This document shows, one piece after another, positions 1 to 64,000 of a stretch of DNA of 64,000 nt (position 1 is the stretch's first letter; the number at the start of each line of letters is the position of its first letter). The notes below the pieces were generated by a model that saw nothing but the letters and a program-made list of their open reading frames with translations, ran no database searches and was not told the origin of the DNA. The stretch is from contig NZ_CP025804.1 of assembly GCF_003352085.1 (NCBI RefSeq), forward strand, positions 2,170,001-2,234,000, given 5' to 3'. A program made the position numbers and the translations under genes. Origin of the DNA: Sulfitobacter sp. SK012. Lineage in GTDB: Bacteria; Pseudomonadota; Alphaproteobacteria; Rhodobacterales; Rhodobacteraceae.

Positions 1-127
1 TTTATCAAAGAACCGGCGTGTTTTGGGGATGATGCCACACCCGGAGCGTGCCGCGGACACAGGCCACGGCGGAACCGACGGGGTGGCGCTCTTCCGCGCA
101 TTGTCAGGGGCGCTGACGAGGGCTTGA
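1..127 (+). CDS. purQ: PurQ, C-terminal end only (phosphoribosylformylglycinamidine synthase glutaminase subunit)
   Basis: The frame open from the left edge ends in TGA at 125-127 and encodes about 41 residues. It contains [13 protein letters not shown] followed by GGTDGVALF, which is the conserved C-terminal end of PurQ, the class I glutaminase that supplies ammonia to PurL in purine synthesis. The PHPE segment carries the His and Glu of the Cys-His-Glu triad; the nucleophile Cys lies outside the window. The gene is truncated by the window edge and not evidently broken. Identification rests on this short motif block only. Confidence 0.85.
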
Positions 128-163
128 CTTGAGGTGGGCTTCGCGCCCGCGTAGGTTATTGCC

Positions 164-1921
164 ATGGATTCTGCGGGGGCAAATGATCTGAACAATGTGA
201 TTAACTGGCGGGTCCGGTTGGCGTTTGTCGTTTTGATGATGCTGGCGGTTTTAACAATAACGGTGACCAACAGGCTGCTGACGGATCGATTCACTGAAAG
301 CACGCGCAGCCGGGCTGAGCTGAGGTTGGCGTTGTACAGCGGCAATCTGCTGGCTGATCTGCGCCAGAATGCAATTGTTCCACAGTTGTTGGGGCGCGAC
401 CCCACATTGATCAATGCGCTCCAGTCGGCGAATTATTCGCTCTCGACCCAGCGGTTGATTTCATTCGTTGAGGAAATCGGGGCCGCATCGTTGATGCTGT
501 TTGATATTGATGGACGCACGGTTGCCGCAACAGACCGCAACCGATTGGGATCTGCCCATAAAAGCGAAGCCTATTTTGTGGACGCGGTCCGATCAAACGC
601 GACGATCTTTAGTGTCATCCAGCAAGCCCCTGGCGGGTACCGGTTTTTCTATTCACGGCGCATTCAGGATGGCGGCACGACGATCGGCGTGATCGCAGTT
701 GAAGTCGATTTGCAGAAATTTCAGCGTGCTTGGGCGGGTATTTCTGATGCGGTCATCGTGACAGATAGTACTGGGCAGATTGTGCTGGCAACGGAACCGC
801 GTTGGCGCGGGCTGACCGAGGAAGTGGCGCTGGCTAATCAAACGCCGCAAAGCGCGATTGAGCGCGCAATTCAGGCAACCACGGATTGGTCCGCACTGGC
901 CCCTGATGCGTATCTGCGCGGCGAAGCGGTGATGCGGATGAGCGCGCGGGTCAATTTTCGCGGGTGGCGCATGGCGTCTTACACCACCTACGCAAGTGTG
1001 CGCGAGAAGGTGAATGGGGTTTTGGCGCTTGAGGTCATGGGATTTGCGATTCTACTGGCGCTGAGCTTTTATGCATTGAGCCGCCGCACCGCAGGGAAGG
1101 CCGCACTTTTCCAACGAGAGTCGGCAGAGTTGCGCGCACTGAACGTTGCCTTGCAGCGGGAAATTGCCGAACGAAAACGCGTGCAAGAGACGCTCGCAGT
1201 GGCCGAACAGACCCTTGAACAATCAAGTAAATTGGCCGCGTTGGGCGAGATGTCTGCAGCCGTAAGTCACGAGCTGAACCAACCGCTTGCAGCGATGAAA
1301 ACCTACCTTGCGGGGGCACGGCTTTTGCTAAGGCGCAACCGTCAAGAAGAGGCGCTGTCATCGTTTGGGCGCATCGACGATTTGATCGAGCGTATGGGCG
1401 CGATCACACGGCAGCTCAAGTCTTATGCCCGCAAAGGCCAAGAGGTGTTTTCCCCTGTGAATATGGGCGATGCGCTTGCCTCAAGCCTGTCCATGATGGA
1501 GCCACAGCTGCGCCAACGCCAAGTGCAAATCACCCGCATATTACCCGAAGCTCCGGTGCAGGTGATGGGCGACCGGATGCGGATTGAACAGGTCTTGGTG
1601 AACTTGCTGCGCAACGCTCTTGATGCGACCCAGTCTGAGCGCGCGCCCTTGGTCGAGATCATACTTTCAGCCGGCGAAACGGCCACACTAACAGTGCGGG
1701 ACAACGGCCCTGGGATCGAAGATCTCGATGCGCTCTTTGAGCCATTTTACACGACAAAGAGACCGGGCGACGGCGTGGGCTTGGGCCTTGCCATTTCCTC
1801 GGGTATTGTGAACGACCTTGGGGGCCGGTTGACGGCGCGCAACGGCCAGCAGGGCGGTGCGGTATTCGAGGTCCAGCTGCCGATTTATGAAAACGACAGC
1901 ACAACAAAAGCGGCGGAGTAA
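164..1921 (+). CDS. dctB: DctB-type C4-dicarboxylate sensor histidine kinase
   Basis: A 585-residue membrane sensor kinase. It has a first membrane helix at about residues 17-37, a periplasmic Cache/PAS-like sensing region to about 280, and a second helix at about 282-305. A cytoplasmic coiled coil follows, and then a HisKA domain with the H-box AVSHELNQPLAA (His near 369). The ATPase domain shows the N-box (LLRNALDAT, about 480), G1 (DNGPGIED, about 512) and G2 (GVGLGLAISS, about 537). No PAS domain lies between TM2 and HisKA, which fits the DctB family that senses succinate, fumarate and malate. It ends 4 bp before its partner regulator, so the pair is one operon. The ligand is inferred from the family. 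The ATG has only a weak upstream AGGT. Confidence 0.85.
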   Translation: MDSAGANDLNNVINWRVRLAFVVLMMLAVLTITVTNRLLTDRFTESTRSRAELRLALYSGNLLADLRQNAIVPQLLGRDPTLINALQSANYSLSTQRLISFVEEIGAASLMLFDIDGRTVAATDRNRLGSAHKSEAYFVDAVRSNATIFSVIQQAPGGYRFFYSRRIQDGGTTIGVIAVEVDLQKFQRAWAGISDAVIVTDSTGQIVLATEPRWRGLTEEVALANQTPQSAIERAIQATTDWSALAPDAYLRGEAVMRMSARVNFRGWRMASYTTYASVREKVNGVLALEVMGFAILLALSFYALSRRTAGKAALFQRESAELRALNVALQREIAERKRVQETLAVAEQTLEQSSKLAALGEMSAAVSHELNQPLAAMKTYLAGARLLLRRNRQEEALSSFGRIDDLIERMGAITRQLKSYARKGQEVFSPVNMGDALASSLSMMEPQLRQRQVQITRILPEAPVQVMGDRMRIEQVLVNLLRNALDATQSERAPLVEIILSAGETATLTVRDNGPGIEDLDALFEPFYTTKRPGDGVGLGLAISSGIVNDLGGRLTARNGQQGGAVFEVQLPIYENDSTTKAAE

Positions 1922-1925
1922 ACAC

Positions 1926-3260
1926 ATGGCAAAGGCAATGAAGATCGCGATCGTGGACGACGAACAGGACATGCGGCAATCAATCAGCCAGTGGTTGGCC
2001 TTGTCGGGTTATGACACGGAAACTTTTGCAAGCGCAGAGGATGCGTTAAAAACGCTGGGGCCAGATTATCCGGGCATAGTGATTTCGGACATCAAGATGC
2101 CGGGCATGGACGGAATGCAGTTTCTTAAGAAACTGATGGGAAATGACAGTGCATTGCCCGTGATCATGATCACCGGGCATGGCGATGTGCCGATGGCGGT
2201 TGAGGCGATGCGCGTGGGTGCGTTTGATTTTCTGGAAAAGCCATTCAATCCGGACCGGATGAGCGAGCTTGCCAAAAAGGCCACTGCCACGCGGCGTCTG
2301 GTGATGGACAACCGTGCGCTACGCCGCGAATTGTCGGATGGCGGACAGTTGATGAAAAAGCTGATCGGTCAGTCGCCAGTGATGGAGCGTTTGCGCGAAG
2401 ATATTCTTGATCTGGGGCAGGCCGATGGCCACGTTCTGATCGACGGAGAGACCGGCACCGGTAAGACATTGGTGGCGCATGCCCTGCATGCCGTTGGCAG
2501 CCGAGCGGGCAAGAAATTTGTCCTCGTTAGCTGTGGTGCACTCGAAGAAGATGCGCTGAGCAAACGGCTTTTTGGACCGATGCAGCCTGAGGATGCGCTC
2601 TTGCCTGCAATCGAAGAGGCGCGCGGTGGCACATTGGTGCTCGAAGACATTGAGGCGCTGTCCGAAACGTTGCAGGCGCGCCTGTTGAGCGTGATCAACG
2701 AACAGGGCACGCCAGCAGAGACGCGGATTGTTGCAATCTCAAACTTGCAAGAAGCAGGGCGGACGTCTGAGGACGCGCTGCGGAGCGATTTGTTTTACCG
2801 GTTGGCCGCATTGCGCATCACTGTTCCGCCCTTGCGCCAGCGCGGTGAGGATATCCTGACGCTGTTCACCCGTCTGTCAGAACAGTTCTCGGATGAATAT
2901 GGATGCGATGCCCCGCAGGTGTCTGCGCAAGAGGCAGCGCAATTGTTGCAGGCCCCCTGGCCGGGCAATGTGCGTCAGCTGATCAACGTGGCCGAACGTG
3001 CGGTGCTGCAATCGCGGCGCGGATCCGGCACCATCGCGTCACTCCTAATGAGCGATCACGACGAAATGCAGCCTGTCATGACCACCGAAGGCAAGCCGCT
3101 GAAAGAATATGTCGAGGCGTTTGAACGGATGTTGATCGATAACACGATGCGGCGCCACAAAGGTTCAATCGCAAGCGTCATGGACGAGCTGTGCCTGCCG
3201 CGCCGGACATTGAACGAAAAGATGGCAAAATATCAGTTGCAGCGCTCAGACTATCTCTGA
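1926..3260 (+). CDS. dctD: DctD-type response regulator, AAA+ domain without GAFTGA loop
   Basis: The chosen start ATG at 1926 gives 444 residues beginning MAKAMKIAIVDDEQ; an upstream in-frame extension would run into dctB. The receiver domain (1-120) has paired acidic residues near 10-11 and the phospho-acceptor Asp near 55 in VISDIKMPGMDG. The AAA+ domain has Walker A GETGTGKT (about 174) and a Walker-B-like LVLEDIEAL. A Fis-type HTH lies at the C terminus (SIASVMDELCLPRRTLNEKM). In place of the ELFG...GAFTGA sigma-54 contact loop it reads KRLFGPMQPEDALL, so that loop is missing. Rhodobacter NtrC also lacks GAFTGA and works with the housekeeping sigma factor; the same is inferred here. It is the cognate partner of dctB. 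Confidence 0.85.
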   Translation: MAKAMKIAIVDDEQDMRQSISQWLALSGYDTETFASAEDALKTLGPDYPGIVISDIKMPGMDGMQFLKKLMGNDSALPVIMITGHGDVPMAVEAMRVGAFDFLEKPFNPDRMSELAKKATATRRLVMDNRALRRELSDGGQLMKKLIGQSPVMERLREDILDLGQADGHVLIDGETGTGKTLVAHALHAVGSRAGKKFVLVSCGALEEDALSKRLFGPMQPEDALLPAIEEARGGTLVLEDIEALSETLQARLLSVINEQGTPAETRIVAISNLQEAGRTSEDALRSDLFYRLAALRITVPPLRQRGEDILTLFTRLSEQFSDEYGCDAPQVSAQEAAQLLQAPWPGNVRQLINVAERAVLQSRRGSGTIASLLMSDHDEMQPVMTTEGKPLKEYVEAFERMLIDNTMRRHKGSIASVMDELCLPRRTLNEKMAKYQLQRSDYL

Positions 3261-3280
3261 TCGCTGCGGGGTGCGGGGGG

Positions 3281-3580
3281 TTACCCTGCACCCAATTGAT
3301 AAAGCTGCAGGGGCGCGCCGAGGTCATCAGTCAGACAAACCCAGCGAGTTTGTGATGAAGGCAGATCGATAATAAGTTGGTTGATCTCGACGATCGGCAA
3401 GGTCGTGTTCACAACGCCAGAGGCATCGCCGGTCTGTTGGGTGACGGCCTGCACGCATTTGCGCCCGGCGCGCGCGTCGGCGCGTACCTGTGGATCTGAG
3501 TCAAATTCAGCGGGATCACAGGCGGAAAGGGCCGTCAGGGCCACACAAAGACCCAATACAGGGCGCAGAACAGATCGCAT
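3281..3580 (-). CDS. Small putative lipoprotein
   Basis: A 99-residue protein with a short charged N terminus, a hydrophobic stretch (LGLCVALTALSAC) and a lipobox LSAC with Cys at residue 20, so it is probably lipidated and anchored in the outer or inner membrane. The mature part contains two further Cys residues (RKCVQAV and RWVCLTDD) that could form a disulfide. No known domain is recognised. It is convergent with dctD, ending about 20 bp downstream of the dctD stop. A plausible AAGGAG ribosome site precedes the start at 3580. The function is unknown. Confidence 0.7.
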   Translation of the reverse strand: MRSVLRPVLGLCVALTALSACDPAEFDSDPQVRADARAGRKCVQAVTQQTGDASGVVNTTLPIVEINQLIIDLPSSQTRWVCLTDDLGAPLQLYQLGAG

Positions 3581-4146
3581 GTTGTCTCCTTCATCGTTAT
3601 TTTAGGGCGCTTTGCTTCAGGTGTTTTCCCAAAATCGGACGCCACATCTCCCAGTGTCATGGGTAATGGTAGCGGCAAATGGCCGCGCCCTCAATAATAT
3701 GTCAACGTCTGTTCCTGCACCTGATGGGCGTTTTGCGTCGATTGTGCCCACTTTGCCCATTGTCATTGCGCCCCCTGTCGACTTAACTAGAGGGATGGGT
3801 TGCATTGCGTCTTTTTGTTACGCGCGCCCGTTGACGAAATTCGCTGTTGCGCGCCGCCTGTATGGATGTGCCGGAACAGGCCGATTTGGCCGGAAACGGC
3901 TAACGAACCGCTGAAGTCCCAGACGGCAAACGCCGCGTAAGGCCCAGTATTTAATGGATATGAGTGGCTGAGGCCCTCATGTCGGAGAAGAAACGCGATG
4001 ACGCGCGCAACTGCAACAGGCACTCAAACGCTGGGCCCTCCGGGCCTTGCTTGCGCCGCGTCCACCATCGCCCTGACAAGACATACCCCGCATCGCTGTT
4101 CGCCCCCACCGGGCGAAAGGCGGTCGCGGCTGTGCAATATGGATTT
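3581..4146. other. Intergenic region and probable long leader of rne
   Basis: No gene is supported here. Short frames on both strands lack recognisable domains and good ribosome sites. The last part, about 3830-4146, is GC-rich with inverted segments such as GGCCGGAAACGGC, and it precedes rne. A long structured 5' leader is typical of rne, whose mRNA is autoregulated in enterobacteria. That role is inferred here, not shown. Confidence 0.4.
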
Positions 4147-6852
4147 ATGCCAAAGAAAATGCTTATCGATGCCACCCACGCGGAAGAAACCCGCGTCGTG
4201 GTTGTGGACGGAAACAAGGTTGAGGAATTCGACTTTGAATCCGAGAACAAACGCCAGCTTGCTGGCAACATATATCTCGCAAAGGTAACGCGCGTTGAGC
4301 CGTCCTTGCAGGCGGCTTTTGTAGATTACGGTGGCAACCGCCACGGTTTTCTCGCGTTCTCTGAAATCCACCCGGATTACTATCAGATACCCGTAGAGGA
4401 CCGCAAAGCGCTGCTGGAAGAAGAGCGCGCCTATGCCGAAGCGCAGGCCGCCAAGGATGATGAAGACATCAAGCCAAAACGCAGCCGGTCACGGTCGCGC
4501 AGCCGTGCCAAGCCCAAGGCTGAAGAGACCATTTCTGAGGACGCAACAGTGTCCACGGAAATCGAAGGCATGGAGACGCTTGATCTTAGTGATGACGATG
4601 ACGTCGAAGTTGATCAAAATGAGGCGTCTTCGCCCATGGAACGTGTGCCAGAGACACCTGTAGACACGCCTGAAGTCGAAGCATCCGAAGCTGAAGCTGA
4701 CACGACTGAAGCGGATGCGGATGACGAGAACGGCGATACGGACGATGCAGATGATGCGGGCTCTGATGCGACTGCCAAAGACGAGACCATCGAATCTGTC
4801 GCGGACGAAGACGACAGTGAAGACATCCGTCCGGTGCGCAAGCCTCGGCCACGTCGCTACAAGATCCAAGAAGTTATCAAGGTTCGCCAGATCCTGCTTG
4901 TGCAGGTCGTCAAAGAAGAACGCGGCAACAAGGGCGCTGCCCTTACGACATATCTGTCGCTGGCCGGTCGCTACTGCGTCTTGATGCCCAACACCGCACG
5001 TGGTGGTGGCATCAGCCGCAAGATTACCAACGCCCTGGACCGCAAGAAGCTTAAAGAGATCGCTCAAGAAATCGAAGTGCCGCAGGGTGCTGGCCTGATT
5101 GTACGTACGGCAGGTGCCAAGCGCACCAAAGCTGAGATCAAGCGCGACTATGAATATCTGCAACGCCTGTGGGAACAGATTCGCGAGCTGACGCTGAAAT
5201 CCATCGCGCCCGCCAAGATTTACGAAGAAGGCGATCTGATCAAACGCTCGATCCGCGATTTGTATAACCGCGACATCGACGAAGTGTTTGTCGAAGGCGA
5301 GCGCGGCTACCGCATCGCCAAAGACTTCATGAAGATGATCATGCCGAGCCATGCGAAAAACGTGAAATTGTACGGTGAAAACCTGCCATTGTTCGCGCGG
5401 TATCAGGTTGAATCGTACCTTTCGGGCATGTTCAACCCAACAGTTCAGCTGCCATCGGGCGGCTACATTGTGATCGACACAACCGAAGCGCTTGTCGCTG
5501 TGGACGTGAACTCTGGTCGTGCGACCAAAGAAGGCTCGATTGAGCAAACCGCGCTTAAGACCAACCTGGAGGCCGCCGCTGAGGTGGCACGCCAACTGCG
5601 TCTGCGCGATCTTGCGGGTCTGATTGTCATCGACTTTATCGACATGGATGAGCGTAAAAACAATGCCTCCGTCGAAAAGATGATGAAAGACAAGCTCAAG
5701 ACCGACCGTGCGCGCATTCAAGTCGGCCGCATTTCGGGCTTTGGTCTGATGGAAATGTCACGTCAGCGTCTACGTCCCGGCATGATCGAGGCTACGACCC
5801 AGCCGTGTCAGGCCTGCCACGGCACGGGCCTCATTCGTTCGGACGACAACCTTGCGCTGTCGATCATCCGCCAGATCGAAGAAGAAGGCACCCGTTGTCG
5901 TTCGCGCGAAGTGCTGGTGAAATGCCCTGTGGGTATCGCCAACTTCTTGATGAACCAAAAACGCGAGCACATTGCGCATATCGAAGGCCGCTATGGCCTG
6001 AGCGTGCGTATTGAAGGGGATCCGCATCTGATCAGCCCTGACTTCACCCTCGAAAAGTTCAAGACAGCGACCCGTGTTGTAGCTCCGGTTACGCATGTGG
6101 TGTCTGTGGACACGTCTTTGATGGATCAAATCGACGAGGATGATGCCAGCGTTGAAGAGGAAGACGCGCCTGCGCCACAGGGAGCTCAGACCTCTGAGCG
6201 TGTTGAAACTCCAGAAGGTGATGGCGAAGAAAAGCCCAAGCGCAAGCGTCGGCGTCGGCGTCGCAGCCGCGGTGGTCGCTCGGGCAATGGTGACGGTCAA
6301 AACAACGACGACCAGAATGGTGAAAACCAGAACGGTGAAGGTGGCGATGCGCCGTCTGAAACAGATGGTGAGCCTGCTTCTGAGCAGCCAAAGGCCGAAC
6401 CTGTAGAGGTAAATGTCGAAGGTGCGACTGAGGAGAAGCCCAAGCCAAAGACCCGCAGCCGTTCACGCAGCAAAAAGGTTGTAGCGCCGGTTGAAGCAGC
6501 AGCACCAGTTGCAGCCGAAGCGGCACCAGAGCCAGTGGTATCCGTTGAAAAAGCACCGGCCAAGCCAAAACGCACGCGGACCCGCAAGCCTAAGGCTGAA
6601 GCGGTTGCCGCAGAAATGGTCAGTGACGACATAGCAGTTGTGGCTGAGGCACCTGTGGTTGTTTCCGAGCCTGCGCCAGAACCTGTGCAAGCTGTGGAGC
6701 CTGAAAAAGCACCCGAGCCGGAAGTTGTGGTACCTGAGAAGGCACCGGAGCCCGTAATGGCAGCAGCTGCCCCTGAGCCAGCCCTAGAACCCGAAAAGAA
6801 GGCTGAGAAGCCCAAATCCAAGCGTAAGGGCTGGTGGTCACTGGGCGGCTGA
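4147..6852 (+). CDS. rne: Ribonuclease E
   Basis: The essential endoribonuclease that starts mRNA decay and processes rRNA and tRNA precursors. ATG 4147 (MPKKMLIDATHAEETRVVVV) is the conserved family start, giving 901 residues; an in-frame upstream extension of 61 residues does not look like protein. The S1 domain near the N terminus is split by a long acidic and Arg/Ser-rich insertion (about 95-235), as usual in alphaproteobacteria. The catalytic core has VAVDVNSG (about 451) and VIDFIDMDERKN (about 492), which hold the metal-binding Asp residues. The zinc-link is CQACHGTG (about 554). The C-terminal third alternates Arg-rich blocks with Ala/Pro/Glu repeats and is the disordered scaffold for degradosome partners. 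A hairpin terminator follows directly. Confidence 0.97.
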   Translation: MPKKMLIDATHAEETRVVVVDGNKVEEFDFESENKRQLAGNIYLAKVTRVEPSLQAAFVDYGGNRHGFLAFSEIHPDYYQIPVEDRKALLEEERAYAEAQAAKDDEDIKPKRSRSRSRSRAKPKAEETISEDATVSTEIEGMETLDLSDDDDVEVDQNEASSPMERVPETPVDTPEVEASEAEADTTEADADDENGDTDDADDAGSDATAKDETIESVADEDDSEDIRPVRKPRPRRYKIQEVIKVRQILLVQVVKEERGNKGAALTTYLSLAGRYCVLMPNTARGGGISRKITNALDRKKLKEIAQEIEVPQGAGLIVRTAGAKRTKAEIKRDYEYLQRLWEQIRELTLKSIAPAKIYEEGDLIKRSIRDLYNRDIDEVFVEGERGYRIAKDFMKMIMPSHAKNVKLYGENLPLFARYQVESYLSGMFNPTVQLPSGGYIVIDTTEALVAVDVNSGRATKEGSIEQTALKTNLEAAAEVARQLRLRDLAGLIVIDFIDMDERKNNASVEKMMKDKLKTDRARIQVGRISGFGLMEMSRQRLRPGMIEATTQPCQACHGTGLIRSDDNLALSIIRQIEEEGTRCRSREVLVKCPVGIANFLMNQKREHIAHIEGRYGLSVRIEGDPHLISPDFTLEKFKTATRVVAPVTHVVSVDTSLMDQIDEDDASVEEEDAPAPQGAQTSERVETPEGDGEEKPKRKRRRRRRSRGGRSGNGDGQNNDDQNGENQNGEGGDAPSETDGEPASEQPKAEPVEVNVEGATEEKPKPKTRSRSRSKKVVAPVEAAAPVAAEAAPEPVVSVEKAPAKPKRTRTRKPKAEAVAAEMVSDDIAVVAEAPVVVSEPAPEPVQAVEPEKAPEPEVVVPEKAPEPVMAAAAPEPALEPEKKAEKPKSKRKGWWSLGG

Positions 6853-6877
6853 TGCCGTTCAGATTGTGAAAGAAAAG

Positions 6878-6900
6878 CAGGCCTTCGGGCCTGTTTTTTT
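6878..6900 (+). terminator. Rho-independent terminator after rne
   Basis: CAGGCC (6878-6883), a TTCG tetraloop, GGCCTG (6888-6893), then seven T residues. The stop codon of the convergent tusA-like gene begins inside the T-tract at 6899-6901, so the element closes rne while the two genes end almost back to back. Confidence 0.9.
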
Positions 6901-7135
6901 ATGCGCGCGCGCCACCTTTGCGGATCAGATACGTCTGAATTGCGCCATTCTCGGATAGTTCGACCAAGGTGTGACCTGCCTCTGCGCAGAAATGCGGCAC
7001 ATCAACAAAGGCGGCCGGATCATCTGCCTGCATCCGCAATTGGTCGCCAGGTGCCAGCCCTTGCAGCCGTTTACGTGCTTTTAACACTGGAAGCGGGCAC
7101 AAAAGGCCAGTTGCATCAAGATCATAGGTATCCAT
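6899..7135 (-). CDS. TusA/SirA-family sulfur-carrier protein
   Basis: A 78-residue protein with the family signature LLCPLPVLKARK; Cys13 in the CPxP motif is the persulfide-carrying residue. TusA-type proteins pass sulfur from cysteine desulfurases to tRNA thiolation, molybdenum-cofactor or other acceptors. Length and the single domain match the family. Which acceptor is served cannot be told from the sequence. It is convergent with rne and divergent from ccdA about 90 bp away. The second Cys (HFCAEAG) is not part of the core motif. Confidence 0.88.
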   Translation of the reverse strand: MDTYDLDATGLLCPLPVLKARKRLQGLAPGDQLRMQADDPAAFVDVPHFCAEAGHTLVELSENGAIQTYLIRKGGARA

Positions 7136-7224
7136 ATCCGAGATGTAGGAGGGATATTACAGCCTGTCCACAGCCTTGTGATATTAAGGTGCGTGACGGG
7201 GCCCAACTGCGGGGCTATGTGTAC

Positions 7225-7980
7225 ATGATGTTTGGAATTGACCTCATCGACGCAAGCTTGCTGCCTGCCATGATCGTCGCGCTTGTTGCTGGCATCATTA
7301 GTTTTTTATCGCCCTGCGTGTTGCCGATTGTGCCGCCGTATCTGGCGTACATGAGTGGCGTCACTCTCAACGATATGTCATCGGTCAGCGCGGCGCGTAA
7401 ACGCGCGGTGGTCGCAGCATTTTGTTTCGTGCTTGGGTTGAGCACCGTGTTTATCCTTTTGGGATTTACCGCATCACTATTCGGAACCTTTTTCCTGCAA
7501 AACCAAGTGCTTCTGGCGCAAATTTCAGGTGTCGTCGTCATCATTTTCGGACTACATTTTTTAGGTGTCTTTCGCATTCCATTCCTCGACCAAGAGGCGC
7601 GGTTGGATGCCGGTGATAAGGGCGGTTCCAGCTTTGGTGCTTACGTTCTTGGCCTCGCTTTTGCCTTTGGCTGGACACCCTGTATCGGCCCACAATTGGG
7701 CGCGATCCTGTCGTTGGCGGCTAATGAAGCATCCGTTGCACGTGGCACGTTGTTGTTAGGCATTTACGCGGCGGGGCTGGGCATACCGTTTATGTTGGCG
7801 GCGATGTTCATCACCCGCGCGATGGGCGTGATGAACCGGCTCAAACGCCACATGAAGATGATTGAGCGGGTCATGGGCGCTCTTTTGGTGTTGGTCGGCT
7901 TGGCTTTGATTACAGGCGCGTTCACAACGCTCAGCTTCTGGCTACTCGAGACATTTCCAGCGCTTGCCGTGCTAGGATAA
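7225..7980 (+). CDS. ccdA: CcdA-type thiol-disulfide transmembrane transporter
   Basis: A protein of about 251 residues from ATG 7225 (ATG 7228 is equally possible); the longer upstream reading frame overlaps the divergent tusA and is not protein-like. It has six predicted membrane helices. The two functional Cys sit in helix-breaking motifs SFLSPCVLP (about Cys31) and GWTPCIGP (about Cys153), the pair that relays electrons from cytoplasmic thioredoxin to periplasmic apocytochrome c or other thiol proteins. It is the short CcdA form without the periplasmic DsbD domains. No cytochrome c maturation genes are visible nearby. The ribosome site is weak. Confidence 0.93.
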   Translation: MMFGIDLIDASLLPAMIVALVAGIISFLSPCVLPIVPPYLAYMSGVTLNDMSSVSAARKRAVVAAFCFVLGLSTVFILLGFTASLFGTFFLQNQVLLAQISGVVVIIFGLHFLGVFRIPFLDQEARLDAGDKGGSSFGAYVLGLAFAFGWTPCIGPQLGAILSLAANEASVARGTLLLGIYAAGLGIPFMLAAMFITRAMGVMNRLKRHMKMIERVMGALLVLVGLALITGAFTTLSFWLLETFPALAVLG

Positions 7981-8034
7981 CGTCTTACTCTTGCCGGAGA
8001 TCTACGCTAGCTTGACCGAAACGAGCAGGTCGCC

Positions 8035-9270
8035 ATGCGCAGCAGTCCTATCCCAACGGTCACCAATCGCCGGGTGTTTTATATCCCCGGCTATGACCCT
8101 ATTTCGCCGCGCCGTTACCGCGAGCTTTACCGCAAGGAAGGCACCTCGCAAGCCGAGATTTCGGGATATGAAATCGCACTAAACCCAAAGACCCCTGGTG
8201 GAAATTATGGATGGAACGTCAATGGTTTGATCGACGACGTTCGTGTAAGTTCTGACGTCGATGTGCTGATCTGGTCCGACATCGTGCGCGACAGTATGGA
8301 TACATCGATCCTTGCCACATACGTCCAATTGATCCGCACTGCTTGGGTCTATATCGGCTCTGGTACGCTGTGGCGTCTGATGAAGTTGCGCAAAGGCCCC
8401 GTGATTGCCGCGCTCTACCCGGTCGGAATGCTCTTGGTGCAGTTGTTGTTGGCGTATGCGGCTGCGGCAGGTGCGTTCTGGGGGATGAAGTCACTTTTGA
8501 TCCCGCTCATGGGGATTTTGGGGCATGTGATGGCGATGGTCGTTGGCATAGCGGTATTCGTTTTGCTGATGCGGTGGTTCAAAAAGAAAGACGGCCGGTT
8601 TTTTGCCTACTACCTCATGCATGACTACGCTTACGGCGCGGCCACAAAGGGGGCAAACCCGCCTGAACTCGAGGCCCGCATGGCGCAATTTTCGGATTCT
8701 ATCGCGGCGGCCTTTGAGACAGACGTGGATGAGGTGTTGGTTGTTGGCCATTCATCTGGCGCGCATTTGGGCGTGTCAGTTCTGGCTGATTTGATCCGTG
8801 CGGGCAGGGTGCCTGCTGATGGTCCGACCCTTTCGTTCTTAAGCTTGGGGCAAGTTGTGCCTATGGTGTCATTTCTGCCCAACGCCCACCGTTTACGGGC
8901 TGATCTGGCCTATCTGAGCGTTCAGGATGGCCTGACTTGGGTCGATGTTACGGCCCCCGGCGATGGTTGTGCTTTTGCGTTGTGTGATCCGGTTTGCGTG
9001 ACTGGTGTTGCCCCTCCGGACAAGCGTTGGCCGCTGGTTTTCTCTGCAGCTTTTTCACAAACGCTCACCGCGGCGCGGTGGAAGGAACTGCGATGGCGGT
9101 TTTTTCGGCTGCATTTCCAATATCTCTGCGCTTTTGACCGGCCGGGTGACTATGACTATTTCCAGATTACCGCAGGGCCGATTACGCTCGGGGATCGCTA
9201 CGCCGACCGCGCGCCTTCGAAGTCCCGGATTGAAACGCCGGTGAATAAATATCCGAGTATGGCACCATGA
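8035..9270 (+). CDS. Membrane-associated alpha/beta-hydrolase-like protein
   Basis: A 411-residue protein. The N terminus (RRVFYIPGYDPISPRRYREL) resembles the first strand and oxyanion-loop region of alpha/beta hydrolases. Two strongly hydrophobic helices at about residues 125-150 and 155-182 are inserted before the nucleophile elbow VGHSSG (Ser near 239). The C-terminal part holds possible acid and His residues but no sharp motif. It may act on a lipid at the inner membrane; the substrate is unknown. The stop overlaps the start of the P450 gene in an ATGA junction, implying translational coupling and a shared pathway. The conserved roseobacter hypothetical function is not known to me. Confidence 0.75.
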   Translation: MRSSPIPTVTNRRVFYIPGYDPISPRRYRELYRKEGTSQAEISGYEIALNPKTPGGNYGWNVNGLIDDVRVSSDVDVLIWSDIVRDSMDTSILATYVQLIRTAWVYIGSGTLWRLMKLRKGPVIAALYPVGMLLVQLLLAYAAAAGAFWGMKSLLIPLMGILGHVMAMVVGIAVFVLLMRWFKKKDGRFFAYYLMHDYAYGAATKGANPPELEARMAQFSDSIAAAFETDVDEVLVVGHSSGAHLGVSVLADLIRAGRVPADGPTLSFLSLGQVVPMVSFLPNAHRLRADLAYLSVQDGLTWVDVTAPGDGCAFALCDPVCVTGVAPPDKRWPLVFSAAFSQTLTAARWKELRWRFFRLHFQYLCAFDRPGDYDYFQITAGPITLGDRYADRAPSKSRIETPVNKYPSMAP

Positions 9271-10631
9271 CAGGGCCCGCAATCCTTCCGCCCAAACCCC
9301 CTAGCAGGGCAGATAAAGTGTCGCTTTGGCACTATGCTAAGCTGTTTCGCAGAGATCTGCTGTCCGCACAGCCTGCGCGGCTTTACCGTGCTTGGATGGC
9401 GGAATTCAAAACGCCGTTCTTTCGCAGTTATTTGGTCAATCAACCTGATCTGATCAAAGAGGTGCTGCGCGGGCGGCCAGATGATTTCCCTAAATCCGAC
9501 CGGATTAGTGAAGGGTTGCGCCCGCTCTTGGGCAATTCGGTGTTTTTGACCAATGGTGAGACGTGGAAGCGCCAGCGCCGCATTATCGACCCGGCCTTTG
9601 AAGGAGGTCGGCTGCGCGAAACATTTCCTGCCATGTGGGACGCTGCAGAGGCCGCCGCGACCCGGCTGAACGCAAATGTAGGCCGCGATATCGAGATTGA
9701 GAGCGAGACAAGCCATGTTGCCGCTGACGTTATATTTCGCACGTTGTTTTCGATCCCCATCGAACATGAGACGGCGCGCGAAGTATTTGACGAATTTCGT
9801 ACCTATCAACGCAGCCAACCGATCCTGAATTTGGGCGCGCTGATCCCTCTGCCGCGTTGGATGCCAAGGATGTTTCGGCGCGACACACGGGCGAGTGCGG
9901 CGTTGATCCGGCAGTTGATCACCAAGCTAACGTCTGCGCGGCGTGAAGCGATCAATGATGGGTCTGCGCCAGATGATCTAGCCACCAAGATCATGACAAC
10001 GCCAGATCCCGAGACCGGAGCGGTGTTCAGCACCGATGAGATGGTCGACCAAGTGGCGATCTTTTTCCTTGCTGGGCATGAAACCGGCGCATCGGCGTTG
10101 TCTTGGGCGCTGTATCTGATGGCGCTTTTCCCTGACTGGCAGGACCGTCTATCTGAAGAGGCGCAGGCGCTGGATCATTGTGATTTTTCAGTCATGTCAA
10201 AGCTCAAGATCAGCCGTGATGTCTTTCGTGAAACTTTGCGGCTTTATCCGCCTGTCCCGATGATGGTGCGTGAAAACGCCTGCCCGGAGCAGTTTCGCGA
10301 CCGCACAGTCAAGCGTGGCAGCCAGATCGTGCTCAGCCCTTGGCACCTGCACCGGCACACGCGGCTTTGGGATAACCCTGATGGATTTGATCCTGCGCGG
10401 TGGGCCACTGAGAACGGCCAGAAATGCCAGCGCGAAGCGTTTATTCCCTTCAGTGCGGGCGCACGTGTCTGTCCGGGTGCCGGGTTTGCGATGATCGAAG
10501 GGCCGCTTATCCTATCGCGGATATTGCGGGATCTTCGGGCGGTACCTGTCGCGACACGTACGCCTGTACCGGTGGCGCATCTGACGGTACGCTCTGAGAA
10601 CGGTATCTGGCTTCGGCTGGAGCGGCGCTAG
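9267..10631 (+). CDS. Cytochrome P450
   Basis: A 454-residue soluble-type P450. The I-helix motif is FFLAGHETGAS (about 264-274). The K-helix ExxR lies in FRETLRLYPP (about 321). The heme-binding loop is FSAGARVCPG with the thiolate Cys near 402. The N terminus lacks a membrane anchor. The best resemblance is to the CYP4/CYP102-like branch that oxidises fatty chains or terpenoids, but the substrate cannot be deduced. No ferredoxin or reductase gene is adjacent, so electrons must come from elsewhere. It overlaps the upstream hydrolase by 4 bp, and the two probably act on the same compound. Confidence 0.95.
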   Translation: MTGPAILPPKPPSRADKVSLWHYAKLFRRDLLSAQPARLYRAWMAEFKTPFFRSYLVNQPDLIKEVLRGRPDDFPKSDRISEGLRPLLGNSVFLTNGETWKRQRRIIDPAFEGGRLRETFPAMWDAAEAAATRLNANVGRDIEIESETSHVAADVIFRTLFSIPIEHETAREVFDEFRTYQRSQPILNLGALIPLPRWMPRMFRRDTRASAALIRQLITKLTSARREAINDGSAPDDLATKIMTTPDPETGAVFSTDEMVDQVAIFFLAGHETGASALSWALYLMALFPDWQDRLSEEAQALDHCDFSVMSKLKISRDVFRETLRLYPPVPMMVRENACPEQFRDRTVKRGSQIVLSPWHLHRHTRLWDNPDGFDPARWATENGQKCQREAFIPFSAGARVCPGAGFAMIEGPLILSRILRDLRAVPVATRTPVPVAHLTVRSENGIWLRLERR

Positions 10632-10706
10632 GTTCTATCATCACAACGCGGAATGTTCTAAGAACCGCACAACGGAATCACGATGAAACGAAGGAATGAT
10701 TTTCTA

Positions 10707-11600
10707 ATGTCCAATACCGCAGCACAACGTACACAAATCCATACCGGCGACGGTTTTATTGCGGCATTGGATCAATCCGGCGGATCAACTCCCAAAGCAC
10801 TGAGCCTTTATGGCGTAGAGCCTGCGGATTATTCTGGTGATGTTGAGATGTTTCAGGCGATGCATGACATGCGTGCCCGCATTATCCTCGCAGATGATTT
10901 TACGTCCGCCAAAGTTCTTGGCGCGATCTTGTTTGAACGCACCATGAACGAGACGATAAATGGTACACCGGTGGCCGAACTGATGTGGTCTAAACGTGGT
11001 GTGGTGCCGTTTCTCAAGATCGACAAAGGGCTCGAAGATGAGGCGCAGGGCGTTCAGCTTCTCAAGCCCATTCCGGGCCTTGAAGCGCTGCTGGATGAGG
11101 CCAAAAGCAAAGGCATCTTTGGGACCAAAGAGCGCTCCGTCATTCATGCAGCTAATGAGGCCGGGATCGCTGCGATTGTGGCCCAACAGTTTGACCTAGC
11201 CAAAGCCGTTGCCAAAGCTGGCTTAGTCCCGATTATCGAGCCAGAGGTGACGATCACCTCTGATACAAAGGCCGATGCCGAGGGTATTTTAGTTTCCGAA
11301 ATTATCAAACACCTCAACGGCTTAGATGATGTCGTTGAGGTGATGGTCAAGCTGACAATACCTGAGAATGCGGGCATCTACGATGTGTTGGCCGACCATC
11401 CTCGGGTGATGCGCGTTGTGGCGCTATCGGGTGGGTATTCAACACAGGACGCCTGCCACAAGCTGACGCAAAATCCCAAGATGATCGCAAGCTTTAGCCG
11501 TGCGCTGACAGAAGGGCTGAACGTCAAAATGACGGATGTTGAGTTCAACACTGCACTTGGCCAAAACATCGACAAGATTTACAGCGCGTCGGTGGCCTAA
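10707..11600 (+). CDS. Class I fructose-bisphosphate aldolase
   Basis: About 297 residues from ATG 10707, preferred over the ATG at 10683 because AAGGA lies 11-15 bases upstream and the family starts near this point. FIAALDQSGGSTPKAL is the conserved N-terminal block, and KIDKGLE and EPEVTI match the barrel strands of the Schiff-base class I enzyme. It splits fructose-1,6-bisphosphate into two triose phosphates, or runs in reverse for gluconeogenesis, and needs no metal. Its stop overlaps by three bases the stop of the minus-strand RHH gene. Confidence 0.92.
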   Translation: MSNTAAQRTQIHTGDGFIAALDQSGGSTPKALSLYGVEPADYSGDVEMFQAMHDMRARIILADDFTSAKVLGAILFERTMNETINGTPVAELMWSKRGVVPFLKIDKGLEDEAQGVQLLKPIPGLEALLDEAKSKGIFGTKERSVIHAANEAGIAAIVAQQFDLAKAVAKAGLVPIIEPEVTITSDTKADAEGILVSEIIKHLNGLDDVVEVMVKLTIPENAGIYDVLADHPRVMRVVALSGGYSTQDACHKLTQNPKMIASFSRALTEGLNVKMTDVEFNTALGQNIDKIYSASVA

Positions 11601-11821
11601 GGCAGGCGGTCCTTAAGAGACTGGAGCACGTAGACGCGGATGGCTGAGGCGAGACCTGCCTCAATCCCGCGTGCTTCATCAATGTCGGCTACTAGCGCAT
11701 TGATAGGCATGCTTTTTTCTTCTGCGATCAGGCGTAATTCAAGCCAAAATGGTGCCTCAAGCGAGATCGATGTTCGGTGACCTCGTAAGGTCACCGAATG
11801 TTTGACGGGCCGCGCAGTCAT
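11597..11821 (-). CDS. Ribbon-helix-helix domain protein
   Basis: A 74-residue protein beginning MTARPVKHSVTLRGHRTSISLEAPFW. The TSISLE strand followed by two helices is a ribbon-helix-helix DNA-binding fold (RHH_4-like). It is translated from an ATGA overlap with the upstream DUF4169 gene, so the two are coupled. This pair next to fumC recurs in Rhodobacterales. It may be a small autoregulator or the DNA-binding half of a two-protein unit; the target is unknown. Confidence 0.8.
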   Translation of the reverse strand: MTARPVKHSVTLRGHRTSISLEAPFWLELRLIAEEKSMPINALVADIDEARGIEAGLASAIRVYVLQSLKDRLP

Positions 11822-11994
11822 GTTTCGCGCTTGTTGCCTTCAAGATTGCGCGCGATTTGTTCGGCGCGTGCTTTCAACACTTCTTTTTGGGCTTTGGACT
11901 GGCCAAAACCAACAGCATTTTCATCCGCCCGCGCTTTGCGCGATGCGCGGTTGCGCTCTTTTTTCACTTTATTCAAATTTATGGGCGCGCTCAT
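11818..11994 (-). CDS. DUF4169 family small basic protein
   Basis: A 58-residue reading frame starting MSAPINLNKVKKERNRASRKAR and ending LEGNKRET. It is highly charged, Arg/Lys/Glu-rich and helical, with the layout of DUF4169 (about 60 residues), found in Rhodobacterales immediately upstream of an RHH gene. The stop TGA shares bases with the ATG of the RHH gene. It lies 9 bp downstream of the fumC stop, so fumC-DUF4169-RHH is probably one transcript. Its function is unknown. A nucleic-acid or RHH-partner role is possible from the composition only. Confidence 0.8.
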   Translation of the reverse strand: MSAPINLNKVKKERNRASRKARADENAVGFGQSKAQKEVLKARAEQIARNLEGNKRET

Positions 11995-12003
11995 TTCAGC
12001 ATC

Positions 12004-13395
12004 CTATTTTGGGCCGATCATATTTTCCGGACGCACAACGCGCTCGAAGGTTTCTGCATCCACAAAGCCAAGGGCGATTGCCTCTTCTTTCAATGTGGTG
12101 CCGTTCTTATGCGCCGTCTTAGCGACTTTAGTCGCGTTGTCATAGCCGATCTCTGGTGCGAGGGCGGTGACAAGCATTAACGATTCGCGCATCAGCTTTT
12201 CGATCCGGTCCGGGTCTGCTTTGAGGCCGACCATCAGATTATCGGTGAAGGTCGAAGACGCATCACCCAAAAGCTGCATAGATTGCAGGACGTTATAGGC
12301 CATCATTGGCTTATAGACGTTAAGCTCAAAGTGGCCTTGGCTGCCTGCGAACCCGACGGCCGCATCATTGCCAAACACATGCGCACATACTTGTGTCAGC
12401 GCTTCGCATTGGGTTGGGTTAACTTTGCCCGGCATGATCGAGGAGCCAGGCTCGTTTTCTGGCAATACCAATTCGCCCAAACCGCAGCGGGGGCCGGAGC
12501 CCAGCAAGCGGATGTCGTTGGCGATCTTGAAAAGACTAGCGGCAACGGTTTTCAACGCACCGGAAATTTCGACCATCGCGTCATGGGCTGCCAGTGCTTC
12601 GAACTTGTTGGGCGCGGTGACAAAGGGCAGGCCGGTGATCTGTGCCATGTTATGGGCGACGGCCACGTCCCAACCTTTTTGGGTGTTCAGGCCCGTGCCG
12701 ACGGCTGTGCCACCCTGCGCCAACTCATAAATACGGCCCAAAGCGTCTTTGACACGCTGAATGCCCATCGCGACCTGATGGGTGTAGCCAGAGAATTCCT
12801 GGCTGAGCGTAAGGGGCGTGGCGTCTTGGGTGTGGGTGCGGCCAATCTTGATGATGCCGTCGAATTCCTCAACCTTGGCTTGCAGGGCCGCGTGTAGTTT
12901 TTGCAGGCCAGGCAATAGCACGGTATGCGCTGTTGTCGCGGCGGCGATGTGCATGGCGGTGGGGAACGTATCGTTTGACGATTGTCCCATGTTGCAGTGA
13001 TCATTGGGGTGCACCGGGTCCTTGGACCCGATCACGCCGCCCAGGATTTCAATCGCGCGGTTGGCGATGACCTCATTGGCGTTCATGTTCGATTGTGTCC
13101 CGGACCCTGTCTGCCAGACGACCAGTGGAAAATTATCGTCGAACTTGCCGGCGACAACTTCGCTGGCAGCTTCTACAATGGCTTTACCGCGTGTCTCGTC
13201 CAAAGATCCTTGGGCCATGTTTGCCTGCGCACAGGCTTGTTTGATCACACCAAGTGCGCGCACGATGGCGATGGGCTGTTTTTCCCAGCCGATCGGGAAG
13301 TTGATGATGGAGCGCTGCGTTTGCGCACCCCAGTATTTATCTGAAGGGACCTCAAGCGGGCCAAAGCTGTCTGTTTCGGTGCGGGTATCGGCCAT
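12004..13395 (-). CDS. fumC: Class II fumarate hydratase
   Basis: 463 residues from ATG 13395, which has AGGAG seven bases upstream; the longer frame to 13458 lacks support. It converts fumarate to L-malate in the TCA cycle as an iron-free homotetramer. The superfamily signature [15 protein letters not shown] lies near residues 317-331, with the active-site Ser in GSS. Other conserved blocks are [13 protein letters not shown] (substrate site) and the [14 protein letters not shown] block with the catalytic-His region. Start, length and all three signature regions are intact. It is first in an apparent operon with the DUF4169 and RHH genes. Confidence 0.97.
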
Positions 13396-13490
13396 GTCGG
13401 CTCCTGATGTGGCAAAAGGGTCGCCGTGCGGTTTAGCGTCCCGCAAGGCCCAAAGCAATTGGGCAGGCCAATGTACTTGGTGAAAGATGT

Positions 13491-13967
13491 TTACTTGCGG
13501 AAGCTGTCCAATGACACGATTTCAGCGTCACGCGGGCCGCTATCAGCCACTTCGAGCTCGGCTTCGTCGGTTTGGGTCAGTTCGGTGTCTGTATCCGCTT
13601 CATCTATTTCTTCGTCGCGCTGCTGGAATTGTAGGCCCAGTTCAACGGACGGATCTACGAACGTCGTGATCGCGCGATATGGCACATAAATTGTCTCGGG
13701 CGCGCCACCAAAGCGAACAGTCACAAAGAAACCGTCATCGGTGACTTTTAGGTCTTCGAACTCATGCTGTATCACCACAACCATTTCATCTGGGTAGCGA
13801 TCAGACAGCCAATCTGCCAATTCGGCATCCGGGTGGCTGGTCTGAAAGGTGATGAAAAAATGGTGATCACCGGGCAAACCATTGGCCGCGACGTCCAGAA
13901 GGACCTTATGCAGGAGCCCCCGCATCGCGTCATACATTAGATTGCCGTAGTCAATGCCGCGGGTCAT
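13491..13967 (-). CDS. sspB: SspB-type ClpXP adaptor
   Basis: 158 residues from ATG 13967 ([19 protein letters not shown]), chosen because GGAGAG precedes it and the family starts here. SspB tethers ssrA-tagged proteins to ClpXP. The N-terminal domain matches alphaproteobacterial SspB ([26 protein letters not shown]). A long acidic linker ends in the conserved ClpX-binding tail [11 protein letters not shown]. The ssrA tmRNA gene lies only about 3 kb away, so adaptor and tag source are near neighbours, though not in one operon. Confidence 0.92.
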
Positions 13968-14038
13968 CGCGCTCTCCGCTCGATTAATACTGGGTGCAGC
14001 ATAATGGATTCTACCGGCAAGGAAAGGGGGTGCAGACA

Positions 14039-15286
14039 TCAGAAAACGGACAATCCAAGCCCAGCGACCGCAAGCAACATCATTGCGCGCACAAAGCCCA
14101 ATTTAGCGCCCAGCATAAGGATTGCGGCCAGTAGTGTGAGGGCTGCTGCAATTGGATCGAAACTGGCCCAAACGGGAACGGGCAAGGCCCAAGATGCGCC
14201 GGTTTTTACCTCGGCGAAAATCACATGAAGAGCGAACCAAACAGAGAGATTTGCGATTACGCCAACGACAGCGGCGGTGATGGCCTGCAACGCCATGGCA
14301 AGACGCGGCTGTGCGCTAATCCGGTCAAGATAAGGACCGGCCAGGAAAATCCACATAAAACACGGCGTGAAAGTCACCCAAAGCGCCAAGAGGCCCGCCG
14401 CCAATGCCCCTGTGAGGCCAGATTGCGCAAACCCGGCGAGCAGGGCCACAAATTCGGTCACAAGGATCAATGGACCGGGTGTGGTCTCTGCAAGGCCAAG
14501 TGCGTCGATCATCTGCTGTGTAGTGATCCAACCCAGATCGCTGACGACGGTCTGGGTCATATAGGCAAGAACGGCATAGGCCCCGCCAAACGTCACGACT
14601 GCGAGTTTTGAGAAAAAGAGGCCAAGTTCCAGCAGGAATTGATTATCAAGCGCCGCGACCAGCAGCAAAGGCAGCGACCATAAGGCGGACCAGATCAAGA
14701 GTGTCGGCCAGAAATGGCTTTTGGTATCGGGTGGTGGCACAAAGGGTTCTGCGGCGGCATTTGCAGTAAACATGCCCCACAGCCCAGCAAGAATGATAAT
14801 AAGCGGGAACGGAAGGCCAAACACGAAAAGCGCGACAAAGCTGAACCCCGCAAGGAGCCACCCTTGAGTGCCATGCAGCGCCTTGGCAGCAACTTTGCGC
14901 AAGGCCTGAAAGACCACAACGATTACTGCGGCCTTGATTCCCAGAAACGCCGCCTGCACCAGTGGCAATTGTCCGTAGGACGCATAGAGCAGCGCCAGCG
15001 CGGCGATGATGATTGCGCCCGGCACCACAAAAAGAAGTCCTGCCAACAATCCACCAACGGTGCCGCGCATGCGCCAACCCGCATAAGTCGCCAGTTGCAT
15101 CGCCTCTGGCCCCGGCAGCAACATGCACAGGCTGAGTGCGCGCAAATAGGTTTGCTCAGAAAGCCAGGTGCGCTCTTCGACCAATTCGCGGTGCATCAAG
15201 GCGATCTGGGCCGCGGGCCCGCCAAACGACAAAAGCCCGATGTGCCCGAAAATGCGGGCCATCTCGCGGTAACTAGGGGCGTTCAT
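14039..15286 (-). CDS. chrA: ChrA chromate efflux transporter
   Basis: A 415-residue protein with two homologous CHR halves of about six helices each. The first carries GLLSFGGPAAQIALMH and LSLCMLLPGPEAMQLATY; the second has VVTFGGAYAVLAY and a GLAETTPGPLILV block. These GG and PGP motifs are typical of long-chain ChrA, which exports chromate using proton-motive force. It overlaps the upstream chrB-type gene in an ATGA junction, so the pair is co-translated. That context supports chromate over other oxyanions, though sulfate-related transport cannot be excluded. Confidence 0.92.
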   Translation of the reverse strand: MNAPSYREMARIFGHIGLLSFGGPAAQIALMHRELVEERTWLSEQTYLRALSLCMLLPGPEAMQLATYAGWRMRGTVGGLLAGLLFVVPGAIIIAALALLYASYGQLPLVQAAFLGIKAAVIVVVFQALRKVAAKALHGTQGWLLAGFSFVALFVFGLPFPLIIILAGLWGMFTANAAAEPFVPPPDTKSHFWPTLLIWSALWSLPLLLVAALDNQFLLELGLFFSKLAVVTFGGAYAVLAYMTQTVVSDLGWITTQQMIDALGLAETTPGPLILVTEFVALLAGFAQSGLTGALAAGLLALWVTFTPCFMWIFLAGPYLDRISAQPRLAMALQAITAAVVGVIANLSVWFALHVIFAEVKTGASWALPVPVWASFDPIAAALTLLAAILMLGAKLGFVRAMMLLAVAGLGLSVF

Positions 15287-16098
15287 TGGCCGCGGACCGC
15301 AGGCCAGTCATGGGTTTCATCCGCGCCGTCGCGCGCCCATCGGTACAAAGCGTCATACATCGCCATACCGGCCTCAAGCTGTTGTGTGTCATCGCGGTAT
15401 TGCCGTGACAAACCAACCGAAAGGGCCAACAGGCCCGCGGCTTCGGGGGCTAGATCATGGGCGTTGGTATCAGCGCCGCGCACAACGGTGGACAATCGGT
15501 CGAGGGCAGGGGTTCTGAGGCCAAATTCATCCAGCATCACGTCAAAGCTGCAAAGCGGGCCACGGTGGGACCAAAATACGCCTTCGATGTCAAAGGGTGT
15601 GGCCTCATAGCGGGCCGCGACGCCTTCGACTTCGGCTGGCGAGACAAACAGGAACCGAGCGGAGGGATCGACAAAGCGGCGGATCAACCAGGGGCAGGCG
15701 ATCCGGTCAATCTTGGGGCGATGGCGCGTGACCCAAAGCGTGCTGCCGGCGACGCGTGCGGGCAGGGCTGAGGCGGGGACACGCGGTGCCCCATCCAGAT
15801 CGCGCCAACCGTAGTTGCCGCCCTTTAGGTATTCCACCTCAAGGCCTTCGCTGCGCATCCATGCAGTGAGGCCTTGGCTTAGTTTGATGCCTTGCTGGCA
15901 GGTCACCACAGCGGGCCGCCCGGCAAGTCGTTCGATAAGGCCGGGGATGTCGGTGTGCGGATGCCGAAAGGCACCGGGGATGAGGAAGGGATCCGCTTCA
16001 AAGTCTGGATCGATGGAAATATCCACCAGAACGGGCGCATCGGGCAGGCCAATACGGCGCAAAAGTTGAGCAGCAGTAATTTCATTGGGAGCAGGCAT
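15283..16098 (-). CDS. chrB: Rhodanese-ChrB fusion, chromate resistance protein
   Basis: 271 residues from ATG 16098, which has AAGGA upstream. Residues 1-105 form a rhodanese-like domain with Cys67 in VVTCQQGIKLS. The loop departs from the usual C-x5-R form, so sulfurtransferase activity is uncertain. The C-terminal part (about 120-270) is a ChrB domain, starting LWVTRHRPKIDRIACPWLIRR and including a Cys in the IACPWLI segment. ChrB proteins regulate or support ChrA in chromate resistance. The fused form with a 4-bp overlap into chrA suggests a dedicated two-gene resistance unit. Whether ChrB acts as a sensor or as an enzyme is not visible. Confidence 0.85.
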   Translation of the reverse strand: MPAPNEITAAQLLRRIGLPDAPVLVDISIDPDFEADPFLIPGAFRHPHTDIPGLIERLAGRPAVVTCQQGIKLSQGLTAWMRSEGLEVEYLKGGNYGWRDLDGAPRVPASALPARVAGSTLWVTRHRPKIDRIACPWLIRRFVDPSARFLFVSPAEVEGVAARYEATPFDIEGVFWSHRGPLCSFDVMLDEFGLRTPALDRLSTVVRGADTNAHDLAPEAAGLLALSVGLSRQYRDDTQQLEAGMAMYDALYRWARDGADETHDWPAVRGQ

Positions 16099-16230
16099 AG
16101 CAGCATCCTTTGTTTGAACAGGATGCGATACTTGGGCCGGAGCCTCACGGGGCGATCGCGCTGTCCCCATGGATCATGCATGCCACGCGAAAGGGCGTGC
16201 GGTCAATCACGCTGCGCCTTTTCGATGAAA

Positions 16231-16659
16231 TTATTCAAACTTGGTTCCCGCGAGCAATAGTGCATGGACGTCGTGGGGTAGCAGGCCAAGTTGTTCAAAA
16301 AATTGGAGAAAGTCGAACAAGGGATAGGTTTCAGCCTTTTTGTCCCCGTCAAAACGCAACATGATCTGTTGGATGACCTTGATCGGTGCGCCGTCGCTGC
16401 GCCTGCTGCAGGAAATCTCCAGAATGGCGCTGAGCCAATCGCCTTGTTCTATGGAATGAATCGTACGGACTTGGATGTTGTCGACCAGGCCGCGTAACAC
16501 ACCGACCCATTCGCGAATTTCGCTAGGTTCAATATCGGAGCCAGGCAGTAAACGTTGGTCGCGCGCGGCGATGTTGAAATAGCTTTCGATGACGTCCAGA
16601 TTGCCGTCTTCCCAAACCTCGCGGTACCATTTTGCAAGGATTTCGACCTTGGAGAGCAT
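16231..16659 (-). CDS. SnoaL/NTF2-like protein
   Basis: A 142-residue protein of NTF2-like fold from ATG 16659 (AGGA ten bases upstream); ATG 16677 is possible but lacks a ribosome site. ILAKWYREVWEDGNLDVIESYF is the first helix typical of SnoaL/polyketide-cyclase-like proteins, and HSIEQGDWLSAILEISCSR and KVIQQIMLRFDGDK are the beta-sheet strands. These proteins are cyclases, isomerases or ligand-binding domains. No catalytic residues can be assigned and there is no operon partner. Function unknown. Confidence 0.7.
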   Translation of the reverse strand: MLSKVEILAKWYREVWEDGNLDVIESYFNIAARDQRLLPGSDIEPSEIREWVGVLRGLVDNIQVRTIHSIEQGDWLSAILEISCSRRSDGAPIKVIQQIMLRFDGDKKAETYPLFDFLQFFEQLGLLPHDVHALLLAGTKFE

Positions 16660-16744
16660 AGGTGGGGTCCTGACCATGAGTGTATAGAACAGTCATCGCT
16701 CAGCGAAGCTACCAATTGGTAAACGTGTTTGAAATTAGTGGGTT

Positions 16745-17055
16745 AAAGTGCAGGCTTCTGTTGCCAGGTGCCTGCGAACCCCGCCTTACACCGCTAAGCG
16801 CAAGGACTTAATTTTCAATAGTCCCGGTCGCTTACGCGGCCATCGCCATTGGAGCACGATTGTCATTTGCAATTGTACATTTTACGCCGATAACGGTGGC
16901 AGTCAGCCGAAACAAAGCAACCCCTTTAGACGTTCGTCGATCCTATTTCGTCCCCATGATCCTCAAATGAAGGATATTTGGTGGAGACGCCGGGTACCGC
17001 CCCCGGGTCCGATCCGCTTATGACGAGCGCGTTTATGTCCATAGTCCCGAAGGAC
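16745..17055 (-). ncRNA. ssrA: tmRNA, two-piece (circularly permuted) ssrA gene
   Basis: Read on the minus strand. The acceptor piece begins near 17055 with a GTCC-TTCG-GGAC hairpin and ends at 16979 in GTCTCCACCA with encoded CCA. A 23-nt spacer with a small hairpin follows (16956-16978). The coding piece starts at 16955 with GGGGACGAAATAGGATCGACG, the conserved tmRNA 5' end. Its first seven bases pair with CGTCTCC of the acceptor piece, giving a 7-bp stem with the G3-U70 pair that alanyl-tRNA synthetase recognises. The tag frame (16870-16832) encodes ANDNRAPMAMAA then TAA. A tail hairpin lies at 16750-16775. This order is the permuted arrangement known from alphaproteobacteria. The outer ends are estimates. 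Confidence 0.93.
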
Positions 17056-17061
17056 ATCTTC

Positions 17062-17090
17062 TAGATAGGGCATCTGGCGTGGGATTTCAA
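17062..17090 (-). promoter_or_regulatory. Sigma-70 promoter of ssrA
   Basis: On the minus strand TTGAAA (17090-17085) and TATCTA (17067-17062) are separated by exactly 17 bases. This is a near-consensus housekeeping promoter that would start transcription around 17055, exactly at the first hairpin of the tmRNA acceptor piece. A strong constitutive promoter is expected for tmRNA. Confidence 0.75.
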
Positions 17091-17128
17091 TTGGCTGATC
17101 GGTGTTTGCTGCAATTGGTGCATTCCGC

Positions 17129-17701
17129 CTATGGGCGTGGCCGAAGCTTGTTGCGGCGGTGCCATATGGCGATGCTGCCGCCAAGCAAAAGGGCGACCCC
17201 GGAGGCGATCAAGACTTGCTGGGTTAAAGTTAGATCGCCAAAAATACGGGCGAATAGTATTGAGATGGCTTCACCTAGATAGACGTAAAACCATGCCCAA
17301 ACCGCTGCTGAAACGGCGGCATGGGCCGCAAACCGGGCGGTGCCGATCCGCGATTGCGCCAGCACAGTTGGCCCCACGATGCGCATGCCGGGAATAAAGC
17401 GAAAAAGGCTCGCCAACACGTGTGGCTTTGCGTTGACCCCCAAAAGAGCCCGCTTCATTGTTGTGCGCGCCATTTGGCGCACCACCCATGCATGGGTGCG
17501 GTAACGGCGGGCCAGAATGAAAATACCAAAGTCAGTGGTAAATGCGGCTGTGAACGCAACGGTCGCGACCTGCCAAACCGGAAATAATCCGTGCTGGGCC
17601 ATGACACCCCCAGCAATCGCCGCGGTTTCGCCCTCTAAGAAGCAACCGAGAAAAACGGCGACAAGGCCATAGCTGGCAAGAAAGGTCTCGATTGAGTGCA
17701 T
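17129..17701 (-). CDS. DedA-family membrane protein
   Basis: 190 residues with about five hydrophobic segments. The features are FLGCFLEGETAAIAGG near the N terminus and FRFIPGMRIVGPTVLAQSRIG mid-protein. They match the DedA/VTT family motifs E-x-x-x-P/G and the F-x-R-x-x-P-G-x-R block containing the essential Arg residues. DedA proteins are proton-coupled membrane proteins linked to undecaprenyl-phosphate or phospholipid flipping and envelope integrity. The substrate is unspecified here. It is a single gene, upstream of ssrA on the same strand. Confidence 0.87.
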   Translation of the reverse strand: MHSIETFLASYGLVAVFLGCFLEGETAAIAGGVMAQHGLFPVWQVATVAFTAAFTTDFGIFILARRYRTHAWVVRQMARTTMKRALLGVNAKPHVLASLFRFIPGMRIVGPTVLAQSRIGTARFAAHAAVSAAVWAWFYVYLGEAISILFARIFGDLTLTQQVLIASGVALLLGGSIAIWHRRNKLRPRP

Positions 17702-17810
17702 TGAGTTAACCTAGCTGCAGCCATAGGTGGGGGCAATGAACATGGGGTGTTTGGAAATCTGCCCCGTGGTACGGCATCCTCAAAACGTCTGTGATGCCCA
17801 AGCGGACGAT

Positions 17811-18539
17811 CTAGCGTTCAGCCCGGGCGGCAAAAACGCTGCGGGCGAGGCTTTGGGTTTCGTCTTCAAGCGCGCTGAGGCCCTGCGCGACCTTGTCGCC
17901 GGCGTGTTCTTCAGCCGCATCTGCGATGGCCACATGAAATGCCACGATGGCGCTGCGGTCGCGGGCGGTAAAGGTGATCATGTTCATGAGGGGCTGCATT
18001 GCCTCAACCGCACCGGCGAGTTGGTAAGACAGAACCGGATTGCCAGCGGCATCAACGAGGGCGCGGTGGAATGTCACGTCAGAGGCGCAAAATGCTTCGT
18101 CCGTCAGGCCGGGCTGTTGCTGGCGGTGAATTTCGGCACGCATGGTGGCCAAATGGTCCGCGCTGCGGCGCGCAGCGGACAGGGGCGCACAGGCCCTTTC
18201 AAGCGCATAGCGCGCTTCGCAGGCGGTCCCAAAACTCACCGCATTCATCGAAAGGAGCAACGTCGAAGTAGTGACTTGCTGGGCATAAGCTTCTTCAAAG
18301 CTGAGCCTGTTCACGAATGCCCCACCAGACGCGCCGCGTTGCGTGCGGATAAGTGATTGCGCAGCCAAACGTTTGAGCGCCTCGCGGACCGTGGGGCGCG
18401 AGACGGCAAAATGATCGGCAAGCTCTGCCTCAGACGGCAAGCGTGCATCGACAATCAAACGGCCTTCAACGATCTCATCGCGTATCGCACTGGCGATCTG
18501 GGCCGACAGATCAGCGGGGCTTTGTGGGTCAATTTTCAT
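17811..18539 (-). CDS. GntR/FadR-family regulator (FCD domain), candidate regulator of the dmdA operon
   Basis: 242 residues from ATG 18539 (MKIDPQSPADLSAQI). The winged-helix GntR domain (8-75) reads LPSEAELADHFAVSRPTVREALKRL. The FCD ligand domain (about 90-225) has DVTFHRALVDAAGN with the Asp and His of the usual metal or effector site, and further His residues toward the C terminus. FadR-type regulators respond to small carboxylates or acyl compounds. The gene is divergent from the DUF2182-DUF1326-DinB-dmdA-acuI run, with two palindromic sites between them. I infer that it represses or activates that run. The effector is unknown; a DMSP-derived acid is a reasonable guess. Confidence 0.85.
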   Translation of the reverse strand: MKIDPQSPADLSAQIASAIRDEIVEGRLIVDARLPSEAELADHFAVSRPTVREALKRLAAQSLIRTQRGASGGAFVNRLSFEEAYAQQVTTSTLLLSMNAVSFGTACEARYALERACAPLSAARRSADHLATMRAEIHRQQQPGLTDEAFCASDVTFHRALVDAAGNPVLSYQLAGAVEAMQPLMNMITFTARDRSAIVAFHVAIADAAEEHAGDKVAQGLSALEDETQSLARSVFAARAER

Positions 18540-18584
18540 ATGTCTTACATTTAATGTTTGGCAAATATCTAAATGTCTGACATT
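18540..18584. promoter_or_regulatory. Twin GntR-type operators
   Basis: Two inverted repeats lie between the divergent regulator and DUF2182 genes: ATGTCTTACAT (18540-18550) and AATGTCTGACATT (18572-18584, a perfect palindrome around one central base). Both share TGTC(T)nACA, close to the TnGTnnnACnA pattern bound by FadR-subfamily regulators. Their centres are about 33 bp apart, roughly three helical turns. The first touches the regulator's own start codon region, which suggests autoregulation. Confidence 0.7.
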
Positions 18585-18615
18585 AAAAAAGCAAGAACCG
18601 TTCGCGAGGCCTCTC

Positions 18616-19404
18616 ATGCCACATCTTTTACGCTCCACATTCTGGTTAGGCTTTTTCGGCCTGATCCTCTTTGCGTGGGTCATGATGGCGCAGATGAGCG
18701 GGCAAATGGGCCTTGATTTGCTGGGTCGCCCAGATGCAATGGGCCGTGCGATGGCAGCGATGGATCCGCACATGGATATGGACATGCCGATGGCGCGATT
18801 CGGGCCGTTGGCAGGAATGTGGGCGCTGATGATGGCGGCGATGATGCTGCCAACGCTGGTGCCGACTTTGCGCGCCTATGAAGACCTGATGGACTCCGCA
18901 AACGGGACACGTGTTGGTTGGCTGGGTGTGGTCACAGGGTATTTCGCGGTTTGGGTCGTATTTGCGATGGCTCTGGCTGGTCTGCAACTGGCGCTGCTGT
19001 TTGGCGGTGTCATCGATATGCTGGGCATTGCGCGGTCGCGCTGGTTTGCTGTGGCATTGCTTTTGGCCGTTGGGCTTTTTCAATTCACCCGCGCCAAGGA
19101 GCTGTGCCACGGGGTTTGTCACGCGCCTGGGATGTATTTCTTGGGCCATTGGCGCACTGGATTTGGTGGCGGGCTGCGCATGGGTTTGGGCCTTGGGGCC
19201 TTTTGTGTCGGCTGCTGCTGGGGCTTTATGGCGTTGGGATTTGCAGGCGGGGTGATGAACCTTGCTTGGATGGGTCTTGCGACACTGTTTATGGTGTTGG
19301 AAAAACTACCACAAATTGGACATTACGTAACAAAACCAATGGGTTTTTCCCTGATCCTCGGCGCTTTCGTCGTGGCAGGCTGGCCCATGCTAACGGGAGG
19401 ATAA
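18616..19404 (+). CDS. DUF2182 integral membrane protein, metal-ligand rich
   Basis: 262 residues with about six to seven membrane helices. It matches DUF2182, described as a predicted metal-binding membrane family. Visible candidate ligands are a Met/His/Asp-rich loop DPHMDMDMPM (about 49-59), ELCHGVCHAPG (about 162-172) and CVGCCWG (about 197-203). The Met-rich loop recalls copper-handling proteins. It is the first gene of an apparent operon, two bases before DUF1326. Transport or insertion of a metal is an inference. No biochemical role is established to my knowledge. Confidence 0.82.
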   Translation: MPHLLRSTFWLGFFGLILFAWVMMAQMSGQMGLDLLGRPDAMGRAMAAMDPHMDMDMPMARFGPLAGMWALMMAAMMLPTLVPTLRAYEDLMDSANGTRVGWLGVVTGYFAVWVVFAMALAGLQLALLFGGVIDMLGIARSRWFAVALLLAVGLFQFTRAKELCHGVCHAPGMYFLGHWRTGFGGGLRMGLGLGAFCVGCCWGFMALGFAGGVMNLAWMGLATLFMVLEKLPQIGHYVTKPMGFSLILGAFVVAGWPMLTGG

Positions 19405-19405
19405 G

Positions 19406-20113
19406 ATGGCTACGAACAAGCGACCGGACGCGGATAAGCTGCCGATTTCACAGCGGATTGACAGCCGCATGCCAAACCCAAAACGCCGCGAGGCGACGCC
19501 GACGAACTGGGCGATCAAAGGGGAACTATTCCTCAATTGTTCGTGCACAGTGTTCTGTCCCTGCGTTGTGTCCTTGGGCGCGCACCCTCCCACAGAGGGG
19601 CATTGCCACGCGTGGATGGCGATCGCCATTGATGAAGGCCATTATGAGGGTGAAGACCTTGCCGGGCTTAATGTCGGGCTGTTGGTCGATATTCCGGGCC
19701 GTATGGGCGAGGGAAATTGGAAAGTTGCGGCCTACGTGGACGAACGCGCCACCGGCAAAGCCTATAACGGCATCCTGCAGATATTCTCAGGTGCTGCTGG
19801 GGGCACGACGGGCCTGTTTACGATGCTGGTCTCAGAGATCATCGGGGCAGAACGTGCACCCGTAGAAATCGTATGCGATGGCCGTAAACGCTCCATCCAG
19901 ATTGGTCGCAAAATCCAAGGCGAGATCGAGATGATCGCTGGTAAGTCGGAAGACCACCCTGTGATGGTCAGCAATTCGAAATACTGGATGGGTCCTGACA
20001 TCATTGCAGCAAAGGGCCTCAAAAGCCGGGTGCGCGATTATGGCCGCATTTGGGATTTCGGCGGAAAATCAGCTGAGATTTGCCCGATTGACTGGAAAGG
20101 TCCTGTTGCGTGA
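19406..20113 (+). CDS. DUF1326 family protein with Cys cluster
   Basis: A 235-residue cytoplasmic protein, translated from GGAGG just upstream of ATG 19406. The conserved DUF1326 core starts at about residue 32 (NWAIKGELFLNCSCTVFCPC), with four Cys in NCSCTVFCPC and HCHAW a little later, which together look like a metal site. GRMGEGNWKVAAYVDERA and the following beta-rich part fit the family. DUF1326 and DUF2182 are often neighbours, which suggests one metal-related process. It overlaps the DinB gene by four bases (GTGA). The biochemical function is unknown. Confidence 0.82.
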   Translation: MATNKRPDADKLPISQRIDSRMPNPKRREATPTNWAIKGELFLNCSCTVFCPCVVSLGAHPPTEGHCHAWMAIAIDEGHYEGEDLAGLNVGLLVDIPGRMGEGNWKVAAYVDERATGKAYNGILQIFSGAAGGTTGLFTMLVSEIIGAERAPVEIVCDGRKRSIQIGRKIQGEIEMIAGKSEDHPVMVSNSKYWMGPDIIAAKGLKSRVRDYGRIWDFGGKSAEICPIDWKGPVA

Positions 20114-20619
20114 TCGACAAGCGTTATGTCAGCATGATGGCGCGCTATAATGCTTGGCAAAACAGTCAATTACGCGACCTTGTTAAAGTCGCAGATGCGG
20201 CGGAGTTGCATAAAGATCGTGGGGCTTTTTTCGGATCGATCTTTGGCACTCTGAACCATCTTCTGTGGGGCGATACAATCTGGATGAGCCGCTGGTGCAG
20301 TGATGTGCCAGCGCCAGATGTGGGCATTCCCGACAGCATTGCCTTCACGCCCGATCTGGACGTGTGGGATACAAAAAGATTTCGGCTTGATGGGCGCATG
20401 CGCATTTGGTCGGAAACCTTGCGAAATGTTGATCTGAGCGGCGACCTATCGTGGCATTCAGACGCCTTGGCGCGTGATGTGACCCGGCCCATGGCCGTTT
20501 GTGTGGCGCATATGTTTAACCATCAGACCCACCACCGCGGTCAGCTGCATGCCATGCTGTCCCAAGCGGGAATGACCCCGCCGGTGAGCGATCTCTTTAT
20601 GATGTCGGAGGACGTATAA
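20110..20619 (+). CDS. DinB-family four-helix protein
   Basis: 169 residues starting from GTG 20110, which overlaps the DUF1326 stop. It has a four-helix-bundle DinB fold. The metal-binding His residues are visible in GTLNHLLWGD (about 57) and HMFNHQTHHRGQ (about 137-146), the usual three-His nickel/zinc site. Many DinB-type proteins are thiol-dependent transferases or isomerases. Its stop TAA shares one base with the dmdA ATG, so it is coupled to DMSP demethylation. A role with a thiol cofactor or C1 unit is possible but speculative. Confidence 0.82.
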   Translation: MIDKRYVSMMARYNAWQNSQLRDLVKVADAAELHKDRGAFFGSIFGTLNHLLWGDTIWMSRWCSDVPAPDVGIPDSIAFTPDLDVWDTKRFRLDGRMRIWSETLRNVDLSGDLSWHSDALARDVTRPMAVCVAHMFNHQTHHRGQLHAMLSQAGMTPPVSDLFMMSEDV

Positions 20620-21722
20620 TGTCGTTGATTTCTCCTTCACGCCGGGTGCGGCGTACTCCTTTTTCTGATGGCGTCGAAGCCGCCGGTGTTAAGGCATACA
20701 CGGTCTATAACCGGATGCTGCTGGCTTCCGTCTTTCGAAGTCCAGAAGAAGACTACCACCACCTCAAGTCTGCTGTGCAGGTTTGGGACGTGTCTTGTGA
20801 ACGCCAAGTTGAGTTGCGCGGCCCCGATGCTGCACGACTGATGCAAATGCTGACCCCGCGTGACCTACGCGGGATGCTGCCGGGGCGGTGTTTCTATGTG
20901 CCCATCGTTGATGAGACGGGCGGCATGTTGAACGATCCTGTTGCAGTAAAGTTGGCTGAAGACCGGTGGTGGATTTCCATCGCAGACTCGGATTTATTGT
21001 TGTGGGTCAAAGGGATCGCCAATGGTTACCGGCTGGATGTGCTGGTAGATGAACCTGACGTGAGCCCACTTGCCGTTCAAGGCCCTCAGGCCGAAGATCT
21101 GGTGGCCGCAATCTTCGGCGATGGCGTTCGCGACATCAAATTCTTCCGCTTTGGCATGTTTGATTTCCAGGGACGGTCCTTGGCCGTGGCAAGATCTGGA
21201 TATTCCAAGCAGGGTGGTTTTGAGATTTATGTCGAAGGGTCCGATTTGGCGATGCCGCTGTGGCATGCGCTGATGGAAGCGGGCAAATCGAAGGATGTGC
21301 GCGCGGGCTGTCCAAACATGATTGAGCGGATCGAAGGCGGGTTGCTGAGTTATGGCAATGACATGACCGACGATAACACACCCCATGAATGCGGCCTGGG
21401 TCGGTTTTGCGACACCCAAACTGCTATCGGGTGTATTGGCCGCGATGCGCTGTTGCGCGTGGCCAAGGAAGGCCCTGTTCAGCAAATCCGCGCGATTGAG
21501 ATTGCTGGCGGCAAAGTGCCAGGTTCTGATCGGGCGTGGTCAATCAAGGCAGGTGACAAGCGTGTGGGGCAGGTGACCTCGGCGGCATGGTCGCCTGACT
21601 TTGGGACGAATGTGGCGATGGGCATGGTGCGTATGACCCACTGGGATCCCGGGACGCACCTGCAAGTCGAAACACCGGACGGCTTGCGCGATGCAATAGT
21701 GCGCGAGGACTTTTGGCTTTAA
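20619..21722 (+). CDS. dmdA: Dimethylsulfoniopropionate demethylase DmdA
   Basis: 367 residues with GGAGG seven bases before ATG 20619. It moves a methyl group from DMSP to tetrahydrofolate, giving methylmercaptopropionate. It belongs to the GcvT-like aminomethyltransferase fold. The N terminus (SPSRRVRRTPFSDGVEAAGV), AVQVWDVSCERQV, GGMLNDPVAVKLA, SPLAVQGPQAEDL, ARSGYSKQGGFEIYVEG and RIEGGLLSYGNDMT resemble the Ruegeria pomeroyi DmdA as I recall it, more than ordinary GcvT. The acuI gene following, and a BCCT carrier beyond, strengthen the call. It is co-transcribed with DinB, DUF1326 and DUF2182. Position in an operon with metal-type DUFs is unusual. Confidence 0.9.
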   Translation: MSLISPSRRVRRTPFSDGVEAAGVKAYTVYNRMLLASVFRSPEEDYHHLKSAVQVWDVSCERQVELRGPDAARLMQMLTPRDLRGMLPGRCFYVPIVDETGGMLNDPVAVKLAEDRWWISIADSDLLLWVKGIANGYRLDVLVDEPDVSPLAVQGPQAEDLVAAIFGDGVRDIKFFRFGMFDFQGRSLAVARSGYSKQGGFEIYVEGSDLAMPLWHALMEAGKSKDVRAGCPNMIERIEGGLLSYGNDMTDDNTPHECGLGRFCDTQTAIGCIGRDALLRVAKEGPVQQIRAIEIAGGKVPGSDRAWSIKAGDKRVGQVTSAAWSPDFGTNVAMGMVRMTHWDPGTHLQVETPDGLRDAIVREDFWL

Positions 21723-21800
21723 CGCCACGCGCAATGTCGGGGCCTTCGACTGAATTTTTTGAATAAAGAGCAGGGCGAAATGCCCGGAATGGAGACAAAT

Positions 21801-22784
21801 ATGTTTGATGCATTGGTGGTGACCAAGGATGATGAGGGCAAAACCCATGCGGCGGTGACGCAGATCAGTGAAGATCAGCTTCCTGCAGGTGATGTGACGG
21901 TTGCGGTTGAGTATTCGACGGTAAATTACAAAGACGGTTTGTGCATTGGGCCAGGCGGCGGGTTGGTTCGGAATTACCCGCATATTCCGGGGATCGATTT
22001 TGCAGGGACGGTCGAGGCCTCTGATGATGCGCGCTACAAGCCAGGCGACAAGGTCGTGTTGACCGGCTGGCGTGTTGGCGAAGCGCATTGGGGCGGATAT
22101 TCCCAAAAAGCGCGCGTTAAGGCTGACTGGTTGGTGCCGCTGCCCGCAGGTCTGGATGCACGTCAGGCTATGGCTGTGGGTACGGCCGGCTTTACCGCGA
22201 TGCTGTCGGTGATGGCGCTAGAGGACCACGGCATCAAGCAAGGTCCGGTTCTGGTTTGTGGTGCAGCGGGCGGCGTTGGATCGGTTGCAGTAGCTCTGTT
22301 GGCAGCGTTGGGCCACGATGTTGCTGCTGTGACGGGGCGGCCTGAAACGGCGGATTACCTGAAATCTTTGGGAGCCACACAAATTGTTGCCCGCGAAGAG
22401 ATCAACGAAACCATCAAACGGCCGCTTGAAGCCGAAGCGTGGGGCGGTTGTGTTGACGCAGTGGGCGGCGAGATGCTGGCGCGGGTCCTTGGCCAAATGG
22501 AATACGGTGCTTCTGTTGCCGCCGTTGGTCTTGCTGGTGGTGCCAATTTGCCCGCGACCGTGATCCCATTCCTGCTGCGCGGTGTGAACCTTTTGGGGAT
22601 CGACAGCGTGATGCAGCCTTACGAAAACCGTGTCCGCGCTTGGGGACGTATCGCTAAGGACCTGCCGATGGACAAACTCGAGGCGATGGTGCAGCCCGCT
22701 ACATTGTCGGATTTGCCGCAGCTGGGCCGAGATATCCTAAAAGGTCAGATCAAGGGCCGCGTGGTCGTAGACGTTAACGCCTGA
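21801..22784 (+). CDS. acuI: Acryloyl-CoA reductase AcuI (MDR family)
   Basis: 327 residues from ATG 21801 with GGAG ten bases upstream; an in-frame upstream start at 21759 adds a non-conserved tail. It is a zinc-free medium-chain dehydrogenase with YSTVNYKDGL, HIPGIDFAGTVE, LTGWRVGEAHWGGY and the NADPH-binding GAAGGVGSVA (about 152). AcuI reduces acryloyl-CoA to propionyl-CoA, which removes the toxic product of DMSP cleavage, and it is the typical partner of dmdA in roseobacters. The 78-bp gap to dmdA lacks an obvious terminator, so it is likely the last gene of the operon. Confidence 0.92.
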   Translation: MFDALVVTKDDEGKTHAAVTQISEDQLPAGDVTVAVEYSTVNYKDGLCIGPGGGLVRNYPHIPGIDFAGTVEASDDARYKPGDKVVLTGWRVGEAHWGGYSQKARVKADWLVPLPAGLDARQAMAVGTAGFTAMLSVMALEDHGIKQGPVLVCGAAGGVGSVAVALLAALGHDVAAVTGRPETADYLKSLGATQIVAREEINETIKRPLEAEAWGGCVDAVGGEMLARVLGQMEYGASVAAVGLAGGANLPATVIPFLLRGVNLLGIDSVMQPYENRVRAWGRIAKDLPMDKLEAMVQPATLSDLPQLGRDILKGQIKGRVVVDVNA

Positions 22785-22801
22785 AGCGGTTGAATCTTTG
22801 A

Positions 22802-22837
22802 AACCGTCCGTGTCCCCGTGGCATGGGCGGTTTTTTT
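22802..22837 (+). terminator. Rho-independent terminator after acuI
   Basis: AACCGTCC (22802-22809) pairs with GGGCGGTT (22825-22832) across a 15-base loop, followed by a T run to 22837. It separates the dmdA-acuI operon from the BCCT gene. Confidence 0.8.
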
Positions 22838-22968
22838 ATGCCGGCATCCCAATAATGAGCCGTGATCAGGTGCGACAAAATGTTCCAGTCGCGCTGGGTT
22901 TTTCCTTGTTTGGTGTAGGAAACAAGTTAGGATTAGCGACTAATAAAAAACAATAGGGACAAAAATTA

Positions 22969-24687
22969 ATGGCACTTCAACCCCCTCTATCTGATCTACC
23001 GATCAAGACAGCGGATGTGGGCTTCTATCGAGGCTTTAGCATTAACGTCACTGTAATCAGTAAGGTCATAATCTCCGTGCTTGTGGTCTGGTGCATCTTT
23101 TGGCCCACGCAGGCTGGTGGTGTTCTTGGCAACTGGAACAGCGTTATTCTTGCAAATTTTGCGGCTTGGTACATCTGGGTCGTTGCGGCATTTGTGATCG
23201 TGTGTCTTGGCCTTGCGATCTGGCCGACTGCGGGGCGTCTTAACCTTGGTGGCGAAGGCGACAAGCCCGAGTTTTCCAACTTCTCTTGGTTCTCGATGAT
23301 GTTTGGTGCCGGTATCGGTGTCGGCATGCTGACCTTTGCTGTGGCCGAACCGGTCGCACATTTTGGGTCCAACCCTGAAACCATCCAAGGCATGACGACG
23401 GGTGGCACAGCGGACAACGTTCGCATGGCCTACAAATGGTCGTTCCTGCACTGGGGACTGGGCGCTTGGGCGTGTTATGCGATCGCAGGCCTGTCGCTTG
23501 CGTTCTTTAGCTATCGTCGTGGTTTGCCACTGACAATCCGCTCGGGTTTGACGCCGTTGTTTGGCAAAGCTCTTTCGGGTCCTTTGGGTCACTTGATCGA
23601 CATCGTTGCGGTTGTGGCTACCATTCTGGGCGTGGCGCAAACGCTTGGCTTTGGTGTTGAGCAGTTCTTGGCTGGCTTGACCCGTATTGGCTTTGGTGGC
23701 CTCGTTTCTGGCGCTGATGCAGTGAATGCAGCAGGCGAAAGCATTGCAGGCAATTCTACTACATTCGGTATCATCATTGCTCTTGTGATAATCATGGGTG
23801 CCTCCACTCTGTCGGCGCTGTCTGGTGTCGGCAAAGGCATCAAATGGCTGTCAAACATCAACATGGTGTTGTCGATTATCTTGCTGAGCTTTTTCATCAT
23901 CTTTGGGGCGACATGGTTCGGCGCGCAGGCGATGTTCATTGGTATCTGGGATTATCTGATCGCATTGCCATCCATGAGCTTTAACGTCTTCAAATCCGAT
24001 GGCGTTGCAGACTCCGAAGCGTTCAAATTGGCGCAGTGGCAGGGCTGGTGGCCCGTGTTTTACTGGGCTTGGTGGATCGCTTTTGCACCGTTCGTTGGCC
24101 TGTTCCTTGCACGCATCTCGCGTGGGCGGACAATCCGTGAATTCGTGTTGGGTGCAATGCTCGTGCCCGCATTGATGTGCTTTGTTTGGTTCTCATGGGC
24201 CGGTGGCACCGCCATTGACCTTGAACTGAACGGTGGCGCTGATGGTGCGATCTTTGGTGTGGCCAATAGCGATAAAATCTTTGCCATGACCAACTACATG
24301 CTTGCACCGATTTCTGAGGCGCTTTCATGGGGCATGACGTTGCTGATCGTTGTCTTGTTGATGACTTTCCTTGTGACGTCTGCTGACTCTGCGGTTTTGA
24401 TCGTTAACACGATCAACGCGGCGGGTGATGAAGGTCCAAAGGCACGTCCGCATATCCTGTTCTGGGGTGCTGCATTGGCGCTAGTGGTCGGTGGGCTGCT
24501 AATGTCAGGTGGTACAGGTGCCATTCAGACCGCGATGGTGATCGGCGCGCTGCCGTTCTCCTTTGTGATGGTGTTGATGGCAATATCGTTGATCAAAGCG
24601 ATCTTTAACGACGGTCGTCGTGAAGCCGCTGGTGTCACATCTGTGACGGTTGATGATGCCGCGGCAGCAGCGATGCCTGCTGAATAA
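22969..24687 (+). CDS. BCCT-family transporter (betaine/DMSP-type)
   Basis: 572 residues with twelve predicted helices. GAGIGVGMLTFAVAEP (about 113) is the glycine-rich TM3 segment and FYWAWWIAFAPFVG (about 366) is the TM8 aromatic box. BCCT carriers import betaine, choline, carnitine or DMSP with sodium or protons. In the box the third Trp of the betaine-type WWxxW is replaced by Phe (WWIAF), which may alter substrate choice. The position directly after dmdA-acuI suggests DMSP uptake, but this is inference. The gene has its own AGGGA site. Confidence 0.88.
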   Translation: MALQPPLSDLPIKTADVGFYRGFSINVTVISKVIISVLVVWCIFWPTQAGGVLGNWNSVILANFAAWYIWVVAAFVIVCLGLAIWPTAGRLNLGGEGDKPEFSNFSWFSMMFGAGIGVGMLTFAVAEPVAHFGSNPETIQGMTTGGTADNVRMAYKWSFLHWGLGAWACYAIAGLSLAFFSYRRGLPLTIRSGLTPLFGKALSGPLGHLIDIVAVVATILGVAQTLGFGVEQFLAGLTRIGFGGLVSGADAVNAAGESIAGNSTTFGIIIALVIIMGASTLSALSGVGKGIKWLSNINMVLSIILLSFFIIFGATWFGAQAMFIGIWDYLIALPSMSFNVFKSDGVADSEAFKLAQWQGWWPVFYWAWWIAFAPFVGLFLARISRGRTIREFVLGAMLVPALMCFVWFSWAGGTAIDLELNGGADGAIFGVANSDKIFAMTNYMLAPISEALSWGMTLLIVVLLMTFLVTSADSAVLIVNTINAAGDEGPKARPHILFWGAALALVVGGLLMSGGTGAIQTAMVIGALPFSFVMVLMAISLIKAIFNDGRREAAGVTSVTVDDAAAAAMPAE

Positions 24688-24708
24688 ACCGATCCAAAAA
24701 GAAGAATT

Positions 24709-24742
24709 CAAAGGCCCCGATGCTTGCGCATCGGGGCCTTTG
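24709..24742 (+). terminator. Long hairpin after BCCT gene
   Basis: A perfect 15-bp stem, CAAAGGCCCCGATGC (24709-24723) and GCATCGGGGCCTTTG (24728-24742), with TTGC loop. No good T-tract follows on plus, so it may be a weakly intrinsic or Rho-linked terminator, or an mRNA-stabilising 3' hairpin. It lies 16 bp before the aminotransferase start. Confidence 0.65.
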
Positions 24743-24757
24743 TCGTAGGGTGCGTTT

Positions 24758-25981
24758 ATGAAGTTAGACATTGAATTTGTACGCAGCCAGTTTCCAGCGT
24801 TTGCGGAACCCACGCTGCAGGGTCAGGCGTTTTTTGAGAATGCTGGCGGGTCCTATGCCTGTGGTGCGGTTGTTGACCGCCTGCATCGTTTTTACACCCA
24901 ACGCAAAGTGCAGCCTTATGCGGCCTATGCTGCCAGCACCCTTGGTGGCGAAGAGATGGACGAGGCGCGAACCCGTATGGCTGCAATCCTTGGAGTTGAC
25001 GACGATGAGCTAAGCTTTGGGCCATCGACCACGCAGAACACCTATGTGCTGGCGCAGGCCTTTGGCCAGATGTTGCAGCCCGGCGAAGCGATTGTGGTGA
25101 CCAATCAAGATCACGAGGCCAACAGCGGGCCATGGCGCAGGTTGGCCGAGCGCGGAATTGAGGTGCGTGAATGGCAGGTTGATCCCGCCACAGGCCACCT
25201 TGATACGGACGCGCTCGAAGAGCTGCTCGACGATAAAGTGCGGCTGGTCTGCTTCCCCCATTGCTCCAACGTGGTGGGCGAGATCAATCCAGTCACACAG
25301 ATCACCGCTCTTGCGCATGCCGCAGGTGCGTTTGTGTGTGTGGACGGTGTGTCTTATGCACCGCATGGTTTTGTGGATGTGGGCGACCTTGGCCCCGACA
25401 TTTACCTCTTTTCATCGTACAAAACTTTTGGCCCGCATCAAGGTTTGATGGTGGTCCGGCGCCCGCTGGCAGAGCTGTTGCCGAACCAAGGGCACTATTT
25501 CAACGGCAATAGCCTTTATAAGCGGTTTACGCCTGCGGGACCTGATCATGCTCAGGTGGCGGCGTGTGCGGGAATGGCAGATTATATCGACGCGCTTTAT
25601 GCCCATCACGGTGGGGGCGACGCGGATGCCGCTGGCCGGGGCAAGGTGGTTCATGACCTGATGCGCACCCACGAAACCGGGTTGTTGCAGCAGCTGCTGG
25701 ATGCAGTCAAAGGGCGCAACGCGGTGCGGTTGATTGGGCCAAGCGAGGCCGCAGGGCGCGCACCAACCGTTGCGCTTGCGCTCAACCGTCCGGGCGAGGA
25801 CGTCGCACGTGAGTTGGTTGATCACGGCATCATGGCGGGGGGCGGTGATTTCTATGCAATGCGCGCGCTTAGTGCCATGGGCGTGGACCCCGATCAGGGT
25901 GTTTTGCGGCTTAGTTTCACGCATTACACTTCGCAGGCCGAAATAGATCAGCTTTTGGGCGCTTTGGATGCAGTTTTGTGA
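24758..25981 (+). CDS. Class V aminotransferase / cysteine-desulfurase-like PLP enzyme
   Basis: A 407-residue PLP fold-type I enzyme. SFGPSTTQNTYVLAQA binds the phosphate, TNQDHEANSGPWRRL and VDGVSYAPHGFVDVGDLG hold the pyridine-interacting Asp and His, and the Schiff-base Lys lies near 222 in SSYKTFGPHQG. There is no obvious catalytic Cys loop of a true desulfurase, so a selenocysteine-lyase/aminotransferase-like activity is as likely. The substrate is unknown. It stands alone 16 bp after a hairpin. Confidence 0.85.
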   Translation: MKLDIEFVRSQFPAFAEPTLQGQAFFENAGGSYACGAVVDRLHRFYTQRKVQPYAAYAASTLGGEEMDEARTRMAAILGVDDDELSFGPSTTQNTYVLAQAFGQMLQPGEAIVVTNQDHEANSGPWRRLAERGIEVREWQVDPATGHLDTDALEELLDDKVRLVCFPHCSNVVGEINPVTQITALAHAAGAFVCVDGVSYAPHGFVDVGDLGPDIYLFSSYKTFGPHQGLMVVRRPLAELLPNQGHYFNGNSLYKRFTPAGPDHAQVAACAGMADYIDALYAHHGGGDADAAGRGKVVHDLMRTHETGLLQQLLDAVKGRNAVRLIGPSEAAGRAPTVALALNRPGEDVARELVDHGIMAGGGDFYAMRALSAMGVDPDQGVLRLSFTHYTSQAEIDQLLGALDAVL

Positions 25982-26051
25982 GGTCTCTCCCTTGATCGCA
26001 CGGTGCACGGCCTACCTCGCTTAACAGTGTGTTAAAAAAGGTATCTTTGAT

Positions 26052-27476
26052 TTGTCCGAAACATCCCCAGTCCTGATGTGGTTTCGCCGTGACTTGCGGC
26101 TGAGCGATCACGCGGCACTTAGCCATGCTTGCGCATCTGGCCGCCCGGTGATCCCGGTGTTTATCCTAGACGATGAGGCAGAAGCACTGGCTGCTGCGCC
26201 TAAATTTCGACTGGGGTTAGGGATTGAAGCCTTTGCAAAGGCGCTCGCGGACAAAGGGAGCCAGCTGATCTTGCGGCGTGGCGATGCACTGGATGTCTTG
26301 CGGACCTTGATCAAAGAGACAGGAGCAGGGGCGGTCTATTGGTCGCGGCTGTATGACCCCAGTGCGGTTGCGCGCGATACATCAGTCAAAGAAACACTGA
26401 AATTTGATGGGGTTGATGCTAAATCCTTTGGCGGGCATCTGATGTTTGAGCCGTGGACGGTTCAGACGAAAACGGGCGGTTATTACAAGGTTTACACGCC
26501 GTTTTGGAATTCGGTTAAGAACGTTGGCGTGGATGCGCCTCGGTCTGCACCAAGTGAGATTAGGCCGCCATCTGAATGGCCCGCGTCCGAAGACCTCAGC
26601 GATTGGCACATGGCTGCGGCTATGAACCGTGGCGCGGAGGTGGTCCGGCCCTTCGTTCGGCTGGGCGAACAGGCGGCGCAGGCGCGGTTGGCGGCGTTCA
26701 TCGGCAACATTGTGGCCGATTATAAGGCCACCCGCGATTTGCCGGGCACCGATGGCACCTCAAACCTCAGCGAAAATCTGGCGCTAGGTGAAATATCTGC
26801 GCATCAATGCTGGCACGCAGGCCGCCGCGCCATGGAAGAGGGCAAACAAGGTGCTGAGATATTCCTAAAGGAACTTGTTTGGCGAGAGTTCGCGTATCAT
26901 CTGATGCACCATACGCCGCGTATCTTGAATTCGAATTGGCGCGAAGAATGGCAAGCCTTTCCCTGGAAAGAAGATCAAGACAGCGCCGAAGTTAAGGCAT
27001 GGAAAGGGGGACGCACTGGTATCCCTTTTGTCGATGCTGCCATGCGGGAGCTCTATGTCACGGGCCGGATGCACAACCGCGGACGGATGATCGTCGCGAG
27101 CTATTTGACCAAGCATTTGATGTGTCATTGGCGCATTGGTCAGAAATGGTTCGAAGAGTGTCTGATTGACTGGGATCCGGCCAGCAATGCGATGGGCTGG
27201 CAGTGGTCGGCAGGGTCGGGGCCTGATGCCACGCCCTACTTCCGGGTCTTCAATCCGGTGACCCAACTCGACAAATTCGACAAAAACCGCGATTATACTT
27301 CTCGTTGGATCGCCGAAGGGCGCGCGCAACCGCACAAAGATGCATTGGCCTTTTTCGACGCGGTCCCGCTTGAATGGGCACTCAGTCCGGATAATGACTA
27401 TCCCCATGAGCCGATCGTGGCGTTGGATGTGGGCCGGTTGCGTGCCTTGGACGCCTATAAAAATCGCGACTTTTGA
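26052..27476 (+). CDS. phrB: Class I CPD photolyase
   Basis: 474 residues if translation starts at TTG 26052 (MSETSPVLMWFRRDLRLSDH), the position where family members start; ATG 26076 would delete the first beta strand. The antenna-binding Rossmann domain (about 6-135) is followed by the helical FAD domain. GRTGIPFVDAAMRELYVTG, HNRGRMIVASYLTKHL and DWDPASNAMGWQWSAGSGPD are the FAD and DNA-lesion-binding motifs, with the Trp residues of the electron-transfer chain. It repairs UV-induced pyrimidine dimers with blue light. It has a weak AGG site, typical for TTG starts. Confidence 0.92.
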   Translation: MSETSPVLMWFRRDLRLSDHAALSHACASGRPVIPVFILDDEAEALAAAPKFRLGLGIEAFAKALADKGSQLILRRGDALDVLRTLIKETGAGAVYWSRLYDPSAVARDTSVKETLKFDGVDAKSFGGHLMFEPWTVQTKTGGYYKVYTPFWNSVKNVGVDAPRSAPSEIRPPSEWPASEDLSDWHMAAAMNRGAEVVRPFVRLGEQAAQARLAAFIGNIVADYKATRDLPGTDGTSNLSENLALGEISAHQCWHAGRRAMEEGKQGAEIFLKELVWREFAYHLMHHTPRILNSNWREEWQAFPWKEDQDSAEVKAWKGGRTGIPFVDAAMRELYVTGRMHNRGRMIVASYLTKHLMCHWRIGQKWFEECLIDWDPASNAMGWQWSAGSGPDATPYFRVFNPVTQLDKFDKNRDYTSRWIAEGRAQPHKDALAFFDAVPLEWALSPDNDYPHEPIVALDVGRLRALDAYKNRDF

Positions 27477-27559
27477 AGTACTATATTAATTATTGTTAAT
27501 TGTGCCGTGCTGGGAAAGAGATTTACCGCCACGGGAGAAACGCTAGAAGGGACGCCGTA

Positions 27560-28771
27560 ATGATCTTGACGAGCACCGAAGGCCAGACTGGATTGCCGCG
27601 CTATTTTTCCCGAGTATTGGCGACGGCCAAGGACCTTCATCAAGGACGGATTGATTTTGTGCTGCCTGACGGGCGTACCTTTCGGGCCGAAGGGGCAGAA
27701 GCCGGTGTTGTCGCTGAGATTCGCGTGCACAATGATGATCTTTTTGCCCGCATGATCCGTGAAGGCGATCTAGGATTTTGTGACGCCTACCTTGATGGCT
27801 GGTGGAGCACACCTGATTTGCAAGCCTTTATGGATTTCATCCACGCAGAGGCTAATGAGAATATTTACGACGGCTTTCCCGGCATGGCGTTGGTGCGTGG
27901 CTATGAGCGGTTCCGCTTTTGGCTGCAGCGCAACAACAAAGCGCAGGCCCTCAAAAACATCAGCTATCATTATGATCTGGGCAATGATTTTTACGGGTTA
28001 TGGCTTGATGATACGATGACTTATTCCAGTGCGCTGTTCAGCGATCCGCAGCAAAGCATGGAGGCTGCTCAAACGGCAAAGTACAAATCCATGGTTGATG
28101 AAATGGGCGCGCAGCCCGGGGATCATGTACTTGAAATTGGTTGTGGCTGGGGCGGGTTTGCCGAATATGCCGCAGGCGAACGGGGGTTGAAGGTGACGTG
28201 TCTTACAATCAGCGAAGAGCAGTTTAAGTACGCTCAGGAACGCATTGATAAAGCTGGTCTTTCCGATCTTGTTGAATTCAAATTGCAGGACTACCGCGAC
28301 GAACTGGGAACCTATGATGGCATCGCCAGCATCGAAATGTTTGAAGCCGTGGGCGAACAATACTGGCCCGCATATTTCGAGACCGTGCGCGAACGGTTGA
28401 AGCCGGGGAAAACAGCGACGCTTCAGATTATCACAGTCGCGGACCGCCGGTGGCACATCTATAAGCGTGGCGTCGATTTCATCCAAAAATACATCTTTCC
28501 GGGCGGTATGCTGCCCAGTCCCAGCGTGCTGCGTGGTCAGATTGAAAAGGCCGGGTTGGCTGTTGTGCGTTCCATCGAATTTGGCAAAAGCTACGACATC
28601 ACGCTGCGCCGCTGGCATGAAACGTTTAACGAAAAATGGGACCAAGTTGCGGCAATGGGCTTTGATGACCGGTTTCGACGCATGTGGAATTTTTACCTCA
28701 CTTCTTGCGCGGCGACATTTGAGAGTGGAAATTGTGACGTGACGCAGATTACGGTGCGTAAGCCACTGTAG
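27560..28771 (+). CDS. Cyclopropane-fatty-acid synthase-like SAM methyltransferase
   Basis: 403 residues from ATG 27560 (AGGGA upstream). The SAM-binding VLEIGCGWGGFAEYAA lies at about 190-205, and NISYHYDLGNDFYGLWLD and DTMTYSSALF form the CFA-family N-terminal block. It uses SAM to add a methylene across double bonds of membrane phospholipids. There is no sign of truncation. A role in membrane adaptation is inferred; a fatty-acid methyltransferase is an alternative. The preceding gene is the photolyase and there is no terminator between them. Confidence 0.88.
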   Translation: MILTSTEGQTGLPRYFSRVLATAKDLHQGRIDFVLPDGRTFRAEGAEAGVVAEIRVHNDDLFARMIREGDLGFCDAYLDGWWSTPDLQAFMDFIHAEANENIYDGFPGMALVRGYERFRFWLQRNNKAQALKNISYHYDLGNDFYGLWLDDTMTYSSALFSDPQQSMEAAQTAKYKSMVDEMGAQPGDHVLEIGCGWGGFAEYAAGERGLKVTCLTISEEQFKYAQERIDKAGLSDLVEFKLQDYRDELGTYDGIASIEMFEAVGEQYWPAYFETVRERLKPGKTATLQIITVADRRWHIYKRGVDFIQKYIFPGGMLPSPSVLRGQIEKAGLAVVRSIEFGKSYDITLRRWHETFNEKWDQVAAMGFDDRFRRMWNFYLTSCAATFESGNCDVTQITVRKPL

Positions 28772-28794
28772 TCACCGCGATAGGAGCCACACCA

Positions 28795-29235
28795 ATGCCC
28801 ACAGCCGCCCGATTGATGGCCGCAATCTGCTTAGCAATTGTGGCCTTGGTGCTGTCTGAGCAGGTCAAGCCGCTCATGCCAGAAAGTACGAGCTTTGGAA
28901 GGTTCACCTGGCTCAATATGGGTCTTGGGCTTCTTGCGGGGTGGTTTGTGATGGGACCTCGTGCTGGGCGCGGCACTGTTCAGGGAATAAACAACGGCCT
29001 GACGGGCGTTTTTGTACTGATCTTGTGGGGCCTTGGCGTTCAGGCGACCTATGAGATGTTCCGCCTTGCCATGCGCAACAGGTACAAAGACGCATTTGAA
29101 GCCCTGACCGCGATCTTTGAGATTGGCGCTGAATACGGCTTGATCATGTTGACGGTGCCTATTGGGGTTACGTTTTTGATCGGTGCGTTGATCAGCGGTC
29201 TTTTGACGGAATACGCTGAAGGTAAATGGCGCTGA
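28795..29235 (+). CDS. trgA: TrgA-family membrane protein (tellurite resistance)
   Basis: 146 residues with three to four membrane helices. It starts MPTAARLMAAICLAIVALVLSEQVKPLMPE, close to the TrgA family of Rhodobacter, where the trgAB locus contributes to high-level tellurite resistance. The gene overlaps the next one (trgB-like) by ten bases and cysK follows, the same neighbourhood as described in Rhodobacter sphaeroides. The mechanism is not known. The tellurite role is from the family, not visible in the sequence. Confidence 0.8.
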   Translation: MPTAARLMAAICLAIVALVLSEQVKPLMPESTSFGRFTWLNMGLGLLAGWFVMGPRAGRGTVQGINNGLTGVFVLILWGLGVQATYEMFRLAMRNRYKDAFEALTAIFEIGAEYGLIMLTVPIGVTFLIGALISGLLTEYAEGKWR

Positions 29236-30365
29236 GTGCCGTGAGCCGTCTCTTTTTCTATGGGTCGCTGCGGCATGTGCCGCTTTTGGAAATTGTGCTT
29301 GGGCGGTCGGCTGCTGAGCTTGAGCTAACGACGACCCATTTGCCAGATCATCAGGTCTGCGCCGTTGCCGAAGGCCCGTTTCCGACGTTGATTTCCAAAT
29401 CTGGTGGACGGGCGGTTGGCCTTGTTGTTGCAGGCCTCAGTGCCGAAGACATCGCGCGGTTGGATTATTACGAAGGTGGCTTTGACTATGATCTGGTGGA
29501 TTTGCCGCTGGAAGAAGGCGGAACCGCGCAGGTTTATATGTCCCCAGCTGGGCGTTGGACCGCGACAGAGCCTTGGTCGCTTGAGGTTTGGGAGCGCAAC
29601 TGGGGCGCAATGAGTTGCCACGCCGCGCGCGAGGTCATGGGGTACCGAGGCACACGCAGCCGGGAAGAAGTTGCCGAGATTTTTGGGCCGATCCGCACGC
29701 GCGCTTGGGCGCGGGTTCTGGCGGCAGATGCCCGCCACGGGGCAGGGACGTTGCACGGCAAGGTCACATTGACGGACCATGCTCGCGTTTATTCAGATTT
29801 TTTTGCACTGGATGAGATGAACCTGCAGTTTGAACGCTTTGATGGGACGATGTCACCGGCATTGAAACGGTCCGTCTTTGTGCCTGTGGATGCCGCACTC
29901 GTGCTCCCTTACGATCCGGTGCGTGACCGGGTGATGATGGTGGAACAGGTGCGTGTGGGGCCGATTGTGCGCGGTGACGTGGCCTGTTGGCAGCTTGAGC
30001 CCATCGCAGGGCGCATTGATCCCGGAGAGACCCCACAAGAGGCCGCACGCCGTGAAGCCGAGGAAGAAGCAGGCGTCGCCTTGGGCAAGTTAGAGTCGGT
30101 AGCGGAATGTTATGCCTCGCCCGGCAATTCGACCGAGTTCTTTCACATTTTCGTGGGCATTGCGGATTTGCCTGACGACGTGGCCGGGGTAGGTGGCCTT
30201 GCGTCAGAAGACGAGGATATCCGCTCGCATATTATGTCTTTTGACGCGTTCATGACCCTGTGTGATACGCTACAAGTCGCAAATTCGCCGCTTGTTTTGG
30301 CGGGCTATTGGCTGGCGCAGCACCGGGAACGCTTGAGGTCTGAGGGGAGCACCGCTACATCATAG
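29226..30365 (+). CDS. trgB: TrgB-like GGCT-Nudix fusion protein
   Basis: 379 residues with two domains. Residues about 8-120 form a gamma-glutamylcyclotransferase-like domain (RLFFYGSLRHVPLL with the YGSL motif). The C-terminal half is a Nudix hydrolase with the full Nudix box GRIDPGETPQEAARREAEEE (about 261-280, the final EAG just beyond). The Nudix part probably cleaves ADP-ribose or a related nucleotide. The fusion is characteristic of the TrgB family beside trgA and cysK. It overlaps trgA by 10 bp and ends about 23 bp before cysK. Confidence 0.82.
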   Translation: MALSAVSRLFFYGSLRHVPLLEIVLGRSAAELELTTTHLPDHQVCAVAEGPFPTLISKSGGRAVGLVVAGLSAEDIARLDYYEGGFDYDLVDLPLEEGGTAQVYMSPAGRWTATEPWSLEVWERNWGAMSCHAAREVMGYRGTRSREEVAEIFGPIRTRAWARVLAADARHGAGTLHGKVTLTDHARVYSDFFALDEMNLQFERFDGTMSPALKRSVFVPVDAALVLPYDPVRDRVMMVEQVRVGPIVRGDVACWQLEPIAGRIDPGETPQEAARREAEEEAGVALGKLESVAECYASPGNSTEFFHIFVGIADLPDDVAGVGGLASEDEDIRSHIMSFDAFMTLCDTLQVANSPLVLAGYWLAQHRERLRSEGSTATS

Positions 30366-30388
30366 GGCAACATGATTTGGGGGCCAAA

Positions 30389-31423
30389 ATGCAAGTAGCA
30401 CGCGATCTAGAAGCAGCCGTCGGGAACACACCGCTCATTCGTTTGCGTAAGGCCAGCGAAGAGACCGGGTGCGAGATCTATGGCAAAGCCGAATTCATGA
30501 ACCCCGGCCAATCGGTTAAGGACCGCGCGGCACTCTATATCATTAAAGATGCGATCGCGAAGGGCACGCTGAAACCTGGCGGCACAATCGTCGAAGGAAC
30601 AGCTGGTAACACCGGGATTGGCCTTGCGCTGGTCGGGGCCTCAATGGGGTTCAAAACAGTAATTGTTATTCCTGAGACGCAGAGCCAGGAAAAGAAAGAC
30701 ATGTTGCGGTTGGCCGGCGCTGAACTGGTGCAGGTGCCCGCAGCGCCCTACCGCAACCCCAACAACTTTGTGCGCTATTCCGAGCGTTTGGCGCATGAAC
30801 TGGCGCGCTCGACCAACGAAGGGGTGATTTGGGCCAATCAGTTTGACAATGTCGCCAACCGTCAGGCCCATGTGGAAACCACTGGCCCTGAGATTTGGGA
30901 GCAGACCGGTGGTAATGTGGATGGTTTCATCTGCGCCGTAGGCTCTGGTGGAACACTGGCTGGCATGGCGATGGCACTCCAGCCCAAGGGCGTTAAGATC
31001 GGCCTTGCGGATCCCGATGGTGCGGCCCTTCACAGCTATTACACGACCGGCGAGCTTGCCTCGGACGGCTCCTCCATTGCGGAGGGCATCGGGCAGATCC
31101 GCATCACCAAGAACCTTGAAGGTCTGAAACCCGATTTCAGCTATAATATCCCCGACAGCGAAGCGCTGCCGGTTGTGTTTGACCTTTTGCAGCATGAGGG
31201 GCTGTGCCTGGGTGCGTCTTCAGGGGTGAATGTCGCAGGCGCCGTCCGTATGGCGCGCGACATGGGGCCTGGGCATACGATTGTGACGATCCTATGCGAT
31301 TTCGGCACGCGCTATCAGTCCAAGCTGTTTAACCCCGAGTTCCTGCGCGAAAAGGGCCTGCCGACACCAAGCTGGCTTGAACGCGCACCTGCAAGCATTC
31401 CTGGCGTGTTCGAAGACGTATGA
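30389..31423 (+). CDS. cysK: Cysteine synthase (O-acetylserine sulfhydrylase)
   Basis: 344 residues from ATG 30389 preceded by GGGG; an in-frame TTG 12 bases upstream has less support. It forms L-cysteine from O-acetylserine and sulfide. The PLP Lys is in GQSVKDRAA (about Lys44), the substrate loop is GTAGNTGIGLALV, and the phosphate-binding loop is GSGGTLAGMA. It overlaps the downstream mscS-like gene by four bases. Its role beside trgA-trgB may be to supply cysteine or remove sulfide during tellurite stress, as inferred from the published Rhodobacter locus. Confidence 0.93.
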   Translation: MQVARDLEAAVGNTPLIRLRKASEETGCEIYGKAEFMNPGQSVKDRAALYIIKDAIAKGTLKPGGTIVEGTAGNTGIGLALVGASMGFKTVIVIPETQSQEKKDMLRLAGAELVQVPAAPYRNPNNFVRYSERLAHELARSTNEGVIWANQFDNVANRQAHVETTGPEIWEQTGGNVDGFICAVGSGGTLAGMAMALQPKGVKIGLADPDGAALHSYYTTGELASDGSSIAEGIGQIRITKNLEGLKPDFSYNIPDSEALPVVFDLLQHEGLCLGASSGVNVAGAVRMARDMGPGHTIVTILCDFGTRYQSKLFNPEFLREKGLPTPSWLERAPASIPGVFEDV

Positions 31424-33798
31424 CCCGCCTTATGCTGCGCCCTTTTGCGATTAGCGTTTCAGTTACGTTTGCGCTCTTGTGGGGCATGCTTGCGGGGGCT
31501 GCCTTTGCGCAAGAGCAAAGGGACGTTAATCCAGCAATGTGGCAAAGCATTGCTGAGCTTTCGGAAGCCGCAGTCGAAGATTCTTCCATTAGCGATAGAG
31601 CATTGTTTGATCTGCGGGCGCAGGTCGTCAAGCACCGCGCTTATTTTGAATCGGCTCGCAGAACAAACGGTGCGCAGATTGTGTCACTGCGTCAGCAAAT
31701 CGCGGCGCTTGGCGATCCCCCAGCTGATGGGGCAAGCGTATCGGAAGCCACCGAGATTACAGAAAAGCGCGAAGATCTGAGGCGCCGGCTGGCCGTGCTT
31801 TTGGTCCCGGTGCAGGTCGCGGAAGCTGGGTTTACCCGCGCAAATGGTATTGTGGGGCAAATCGACTCGATACAACGCGAACGCAAAGCCGATCAGCTGG
31901 TGTCGGTTATCGCGTCGCCCTTGAACCCCAAGCATTGGGGGCCTGCACTCACGGCTTTGGGAAATGCGGTGCGCGGCGTTTGGAAAGAGGATCGTCTAAA
32001 TTTTGAAGAGAGCGGCTTGGGGTGGCGCGGTAAGCTGCCGCTGGTATTGGGCTCGATCTTTTTAGGTGTCCTATTGGTTGCGCGTGGTCGGGCGTGGGCT
32101 GTGCACATTGTCGGCAGCCTGCAGCAGCTTGGTGTGCGCGACATTGGCGTCTGGCGTTTCTTGGTCTCGCTTTTACGGATTGCGTTGCCACTTATTGGTC
32201 TTTGGTTGCTGGTTTATGCCTTGCAACAAAGTACCGTGCTTGGGCCCAGATCAACCACGCTGATCTCAATTATTCCTTTAATAGGCGGCGTGATACTTGG
32301 ATTTCGCTGGGTGTCTGAACGCGTTTTTTCACGCGATGATGACGAAGCGCTAATCTTGCTCAGCGGGCATGGCCGTAAACACGCGCGCATGTGTATCACA
32401 GCCATTACTATCTTGATCATCGTGCTGGCCTGCTTGGTGGAATTGTTGAAACTGGACAATGCTTCAGCCACCAGCATCACTGTTTTAACCTTTCCAATTA
32501 CGATCTTGATGAGCCTCGTGCTTTACCGTCTGGGACAGCTGCTACGCGGATATGGCGTAGAACTGACGTCCGACGAGGATGGCTCTGCAAGCGCAGGTAC
32601 GCGGATCCGGGTTGTTCGGGGTTATGGCTCGGCCGCACTTTTGGTTGCGGTCATCGCGCCACTGCTCCAAGCGGCGGGCTATGCCACGGCGGTCCAAGCA
32701 TTCGTGCCGCCCTTTGTCATGACGGGTATACTGCTTGGGTTGTTGATGGTGCTCCAGCGGTTCAGCGCTGATGTTTATGGCGCAGTCACAGGGCTGGGCG
32801 TGAAGGCCCGCGATACGCTGATGCCCGTTTTCTTTGGCTTTTTACTAAGCCTTGCGGCAATCCCGCTCGTGGCGCTCATCTGGGGCGCCGGCGTGGACGA
32901 CCTCTCTGAGGCTTGGGTGACCTTCCTTCGTGGAGTTGAGGTTGGTGGATCGCAAATTTCACCGAAAGTATTCCTGAGCTTTGCTGTAATCTTTGCCATC
33001 GGCTATGGGCTGACTCGTCTTTTGCAAAGCACGCTACGGGGTTCCGTGCTGCCCAAGACGAAAATGGATATCGGTGGGCAAAACGCGATTGTGTCTGGGC
33101 TGGGGTATGTTGGCCTGTTCCTTGCTGGGCTGGTGGCGATCACAGGGGCAGGGCTCGACCTGAGCGCCTTGGCTTATGTTGCCGGTGCCTTGTCGGTTGG
33201 TATCGGCTTTGGCCTGCAAAATGTGGTGTCGAATTTTGTTTCTGGGATCATCCTTTTGATTGAGCGGCCCATTTCAGAAGGTGACTGGATCGAAGTTGGC
33301 GGGCAGATGGGCTATGTGCGCGACATCTCGGTGCGGTCTACCCGAATTGAGACTTTCGATCGAACAGACGTGATTGTTCCCAACGCAGATCTGATTACGG
33401 GGACGGTGACCAACTATACCCGAGGCAACACGGTAGGGCGGGTTATTATTGCTGTTGGCGTGGCATACGGGACGGACACACGGTTGGTGAATGACATTCT
33501 GACTGAGATCGCCTCGGAACAACCGATGGTCTTGGCCAACCCACCGTCCAATGTGTTTTTCGTGAACTTCGGCGCTGATGCGCTGGAATTTGAATTGCGG
33601 ATGTACCTAAGAGACGTGAATTGGACGATGGTTGTGCGCAACAACGTTAACCACGTCATCGCAGAACGCTTTGCTGCCGAAGGCATTGAAATACCCTTTG
33701 CTCAGCGCGACCTGTGGCTGCGCAACCCTGAAATGCTGCGCCCCGGCAGAGAGATGCAGGCATCACCACCCAAATCAGACAAGCCCAAGGACGATTGA
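31420..33798 (+). CDS. MscS-family mechanosensitive channel with DUF3772 N terminus
   Basis: A 792-residue membrane protein. A signal peptide (about 1-30, cleavage after AAFA) leads to a periplasmic DUF3772-type coiled region (about 35-180), then about eight to ten hydrophobic helices. The C-terminal MscS pore (about 575-720) has GALSVGIGFGLQNVVSNFVSG, the Gly/Ala-rich TM3 of the channel, and ERPISEGDWIEVGG with the beta domain after it. It opens when the membrane is stretched, releasing solutes. It is translationally coupled to cysK and alaX. Association with the trg operon is by position only. Confidence 0.9.
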   Translation: MTRLMLRPFAISVSVTFALLWGMLAGAAFAQEQRDVNPAMWQSIAELSEAAVEDSSISDRALFDLRAQVVKHRAYFESARRTNGAQIVSLRQQIAALGDPPADGASVSEATEITEKREDLRRRLAVLLVPVQVAEAGFTRANGIVGQIDSIQRERKADQLVSVIASPLNPKHWGPALTALGNAVRGVWKEDRLNFEESGLGWRGKLPLVLGSIFLGVLLVARGRAWAVHIVGSLQQLGVRDIGVWRFLVSLLRIALPLIGLWLLVYALQQSTVLGPRSTTLISIIPLIGGVILGFRWVSERVFSRDDDEALILLSGHGRKHARMCITAITILIIVLACLVELLKLDNASATSITVLTFPITILMSLVLYRLGQLLRGYGVELTSDEDGSASAGTRIRVVRGYGSAALLVAVIAPLLQAAGYATAVQAFVPPFVMTGILLGLLMVLQRFSADVYGAVTGLGVKARDTLMPVFFGFLLSLAAIPLVALIWGAGVDDLSEAWVTFLRGVEVGGSQISPKVFLSFAVIFAIGYGLTRLLQSTLRGSVLPKTKMDIGGQNAIVSGLGYVGLFLAGLVAITGAGLDLSALAYVAGALSVGIGFGLQNVVSNFVSGIILLIERPISEGDWIEVGGQMGYVRDISVRSTRIETFDRTDVIVPNADLITGTVTNYTRGNTVGRVIIAVGVAYGTDTRLVNDILTEIASEQPMVLANPPSNVFFVNFGADALEFELRMYLRDVNWTMVVRNNVNHVIAERFAAEGIEIPFAQRDLWLRNPEMLRPGREMQASPPKSDKPKDD

Positions 33799-34517
33799 TG
33801 ACCAAGCCGCTTTACTTAGACGACGCCTATGTGCGTCAGGCTGATGCACGTGTTGAAGAGATTACGGCCGAAGGTGGCGTCGTTCTGGATCGCAGCTTGT
33901 TCTATCCTACGGGTGGTGGGCAGCCTGGCGACAGCGGTGTGCTGCATTGGCAAGGTCAAACCCTGCCGATCGCCACGGCAGTGCGCAATGACCAAGGGAA
34001 TATTGTGCTGGTTCCGTCTGAACCTTTGGCGCTGCCGCCGCTGGGAGCACGTGTCACGCAAGAGCTGGATTGGGACCGACGTCACCGTCACATGCGGGTG
34101 CACACAGCCCTGCATCTGTTGTCGGTGGTGATGCCTTTCGGGGTGACGGGCGGGGCGATTTCAGCGTCGCACGGGCGGCTGGATTTCGACATGCCGGATG
34201 CCCCCGAAGATCGCGCTGGTCTAGAAGACACAATGAACAGTTATATTGAGATGGACGCGCGGGTGGGTGATGGCTGGATCACCCGAGCAGAGCTGGATGC
34301 GGCACCTGAGCTGGTCAAGACAATGGCCGTCCAACCTCCGCGCGGAGGGGGCGATATCCGACTTGTGCGGATTGGCGAGGAGGACGACTGGATCGACCTG
34401 CAACCTTGCGGTGGAACCCACGTGGCGCGCACCGGTGAAATCGGCACCCTGCGCCTGGGCAAGATCGAGAAGAAAGGTCGCATGAACCGCCGTGTCTATC
34501 TGCATTTGGGCGGTTGA
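33798..34517 (+). CDS. AlaX-type trans-editing domain protein
   Basis: 239 residues from ATG 33798, which overlaps the mscS stop by one base. It is a free-standing editing domain related to AlaRS, with zinc ligands in HTALH (His about 102 and 106) and CGGTH (Cys about 204, His about 208). The N-terminal GGGQPGDSG matches AlaX. It deacylates Ser- or Gly-tRNA-Ala. The full four-residue zinc set is present. It is the last gene of the run before the tRNA gene. Confidence 0.92.
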   Translation: MTKPLYLDDAYVRQADARVEEITAEGGVVLDRSLFYPTGGGQPGDSGVLHWQGQTLPIATAVRNDQGNIVLVPSEPLALPPLGARVTQELDWDRRHRHMRVHTALHLLSVVMPFGVTGGAISASHGRLDFDMPDAPEDRAGLEDTMNSYIEMDARVGDGWITRAELDAAPELVKTMAVQPPRGGGDIRLVRIGEEDDWIDLQPCGGTHVARTGEIGTLRLGKIEKKGRMNRRVYLHLGG

Positions 34518-34564
34518 TTTCTTGCTTGCAACCCGGACCTCTCCCACGCTAAACCCCAGATTAC

Positions 34565-34654
34565 GGACAGGTGGCCGAGTGGTCGAAGGCGCACGCCTGG
34601 AAAGTGTGTAGGCGGGTGACCGTCTCCAGGGTTCGAATCCCTGTCTGTCCGCCA
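34565..34654 (+). tRNA. tRNA-Ser (anticodon GGA)
   Basis: A 90-base class II tRNA. The acceptor stem is GGACAGG (34565-34571) with TCTGTCC (GU at the seventh pair), followed by G and encoded CCA. The anticodon loop CTGGAAA has a CACGC/GTGTG stem. The long variable arm GGCGGGTGACCGTC is Ser-type, and the T-loop is TTCGAAT. It decodes UCC and UCU. The IS-rich scar starts about 290 bp downstream. Confidence 0.96.
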
Positions 34655-34944
34655 ACTAATTATAAATTACCCAATAATTTCAAAGTATTGAATTCCTTGC
34701 TTACTGCGCCATCCCCCATTTCATCCACCAAGGCATTCTTGAGAGAATCGCAGGTTTGCTAGAAGTATCGTGTCGTGATTATTGAGTAGGGTCAAAACAG
34801 GCGAAAATCCTCCAAGTTCGACCGACACATTGGATGGAGATGTGGAGAAAACGATAGCTCTGTTGAATATTAGTTTTTCGTTTCGGCCAAAGTTCAAATC
34901 GTTCTTATGCAAAGTATCGCTTTTACTGTCTGTAAGAGCCTGTG
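34655..34944. other. AT-rich spacer between tRNA-Ser and IS21 element
   Basis: No gene, RNA or convincing promoter is seen in this stretch. Its base composition is clearly more AT-rich than the core genes upstream. It may be a degenerate remnant of the integration region, but no att-type direct repeat of the tRNA 3' end was found downstream by eye. Confidence 0.4.
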
Positions 34945-35053
34945 TGTGAATCCCGGAGACAAAATGGCCATGGAAATGGTTGGGTAATCTGACCGTCGCG
35001 GAGTAAAATTCCGCAATCTAACATCTGGTGCTGTCGAGCAACGGGTGGGGAAG

Positions 35054-36553
35054 ATGTATTCTGTGGATTTGTACAGTCGGGTGCGCCGTGCGTGCCATGT
35101 CGAAGGTAAGAACAATAGTGAGGCGGCCCGTCTGTTTGGGATTGACCGCAAAACAGTGGCGAAGATTTTGAAGCATTCGGTTCCGCCGGGTTATCAAAGA
35201 ACGACCGCGCCAGTTCGTCCGAAGTTGGATCCGTTCATTGGGATAATTGATCAGATCCTGAAAGACGATAAACGGGTCATCAAAAAGCAACGCCACACAG
35301 CCAAACGTATTCATGCGCGATTGCGTGATGAACATGGGTTCACTGGCGGGATCACCATCGTCACGGACTATGTTCGTGAGAAGCAGCGACGTACCCAAGA
35401 GGTGTTTGTTCCTCTGGTTCACACCCCTGGCCATGCTCAGGTCGATTTTGGCGAGACCCTTGGTGTGATTGGTGGTGTTGAACGAAAGCTGCATTACATT
35501 GCGATATCGTTGCCGCATTCGGATGCGTTCTTCATGAAGGCATATCCGGCAGAAACGACAGAAGCCTTCTGTGATGGTCACAACGCTGCGTTTGCGTTCT
35601 TCGGTGGTGTGCCCTTGTCGGCACTGTACGATAACACCGTGATAGCGGTTGCAAAGATCTTGGGAGGAGGCAAGCGGATCCGGACCAGAACTTTCTCGGA
35701 ACTACAATCGCATTATCTGTTTGAGGACCGGTTTGGCCGCCCTGGTAAAGGTAACGACAAAGGTAATGTCGAAGGTGTCATTGGCTACGGACGGAGGAAC
35801 TTCCTAATCCCTGCTCCCCGGTTCGATAGTTTTGATGCTTTGAACGCCTGGTTGGAGGAACAATGTTTGAAGCGTCAGGACGATGTTGTTCGCGGGCATA
35901 GTGAGAGTATTGGTGAACGGTTGCTACGAGACCTGGACGCGTTGATGGCATTGCCCCCAACACCTTACGATGCGTGTGATAAGGTCAGTACTCGGGCAAC
36001 TTCAATATCGATGATCCGTTATCGCAATAACGATTACTCCGTCCCTGTCGCCTTTGCCCATCATGAGGTTCAGGTACGCGGCTATGTCCATGAGGTCGTG
36101 ATCGGCTGTGGGACCGAGATTGTCGCCCGACATCGACGATCTTACGAGAAGGCAGATATGATTTTCGACCCGATGCATTACTTGCCATTGTTGGAGCAGA
36201 AGGTTGGTGCTCTCGACCAGGCGGCACCCTTGCAGGGTTGGGATCTGCCCGATGCGTTCACGACCCTTCATCGATTGTTGGAAGCCCGCATGGGTAAGGC
36301 GGGGAAGCGCGAATATGTTCAGATCTTGCGACTATTGGAAACCTTCGAGATGGAGCACGTTCATGCTGCAATCAAACAAGCCTTGGACCTGGGCGCACTT
36401 GGCTACGATGCGATCAAGCATCTGATCCTTTGCCGGATTGAGCGTCGTCCGCCTAGGCTTGATCTCGATATCTATCCTTATCTGCCGAAAGCGGTGGTTG
36501 AGACGACAAAGCCTTCCAGCTATGCCGTGCTGTTGTCCGAGGTGGCCGCATGA
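35054..36553 (+). CDS. istA: IS21 transposase IstA
   Basis: 499 residues from ATG 35054 (GTG 35045 is possible). An N-terminal HTH (NSEAARLFGIDRKTVAKIL) is followed by the DDE integrase core. HAQVDFGET carries the first Asp and DRFGRPGKGNDKGNVEGVIGY surrounds the last acidic residue, with ALYDNTVIA in between. A C-terminal Mu-transposase-like beta domain follows. It cuts and joins the element ends with IstB. It is intact. Confidence 0.93.
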   Translation: MYSVDLYSRVRRACHVEGKNNSEAARLFGIDRKTVAKILKHSVPPGYQRTTAPVRPKLDPFIGIIDQILKDDKRVIKKQRHTAKRIHARLRDEHGFTGGITIVTDYVREKQRRTQEVFVPLVHTPGHAQVDFGETLGVIGGVERKLHYIAISLPHSDAFFMKAYPAETTEAFCDGHNAAFAFFGGVPLSALYDNTVIAVAKILGGGKRIRTRTFSELQSHYLFEDRFGRPGKGNDKGNVEGVIGYGRRNFLIPAPRFDSFDALNAWLEEQCLKRQDDVVRGHSESIGERLLRDLDALMALPPTPYDACDKVSTRATSISMIRYRNNDYSVPVAFAHHEVQVRGYVHEVVIGCGTEIVARHRRSYEKADMIFDPMHYLPLLEQKVGALDQAAPLQGWDLPDAFTTLHRLLEARMGKAGKREYVQILRLLETFEMEHVHAAIKQALDLGALGYDAIKHLILCRIERRPPRLDLDIYPYLPKAVVETTKPSSYAVLLSEVAA

Positions 36554-37314
36554 ACGATACTGTTACTGATACACCGCAGGTTCTGCTCAGGCATCACCTG
36601 ACCAAACTTCGGCTGCCAACCTTCCAAAGCGAATACACCAAACAGGCCCAACAATGCGCCGCAGAGAACAAGGATCATGTCCAATATCTCCTGCGCTTGT
36701 GTGAGCTGGAGCTGATCGAACGTGAGCGACGGATGGTAGAGCGGCGTATCAAAGCCGCGAAGTTTCCGGCAACCAAGAGCCTGGATAGCTTTGACTTCAA
36801 AACGATCCCGTCACTGAACAAGGTGCTGGTGATGGAATTGGCCCGCTGCGAGTACACCGCAAAGCGTCAAAACGTTATCGCGCTAGGACCAAGTGGGACC
36901 GGTAAAACACATGTTGCTCTCGGCCTTGGACTGGCAGCTTGCCAAAAGGGCTTGAAGGTACGTTTCACCACAGCCGCTGCACTGGTTCATGAAATGATCG
37001 AGGCAGTTGACGAACGCCGACTGCAACGACACCAAAAACAACTAGCAGCCCAAGATTTGCTGATCATTGACGAACTTGGGTTCGTGCCACTCTCCAAGAC
37101 CGGGGCCGAGTTGCTGTTCGAAGTGATCAGTCAACGATATGAACGCGGCTCCATCATCATCACATCCAACCTGCCGTTCGATGAATGGACAGAGGTCTTC
37201 GGATCAGAACGCCTCACGGGTGCCATCCTCGACCGCCTGACACACCACGTCCATATCCTGGAGATGAATGGTGAAAGCTATCGGCTGAACCAAAGCCGAA
37301 ACCGCACAGCCTGA
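36550..37314 (+). CDS. istB: IS21 ATP-binding helper IstB
   Basis: 254 residues. AAA+ ATPase with Walker A GPSGTGKTH (about 115), Walker B LLIIDELGF and the sensor region IIITSNLPFDEW, as in DnaC-like IstB. It selects the target and activates IstA. It overlaps istA by four bases, implying translational coupling, and is intact. Confidence 0.93.
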   Translation: MNDTVTDTPQVLLRHHLTKLRLPTFQSEYTKQAQQCAAENKDHVQYLLRLCELELIERERRMVERRIKAAKFPATKSLDSFDFKTIPSLNKVLVMELARCEYTAKRQNVIALGPSGTGKTHVALGLGLAACQKGLKVRFTTAAALVHEMIEAVDERRLQRHQKQLAAQDLLIIDELGFVPLSKTGAELLFEVISQRYERGSIIITSNLPFDEWTEVFGSERLTGAILDRLTHHVHILEMNGESYRLNQSRNRTA

Positions 37315-37494
37315 ACAAACCCAACTGAAGCCAAGGAGCTGACAAATTGGCCAATTTCTCTCCGGGACGCTGACCGATTTTACTCCGGGATTGACAACGG
37401 CGTGCCGATCTGCGTGATCGAGCAGGTGGTCGGTGATAGCGCGCACCACGGCAGCCCCAAATGCTAGCGCAGGTAGACGGCACCCTGTTGGATC

Positions 37495-38309
37495 GGCTCT
37501 GTCAGAAGAAACTAACTTGAGCCGGGCAGGGCGGTTTCGTAGCGTCTAAAGATGATACAATATGACCCATTTCGCTATTTTTAAACAAGTCGTGAGATTA
37601 TCCGCCTGGCGGTAATGTTTTATGTCCGGTTTCCTCTGTCCCTTCGCAATGTTGAAGATTTGCTCAATGAACGGGGCATCGATGTCAGCCATGAAGCCGT
37701 CAGATATTGGTGGCATCGGTTCGGGCCGATGTTTGCTTCCGAGATCCGTAAACGCCGGATCGAAAGTATGAAATCCAGTCGCTGGCGCTGGCACCTGGAC
37801 GAGATGTTCGTGAAGATCAACGGCGAACAGCACTATCTCTGGCGGGCCGTCGATCATGAAGGCGAAATCCTGGAAAGCTTCGTCACAAAGGCACGTGATA
37901 AGAAGGCCGCGTTGAGATTCTTAAAGAAAGCAATGCGGAAGCCCGTCAGTCCCGACCTGATCGTGACGGACGGGCTGGCATCGTATGGCGCGGCTCTGAA
38001 GGAGATGGGCGCTGCAGACAGACAGGAAACGGGCCGCTGGCTGAACAACAGAGCAGAAAACTCACACCTGCCATTTCGAAGACGGGAACGGGCGATGCTT
38101 CGGTTCAGACGGATGCGAAGTTTGCAGAAATTCGCATCCGTCCACGCTTCAGTCTACAATCAATTCAATCAGGAACGCAGCCTTTCAACGAGACCGAATT
38201 TCAAGCTCAACCGCGCCGCTGCTCTTGCCGAGTGGCGTGGTCTCTGCGCGACATAAGGGGCAGCTTCACTGTCCTTGCGGAGACTGTTTCGAATTAGTCT
38301 GGCAGCACC
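37495..38309 (+). mobile_element. IS6-family element, partly decayed
   Basis: The left end GGCTCTGTCAGAAGAAAC (37495) resembles the reverse complement of the right end, GGTGCTGCCAGACTAATT (38309). These are IS6-type imperfect terminal repeats. It contains the transposase described separately. The 8-bp flanks do not match each other, so the original insertion site has been rearranged. A second right-end-like copy follows. Confidence 0.65.
37552..38256 (+). pseudogene. IS6-family DDE transposase with in-frame stop
   Basis: The frame from ATG 37552 reads MIQYDPFRYF, then TAA (37582-37584), then TSREIIRLAVMFYVRFPLSL. IS6 transposases normally have Lys between RYF and TS, so one base change (AAA to TAA) accounts for it. 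The rest is complete: the DDE core HLDEMFVKINGE, VTDGLASYG and NNRAENSHLPFRRRE lacks no acidic residue. Restart at ATG 37615 would give a 213-residue protein without the N-terminal DNA-binding helices, so activity is doubtful. Confidence 0.85.
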
Positions 38310-38388
38310 GTGGCGTCAACTCGATGCGGCATAAAGGGCAGTTTCATTGTCCTTGCAGAGACTGGTTCGCATTCGTCTGACAGCACCG
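38252..38388 (+). repeat. Duplicated IS6-type right end (59-bp direct repeats)
   Basis: Copy 1 lies at 38252-38310 and copy 2 at 38330-38388. They are identical at about 51 of 59 positions and both end in a CAGCACCG-type tip. The unit begins at a CATAA that is the stop of the transposase in copy 1. This indicates the remains of two adjacent IS6-type elements, the second reduced to its end. Confidence 0.8.
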
Positions 38389-38418
38389 CCAACCCACCAT
38401 TTTTGTCATTTAGATTGA

Positions 38419-38999
38419 ATGGCTTTGGTGATTTTTATCGGTGCGTATTTGATTGACACGGGGTCCTGCCGGTCGCGCCGTGCCAGAGATCACGCGCTTG
38501 AGATCCATGAAGTCCGCGATGCCATTATTCCCGGTACGATCAGCATGGCGTTGGAAATGGGCAAAAACGCGCGGGAAGCCCTTGCTAAGGATCAAGACGG
38601 TGCCACGGTTGTTGCGAAAATTGGTGCTGGGTTTGTCGCCTTTCGTGGCGTGGTCGCTGCGAATGATTGGAAGACCGAAGACGGTTTTACAATTGGCAAT
38701 GTTTCGATCGCGGGAATTGATGAATTCAGGAACGACGAATATCGCATTTGGCTCAAGAACGAAAATATGGTTGGTTGAACCATACCGTTCACGCAACAAT
38801 TCCAGATATGATTTGTATGATCGACACTGATACTGGTGCGCCTGTGACGAACCAAAACTACCATGACGGGCAAAGCATAGCAGAGGTCATTTTGCCAGCA
38901 CCGACACAATTTACACCCACCAAAGGGCTGGTTGCATTTGGCCCAGCTTATGCAGGCTTGGATCAGCAATACCGCCCATCAGTCCCCCAAATACCTTGA
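38419..38999 (+). pseudogene. DUF917-type protein, truncated and frameshifted
   Basis: One frame from 38419 reads IPGTISMALEMGKNAREALA...GAGFVAFRGVVAANDW and ends in a stop just after LKNENMVG. The -1 frame continues seamlessly from GWLNHTVHATIPDMICMIDT to VPQIP at 38999. Together they resemble the C-terminal half of DUF917 proteins, which are usually about 350 residues or more. The N-terminal half is missing at the IS6 junction and a one-base loss separates the two frames near 38770. It is a dead remnant. The family assignment is from motif memory. Confidence 0.65.
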
Positions 39000-39014
39000 T
39001 CAAGGATTAGCGCC

Positions 39015-39608
39015 ATGAGTGATGCGAAAGAATACAAGGTTGGTGAGCTTTCAGACAGCATGCCAGCACCGACCCAATACGAGACCAAACCGTTCAAAAA
39101 AGGCCGTCCACCTGCGCCTCTCCAGTTTGAGATTAATCTAACGGCAGAGGCACATGACCGGCAAAGGAAGTCCGGCATGGTGCAGGTGAACATCCCAGGT
39201 TTTTCCCCGGTCAAACTGTATTGCGATGAACAGACCCCGGTTGGCGACGACACAGCGCCGCCGCCTTTGGCATATCTGTGCGCGGGCATTGCATTTTGCC
39301 TGATGACACACCTGACGGACATTTATTCGGCCCGTAAAATCAAGATTAAGTCGATGAATATCGAGCAGAAGATGCGGTTCCAGACCAATCTGAGCAATAT
39401 GCGTGATTTGGGTCATACGACTGAGGGCGAGACGTTGGGCATTGAAACGCATGTGTTGATCGAAAGCGATGAACCCCAAGAACGTATCATGGATCTTATG
39501 GACGAGGCCGAGAATGCCTGCATGGCTCACCATGCTCTTCGCAACCCAATTCCGTGGTCATCTCGTCTGATCTATAACGGGAAAGAAGTCATCAAACGCA
39601 ATGGGTGA
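39015..39608 (+). CDS. OsmC-like protein
   Basis: 197 residues. The family core DDTAPPPLAYLCAGIAFCLMTHL has one conserved Cys (FCLM), and the second Cys lies in ENACMAHHALRN. Two such Cys are the peroxidase pair of OsmC/Ohr proteins, which reduce organic hydroperoxides with thiol partners. The N-terminal 50 residues are unusual and Pro-rich. It starts 16 bp after the DUF917 remnant and was probably in its operon before the IS arrived. The exact oxidised substrate is unknown. Confidence 0.8.
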   Translation: MSDAKEYKVGELSDSMPAPTQYETKPFKKGRPPAPLQFEINLTAEAHDRQRKSGMVQVNIPGFSPVKLYCDEQTPVGDDTAPPPLAYLCAGIAFCLMTHLTDIYSARKIKIKSMNIEQKMRFQTNLSNMRDLGHTTEGETLGIETHVLIESDEPQERIMDLMDEAENACMAHHALRNPIPWSSRLIYNGKEVIKRNG

Positions 39609-39840
39609 TGGCTTCCGGCTTGATTTGACCCAATTTCGATGGGGAACGTGTTTCTGGTTGAGTATCTTGTGGCGAGGGGAAAGGGCAGCGCACAGTTTGG
39701 CCCCGAAACTCGGTTGGCTGCTCTTACGAGAAAGGCAAAAAAATCCATGACTGGTCGGATTTCTACCACCTTAAATGAGGCGGTTCACGCCTGTCAAAAA
39801 AGTGGGATTTTTGAACGAATAGGGAGGACCGCAGTGCGAA

Positions 39841-39869
39841 ATCGCAGGCATTCGACGAATGCCTGCGAT
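39841..39869 (-). terminator. Hairpin downstream of the permease gene
   Basis: A perfect 13-bp stem, ATCGCAGGCATTC and GAATGCCTGCGAT, separated by GAC. It sits 26 bp past the minus-strand permease stop and could also close the OsmC transcript from the other side. The T-tract is poor on either strand. Confidence 0.5.
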
Positions 39870-39894
39870 CTTCTGTGTGGAACCAAAACGCTTT

Positions 39895-40953
39895 CTAGAG
39901 AGCGGTCCAAAGCTGAAACAACAGACCGATGGCGAATGAGCCAGCGAGCGCAATGCCGAGATACAGGCAAAACACTTCCCTTTTGACCAAGGCCCAGACT
40001 GCGATAGCTGCGGGCAACGAGCTGACCCCGCCTGCGACAAGAAATGCCATGCCCGCGCCAGGTGCCATGCCTTGCCCCATTAGACCACCAACCAGCGGCA
40101 AAGCTGCGTACCCGTTCAAATATGCAGGCACACCTACAAGCGTTGCGATCCCAATAGGGGCGAGGCCGGTGCCGCCAAGCGAACGTGCCACCAGATCAGC
40201 AGGCAGCCAGGCCAACATCAGGCTTTCAAGAATGAAGGCGAGGGTCAGCCATTTGGCAAGAAATAGCGTAGTCTTGATACCTTCGCGCCAGAATTTGGCA
40301 ACGCGCGCATCATCGCTCCAGAACTTCCAGACAATGGGTTGTGCCGTGCGGACCTTGGCCCCACCGCAACCCCCATTACCCACACCGTCGCGCAGTGGAT
40401 CCGACAAAGCACCCGAACGGGACAGAAAGTGGACAACAAAGCCTCCAAGAGCGCCCAAACTCAAGGCTGCGATTGTCTTTGCTATCGCGAACTCGATGCC
40501 CAGTACCCCCGTCGTCAGCAAGAACATCGAAGGGTCCATCACCGGCGAAGCAAGCCAGAAGGCCATGACCGCCGAAAGCGGAACGCCCATCGCCAAGAGG
40601 GCGGCAATCAGCGGGATCACACCGCACGAACAAAATGGCGAAAGTCCACCAACTGCAGCTGCGATCAAGATCATGACAGTGGGCGATCCAGTGAAAGCCC
40701 GCGCGATCAGCCCATCAGCACCAGTCGCCCCAGCATACGCCGCTATCCCTACAGAAAGGGCGAGGAAAGGGGCTACGTTAAGCAGGTTTTGGGCTGCAAA
40801 ACCCGCAGTTGTTACGCCGAGTTTCGGTGCAAAAATGAGCAAAACAGTGAGAAGAGCTGCTGAGAAAAGCCAGACCTTTTCCTTTGCCCAGAACCGGTAA
40901 ATCAAGTCATTAGTCCTAGAGCGGGTATTAAAAAAGAGATCAGACATATCCAT
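39895..40953 (-). CDS. ArsP-like permease (PF03773 type)
   Basis: A 352-residue membrane permease with eight to ten helices. The signature GLSPFCSCGVIPLIAALLAMG (CSC motif) and the second-half GVPAYLNGYAALPLVGGL belong to the permease family that includes ArsP, an exporter of methylated or aromatic arsenicals. A central loop has NGGCGG. A divergent or upstream ArsR gene 50 bp away supports a metalloid role. A related thiol or organosulfur permease cannot be excluded. Confidence 0.8.
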   Translation of the reverse strand: MDMSDLFFNTRSRTNDLIYRFWAKEKVWLFSAALLTVLLIFAPKLGVTTAGFAAQNLLNVAPFLALSVGIAAYAGATGADGLIARAFTGSPTVMILIAAAVGGLSPFCSCGVIPLIAALLAMGVPLSAVMAFWLASPVMDPSMFLLTTGVLGIEFAIAKTIAALSLGALGGFVVHFLSRSGALSDPLRDGVGNGGCGGAKVRTAQPIVWKFWSDDARVAKFWREGIKTTLFLAKWLTLAFILESLMLAWLPADLVARSLGGTGLAPIGIATLVGVPAYLNGYAALPLVGGLMGQGMAPGAGMAFLVAGGVSSLPAAIAVWALVKREVFCLYLGIALAGSFAIGLLFQLWTAL

Positions 40954-41001
40954 ATCCTTAATTTTATAGTTTCTTTGGGGTGAGAAAAATTGCTGTGCCC
41001 A

Positions 41002-41316
41002 CTAAGCAGCATCCTCCTGTGTGAGCTTCACCCCTGCGCAACATTGCGATGTAAGGAACGACACAGTTTGGTGCATAACATCGAAATCTACACGGTTTAT
41101 GATCTGCCGCCCCAGCCGTTCTTGAGTCACAAGCTCTGCGTCGACCAGAGTCTTAAGGTGATAGGCAAGCGTTGACGCCGCCATGCCTAAGTGCTGGCCG
41201 ATCTCACCGATATTGAGACCATCGTTTCCAGCCCGCACCAACAATCGGAAGACTGTCAGGCGAGTATCGTGGCCAAGAGCGGCAAGCGAGAGAGCGGCGG
41301 ACGAGTGTTTCATCAT
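41002..41316 (-). CDS. ArsR-family transcriptional repressor
   Basis: 104 residues. A winged-helix HTH (GEIGQHLGMAASTLAYHLKTLVDAELV) and a C-terminal SQCCAGV with adjacent Cys that could bind metalloid. It is upstream of the permease on the same strand and probably regulates it. The start is either of two ATG codons (41316 or 41313). A near-perfect inverted repeat lies 10 bp upstream of it. Confidence 0.85.
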   Translation of the reverse strand: MMKHSSAALSLAALGHDTRLTVFRLLVRAGNDGLNIGEIGQHLGMAASTLAYHLKTLVDAELVTQERLGRQIINRVDFDVMHQTVSFLTSQCCAGVKLTQEDAA

Positions 41317-41325
41317 AACACCAAT

Positions 41326-41345
41326 AAAACTACATATATAGTTTT
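41326..41345. promoter_or_regulatory. ArsR operator candidate
   Basis: The 20-bp dyad AAAACTACATATATAGTTTT has seven-base arms (AAAACTA/TAGTTTT) around six central bases. It is AT-rich like ArsR boxes and lies where the arsR promoter should be. Confidence 0.65.
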
Positions 41346-41717
41346 GTCAAGACGCTTCATTCAATTTTCTGCATTGCAGCCGATGTCTCAAAGGACTCCT
41401 TTTAAGATATTGTCCGCATTCCTGTCGCTGCAACAAAGCGCAGATATCAACGGCTTTGAACCTATAATTGCGATGCTGTGGAAAGTTTGAGTGTCTGCCA
41501 TTGATCTAGGCCAACCCTCGTAACTAAGGGCTAGTGTGAACGACTGTCGGGTTAGCCAGAAAATCCGTGTCCGCAATGGAACCTTGAGCTTACTGGGCCT
41601 TTGGTTGAACTGGAAACTCTAGCAGAATTTTACGCCCAAGCCCCTTGGTGTTTGCTCCACCACCACTCTCTATCGAACCGTGTGAAATCAGCGACGTATT
41701 AGAAACAGCATTAGTCC
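41346..41717. other. Intergenic region without a supported gene
   Basis: Between the ArsR operator and the copA promoter nothing protein-like was found. The short frames on both strands lack motifs and ribosome sites. The stretch could be a degraded gene but I see no family signature. Confidence 0.4.
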
Positions 41718-41748
41718 TTGACCTTCCAGCAACTGGAAGCCCTATGTA
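41718..41748 (+). promoter_or_regulatory. CueR/MerR-type promoter of copA
   Basis: TTGACC (-35, 41718-41723) and TATGTA (-10, 41743-41748) are 19 bases apart, the overlong spacing MerR-type activators correct by bending. Within the spacer CTTCCAG CAA CTGGAAG is a perfect dyad (41723-41739). The cueR-like gene follows copA. Confidence 0.85.
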
Positions 41749-41776
41749 GTGTTCATGTAAGAGCAGGAGCCTCAAC

Positions 41777-44284
41777 ATGAGCAGTCAAAATTCATTCACA
41801 TTTCAGGTCCGCGAGATGACTTGTGCTTCCTGTGTTGGCCGGGTTGAAAAAGCACTATTGGCGGTGCCCGAGGTGCTAGAAGCAAACATCAACTTGGCTG
41901 CAGAAACTGCAACAATTGCTGTTGGAAATGCCTTCGATATGAGTTTGGCCGCTGACGCACTCAAGGACGCTGGATATCCTGCCGAGATGGCAACATTCCG
42001 GTTCTCTATTGAGAATATGTCATGTGCGTCCTGTGTCGGGCGGGTCGAGCAGGCTCTTGCAATGGTGCCAGGTGTTGTAAATGCCTCTGTAAATCTGGCG
42101 CAGGAAGAAGCGACGGTTCAAGCAATTGGCGTAGCGGCAAGTACGATAACGCAAGCCGCAGCCGCCGCAGGTTATCCCGCGAGCTTGCTTGTTGACGAAG
42201 GCAGTGCGGATAGGACCGCGGAGCGAAAAGCAGCAGAATCTGAGCATCTCAAAAATATGACGCTCCTTGCGGCGTTGCTTACTATCCCTGTTTTTATTCT
42301 GGAAATGGGCAGTCACCTGATCCCTGCACTTCATGATTGGGTCATGAACTCACTGGGTATGGATGTGAACTGGGGAATTCAATTTGTCCTCACGACCATC
42401 GTTCTGGCGTGGCCGGGGCGACAGTTCTATCTCAAGGGGTTTCCTGCACTGCTCAAAGGTGCACCTGATATGAATTCGCTGGTGGCACTTGGATCAATGG
42501 CTGCTTGGGGCTTTTCTACAGTCGCACTCTTTGCGCCTTCGCTTTTGCCAAACGGCACGCGTGTGGTTTATTTCGAAGCCGCAGCGGTCATCGTGACCCT
42601 TATTCTTCTCGGGCGATTTCTTGAGGCCCGTGCAAAAGGGCGGACGGGGCAGGCCATTCGAAAGCTTGTGGGTCTTAAGGCAAAGACAGCGCAGGTCGAA
42701 CGAAATGGGCAAATCATTGAGCTGTCGGTGGATGATATTGTGGTCGGTGATCTCGTTCAGGTGCGGCCTGGCGAAAAGATCGCACTCGACGGTATCGTCA
42801 TCAAAGGTGCGTCTTACGTCGACGAAAGCATGATCACGGGCGAACCTATTCCTTCGGAAAAGACAAAAGGCGCTCAGGTGGTGGGCGGTACAGTTAACGG
42901 GACGGGTGCGCTGGTATTTGAAGCCACCAAGGTCGGCAGGGATACCATGCTGGCGCAAATTATCCGCATGGTGGAAGAGGCCCAGGGTGCCAAGCTTCCT
43001 ATCCAGGATTTGGTCAACAAAATTACACTTTGGTTCGTGCCCGCTGTGATGGGCGTTGCGTTGGCTACCTTTGTCGTATGGCTCTTGGTTGGTCCTGATC
43101 CTGCGCTCAGCTTTGCCCTGGTTGCCGCTGTGGCAGTGCTGATTATTGCGTGTCCTTGCGCAATGGGATTGGCAACGCCGACGTCGATCATGGTGGGAAC
43201 AGGGCGCGCCGCAGAGCTGGGTGTTCTATTCCGGCGCGGTGATGCGCTGCAGTCTTTGAATAATGTAAGCACGATCGCGTTGGATAAGACAGGGACTCTG
43301 ACACAAGGTCGTCCAGAGCTAACCGATCTGACTGTTACGGCGGGATTTGCGGAAGACGATGTTTTGAGGCTGGTTGCGTCCGTTGAGGGGACATCAGAAC
43401 ACCCGATTGCTGCGGCAATCGTGCGGCGAGCAGAACAACAAGGGCTAACATTGGCAGGGATTGACGGTTTTAACTCTATCACTGGCTACGGCGTAAGCGC
43501 CGAGGTTGAAGGTCGCAAAATTCTTGTCGGCGCAGACCGCCTTATGGTCCGCGAAGGCATTGCACTTGATCAGGTGGATGGCATTGGAACAAGCTTGGGG
43601 CAGGCGGGTAAGACACCTCTTTATGCTGCAATCGACGGAAAGCTTGCAGCCATCATTGCAGTGTCAGATCCAATAAAACCGAGCACCGCCGAGGCAATCT
43701 TTGCTTTGCATGATATGGGCCTTAAGGTTGCAATGATCACGGGTGACAATCAAGCGACGGCAGATACGATAGCACGTCAGCTTGGGATTGATACGGTTGT
43801 TGCTGAAGTCCTGCCCGAAGGCAAAGTCGCGGCAATTCAAAAGCTGCAGGAAGGCGCGCGCAAGGTTGCATTCGTCGGCGATGGTATAAACGATGCGCCT
43901 GCTTTGGCGCATGCAGATGTCGGCGTGGCAATTGGAACTGGGACCGACGTTGCGATTGAGGCCGCGGACGTTGTGTTGATGTCTGGTGATCTGAAAGGGG
44001 TGGTGAATGCCCTGCACATCAGCCGACGTACCATGCGAAATATTCATCAGAATCTGTTTTGGGCCTTTGGCTATAACGCTCTGCTGATCCCCGTCGCCGC
44101 TGGCGTATTTTACCCTCTGTTCGGACTGATGCTGTCGCCGGCACTTGCGGCGGGGGCAATGGCGCTCTCCAGCGTGTTTGTGTTGTCCAATGCGCTTCGC
44201 TTGCGGTGGATCGCCCCAACCCTCACCGAATCCCGCTCGAATACCAGCGTAAGCCCTGGCCTTGTGTCAGCGGCGGCGGAATAG
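41777..44284 (+). CDS. copA: Copper-exporting P1B-ATPase CopA
   Basis: An 835-residue P-type ATPase. Two N-terminal HMA domains have MTCASC (about 14-19) and MSCASC (about 81-86), and about eight helices follow. The ion site is IACPCAMG (about 457). The phosphorylation loop is DKTGTLTQG (about 503), and the later motifs are TGDN and GDGINDAPA (about 701). CPC with MTCASC-type HMAs is the Cu(I) export subtype. The AGGAG site precedes ATG. It is co-regulated with cueR downstream by the promoter at 41718. Confidence 0.96.
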
Positions 44285-44294
44285 GAGTTCTCAG

Positions 44295-44690
44295 ATGAAT
44301 ATTGGAGATGTATCAAAGCGTGCTGGCCTGCCGCCAAAGACGATACGCTATTATGAGGAAATCGGACTGGTAGCGCCCGAACGAACCACAAACGGGTATC
44401 GTAGCTTTCAAGATAGCGACATGCACAAACTTGCGTTCTTGGGCCGTTCCCGAGCGTTGGACTTCACCATTGAGGATTGTCGCAATCTCATAGCACTCTG
44501 GGATGATCAGGATCGGGCAAGCGCAGATGTGCGGGCAATTGCAAAAGAGCACTTGGCGCAGGTTGAAAGCAAAATTTTGGATTTACAAGAAATTCAGGAC
44601 ACGCTGTCACATCTTGTGCGTGAATGTACTGGTGATGAGCGGCCTGATTGCCCGATCCTGAAGTCTCTTGAAAAATTCCCAATGAAGTAA
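44295..44690 (+). CDS. cueR: CueR copper-responsive MerR regulator
   Basis: 131 residues from ATG 44295 (AGGAG upstream). The MerR HTH is MNIGDVSKRAGLPPKTIRYYEEIGL and a long dimerisation helix follows. The C-terminal metal loop is CTGDERPDC, i.e. C-x7-C, the Cu(I)-binding loop of CueR. It lies 10 bp after copA in the same direction, so it is co-transcribed with its target and controls its own level through the operator upstream of copA. Confidence 0.93.
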   Translation: MNIGDVSKRAGLPPKTIRYYEEIGLVAPERTTNGYRSFQDSDMHKLAFLGRSRALDFTIEDCRNLIALWDDQDRASADVRAIAKEHLAQVESKILDLQEIQDTLSHLVRECTGDERPDCPILKSLEKFPMK

Positions 44691-44745
44691 CCGGACCCTC
44701 TCGTTTTGGTGGTGTCCGGCCCGAGTGCAATTGGCGTCGGTGGTT

Positions 44746-45024
44746 CTATCCGGCGGCACGCATGGACGCCACGCTGATCAAAAGCGCAAAGACCTCCGCG
44801 ACCGAAAGCCGGGCGGTGGCTTGGACCGATTGTGGGTCGAGTTGCAAACCACCCCCGCGACCCGGTTCGGAATGAATGACGAACCCCTCATCACGCAATG
44901 CGCTAATGTCCCGCAGCACCGTGCGCCGCGATGCACTTACGTCCTGCATCAGTTCGGCGATTGTCGAGGTCCCGTTGCGGCGTAGGCTGCGCACGATGGC
45001 GTCATGTCGACTGCGAATGTTCAT
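44746..45024 (-). CDS. DeoR/YafY-type HTH regulator, short
   Basis: 92 residues. The N-terminal HTH (AELMQDVSASRRTVLRDISALRDEGFVI) is intact. It has only a start of the ligand region (SVAEVFALLISVASMRAAG) and then a stop. Relatives are about 200-330 residues, so it seems truncated near the cueR end. It could still bind DNA as a dimer. It faces the epoxide-hydrolase-like gene across a perfect palindrome. Confidence 0.7.
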   Translation of the reverse strand: MNIRSRHDAIVRSLRRNGTSTIAELMQDVSASRRTVLRDISALRDEGFVIHSEPGRGGGLQLDPQSVQATARLSVAEVFALLISVASMRAAG

Positions 45025-45039
45025 TTTGAAAGGCTACCG

Positions 45040-45070
45040 TTTAAAGGTGCCAGTATTTGGCACCTTTAAA
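45040..45070. promoter_or_regulatory. Perfect 13-bp-arm inverted repeat, probable operator
   Basis: TTTAAAGGTGCCA (45040-45052), GTATT, then TGGCACCTTTAAA (45058-45070). It lies between the divergent HTH gene and the hydrolase gene, 16 bp from the former's start. Placement and symmetry fit an autoregulatory operator. It is too far from either gene end to be a simple terminator. Confidence 0.75.
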
Positions 45071-45149
45071 CCTTAGTCAGGGGCAGAGCGTGTCAGCAAG
45101 GCAATTATGAAAGTGTCAGGCACATCCAGAAACTGAAATTGGAACTAAA

Positions 45150-46094
45150 ATGTCTAACCCAACCGACTTTCCCAAGCCGATCCTTATCGCGACCAACGGC
45201 ATCGAGCTCGAAGTTTTTGAAGCGGGCCAGCACAATGCGGGCAATCCGATTGTCCTGTGCCACGGCTGGCCAGAGCATGCATTTTCATGGCGCTATCAAA
45301 TCCCTGCTTTAGTCGCTGCGGGCTACCACGTCATTGCCCCGAACCAGCGGGGGTATGGCAACTCGTCGCGCCCAAACGAAGTCGCTGATTATGACATTGA
45401 ACATTTGACGGGTGATCTTGTCGGGCTTCTGGATCACTTCGGATATGACAACGCCAGTTTTGTTGGCCATGATTGGGGTGCGATGGTTGTTTGGAGCCTG
45501 ACGTTGTTGCACCCAAACCGTGTAAACAGGCTGATAAACCTGAGCGTGCCTTACCAAGAACGTTGGGAAAAACCTTGGATTGAGATGATGGAGAAATTCA
45601 TGGGTCCAGACTTCTATTTTGTCCATTTCAATCGACAGCCAGGCGTCGCAGACATCGTTTTGGGCGAAAACACAGCCCAGTTTTTGCGCAACCTGTATCG
45701 CCAAAACCAGCCCCCTGTCGCGCCAGCGGACGGCATGATGATGATCAACCTTGCCAAAGAAGAAACGCCACAGGGTGAACCCGTTATGAGCGACAGTGAT
45801 CTGGCTGTTTTCGTCTCTGCATTTGAGAAAACTGGGTTCACAGGGGGTATCAACTGGTACAGGAACCTGGATCGAAACTGGCACTTATTGGCCGACGCGG
45901 ACCCGATCATCCAACAACCCGCGCTCATGATTTACGGTGAACGTGATCCGGTCGCGAAGTCTGAAAACTTAACAGATTTTGTGCCCAATGTAGAGGTGAT
46001 CAATCTGGATTGCGGTCATTGGATCCAGCAAGAAAAGCCGGAAGACACAAACCGAGTAATTTTGAAGTGGCTCAAGCAGCAGGATACCAGTTAG
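45150..46094 (+). CDS. Epoxide-hydrolase-like alpha/beta hydrolase
   Basis: 314 residues. HGWPEHAFSWRYQIPAL provides the oxyanion HGWP loop; the nucleophile Asp is in VGHDWGA (about 108), and the base His is in LDCGHWIQ (about 290). Tyr residues in the cap are present (PYQERW, YRNL). It converts epoxides to diols, or acts as a haloalkane dehalogenase-like enzyme on a related substrate. The divergent short regulator and palindrome suggest inducible control. Confidence 0.88.
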   Translation: MSNPTDFPKPILIATNGIELEVFEAGQHNAGNPIVLCHGWPEHAFSWRYQIPALVAAGYHVIAPNQRGYGNSSRPNEVADYDIEHLTGDLVGLLDHFGYDNASFVGHDWGAMVVWSLTLLHPNRVNRLINLSVPYQERWEKPWIEMMEKFMGPDFYFVHFNRQPGVADIVLGENTAQFLRNLYRQNQPPVAPADGMMMINLAKEETPQGEPVMSDSDLAVFVSAFEKTGFTGGINWYRNLDRNWHLLADADPIIQQPALMIYGERDPVAKSENLTDFVPNVEVINLDCGHWIQQEKPEDTNRVILKWLKQQDTS

Positions 46095-46580
46095 CCAACG
46101 GCACATTTCAGCGTCAATCTTACCCTTCAGTTTAACTGGAGGGTAACAGACATCAATCCGGGGCACTCCGCATTCGAAGGCCTGTTTTTCAGCGTGCTTG
46201 TCGCGCTCTTTCCATGAACAGCGCTTCGTGGGAGCCGCAACGACCAATAATCCTGTTTGAATATCCAACTTTAAAAACGACATTTATTGAGGCGGAGTTT
46301 CTAGAACTGAATATACAGGTGGTATGAGAAAATTCCAGATTGGCGTCTGCCCAACGGCATCGTCGATTATCTCTGTCAACAGTTGGGTATTCTCAGATAG
46401 GTCAAGTTCTTTGCGGTGCGAAACTACCAGAAATGATCATACTGCAAACGCGATGAATTTGTGATTGAGGTTTTTTTGCATTGGCTTCATCACGAGCTTG
46501 TCGGGCCATCCGGCAGTTGAAGGGGCAGGGTTTACCGCTGCTAATTGGGCTCAACGTAAATTTAGCCGCAAGGAGCCACC
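46095..46580. other. Intergenic region without a supported gene
   Basis: No protein motif, RNA or promoter is evident. A minus-strand frame (to 46283) overlaps the hydrolase end and is not protein-like by motif. The final bases contain the AAGGAG site for the next gene. Confidence 0.4.
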
Positions 46581-47057
46581 ATGGAACATCTACAAACATT
46601 CCAATCTCGAAGCGTTCAGGCATTGCCAATCGTAAACACGAACGGCTGGTGCCTGAAGCGTTATGCCATTTTGTCCAAGGATCACGATTTTGATGACAAG
46701 ATTGCCTCGGCTGCATTGCAAGCAGTGAGTGAACGGTTGCCGACGGCAGGCGATATTTTTGATGCCAGTACCAATCATGGCGTTGGATTTCAGATAGTTC
46801 ATTTTGCAGAGGTCGCAGTGGTCGCGCCAGCATTCTACTGGAAATGGGGAAGCGTGCTCGCAAACGTAGAGCAGATCCGTGCACCCTGGGAGCAGCCGAC
46901 AATTTTCGCTCCCAGCAATAACGAAGTGGTTGGCTGCGTGTGGGAAATGGACATCGTCAATTTTGAAGTTACCGCCTGGAAAAATACTATTTTGGGCAAC
47001 TCTGGTACGCCCAACAAAAAGATAACGAAGTACCTTTTGAAACAGTATTCAACATAG
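46581..47057 (+). CDS. Conserved hypothetical protein (unrecognised)
   Basis: 158 residues preceded by a strong AAGGAG. The sequence has normal globular composition (WCLKRYAILSKDHDFDD, GVGFQIVHFAEVAVVAPAFYWK, WEMDIVNFEVTAWKNTIL) with many aromatic residues. There is no signal peptide or membrane helix. I do not recognise a family. It is convergent with the flavin monooxygenase gene and stands alone. Confidence 0.65.
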   Translation: MEHLQTFQSRSVQALPIVNTNGWCLKRYAILSKDHDFDDKIASAALQAVSERLPTAGDIFDASTNHGVGFQIVHFAEVAVVAPAFYWKWGSVLANVEQIRAPWEQPTIFAPSNNEVVGCVWEMDIVNFEVTAWKNTILGNSGTPNKKITKYLLKQYST

Positions 47058-47241
47058 CATTGGCCACCCGGATTTTAGCTATCCCAACTTGAGCGATCAA
47101 CGGGAGGACAGGAAATTGGTTTGGGAGTTTTTCCCAAAGCGGGCTCGCCGAAGTGGTGGTCAGCTTCGAGCCCGCCTAGACTGCCATAGAATGATTGCAT
47201 GCCGCGACATTACGCTCCGAGCATTCAGGATGCAGGTGCGA

Positions 47242-49041
47242 TTATCCTTTGTGATGCGAGACTTGCAGCCCGTAGACGGGAGTAGCGATGCCTTCCATTC
47301 TAGCCTTTATTTGCAATGCCAGGAATTGCGAATAGTGGCGGGATTGATGGAGATTGCCGCCATGGAGCCAAAGCGCCTTTTGCTGAGTAGGCTTCCACAT
47401 ATTGCGTTGTTCCCCTTCCCATGGCCCTGGGTCTTTGGGCGTGTCAGAGCCGAGGCCCCAGCATTTTCCGACCTTATATGCGGTCTCTTTGTCAACGATG
47501 TCAGCGACCCAACCATTCATCGAGCCGTAGCCCGTGGCATAGACGATGACGTCAGCCTCCAGCTGTGTTCCATCGCCGAGGATAACACCGTCCTCCACGA
47601 CTTCAGTGACTTGGCCATGGGCCAGTTTGATCTTACCGTCGATGATCAGCTGGCTCGCCCCAACATCAATGTAATACCCTGAGCCTCGGCGCAGGTATTT
47701 CATGAATAGTCCTGACCCGTCCGAGCCCCAATCCAGTTGGAAGCCTGCCTTCTCGAGGCCTGCATAAAAGTCAGCATCGACCTCCTTGATTTTGTCATAA
47801 ACCGGGATCTGGAATTCGTGCAGGATCGCATAGGGCAATGACGCAAAGACCATATCGGCCTTGTTCGTTGTCATTCCAGAGGCCACCGCCCGCTCGGAAT
47901 AGAGATCACCTAGCCCGATCTCCATCAACGGTTCAGAACGAACAATGTGGGTCGTCGAACGCTGGACCATGGTCACATCTACATCGTTCTCCCAAAGCGC
48001 TGCACAGATGTCATGAGCAGAGTTGTTGGAACCGATCACAACCGCCTTCTTCCCCTTATAGGCGTCGGGCCCTGGGTGTTTAGACGAGTGGTGCTGATCG
48101 CCCTTGAAGCTGTCCATACCGGGAAAATTGGGTAGGTTCGCTTTGGCGGACATGCCGGTGGCAAAGATCAGCTGTTTGGGCTTTAGAACGACCTTCTTGC
48201 CGTCGCGGTCCACTGTGACGGTCCATTCCTCAGTCGCTTCGTCATAGCTGGCGTTCTGGCAGGTGGAGCGGGTCCAGTAGTTGAGCTCCATGATTTTCGT
48301 ATACATCTCGAGCCAATCACCCAGCTTGTCTTTGGGCGCGAAAACCGGCCAATTCGGCGGGAATGGCAGATAGGGCAGGTGGTCATACCAGACCGGATCA
48401 TGAAGGCAGAGCGATTTGTAGCGGTTGCGCCAACTGTCGCCTGCGCGATCGTTCTTTTCGATAATGATCGTGGGTACACCGTTTTGACGCAACCGTGCGC
48501 CCAACGCGATACCACCCTGACCGCCGCCGATAATGACAGTGTAAGGCTGAGTGGTATAGCCGAGTTCGGCCGTTTCTTTCTCGCGGTCTTCCTTCCAGGT
48601 GGGGCGGTGCTTTCCAGCTCCGTGTTTGGCACCCATGGGACGCTCCGTGCCCAAGGGCTCCTCATGCCCCTTAAGTTCCACCATCGACGTCAGCAAAGTC
48701 CAGATTAGCCCGTCGCGCAGACGCATCAATCCGTAGCCGCGTGACACAGCGGTTTCGAAGCTGATCCAGGCTGTGGTAACACCTCCATCTTCTGCGGCGA
48801 CTTCACCATCGGCAATTCGCCAGCCGTTTGGTTTGACAGAGGACAGCTGCGCGGACAGCATTTCGGCGATTGCGTCCTTGCCCTCCATGGTTTTGATATT
48901 CCAAGTAAAGGAGACCAGATCACGCCAATAGCTATCATCTGTGAAAAGGTTTGCTGCGGCGTGAGCATCGCCTGCAGTCAATGCTTGGTTGAGCGCATCA
49001 AGGACCTGTTCCACGTCGGTATCTGCATTGCGATCAAGCAT
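47242..49041 (-). CDS. Flavin-containing monooxygenase with N-terminal NTF2-like domain (YUCCA-like)
   Basis: 599 residues from ATG 49041, preceded by a GGGGGG stretch. Residues 1-125 are an NTF2/SnoaL-like domain. The FAD site is VIIGGGQGGIALG (about 165-175) and the NADPH site is VVIGSNNSAHDICAAL (about 330-345), with ATGYGSMNG near the end. The FMO motif is seen as FxGxxxHxxx-like FKGDQHHSSKH. Relatives include YUCCA-type enzymes that make indoleacetic acid in plants, but bacterial members oxidise varied N or S compounds. The substrate is unknown. It is followed downstream by the convergent hypothetical gene. Confidence 0.88.
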   Translation of the reverse strand: MLDRNADTDVEQVLDALNQALTAGDAHAAANLFTDDSYWRDLVSFTWNIKTMEGKDAIAEMLSAQLSSVKPNGWRIADGEVAAEDGGVTTAWISFETAVSRGYGLMRLRDGLIWTLLTSMVELKGHEEPLGTERPMGAKHGAGKHRPTWKEDREKETAELGYTTQPYTVIIGGGQGGIALGARLRQNGVPTIIIEKNDRAGDSWRNRYKSLCLHDPVWYDHLPYLPFPPNWPVFAPKDKLGDWLEMYTKIMELNYWTRSTCQNASYDEATEEWTVTVDRDGKKVVLKPKQLIFATGMSAKANLPNFPGMDSFKGDQHHSSKHPGPDAYKGKKAVVIGSNNSAHDICAALWENDVDVTMVQRSTTHIVRSEPLMEIGLGDLYSERAVASGMTTNKADMVFASLPYAILHEFQIPVYDKIKEVDADFYAGLEKAGFQLDWGSDGSGLFMKYLRRGSGYYIDVGASQLIIDGKIKLAHGQVTEVVEDGVILGDGTQLEADVIVYATGYGSMNGWVADIVDKETAYKVGKCWGLGSDTPKDPGPWEGEQRNMWKPTQQKALWLHGGNLHQSRHYSQFLALQIKARMEGIATPVYGLQVSHHKG

Positions 49042-49663
49042 TGGTATCCCCCCAGTCGGAATGTTCAAAAATGTTTCTAATATTCAGCGACCCTAAGCGG
49101 GCGTGTTTGGACTTGGCAAGCGCGACGAGCAATATCTCGCCTTACGCTCTGCAAATGAAGGCACCAGCGAGGAGCACACGGTATTATTCGCGAGTACTTC
49201 TGTATCCATTTCCAACCTACTTTCGACAGGATCACAGGGCCACAGGCATCAAGTTTGGCGCGCGAAATTGCGCAGAGTTTAAAAGGAAGCAAGGCGGAGG
49301 CACGGATGCAGCAGCTATCGTCTGGCCACCGGTTTACTTGCTAACCCAACAGTTGAAAGACATACGGTCGGCACTTCGGTAGCTGCGTTGCCGCCGATCA
49401 TTGCAACCTCAGTGCGGTCATAATCCCCGATGGCTTTTGTCGCCAATGTTGGTATTTCTGCGCTGCCGATCATGTTTTTGTTTAGTTCGCATCTCTGCGT
49501 TTTGGGTGCAACACGGAAACAATAACCCCGATTTCTGGCCCAGTGTTTCGTTGCCAGCACCAAAGATCAGCCAAGTGACGTAATTTCTTGACCGGTTCGA
49601 CCTAGCTGCTCATTTTCCTGCCAATATTATTTGGGGAGATTTACGAAGATCCTTTTTGGTCAA
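49042..49663. other. Long intergenic region without a supported gene
   Basis: About 620 bases. A minus-strand frame (49315-49563) and a plus-strand frame (49041-49382) were examined and lack known motifs and ribosome sites. No tRNA or hairpin of note. It may hold a degraded gene or a promoter of the monooxygenase. Confidence 0.4.
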
Positions 49664-50239
49664 ATGACGAAGATTGCAGTTTTTCTACTGGTCGCGCAGA
49701 GTGCAAACTCTGCGAGTATTAATTATACCTTTGAATTGGACGCCACTTTAACTTTGGACGGGACACCAACTGTCCTGGCTGTTCCAATCATCATTTCTGG
49801 CACAGGCGATACGGACAATATATTCAGCATAGATGCCACCAGGATTGCCAACGCATTCGATGCAACCATTGTTTTCGGAGGCTCCTCCTAATCCCTTGTT
49901 GAGCCAGTTTATGTGGTTCGCGCCGGAGGGACGCTGGCCTTTGCCGCGGACATTTCCGGTCTTAATATTGCAACCGTGTTGTCAGCCAATACCGTGCCAA
50001 TTTCTTATGGCTTAGACACCGACGCAGCTTTTGATCTAACCCAAGCGGTGACTTTTGGTAGTTTCGATACCAATGGTGGGCTGCTGACATTTGATGCTTT
50101 CGCGCCAAACTCGATGGTAAGATACGAATCCAGCCCATTCCCAACACCAGTGGCACCCGTACCACTGCCGGCAGCGAGCCTATTGCTTATCTCTGCAATT
50201 GGCAGATTGGGAGCGCTGTCTCGTCGGCGCAAGGCGTAA
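49664..50239 (+). pseudogene. VPLPA-CTERM sorted protein with internal stop
   Basis: A single reading frame interrupted by TAA at 49889-49891. The N-terminal part has a signal peptide (MTKIAVFLLVAQSANSA, start ATG 49664) and beta-rich sequence. The frame resumes SLVEPVYVVRAGGTLAF and ends in PVPLPAASLLLISAIGRLG...RRRK, the sorting signal VPLPAA, membrane helix and basic tail recognised by an exosortase. Except for the stop codon the protein would be 191 residues. No exosortase gene is in this window. A sequencing error cannot be ruled out. Confidence 0.78.
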
Positions 50240-50334
50240 GGCTCATACTTACGAATGCAAAAGGCGGCCTGACCTAAGTTGTCGGGCTGTATTCTAACGG
50301 GATCGGGCGGCCGTGTAGCCCGCGACCAAGCGCT

Positions 50335-51024
50335 CTAATCGGCCATGCGTTCCTCGTGAGCGAATGGGCTGAGGCCAAGCCATTCCTGCATTAAGGACGC
50401 GATTTCGCGGGTGCCGGTCAACACCAAGCGACTATCAGCCACCGCTTTCTGCACGGTATCCACGCCCATCCAAATAGCTGTCATCGTCCGCAAATTACTA
50501 ACTGCGTAAAGGTCCACGTCATGGCCTGGATCGGCATAGCAAGCCTCAACTCCCGTTTCGGGGTCGGCCAGAAGCCAATAGTTCTGTTTTGCAGTGGGAA
50601 GGTTGTCGAACACAAATTGAAGGCAAATCCGCTTTTTCGGGAGAGGGTCGATATTCAAGCCGCGATGCATGTCCCAAATCAGCAATTCTGGATCCAGATT
50701 GTCGAGAGAAAGTCCGCTCTCGACCCATCTTTGCCCCCAAACGCCGATGCCCATGACAAGGGTGCGTAGCTCTTCTCCAGCCTTTGTCAGATTGTACTCT
50801 CTGACACCTTTTGCGCCTGTCACAGAATGAATCACACCTGCTGCTTCCAGTTCTTTCAGCCGCGTTGACAGCAGCGTCGGCGACATACGCGGCAGTCCGC
50901 GCCGCAGGTCATTGAACCGGGTACTCCCACACAGAAACTCCCGGATGAGCAGCGGAGTCCAGCGGGCACAGAGGATCTCGGCTGCCATAGCAATCGGGCA
51001 AAATTGTCCATATCCGCCGCGCAT
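50335..51024 (-). CDS. HxlR-family regulator with C-terminal extension
   Basis: 229 residues from ATG 51024 (AAGGA upstream). HxlR winged-helix domain (about 1-95): CPIAMAAEILCARWTPLLIREF with the conserved Cys, then MSPTLLSTRLKELEAAGVI. The second half (about 120-229) is alpha/beta and resembles SCP2-like ligand domains. It is divergent from the flavoenzyme-nitrilase-amidase-MFS cluster and is a likely regulator of it. Confidence 0.82.
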   Translation of the reverse strand: MRGGYGQFCPIAMAAEILCARWTPLLIREFLCGSTRFNDLRRGLPRMSPTLLSTRLKELEAAGVIHSVTGAKGVREYNLTKAGEELRTLVMGIGVWGQRWVESGLSLDNLDPELLIWDMHRGLNIDPLPKKRICLQFVFDNLPTAKQNYWLLADPETGVEACYADPGHDVDLYAVSNLRTMTAIWMGVDTVQKAVADSRLVLTGTREIASLMQEWLGLSPFAHEERMAD

Positions 51025-51166
51025 AATGTTCATCCTTCTCGCAAAAAAAATTGCCATCTGAGCCTAGCACGAGGGGTTTGTTCGTGTCCGGTACAGTTTC
51101 TGGACTATCACAAGACAGGGCATTTCGCGACTCTGGCAGCATATTTTGAAGCGAGGAGATGATTTC

Positions 51167-52318
51167 ATGAACAATCTGATAGACCCAGAAATAGCCGTTA
51201 TTGACGTCAGAGAGCGCACCAAAAAACTGGCCAAGAAATTTGAAAAACGGGCTGCGGCGAATGACGAGAATGACAAATTTGCTGAAGATAACTTTGCGGA
51301 TATGAAGGCCGCGGGTTTGCTCTCCGCAGGCGTTCCGAAAGAGCTTGGTGGCGGCGGCGTCAAAGTTCGCGAGCTCTGCGAAATGCTGCGCATAATCGCG
51401 GGGGCCTGTGGGTCAACTGGGCTTGCACTCTCGATGCATACTCATCAAGTCGCAATTCCGGCATGGCGTTGGCACCATCAGGACGCGGCCCGCGCAATGG
51501 TTGAACCGCTTTTGCGTCGTGTCGCAGATGAAAACCTTGTCCTGCTGAGTTCAGGCGGATCAGACTGGATCGGCGGGTCCGGCAAAGCAGAAAAGGTCGA
51601 GGGGGGGTACCTGATCACCGCGCGGAAGGTTTTTACATCAGGGGCTCCTGCCGGTGATCTCTTGATGACTGGCGCAATCAGCGAAGAAGGCGGCGAACGC
51701 ACAGTGCTACATTTCGGTGTGCCGCTTGGCGCGCCAGAGGTGAGCATCCTAGACACTTGGCGCACGATGGGGATGCGGAGCACGGGTTCGCACGATATTC
51801 AAATCGACGGGTTGTTCATTCCGGATGACAAAATTCCTCTGAGACGTAGGGCAGGCGAATGGCATCCGGCATTCCAAATGATTGCCACAATAGCGTTTCC
51901 TCTGATCTACTCAGCCTATCTTGGCGTTGCAGAAAGTGCCCGCGAGATCGCGATCGGTATTGCTGGAATGAAACCAACTTCTCATCGCACACAATCCATA
52001 GCAGGGCGGATGGACACGGCGCTGACGGCGGCACGTTTGGCCCAAAACTATATGATTGAAGTCGTTGAGCGTAACGCACCTTCCGCTGAGACTATAAATG
52101 ATGTGATGATCGGCCGCCGCCTGGTCGAAGAGAACACGATCCGCGTCGTGGAACTGGCCATGGAATTGGCTGGTGGGGCCAGTTTTTATCGCAAAACTGA
52201 ACTTGAGCGCAGATTTCGCGACATTCAGGCCGCACGCTATCACCCGCTGCAAAAAGAGGTGCAGGCCGAATATGCCGGTGCCATGGCGCTCGGCCATCCT
52301 GTTGATCGAATTTTTTGA
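51167..52318 (+). CDS. Acyl-CoA-dehydrogenase-like flavoprotein
   Basis: 383 residues from ATG 51167 (GAGGAG upstream). The FAD-binding acyl-CoA-dehydrogenase fold is seen in SAGVPKELGGGGVKVRELC, GSTGLALSMHTHQ, LLSSGGSDWIGGSGKAEKV and the C-terminal HPLQKEVQAEYAGAMALG. The usual catalytic Glu cannot be confirmed by eye. Members with this appearance include flavin monooxygenases of the DszC type, which oxygenate aromatic sulfur compounds, so an N- or S-oxygenase is possible. It leads the cluster with nitrilase, amidase and MFS. Confidence 0.83.
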   Translation: MNNLIDPEIAVIDVRERTKKLAKKFEKRAAANDENDKFAEDNFADMKAAGLLSAGVPKELGGGGVKVRELCEMLRIIAGACGSTGLALSMHTHQVAIPAWRWHHQDAARAMVEPLLRRVADENLVLLSSGGSDWIGGSGKAEKVEGGYLITARKVFTSGAPAGDLLMTGAISEEGGERTVLHFGVPLGAPEVSILDTWRTMGMRSTGSHDIQIDGLFIPDDKIPLRRRAGEWHPAFQMIATIAFPLIYSAYLGVAESAREIAIGIAGMKPTSHRTQSIAGRMDTALTAARLAQNYMIEVVERNAPSAETINDVMIGRRLVEENTIRVVELAMELAGGASFYRKTELERRFRDIQAARYHPLQKEVQAEYAGAMALGHPVDRIF

Positions 52319-52384
52319 GACCGCTCAAGTGCCACACCCTCCAATGCCCAAAATCCATTGGTAGCTAATTCAAAGGAATTTCAG

Positions 52385-53317
52385 ATGAAAGTCGCAGTTA
52401 TTCAGGAGCCGCCGGTCTATTTAGATCTTGCTGCCAGCATGGAGCGCGCCGTTGACCTGGTCGAGCAAGCCGCCAAAGACGGTGCTAAGTTGTTGGTCTT
52501 TCCCGAAACTTGGCTTCCTGGCTATCCGACGTTTTGTTGGCGTTTGTCACCAGGTGCAGACATGGGCAAGACGGACGAATTGTTCGCTCTGACACAAGCG
52601 AACTCCATCGATCTTAGCCGCAACGGCATGGCCCCGCTGCAAGATGCGGCAGCCGAAAACGATATGGTTATTGTGATCGGTTATCAGGAAATCGACGGAG
52701 AAGTTTCGGGCTCCACTCTATACAACTCTTGCGCGATTATCGATGCCGATGGGCAAATTGTGAACAATCACCGAAAACTGATGCCGACCAACCCTGAACG
52801 TATGATCTGGGGTTTTGGTGACGGATCAGGCCTCAATGTGGTTGAAACGGCGGTGGGTCGCATTGGCACTTTGATTTGCTGGGAAAACTATATGCCCCTG
52901 GCACGCTATGCGCTGTATGCCCAGAATATCGACATCTATATCGCCCCGACATGGGACAGTGGCGACACCTGGCTTGCCACGATGCAACATGTCGCGCGTG
53001 AGGGTGGATGTTGGGTCATCGGATGCGCGACTGCCTTAGAAGCGTCCGACATTCCAACAGGCATCCCACATCATGAAATCCTGTTCCCAGACAAGGATGA
53101 ATGGGTGAACCCTGGTGACGCCGTCATCTACAAGCCATTCGGCGGGATCCAAGCTGGGCCAATGAACCGTGAGAAGGGGCTGCTCTGGGCTGACATTGAT
53201 GTATCCGCATCTCGATCCTCTCGGCGAAAATTCGATGTCAGTGGTCATTATTCCAGGCCCGATGTGTTTGCGCTCGCGGTCGATAGAAGCAAAAAGGAGC
53301 CAGTTTCGTTCAGCTGA
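52385..53317 (+). CDS. Nitrilase
   Basis: 310 residues from ATG 52385 (AAGGA upstream). The Glu-Lys-Cys triad is visible: Glu in LLVFPETWLPGYP (about 41), Lys in NNHRKLMPTNPERMIWG (about 131), Cys in TLICWENYMP (about 165). It hydrolyses a nitrile to the acid and ammonia. HRKLMPTNPERMIWGFGDG is characteristic of true nitrilases rather than amidases. The substrate is not deducible. It follows the flavoprotein by 67 bp and precedes an acetyltransferase on the other strand and the amidase. Confidence 0.93.
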   Translation: MKVAVIQEPPVYLDLAASMERAVDLVEQAAKDGAKLLVFPETWLPGYPTFCWRLSPGADMGKTDELFALTQANSIDLSRNGMAPLQDAAAENDMVIVIGYQEIDGEVSGSTLYNSCAIIDADGQIVNNHRKLMPTNPERMIWGFGDGSGLNVVETAVGRIGTLICWENYMPLARYALYAQNIDIYIAPTWDSGDTWLATMQHVAREGGCWVIGCATALEASDIPTGIPHHEILFPDKDEWVNPGDAVIYKPFGGIQAGPMNREKGLLWADIDVSASRSSRRKFDVSGHYSRPDVFALAVDRSKKEPVSFS

Positions 53318-53625
53318 CTGCAGGCATTTCATCGAAGCCAGCATTACTAAGGTCCGTTTGATTTGCTCGACCTTTCCGATAGTTACGAATATTTCCAAGG
53401 GTGACGGCAACCACTAGGATGCACTTGGAGAAGGCCATCTTTTTTCCCCGCAGAGTGTGAATTCGCTAGCCACCTGACGTGACAGTTTCAGCGGATGCCT
53501 CCTTGGACGTGCTGCACTTCGGCATGTGATTTGGTCGTTGAAAGGTCAGTTTTGGCGGCACGTGTCGGGCGGCCCAGAGACACAAATCGCAATGGCTTCA
53601 GAAATCGCTCACAGCTCGATTGCTG
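53318..53625. other. Intergenic region downstream of the nitrilase
   Basis: About 300 bases with no recognised gene, RNA or clear terminator. A short plus-strand frame (53526-53711) runs into the acetyltransferase and is not protein-like. Confidence 0.4.
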
Positions 53626-54198
53626 TTAACTGCTCGCTTCTGAAATCTTTGCATTTAGCGATTTCGCTGGATTGCCAGCGACGATCTGTCCGGGGAGCAC
53701 ATCTTTTGTAACAACGCTGCCTGCTCCAACCACAGCGCCTTCTCCAATCGTAATACCTGCCAAAATAATTGCGCCTCCGCCGATCCATGCACGTTTTCTG
53801 ATATGGACAGGATGGGCGACCTCAAGGCCTTCATGAGTTCTCTTAATAGGATCCTGATGATGTTCAGCACAGAAAATTTGCACATTGGGCCCAAGTTGGC
53901 ATTGATCTTCGATCGTGACGGTCGCGCAGTCCAAAATGGTGCAGCCAGCATTTAAAAACACATTGCGACCAAGGTGGATGTTGATCCCGTAGGAACAATG
54001 AAAAGGGGCCTCGATGATAGCATCATGTGCCGTGATGAGTTCACGAAGTTTTGGCCCGATGGCCCCACGTTCATCCGGAGCAAGGATATTATGTTGATGA
54101 ACAGCAAATCGCGCGGCAACGCGCAGCTCTTCGAGTTCATCATCAAGACAGGTGTACCATTCACCCGCTTCCATTTTCTGTCTTTCAGTTTTTTGCAT
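53626..54198 (-). CDS. Maltose/nodulation-type O-acetyltransferase (left-handed beta helix)
   Basis: 190 residues. An N-terminal helical segment (KMEAGEWYTCLDDELEELR) is followed by hexapeptide repeats. GINIHLGRNVFLNAGC, IEDQCQLGPNVQIFCAEHH with the catalytic His and WIGGGAIILAGITIGEGAVVG form the trimeric left-handed beta helix. Such enzymes acetylate sugars or aminoglycosides from acetyl-CoA. It sits between nitrilase and amidase on the opposite strand, so a shared pathway is uncertain. Confidence 0.88.
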   Translation of the reverse strand: MQKTERQKMEAGEWYTCLDDELEELRVAARFAVHQHNILAPDERGAIGPKLRELITAHDAIIEAPFHCSYGINIHLGRNVFLNAGCTILDCATVTIEDQCQLGPNVQIFCAEHHQDPIKRTHEGLEVAHPVHIRKRAWIGGGAIILAGITIGEGAVVGAGSVVTKDVLPGQIVAGNPAKSLNAKISEASS

Positions 54199-54645
54199 AA
54201 CTACCTATGAACTTTTCCCCTGATATGGGCCGTTGGGGCGTGATGCCGGTCCCTGTTTCTTGCTGTTCATTTTGGTATGGTCAAGACATTCTGAGCGGGT
54301 TCGCAACCTCGTCTTTCAGAGTCCGTTCATTTGGATTGATGCCCTTCAAGCTAAAGAAGTGCAACGTGCTGGACCAATGTCCGGATTGGGGAAACAGCAG
54401 CGCAGCTCTTGAGGTCAAGGCCGGATCTGGGCCGTTTGCATAGTCTCGCTCGATAGGGTGCGAAGCATGCCTTAGCTGGACCAAAGCGGCGAAAGCATCC
54501 TGTTGCGCATTGTGGCTCACAATTCGAAACGTTCCTTCGATCATGTGTGTCATTCCAGCAGGGCGTGCTTAACCAACACGCTGATTGATATTCCGTGGAA
54601 TTGAACTAATTTTTCCCCAATGCAGACGTGTAAGGAGTGAAGCCG
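54199..54645. other. Intergenic region upstream of the amidase
   Basis: About 450 bases with no supported gene. A minus-strand frame of 90 residues (54281-54553) has no motif and no ribosome site. The amidase AAGGAG lies at 54632. Confidence 0.4.
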
Positions 54646-56163
54646 ATGTCCAAGCAAACCCGTAGAGCATTTTTGATGGCATCCGCTGCGGCCGCATCTG
54701 TCGTGGGGTTGAGGCCAGCGGTAGGGCTTACACCGACGCGCCGCATGGATGAACTGATCAACGAAGATGCAACGGGGCTAGCAATTCGTTTGCGCGCCCG
54801 CGAGTTTACTCAATCGGAATTGGTCGAGACAATTATCCGTCGGATCGAAGTGATGAATCCGGCGCTGAACTTTATGACGAACTCGGCCTTTGATCGTGCC
54901 CGCGCGAAGGCCGATACGATCCCACTTGATGCGCCTTTTGCCGGTGTCCCAATCTTGATGAAGGATATGATCGACATTGGCGGCATGCCTCGTACGGACG
55001 GTTCTCGGTTGATGTTGAATAACGTTCCGGAGCGGAGCGTGGAGTATGTCGAAGCTGTGGAGCGGGCTGGCTTGAACATTCTTGGCCAGACAAACGTTCC
55101 AGAGATGGCCAGTTTTGTCATAACAAACAACGAAGTTTTTGGGGCCACCAGGAACCCTTGGAATCCGGATTATTCCGTTTTTTCATCTAGTGGAGGATCG
55201 GCTGTCGCAGTTGCCGCTGGCGTCGTGCCAATGGCGCATGGAACGGACGGCGCGGGTTCAAATCGGCTACCACCGTCTGCGACGGGGATATTCGGCATGA
55301 AGCCGAGCCGGCGCCGAATGCTGTCGGGCGAAGCTGGCGGCGGGCACGATGTGGCGAAAACAAACCAGATGCTGTCTCGCACAGTTCGCGACAGTGCCCT
55401 TGCTTTTTCTCTTACAGAAACTCAGGCAGGCGACCCGTTTGCTCCCGTGGGTTTTGTTGAGGGAGCATCAACTCGGCGTCTTAAAATTGGTCTGGTGGTA
55501 GATGACGGAAAGCTGATTTCAACGAATCCGGAGGTTTCTGATGCGCAGCGCAAGGCGGCACTTTTACTCGGGTCGCTTGGCCACGAAGTAGAAGAGACAG
55601 CGTGGCCCGTTGACGCGGATGCTATGGCCGATGCTTATGTGAAGTTCTTTGCTGGAAAGGTGGGGCCTCTAAAGCAAGCGGTTGAGGCGGCCTCAGGCAA
55701 ACCCCTTATGGAAGCTGGATTGCTGACGCCGTTGCTGGCCTCCAACATTGAGGCCTCAGCAGCCTATTCCTCCGAAGATATCGCTGCGGGCCGCGAATTC
55801 TTAGACAACCTGGTGCCTCTCTTCGACGGTGTCTTTCAACGCTATGATGTGCTTCTAGCACCGGTCGCCCCCGTTGTAGCACCGCCCTTGTATGAGCATA
55901 CGCCCGACGAGTTATGGACAGATGAATTGGCGCAGTACGCGGCAGCACGGTTGAAGTTTACGTCCCCGATTAACTTCGCCGGGTGCCCAGCCATGTCAGT
56001 GCCTCTATTTTGGAGTGCATCTCTTGGACTGCCCATTGGATCACATTTCATCGCGGCAGAAGGGCATGACCGACTGTTGTACGAGCTGGCTTATGAACTG
56101 GAAGACGCTCGCCCATGGAAGAACATTTGGGCACCGTTTTCGTTGAAATACGTGCCAGTCTAG
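54646..56163 (+). CDS. Tat-exported amidase (amidase signature family)
   Basis: 505 residues from ATG 54646 with AAGGAG upstream. A twin-arginine signal (KQTRRAFLMASAAAASVVG) targets it across the inner membrane. Amidase signature: catalytic Lys in ILMKDMIDIGG (about 106), the cis-Ser region SSGGSAVAVAAG, and the Ser nucleophile in GTDGAGSNRLPPSA (about 205). It cleaves an amide to acid and ammonia, matching the nitrilase nearby. The GGS core is slightly changed from the usual GGSSGG, so the specificity may differ. Confidence 0.88.
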   Translation: MSKQTRRAFLMASAAAASVVGLRPAVGLTPTRRMDELINEDATGLAIRLRAREFTQSELVETIIRRIEVMNPALNFMTNSAFDRARAKADTIPLDAPFAGVPILMKDMIDIGGMPRTDGSRLMLNNVPERSVEYVEAVERAGLNILGQTNVPEMASFVITNNEVFGATRNPWNPDYSVFSSSGGSAVAVAAGVVPMAHGTDGAGSNRLPPSATGIFGMKPSRRRMLSGEAGGGHDVAKTNQMLSRTVRDSALAFSLTETQAGDPFAPVGFVEGASTRRLKIGLVVDDGKLISTNPEVSDAQRKAALLLGSLGHEVEETAWPVDADAMADAYVKFFAGKVGPLKQAVEAASGKPLMEAGLLTPLLASNIEASAAYSSEDIAAGREFLDNLVPLFDGVFQRYDVLLAPVAPVVAPPLYEHTPDELWTDELAQYAAARLKFTSPINFAGCPAMSVPLFWSASLGLPIGSHFIAAEGHDRLLYELAYELEDARPWKNIWAPFSLKYVPV

Positions 56164-56198
56164 TTGGTTCTCTGTACCACTTACGATACGTTCCCTCC

Positions 56199-57341
56199 AT
56201 GAACTCACCTGATCATCAAGGGCCCAAAGTTCTCTTTGCGGCTTCAATGGTTTCTATGGTGCTCGGCTCGATACACGCATTTTCAGTTTTTTTGGAACCT
56301 CTCGAAACCACATTCAAATCTTCTCGTGGAACTGTCAGTCTTATTTACTCGTTTAGTTTGGTCTTCCTGACCATCTCGGTTCTGTTTGGCCCGGCGGTAT
56401 ATTCCCGCCTGCAGCCGGCCACGATTTACATCTGGGTCGCGTTCCTTGGTGCCATCGGGACCGGCCTTGCCGGTATCGCGACCGGGTTAGAAACCGTTTG
56501 GATTGGCTACAGTTTTATTTTTGGTATCGCCAACGGTTTAGGCTACGGATTTGGCCTCCAATTCGCGGCACGCGCAAACCCAGACCATGCAGGGTTCGCC
56601 ATGGGAGTGGTCACGGCAGCCTACGCCCTTGGAGCTGTCTTGGCTCCCTATGGATTTGAAGTCGCATTGGCGTACGGAGGTTTCTTTTTGGCTATGATCG
56701 CCCTTGGATCGGTTATCTTTTTTGTCGCCCTTGGTGCGGCTTTAATAGTATTAAGGAGCGGTGCGCAGTATTCTGACGCGCAAGCAAAACCAAAAACCTT
56801 CAACTTGCCGTTGGGCCGCATCGCCGCGATCTGGGTCGCATATGGCAGCGGTGTCGCCGCTGGGCTAATGGCCATTGGCCACGCAGCAGGCATTGCCGCA
56901 ACCGCGGGGTTTGCCGGTTGGGTGGCAACAGCAGTTATTGCGGGCTGCAATCTCGTCGGCAGCCTCCTTTCAGGATGGCTATCGGAGAAGGTTTCACATC
57001 GCAGGATCCTCACAGTTCTACCGCTTCTTGGCACAGCTGCACTACTGGCGCTTTCAGTGTTCCCTGGGCTCACGATAGCGCTTTTGGGCGTCGTCGGTTT
57101 CGCCTACGGAGGGACAATAGCAACATATCCAGCTGCTATTTCCGTTCTTTTCCCCGGCGAAGATGGCCCCATCGCCTATGGCCGAATATTCACGGCCTGG
57201 GGACTTGCTGGGTTACTTGCGCCTTGGCTCGCAGGCCAAATCTATGACTGGGATGGAAGTTATGTCCTGGCGCTGTGGGTGGCTGCAGGGCTGGGCATCA
57301 TTTCAGCAATTTCCGCGCAAAAGAGCATGCGACATAGCTGA
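56199..57341 (+). CDS. MFS transporter, OFA (oxalate/formate antiporter)-like
   Basis: 380 residues from ATG 56199 with twelve helices predicted. The N-terminal GSIHAFSVFLEPLETTFKSS and TVSLIYSFSLVFLTISVLFGP, plus GFGLQFAARANPDHAGFAMG, match OFA-type carriers of small carboxylates. It follows the amidase by 36 bp and probably exports or imports the acid of the nitrile/amide pathway. The ribosome site is poor. Confidence 0.82.
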   Translation: MNSPDHQGPKVLFAASMVSMVLGSIHAFSVFLEPLETTFKSSRGTVSLIYSFSLVFLTISVLFGPAVYSRLQPATIYIWVAFLGAIGTGLAGIATGLETVWIGYSFIFGIANGLGYGFGLQFAARANPDHAGFAMGVVTAAYALGAVLAPYGFEVALAYGGFFLAMIALGSVIFFVALGAALIVLRSGAQYSDAQAKPKTFNLPLGRIAAIWVAYGSGVAAGLMAIGHAAGIAATAGFAGWVATAVIAGCNLVGSLLSGWLSEKVSHRRILTVLPLLGTAALLALSVFPGLTIALLGVVGFAYGGTIATYPAAISVLFPGEDGPIAYGRIFTAWGLAGLLAPWLAGQIYDWDGSYVLALWVAAGLGIISAISAQKSMRHS

Positions 57342-57426
57342 GAACATTAGGCCCGAACGACAATGTGTATTGTCCCAATAGTCTTACGAGCGATCGTCGG
57401 CGATGTGATCGCTTCACTGCTGCCCG

Positions 57427-57975
57427 CTATTGCGATGTTTCGGGCAATGATTGCCCCGTGATGTAGGTGTATGAACCTCGCACCAAATGGAGCACAGCAT
57501 CCAGTTCGGCCTGCGTGGTAGGGGTGTAGATCATCACGAACCCTTCCCATCCTGCCCGTTGATCGGCCCAAGGATGGGCGATAGCCCAACCTGCTTGGAT
57601 CGCGGCGAGGGCCACGTCAGGATTCAATGAGGCGTGTAAGCTGCCATCCGGATGAATGTGTGCAAACTCTCGACCACCGACAATTTCATCCGGACGCGCG
57701 AGAGGTAGATCTTCTTCGAGCTGGAACCCAATGCCGCCCGGCATCGAGACACGTGTTGGTCCAAGACTAACGCCCGGAAATTGCGCCACGTAATTCAAAA
57801 GCGCTTCGGTGAGTTCTGGGACCGCATCAACACCGATCTGTACGTGGGGCACACCATCCGTGGTTTGGGGTATTGGCGTTGTGCGGATCGGTAGAGTTTC
57901 AGCATGTGACAACGTCGCAGACACCGCCAACAATGACAGCAGGCCATAACATGAAAGGTTCGGCAACGATGGCAT
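57427..57975 (-). CDS. Exported protein with luciferase-like DUF5519 domain
   Basis: 182 residues. Signal peptide at residues 1-25 (GLLSLLAVSATLSHA). The mature part has GPTRVSMPGGIGFQLEEDL, GREFAHIHPDGSLHASLNP and GWAIAHPWADQRAGWEGFVM, which match the domain named luciferase domain (PF17648), despite no link to light. The His-rich core suggests a metal or cofactor site. Function unknown. It is convergent with the MFS gene. Confidence 0.72.
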   Translation of the reverse strand: MPSLPNLSCYGLLSLLAVSATLSHAETLPIRTTPIPQTTDGVPHVQIGVDAVPELTEALLNYVAQFPGVSLGPTRVSMPGGIGFQLEEDLPLARPDEIVGGREFAHIHPDGSLHASLNPDVALAAIQAGWAIAHPWADQRAGWEGFVMIYTPTTQAELDAVLHLVRGSYTYITGQSLPETSQ

Positions 57976-58412
57976 GTCTCACTCCCATTTGAACTTGTTT
58001 CGGGTCAAGAAAGTCAGGCACCTTCCAGTCAGTTTTGTTGGAAGAGGATTTATCGAAGGATATCGATCGCCCCATGTGGACTCAAGCGGAGAGAGCAACT
58101 CATCTCTATGAACTGCAAATGCGCTCCCTCTGAAAACCATGACGAAGGTGTTGGGAACTAGCCTTGCATAGTATCGCGCATCAAAATCTGTACACTCAGT
58201 AACTTCGTTTGTTCCAGTCGTAGGAAACGGTGGTTCAAATGGAAATGTGGCCCTTACTATTAGGATGTCGATGCTAATTAGGCCCGCAAGAGGCGCTCCT
58301 ATTGATCTATTGTGGTTTGCTTTAGTGTCTTTTGGGGTTGATGCCACCGCCCTAGTAGATAAATTATACACGCCCACTAATCGGCATGATTTCCAAATAG
58401 GACTTTACCACT
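57976..58412. other. Intergenic region without a supported gene
   Basis: About 440 bases. A minus-strand frame of 132 residues (57979-58377) has no domain and poor composition. The AT-rich end near 58330-58380 probably holds the promoter of the next gene. Confidence 0.4.
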
Positions 58413-58919
58413 ATGCTCAGAATAAAACAGATTGCCACCGCAGCAATCGTGACCGCCGCGCTCACCACTGGCGCGAGCGCTGAAACCTACGAAAAATACG
58501 GTGAAGTTGAGGGCTGGAAAGTCTTCGTTGATCAAGAGAAAAAATCTTGCCTGATTGAAGCCGTGGATGCCTTTGAAAACGTTGTTCAGATGGGCCTGAC
58601 TGCAGACCGTAGCATCGGTTATCTCGGCGTTTTCACCAAAGCTGACACCAATATCAAAAAAGGTGACACAGAAGGTGTAGCGATCCTCATCGGTGAGAAT
58701 ATCTACCTTGGTGAAGTGACTGGGATGCGCGGCAACATCACAAAGGGCTACTCCGGTGGATATGTCCTCAGCGACAGCCCCATGTTCGTGAAAGACATCG
58801 AGCAGCAATACGAGATGGTCGTATTCCCAGAGACAGAGTACTCTTTTGTCGTTGATCTGGCTGGCACAAAAAAGGCCATCGAAATGGCCCGTGAGTGCAA
58901 CGACAAGCAGATCAACTAA
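58413..58919 (+). CDS. Exported hypothetical protein
   Basis: 168 residues with a clear signal peptide (IATAAIVTAALTTGASA, cleavage after ASA). The mature part is acidic and beta-rich (YGEVEGWKVFVDQEKKSCLIEA, GVFTKADTNIKKGDTEGVAILIG). It has two Cys (CLIEA and ARECND) that may pair. No domain is certain, though resemblance to invasion-associated locus B-type proteins is possible. A terminator follows, so it is a single-gene unit. Confidence 0.75.
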   Translation: MLRIKQIATAAIVTAALTTGASAETYEKYGEVEGWKVFVDQEKKSCLIEAVDAFENVVQMGLTADRSIGYLGVFTKADTNIKKGDTEGVAILIGENIYLGEVTGMRGNITKGYSGGYVLSDSPMFVKDIEQQYEMVVFPETEYSFVVDLAGTKKAIEMARECNDKQIN

Positions 58920-58956
58920 GACGAAGCATGGACGCTTACCGTCCATTGCGAATAAC

Positions 58957-58986
58957 AAGGTTCCGCCCATGGCGGGGCCTTTTTTT
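58957..58986 (+). terminator. Rho-independent terminator
   Basis: AAGGTTCCGCC (58957-58967) pairs over 11 positions (two GU) with GGCGGGGCCTT (58971-58981) around CAT, then a T run to 58986. It ends the exported-protein gene. Confidence 0.9.
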
Positions 58987-59172
58987 GTGCCTCCAAAACC
59001 CAATCGATTATAAAGACTGCAAAGTGTTTGAGTTGGCCGATCTCGCCTAATTCGGTTGTCGGCAAGCCCATTGAGAGTGCCTGGTCGCAAGTGAACATCG
59101 ACGGACAATCAGTTCCTAGCATTGATTCAATATTTGCTCGCTGTCCGGTGGGCCGCAGACCAACACACCAAG

Positions 59173-59604
59173 TCAGGTGTTCAAGTTACCGCGCACGTTT
59201 TTCGACACCACAAGCCACCACGCAAGCAGCGGAAAGCCGATCAACTCCAGAGAAATGGATGGGGCAATTGCCGCGCTGAATATTGCGCCGCTGTCCATGC
59301 CGCTCAGTCGGAAAAGGCCGGCAATCGCGATCATCGCAGACAGAATGATCAATGTTGGGCGGAACGTTCTCAGTGCAAAACCCCCAATCAGGAACGTCGC
59401 ACCAACACCGAACCAGATACCGCCAATAAACCTTATGTGGCTATCTTGTGTGTGAAATATTGCAGCATCTGTGATTGCGACAAAATCTCTTGTTGTTTGC
59501 CAGCCAAGTGTTCTGATCCCACCTAGACCAACATTCAATCCCAGAAAGATGATGGCAACGCCAACAATCACAACAACCAGATTCAGTAGATTGATCTTTT
59601 TCAT
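59173..59604 (-). CDS. DUF4345 membrane protein
   Basis: 143 residues with four hydrophobic helices. KINLLNLVVVIVGVAIIFLG, GIWFGVGATFLIGGF and LELIGFPLLAWW match the DUF4345 pattern. Function unknown. It is divergent from a TetR gene 128 bp away, which probably regulates it. Confidence 0.78.
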   Translation of the reverse strand: MKKINLLNLVVVIVGVAIIFLGLNVGLGGIRTLGWQTTRDFVAITDAAIFHTQDSHIRFIGGIWFGVGATFLIGGFALRTFRPTLIILSAMIAIAGLFRLSGMDSGAIFSAAIAPSISLELIGFPLLAWWLVVSKNVRGNLNT

Positions 59605-59672
59605 TTCTGTGTTCCTTGAGTTAGTTTGTTTAGGTATTTGTATTAAGTGTTGCGCGTGCCATATTAATGCTG

Positions 59673-59688
59673 CCTTGACATTGCAAGG
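59673..59688. promoter_or_regulatory. Possible TetR operator
   Basis: A short inverted repeat CCTTG-acattg-CAAGG lies between the divergent DUF4345 and TetR genes, overlapping a TTGACA. The arms are only five bases, so this is a weak candidate. Confidence 0.35.
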
Positions 59689-59732
59689 ATTATTTGTGAC
59701 GTGTTCTAAATTATTCTTGGAGAAACAAACCC

Positions 59733-60347
59733 ATGGCTAAAACCGCCGGTAGACCACCCCGCAGCGAGAGAGATATCTCGGCGTACAGATCCAAGATCGC
59801 AAAGCAAGCACTCGTGATCTACCGCGCAGAAGGTTTCGAAGCGGTTTCGATGCGCCGCCTTGCCAAGGAGGTTGGTTGCGCCCCGATGACGATTTACGCT
59901 CATTTTGAGGGAAAACAGGACATTCTGCGATATCTTTGGGCTGACGTTCTTGCGGGTATGTCCGACGAAATTCAGGAAAAACTTAAACCAATTGTTGCCC
60001 CGGTTGAGCGTTTGCAAATGGCTGCGCAGACCTTTGTATCCTATTGGATCGATCACCCTGATCATTTTCGGCTCGTTTTTATGTCGAACAACGTATCGCG
60101 GTCAGATGTCAGCACGTTCGTTCAGGAAGATAAAACTTTGATGCATTTTAAGATGTTCTCAGATTTGGTGCGGGCTGTTACTCAAGGTGACCACGACGTC
60201 AAAACAAGTTCTGACACACTCATTTCTGGAATGATCGGCATTGCGCTTTGTATTAATACGGTACGTGATTATCCTTGGGCGGACGCGGCGATGATGACTG
60301 ACCAACTGCTCAAGAACATTGTGTCACCAATCGATGACGCGACTTGA
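59733..60347 (+). CDS. TetR-family regulator
   Basis: 204 residues. The N-terminal HTH includes AVSMRRLAKEVGCAPMTIYAHFEGKQDIL, typical of TetR, and the ligand domain follows. It lies head-to-head with the DUF4345 gene and its stop is only two bases before the LysR stop on the other strand. The inducer is unknown. Confidence 0.88.
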   Translation: MAKTAGRPPRSERDISAYRSKIAKQALVIYRAEGFEAVSMRRLAKEVGCAPMTIYAHFEGKQDILRYLWADVLAGMSDEIQEKLKPIVAPVERLQMAAQTFVSYWIDHPDHFRLVFMSNNVSRSDVSTFVQEDKTLMHFKMFSDLVRAVTQGDHDVKTSSDTLISGMIGIALCINTVRDYPWADAAMMTDQLLKNIVSPIDDAT

Positions 60348-60349
60348 CG

Positions 60350-61240
60350 TCAGCCTCTACGCAGCTCCTCAGCCAGAAAATCATAGACTCGGCGAATGCG
60401 ACGGCTGGTTGTGAGTTCACGGTGTGAGACCAGCCAGATCGGAAAAACGAGCGGTTCGAGATCAGGGAGAACGCGGCGTACGATGGGGTCTGTGTCGCCG
60501 ATGTGGGCGTCGAGGATACCAATAGCTGCGCCGTGGCGCACAAGTTCCCACATGACCAGATAGCTTTCGGTCAAAAGCGGGAAATTCGCATCGGTCAAGC
60601 CAAGCCCAAGCGTGTTGAGCCCTTTGAGCATCATGCCACCATGATCTAAGTTCACGAATTCAGCGTGACGCAGATCAGAGGGCTTCGTTGGGTTGCCGAT
60701 CTTTGTGATATAATCTGGCGTTGCATAGAGCGCCGCACCCGCGTCACCGATCTTCTTGGCGATCAAGTCAGGTTCGGTGGGTCGGAAGTTGCGGATCGCG
60801 ATATCAGCCTCGCGGCGGCGCAGGTCGCTTGCATGATTGGCGACGACAATCTCGACCTGAATGCCGGGCTCTAAGAGGCGTAACTTAGCGATAATCGGGG
60901 GCAACAACACAGCGGCATAGGTCTCGCTTGCTGAAATGCAGATCGACCCTTCTAGCGCTTGCGACTGACCTAGAGCAGTCATCGAGACACGGCCTGCTGC
61001 CTCTCCCATATCGCGGACATGGTCCAGCAGTTCCAGCCCACTTGGCGTGAGCGTTAGGCCGCGGCCAACGCGCTCAAACAATACGATGCCCAACTCTTGT
61101 TCTAGGCCATCAACCTGCCGGCCCAGGGTCGGTTGGGCCATACCCAATGCGCGCGCCGCCGCTGACAGCGATCCTTCTTCAGCGGTGACCAAGAAAGCCC
61201 GCGCCTTATTCCAATCAAATTTTACTGAGCGCCAATCCAT
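60350..61240 (-). CDS. LysR-family regulator
   Basis: 296 residues from ATG 61240 (ATG 61252 also possible). The HTH reads FLVTAEEGSLSAAARALGMAQPTLGRQVDGLEQELG. The periplasmic-binding-like effector domain follows (about 95-290). It is divergent from the NAD(P)-binding reductase gene, its likely target, with a palindrome over its own start. Confidence 0.88.
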   Translation of the reverse strand: MDWRSVKFDWNKARAFLVTAEEGSLSAAARALGMAQPTLGRQVDGLEQELGIVLFERVGRGLTLTPSGLELLDHVRDMGEAAGRVSMTALGQSQALEGSICISASETYAAVLLPPIIAKLRLLEPGIQVEIVVANHASDLRRREADIAIRNFRPTEPDLIAKKIGDAGAALYATPDYITKIGNPTKPSDLRHAEFVNLDHGGMMLKGLNTLGLGLTDANFPLLTESYLVMWELVRHGAAIGILDAHIGDTDPIVRRVLPDLEPLVFPIWLVSHRELTTSRRIRRVYDFLAEELRRG

Positions 61241-61252
61241 GCATATATGCAT
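61239..61252. promoter_or_regulatory. 14-bp palindrome over the LysR start
   Basis: ATGCATATATGCAT is perfectly self-complementary and includes both possible start codons of the LysR gene. It may be an autoregulatory site or promoter element. LysR boxes usually look like T-N11-A, which also fits around it. Confidence 0.5.
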
Positions 61253-61356
61253 ATCAAATCACAGGACTTGGTCAATTCGCATATTTCGACAAGTTCTCTA
61301 AACCGAAGGCAGTATTGCACAGTTAACAAATTGAACCCAAATGGATTGGACCAAAT

Positions 61357-62085
61357 ATGACAACTCTCATCGTTGGAGCAAGCGGAGCAACAGGGCGTTT
61401 ACTTGTGGAAGAATTATTGAACCGTGGCCAAACGGTGAAGATCGTCGTTCGATCACTTGATAGCCTGCCTAAGGCAATAAAAACCCACGCCAACTTGGTT
61501 GTGATTGAGGCGAGTATTTTGGACATTAGCGACGCCGAGATGGCCAGACATGTTCGAGGATGTCACGCGGTGGTATCATGTTTGGGACACAACCTAACCT
61601 TCCGAGGATTATTCGGAGGCCCCCACAGGCTCGTCGCTGATGCAACTCGCCGCTTATGCGACGCCATCCGGGCGAACGAACCGGCGGGACCCATTAAATT
61701 TATCCTGATGAACACGACAGGCAATAGCAACCGCGACCTAAACGAGCGCATATCCCTTGCGCAAAAATGTGTCATTGGCCTGTTACGAGTGCTGTTACCT
61801 CCGCATTTGGACAACGAAAAAGCGGCTGATTACCTGCGTATCAACGTCGGCCAAAACGATCCGGCAATTGAATGGGCTGCAGTGCGGCCTGACGGGCTTA
61901 CCGATGACACCGAAGTTTCGGAATACAAGATTCACACTTCGCCAACTCGAAGCGCAATTTTTGATGCCGGGACTACCAGCCGCATCAACGTTGCACATTT
62001 TATGGCAAAGCTAATCAGTGCAGATATCACGTGGGGCAAGTGGCAGGGCAAGATGCCAGTAATCTATAACGCAGCATCCGCCTGA
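61357..62085 (+). CDS. NAD(P)-binding NmrA/SDR-like oxidoreductase
   Basis: 242 residues. The Rossmann motif GASGATGRLL at residues 7-16 and VRPDGLTDD later are typical of extended or atypical SDR proteins of the NmrA group. The YxxxK active pair is not obvious, so it may bind nucleotide as a sensor rather than an enzyme. Divergent from the LysR gene. Confidence 0.82.
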   Translation: MTTLIVGASGATGRLLVEELLNRGQTVKIVVRSLDSLPKAIKTHANLVVIEASILDISDAEMARHVRGCHAVVSCLGHNLTFRGLFGGPHRLVADATRRLCDAIRANEPAGPIKFILMNTTGNSNRDLNERISLAQKCVIGLLRVLLPPHLDNEKAADYLRINVGQNDPAIEWAAVRPDGLTDDTEVSEYKIHTSPTRSAIFDAGTTSRINVAHFMAKLISADITWGKWQGKMPVIYNAASA

Positions 62086-62281
62086 TGGCGTGACTTAAGC
62101 GTAGCCATGACCTATCTGCTGAACTTGGCTGAGCGGCCTCGGTGTCTTTATGGTTGGCGGCCCTTTGAGAACAATTGTCCGCACCTTGTGGGAGGTGCCC
62201 AACAGTTCATTGAATTCCAGTCGAAGTCGCGCCAACCGACTAAAAACTTCCAAATATCTTTTAAAACAATGGAAATATCAG

Positions 62282-62659
62282 ATGCTAAAGGCTCTATTTT
62301 CTACGATATTTGCTGCAATAATTCTATCTGCTTGCAGTGAGCCAACCGCCAAACAGCCGCTGCAAACGGATGTACCAGCAAACCGCGCGTACCAACAAAA
62401 TCTGACAGAATGTCGAATTTTTGCAACAGAAATGCCGACGGAAGAACAGCGGATGAGAATTTTGAAGGGCTCTGCCAAAGGCGGAATTCTCGGAGCGGTC
62501 GTCGCCGATCAGGGCTATAGTCGGGCAGGAGCGGCGGCCATCGGTGCCGTACTTGTTGGAGGCGCCTCCGCAGCGGCCCACAAACGTGAGCTGAAGAAAC
62601 AGCAGACAGAATTCGTGAGCCATTGCATGATCTCGCGAGGCCAGACCCTTGTGGAATAA
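62282..62659 (+). CDS. Small lipoprotein with glycine-zipper-like stretch
   Basis: 125 residues from ATG 62282, with GGAA upstream. It has a lipobox ILSAC with Cys near 18, then GGILGAVVADQGYSRAGAAAIGAVLVGGASAA, a Gly/Ala-rich hydrophobic segment like a glycine zipper. Two Cys follow (ECRIF and HCMIS). It is probably an outer-membrane lipoprotein. Function unknown. Confidence 0.7.
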   Translation: MLKALFSTIFAAIILSACSEPTAKQPLQTDVPANRAYQQNLTECRIFATEMPTEEQRMRILKGSAKGGILGAVVADQGYSRAGAAAIGAVLVGGASAAAHKRELKKQQTEFVSHCMISRGQTLVE

Positions 62660-62793
62660 TTTCTGTTTGAATGCGAAAGAGGCCGCCATTGTCAGCAGAT
62701 TGCACACCTTAAAGGGCGGTTAGTAAAATTTCGAAAGATGGGAGCCAACGGCTTTTTGAAAAAGTGGATTCTAGAGGGAGCTCCAGCAAGTAT

Positions 62794-63342
62794 CTACCGG
62801 GCATAAGCATGCGCCCTTTTGAACGTCCAAAAGATTGCGCCAAGCAAGACAGTCAGCACAGCACCCGTCGTTAGACCGGATTTCACAATGGAAGCGACAC
62901 TTGCCGCAAGGACTGTGTTTGCTGATGTTTCTGGCCAACTCAAGATCATAAGGCAGATACCTGTATTCTCTATGTAATCGGCGCTAGCTGCGCCAATCGA
63001 AAACCAAATTCCAATCTGAATGAGCCTGCGATCTATGCCCCGAGATCCGAGCCAATTGAGCAAGGACACTAAGGTCAGAGCCATAAGCGCGGGATACATA
63101 AGATCGAGCGGAATTTGTCGAGCGAGGTAATACCGCCTCCCGCTGGGCCCTAGGGCAGAGAGCAGAGAATTCGCCTGTTCATCGGAATACCCGCCGGGGC
63201 GCATGTCGAAAGGGCGAAGACCGGACAGTACCTCGATATGCGCTAGCGTGACAAAAATCATCAGCAGGTAAATTGCGCTGGCAGCGAAACCAAAGAGTGC
63301 CGCTTGCCGCCCGTACTGCTTCGTTGCTATCGTTATTTTCAT
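62794..63342 (-). CDS. Hypothetical integral membrane protein
   Basis: 182 residues from ATG 63342 with AAGGAG upstream. Four to five hydrophobic helices are seen (LFGFAASAIYLLMIFVTLAH, YPALMALTLVSLLNWLG, AVLTVLLGAIFWTF). No family is certain. It is divergent from the Crp-like gene, which may regulate it. Confidence 0.7.
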   Translation of the reverse strand: MKITIATKQYGRQAALFGFAASAIYLLMIFVTLAHIEVLSGLRPFDMRPGGYSDEQANSLLSALGPSGRRYYLARQIPLDLMYPALMALTLVSLLNWLGSRGIDRRLIQIGIWFSIGAASADYIENTGICLMILSWPETSANTVLAASVASIVKSGLTTGAVLTVLLGAIFWTFKRAHAYAR

Positions 63343-63420
63343 TGGTCGTCTCCTTACCGTTAGCACCGTCGTACTGAACGCGCGCCAAACTGGCATTATC
63401 GTTTGATAAGGAATTCGCGA

Positions 63421-64000
63421 TTGGACCTTTTAACTTTTCTAACAAGCTCTCCGAGTGCTTTGGACAAAGACACTGCGCGTCAGCTGACAGAGGCATGGCG
63501 CGTTAAATATGTCGAAAAGGGGCACCGCATTGCAACGCAGGGTGAACCAGATCCATTTGAACACATCATCCTGGATGGCCGCGCCACCAGTCAAATCACA
63601 GATCCTGAAGGCCGAGCCGTTTGTGTTGGCTTTCACGCTGGCCCCTGCGTGGTCGCACCAAATGTCGCGAGAACCAGAAATGAGGCCTCGCTTGTTTCAA
63701 TAGACGTGAATTCGGACGCGTTAGTTGCGCAAATGGACAGCGGTTCCTTGACGGAACTCATGTTGGCATCCGAGCCAATTCGGGAATGGGCGAACGGAAT
63801 TTTGCAGCAAGAACTGGCCCGTAAGGCTGATCGAGAGTGGTGCCTTGCCGCATTGGGTGGTGCAGACCGCCTTGGGTGGTTTCGTGAACACTTTCCGCTC
63901 CACGAAGGGCTTTTCGGCCATTATTTGATAGCCTCTTTTCTAGGGATATCACCGGTCACACTCAGCAGGCTTCGCGGTGCCGAGCGAGACGCCGCGTTTG
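63421..64000 (+). CDS. Crp-like transcription regulator, 3' end cut by window
   Basis: The frame from TTG 63421 is open to the window end, about 193 residues. AAGGA lies 9 bases upstream and a stop codon precedes it in frame. The N-terminal cyclic-nucleotide-binding-like fold is seen as KYVEKGHRIATQGEPDPFEHIILDG, then a C-terminal HTH starts (FLGISPVTLSRLRG) but is cut. It is the divergent neighbour of the membrane protein gene. The effector is unknown. Confidence 0.75.
   Translation, partial: MDLLTFLTSSPSALDKDTARQLTEAWRVKYVEKGHRIATQGEPDPFEHIILDGRATSQITDPEGRAVCVGFHAGPCVVAPNVARTRNEASLVSIDVNSDALVAQMDSGSLTELMLASEPIREWANGILQQELARKADREWCLAALGGADRLGWFREHFPLHEGLFGHYLIASFLGISPVTLSRLRGAERDAAF

Follow-up and report, generated by a model that had tools for sequence, protein, structure and literature searches.

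The window analysed here, a stretch of 64,000 nucleotides from Sulfitobacter sp. SK012 that its nearest relatives place in the Roseobacter group, carries a divergent gntR gene facing the series PpoB2 (DUF2182), DUF1326, DinB, dmdA and acuI, after which a BCCT carrier gene follows (Table 1). All seven genes were named by profile searches, and they stand where the initial annotation had placed them. PpoB2 and DUF1326 are separated by 1 bp, whereas the next two junctions are overlaps: a GTGA at position 20110 joins DUF1326 to DinB, and a TAATG (20617-20621) joins DinB to dmdA, which are the ties that had been claimed for DinB. Between dmdA and acuI lie 78 bp with a hairpin that possibly serves in attenuation. 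The proposed succession of acuI, a terminator and the BCCT gene is likewise found, with the terminator being a consensus match.

Table 1. Features of the gntR-dmdA region, in positions of the window.
Feature	Position	Strand	Basis
GntR/FCD (FadR-type) regulator, divergent	17811..18539	-	PF00392 64.6 bits, PF07729 62.8 bits
Operator-like palindrome 1, ATGTCTTACAT	18540..18550	.	adjoins gntR start codon; motif conserved
Operator-like palindrome 2, ATGTCTGACAT	18573..18583	.	33 bp past site 1, 5' of PpoB2 start
PpoB2-family (DUF2182) membrane protein, type A (CHGVCH)	18616..19404	+	PF09948 187.9 bits, cut-off 28.7
DUF1326 protein	19406..20113	+	PF07040 177.3 bits, cut-off 25
DinB-family protein	20110..20619	+	PF05163 76.5 bits
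dmdA, DMSP demethylase	20619..21722	+	NF009133 675 bits, cut-off 410; 3tfh E 9e-103
Weak terminator-like hairpin, dmdA-acuI gap	21736..21750	+	consensus match only
acuI, acryloyl-CoA reductase	21801..22784	+	TIGR02823 449 bits, cut-off 297
Terminator-like stem and T run 3' of acuI	22815..22827	+	consensus match only
BCCT carrier, facultative neighbour	22969..24687	+	PF02028 491 bits

DmdA is set apart from GcvT in that the GcvT models score below their own cut-offs while the DmdA equivalog cut-off is exceeded, and AcuI falls just short of the stricter equivalog NF051456 (423.7 bits, cut-off 440). In Ruegeria pomeroyi DSS-3, dmdA also lies directly 5' of acuI, both are induced by DMSP and acrylate with acrylate as the co-inducer, and 24 of the 26 dmdA-bearing Roseobacters were reported to have acuI directly 3' of dmdA (PMC3338564). 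A promoter of dmdA's own, which the initial annotation had listed as speaking against its view, does exist in Ruegeria: it lies within about 350 bp of the gene, and a 350-bp or 222-bp fragment just 5' suffices (PMC3338564, PMC7181598), whereas here dmdA overlaps DinB and is internal to the operon by arrangement. PpoB2, DUF1326 and DinB are not mentioned in the passages of that account that deal with dmdA-acuI (PMC3338564), and our literature search found no paper on an association of PpoB2-DUF1326 with DMSP genes. For Sulfitobacter sp. SK012 itself, we infer transcription of the operon and its induction by DMSP or acrylate.

A relative of the GntR protein (>200 bits) lies within 6 kb in 69 of the 80 nearest dmdA loci. 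Both of the twin TGTCnnACA sites that had been noted beside the divergent gntR were located in the intergenic gap. The exact pattern ATGTCWKACAT occurs at eight places in the 5.18-Mb genome, against one for the reversed-pattern control, and the gntR-PpoB2 gap holds the only close twin genome-wide; of the other six places, gene calling puts five within ORFs and one on an ORF's first codon. Across loci, TGTCNNACA is present near the gntR start in 66/82, as opposed to 4.6% of random 500-bp windows, which is more than chance; 24 of the 82 carry two copies, and in 16, including L001 and L003, an exact match near the gntR start is absent. A palindrome conserved to this extent in the divergent gap marks the locus as a putative autoregulated divergon of the GntR/FadR type, in which the regulator would repress both its own gene and the operon, and DMSP or acrylate(-CoA) would relieve this repression.

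Two further members are less constant. DinB proteins have a metal-dependent fold with a three-His metal site, and conservation of His50 (1.00), His138 (0.97) and His142 (0.97) over 72 rows points to such a site in the present protein. A DinB relative scoring >100 bits was found in 55/80 of the nearest dmdA loci; as an optional member it may be a metal-dependent helper in thiol chemistry. The BCCT gene, within 6 kb in 31/80, is not a fixed operon member.

The initial annotation had called for a search of genomes for conserved linkage, an order not conserved elsewhere being what would speak against it. The linkage is kept: PpoB2 and DUF1326 are both present in 68 of the 80 nearest dmdA loci, neither in 12 and a single one in none, and the exact gene order recurs in 63, a few of the 80 loci ending at contig ends. 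Among 248 genomes of the family, DUF1326 lies at most 5 kb upstream at 81/116 DmdA places. The pair is found in the dmdA or acuI cluster of 83 of the 106 DmdA-bearing genomes (DmdA counted at ≥350 bits) and not in that of the other 23, seven operon-pair genomes beyond the AcuI list having been added by hand (six seen, and G060 judged from a locus with a contig end). The association of the pair with the DMSP operon is well supported, and since this grouping is so widely kept, PpoB2 and DUF1326 probably help the cell to handle the breakdown products of DMSP. A service to DmdA only can be ruled out: among the 150 AcuI places listed, at least 18 are in operons that begin with the pair and lack dmdA, and in at least six dmdA-acuI stands without the pair. 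The same conclusion follows from class-level genomes outside the family: 19 have a DmdA-type match scoring ≥350 bits, and the pair adjoins it in just one. Of the suggestion that metal or thiol handling is coupled to methyl transfer, the first half is a natural reading, as discussed below, but a special tie to methyl transfer is unsupported, because of these same acuI operons without dmdA and dmdA-acuI units without the pair.

Could the pair merely be a neutral rider, that is, house-keeping genes behind this promoter by history, with a functionless DMSP link? Stand-alone PpoB2-DUF1326 pairs have no shared neighbour that we could find, gntR-dmdA-acuI units without the pair exist (e.g. L121, L131, L070), and the promoter fragments that suffice in R. 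pomeroyi directly precede dmdA, all of which agree with a rider. However, the pair has been retained in about 80 genera, and its subtypes are replaced in place, repeatedly and in a matched manner. The types of PpoB2 and DUF1326 agree in 67/68 loci (44 A/A, 23 B/B and one mixed, L050), and mapping onto the DmdA tree gives 11 switches of type for PpoB2 and 10 for DUF1326, which coincide in a mean of 3.8 of four well-supported independent pairs and are never opposite, four being too few to reach significance. Moreover, one DUF1326 clade (59 rows, SH-aLRT 100) contains all 47 operon rows and has its own, reversed gene order; in three further families, too, members of this clade have retained neighbours of the DMSP type. 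Seven of its members are from outside the family, four of them near dmdA, methanethiol-oxidase-family or DddP-like/M24 genes: DUF1326 neighbours DmdA and an acyl-CoA ligase in L174, a ligase and a protein of the SBP56 methanethiol-oxidase family in L162 (where a short frame close to a transposase gene is all there is of PpoB2), a ligase and a DddP-like M24 protein in L159, and an M24 protein in L175, which has the same genus code as L159. The remaining three (L145, L163, L177) are without DMSP-type neighbours. On balance, we consider a neutral rider unlikely.

So what could the two proteins do? In PpoB2, five Cys (164, 168, 197, 200, 201) and five Met (68, 72, 76, 77, 205) are conserved at 0.97-1.00 over 143 rows (model pLDDT 84). 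In DUF1326, Cys 45, 47, 51, 53 and 67 are at 1.00 over the whole family (155 rows), in a loop that is low in confidence in the predicted structure (pLDDT 80). Given these conserved Cys, and the Met of PpoB2, metal or thiol handling is the natural reading, although the Cys of either protein could alternatively bind Zn or an Fe-S cluster, or perform redox chemistry. The Met, Cys and His clusters that had been described as resembling metal sites therefore hold for the Cys of both proteins and the Met cluster of PpoB2, but His60, Met100 and Met195 of DUF1326 are a feature of operon rows only (0.97, 1.00 and 1.00, against 0.19, 0.43 and 0.13 in stand-alone rows). A PpoB2-family protein of Marinomonas mediterranea transfers copper to tyrosinase, which in part answers the remark that no explanation for the DMSP link was known; the family (COG5486/PF09948) is common to both systems, but unlike the ppoB1-ppoB2 operon, that of Sulfitobacter is without tyrosinase and has an added DUF1326 partner (PMC2855505). 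Profiles found no tyrosinase in the operon, nor was one found in the SK012 genome, and this sole known PpoB2 client is present in 2/40 operon-pair genomes. DUF1326 is without a detected PpoB2 in 7/20 class-level, 2/20 phylum-level and 1/40 family loci.

The predicted structure of DUF1326 resembles acetoacetate-decarboxylase-like folds, and enzymes of that kind carry a catalytic Schiff-base lysine. A rival explanation is that DUF1326, with DinB, traps, conjugates or converts acrylate or acryloyl-CoA, with PpoB2 as a membrane redox or export partner and metal being secondary. Lys169 is invariant in 25 operon-type rows of alignment A2 and stands at 0.93 in operon rows versus 0.13 in stand-alone rows; the DinB fold is common to thiol S-transferases; the pair stays with acuI where dmdA is missing; and an acyl-CoA theme recurs, with crotonyl-CoA carboxylase/reductase in the slot after DUF1326 in L098 and L109, and the ligase adjoining or one gene on in L159, L162 and L174. 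That acrylate is the co-inducer of dmdA-acuI (PMC3338564) fits as well. Conversely, no Lys is conserved across the whole DUF1326 family (best 0.66, 155 rows), and relative to the superfamily (ADC, MppR, Swit_4259), with which it shares about 10% identity, DUF1326 has five Cys instead. Furthermore, the generic pair occurs in many bacteria outside any acrylate context, and PpoB2 has the copper precedent and its conserved Met set. Such electrophile chemistry thus seems to us an improbable main function.

Much of the organic sulfur in the ocean is steered by roseobacters, through their demethylation of DMSP and their use of acrylate. The reading that we tentatively prefer is that a copper- or thiol-handling cassette of PpoB2 and DUF1326 was recruited into a GntR-controlled DMSP/acrylate operon in marine Alphaproteobacteria, the copper mechanism being the conjectural part. 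Use of DMSP yields methanethiol, a copper-binding thiol, and acrylate, which is thiol-reactive. PpoB2 in the membrane may take or pass Cu(I) through its Cys/Met set, with the five-Cys DUF1326 as its partner rather than as a decarboxylase, and together they would keep copper available and correctly delivered under the thiol/acrylate load. Clients could be the Cu-dependent methanethiol oxidase where present, and respiratory copper enzymes elsewhere. We are more doubtful about the broader proposal that PpoB2 and the reversed-order DUF1326 clade form a DMSP/acrylate-induced system of metal (copper) delivery for organosulfur catabolism that protects or loads copper enzymes, which would make DUF1326 a new class of soluble metallochaperone with an acetoacetate-decarboxylase-like fold. 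If functional, these little-characterised metal/thiol-type genes, presumably missing from the promoter constructs of model-strain studies, would tie copper or thiol status to the fate of DMSP, and DUF1326 would gain its first physiological setting.

A narrower version, in which the pair is the dedicated copper loader of the methanethiol oxidase MtoX, is quite improbable. MtoX does require Cu, and in many cases it comes with a SCO1/SenC copper chaperone of its own (PMC5739008). The gene is placed directly after gntR in L187, after a gntR that lies some 3 kb away from the operon in L189, and after dmdA in L188, to which the SBP56 gene of L162, close to the pair there, can be added; in family genomes, MtoX is within 6 kb of DmdA three times (0.26 expected) and within 6 kb of DUF1326 twice (0.27 expected, P 0.03). 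L188, however, is without DUF1326, and among the 106 DmdA genomes, the operon pair and MtoX occur independently of each other (odds ratio 1.0, p 1): MtoX is missing in 36/83 with the pair and 10/23 without it, where an MtoX call is the best piece at ≥230 bits, which drops seven of 83 matching genomes (G023, G031, G037, G075, G184, G201, G219). An odds ratio of 4.7 across 248 genomes is what would be expected from the tie of both pair and MtoX to DmdA; the Fisher values, here and for acuI linkage, treat related genomes as independent. Presence and absence thus give no support to MtoX as a general client of the pair. The mtoX-SCO1/senC-mauG operon is also a DMSP-pathway operon with a copper chaperone, albeit one of another family than PpoB2 (PMC5739008).

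Open frames and profile naming place dmdA of the window behind PpoB2 (DUF2182, PF09948), DUF1326 (PF07040) and DinB (see table), and the GTGA and TAATG gene overlaps claimed in the initial annotation are both found in the sequence. The dmdA product passes its curated cut-off and is similar in sequence to 3tfh, and by these measures is a real demethylase; AcuI scores above the cut-off of its subfamily and just under that of a stricter model. The gap upstream of PpoB2 holds two palindromes, ATGTCTTACAT and ATGTCTGACAT. A weak terminator-like hairpin lies between dmdA and acuI (window 21736-21750) and could possibly reduce acuI relative to dmdA.

Genes of the dmdA operon and its flanks (window coordinates)
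Feature	Position	Strand	Basis
GntR/FCD regulator, divergent	17811-18539	minus	open frame and profile naming
PpoB2/DUF2182	18616-19404	plus	open frame and profile naming
DUF1326	19406-20113	plus	open frame and profile naming
DinB	20110-20619	plus	open frame and profile naming
dmdA	20619-21722	plus	open frame and profile naming
acuI	21801-22784	plus	open frame and profile naming
BCCT carrier, beyond the terminator-like stem after acuI	22969-24687	plus	open frame and profile naming

That dmdA and acuI form an operon induced by DMSP and acrylate is established (PMC3338564), and in R. pomeroyi a promoter has been placed within a 350-bp fragment ending in dmdA (PMC3338564) or within 222 bp before dmdA (PMC7181598). 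Fragment constructs of this kind would therefore lack PpoB2 and DUF1326. A search of open-literature listings found no paper associating this pair with dmdA.

Among the best 80 of 583 stretches with relatives, and hence the nearest ones, PpoB2 and DUF1326 both lie within 6 kb of dmdA in 68 and are both missing in 12; neither occurs without the other in any of the 80, although contig ends truncate some of these loci. In 63, divergent gntR, PpoB2, DUF1326, dmdA and acuI follow exactly this order, DinB being left out of account. A less biased sample of 248 Rhodobacteraceae genomes from 247 genera contains 116 DmdA places of at least 350 bits, and DUF1326 lies within 5 kb of 81, in every case upstream of dmdA and in its orientation. 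This linkage is highest at the closest DmdA (64/75 at 600 bits or more) and falls to 1/18 at 350-450 bits. One named locus, L053, has DUF1326 after dmdA. Of 82 loci, 66 carry the motif TGTCNNACA close to the start of gntR, whereas 4.6% of random windows contain it; an exact match is missing in the other 16 (e.g. L001, L003, L114 and L131). Units that have the motif but no dmdA include L091 and L118, and L121 and L136 have it without the pair.

How tightly are these partners bound to each other? Among the 150 AcuI places listed from the same 248 genomes, DmdA and DUF1326 both lie within 5 kb of 67, DUF1326 alone of 18, DmdA alone of 6 and neither of 59 (Fisher odds ratio 36.6, without correction for relatedness). 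Of the DUF1326 places, 67 of the 148 in these genomes are without a DmdA link; acuI lies within a few kb in 19 of the 40 such loci fetched, in 17 of them on the same strand and downstream of the pair, with a BCCT gene beyond it in 8 of the 17, and in L107 and L117 divergent from the pair. Since acuI units with the pair and without dmdA are seen, and vice versa, either can be missing from an otherwise similar unit. That the pair is a neutral rider without DMSP function must be taken as a serious alternative. In the class sample outside the family, the pair directly precedes dmdA in one of 19 genomes with a DmdA-type match of at least 350 bits (G710, locus L174). Loci L008 and L014 have the order GntR-DinB-dmdA-acuI, so that DinB can stay where the pair is missing. 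In two family genomes (L098:173-2839, L109:5150-7857) PpoB2-DUF1326 is followed by a crotonyl-CoA carboxylase/reductase in the acuI slot.

PpoB2 adjoins DUF1326 in 39 of the 40 fetched DmdA-unlinked family loci, in 18 of 20 fetched phylum-level loci outside the family (16 ordered DUF1326-PpoB2) and, at class level, in 13 of 20 loci, one on the opposite strand; being detected at most but not all DUF1326 loci, it makes the pair the rule but not a necessity. No common neighbour marks stand-alone pairs: among the 136 flanking proteins scanned, no Pfam family occurs in more than 3. The genome of the window itself carries a second, stand-alone pair of a divergent type and in reversed gene order (L100, G000:C1:1365950-1366489). 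Two subtypes occur in dmdA operons, CHGVCH/NCSC (A) and CLxxCR-type/NCNC (B), with 44 loci A/A, 23 B/B and one mixed. On the DmdA tree the PpoB2 type has to change 11 times and the DUF1326 type 10 times. Four independent pairs are well supported; on average the two types shift together in 3.8 of them, and in none do they go opposite ways, a number (n = 4) that cannot reach significance. In Marivita and Shimia, operons of one kind hold either A or B pairs, as if a cassette had been replaced.

A tree of 110 DUF1326 rows unites all 47 operon rows in a single long-stemmed clade with 59 members (SH-aLRT 100), and 57 of the 59 keep the order PpoB2-DUF1326. Seven members are from outside the family: L174 lies by dmdA and an acyl-CoA ligase (PRK08162 group), and L162 by a ligase of that kind and a gene of SBP56, the methanethiol oxidase family, which reaches 731 bits on PF05694, yet 155 on the narrower MtoX model (cut-off 650). 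The PpoB2 of L162 is a short frame only, near a transposase gene. L159 has such a ligase beside it and an M24 protein that is DddP-like, with 398 bits where the cut-off is 600, and L175, of the same genus code, also has an M24 protein near. Not telling are L145 (ADH-type and ABC genes adjoin), L163 (no PpoB2 detected; alpha/beta hydrolase and racemase adjoin) and L177 (reverse gene order). In L159:1603-9674, from another alphaproteobacterial family, response regulator, histidine kinase, PpoB2, DUF1326, acyl-CoA ligase, glyoxalase-like and DddP-like M24 genes form one row on one strand.

Five cysteines of DUF1326 are fully conserved (1.00) in 155 rows; in PpoB2, five cysteines, Met68/72/76/77/205, Lys161, Glu229 and Lys230 are conserved at 0.97 or more in 143 rows. 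By sequence, no solved structure is related to either protein at an E value of 1 or below. The PpoB2 model (pLDDT 84) is mainly helical, and no fold match was found. The DUF1326 model, which has a pLDDT of 80 with weak stretches at 1-27 and, in the Cys region, at 55-60, resembles acetoacetate decarboxylases and MppR. No lysine is conserved over the whole DUF1326 family; Lys169 (window 19910-19912) is conserved in the operon clade, not in stand-alone members, and together with the decarboxylase-like predicted fold would still allow operon-clade DUF1326 an enzyme role. Acyl-CoA or electrophile chemistry by the pair is a second serious alternative.

DMSP demethylation gives methanethiol, and DMSP cleavage acrylate. 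Methanethiol oxidase (MtoX) requires copper (PMC5739008), and the one experimentally studied PpoB2 relative passes copper to a tyrosinase in Marinomonas (PMC2855505). Tyrosinase is absent from the genome of the window and nearly missing from operon-pair genomes (2/40, against 0/40 genomes without DUF1326), so the client of PpoB2 differs. DmdA and MtoX are neighbours within 6 kb three times, against 0.26 expected. Among DmdA genomes, MtoX is no more frequent with the operon pair than without it (odds ratio 1.0), and we therefore favour, tentatively, general copper/thiol-keeping under DMSP/acrylate control over the loading of one enzyme. In G043 (L187:8613-10862) mtoX stands directly behind gntR, divergent from the dmdA operon; in G240 (L189:3070-5301) it is also directly behind a gntR, one that is separated from the operon by about 3 kb and another ORF; and in G066 (L188:5950-8604), a genome with no DUF1326 match, it is directly behind dmdA.
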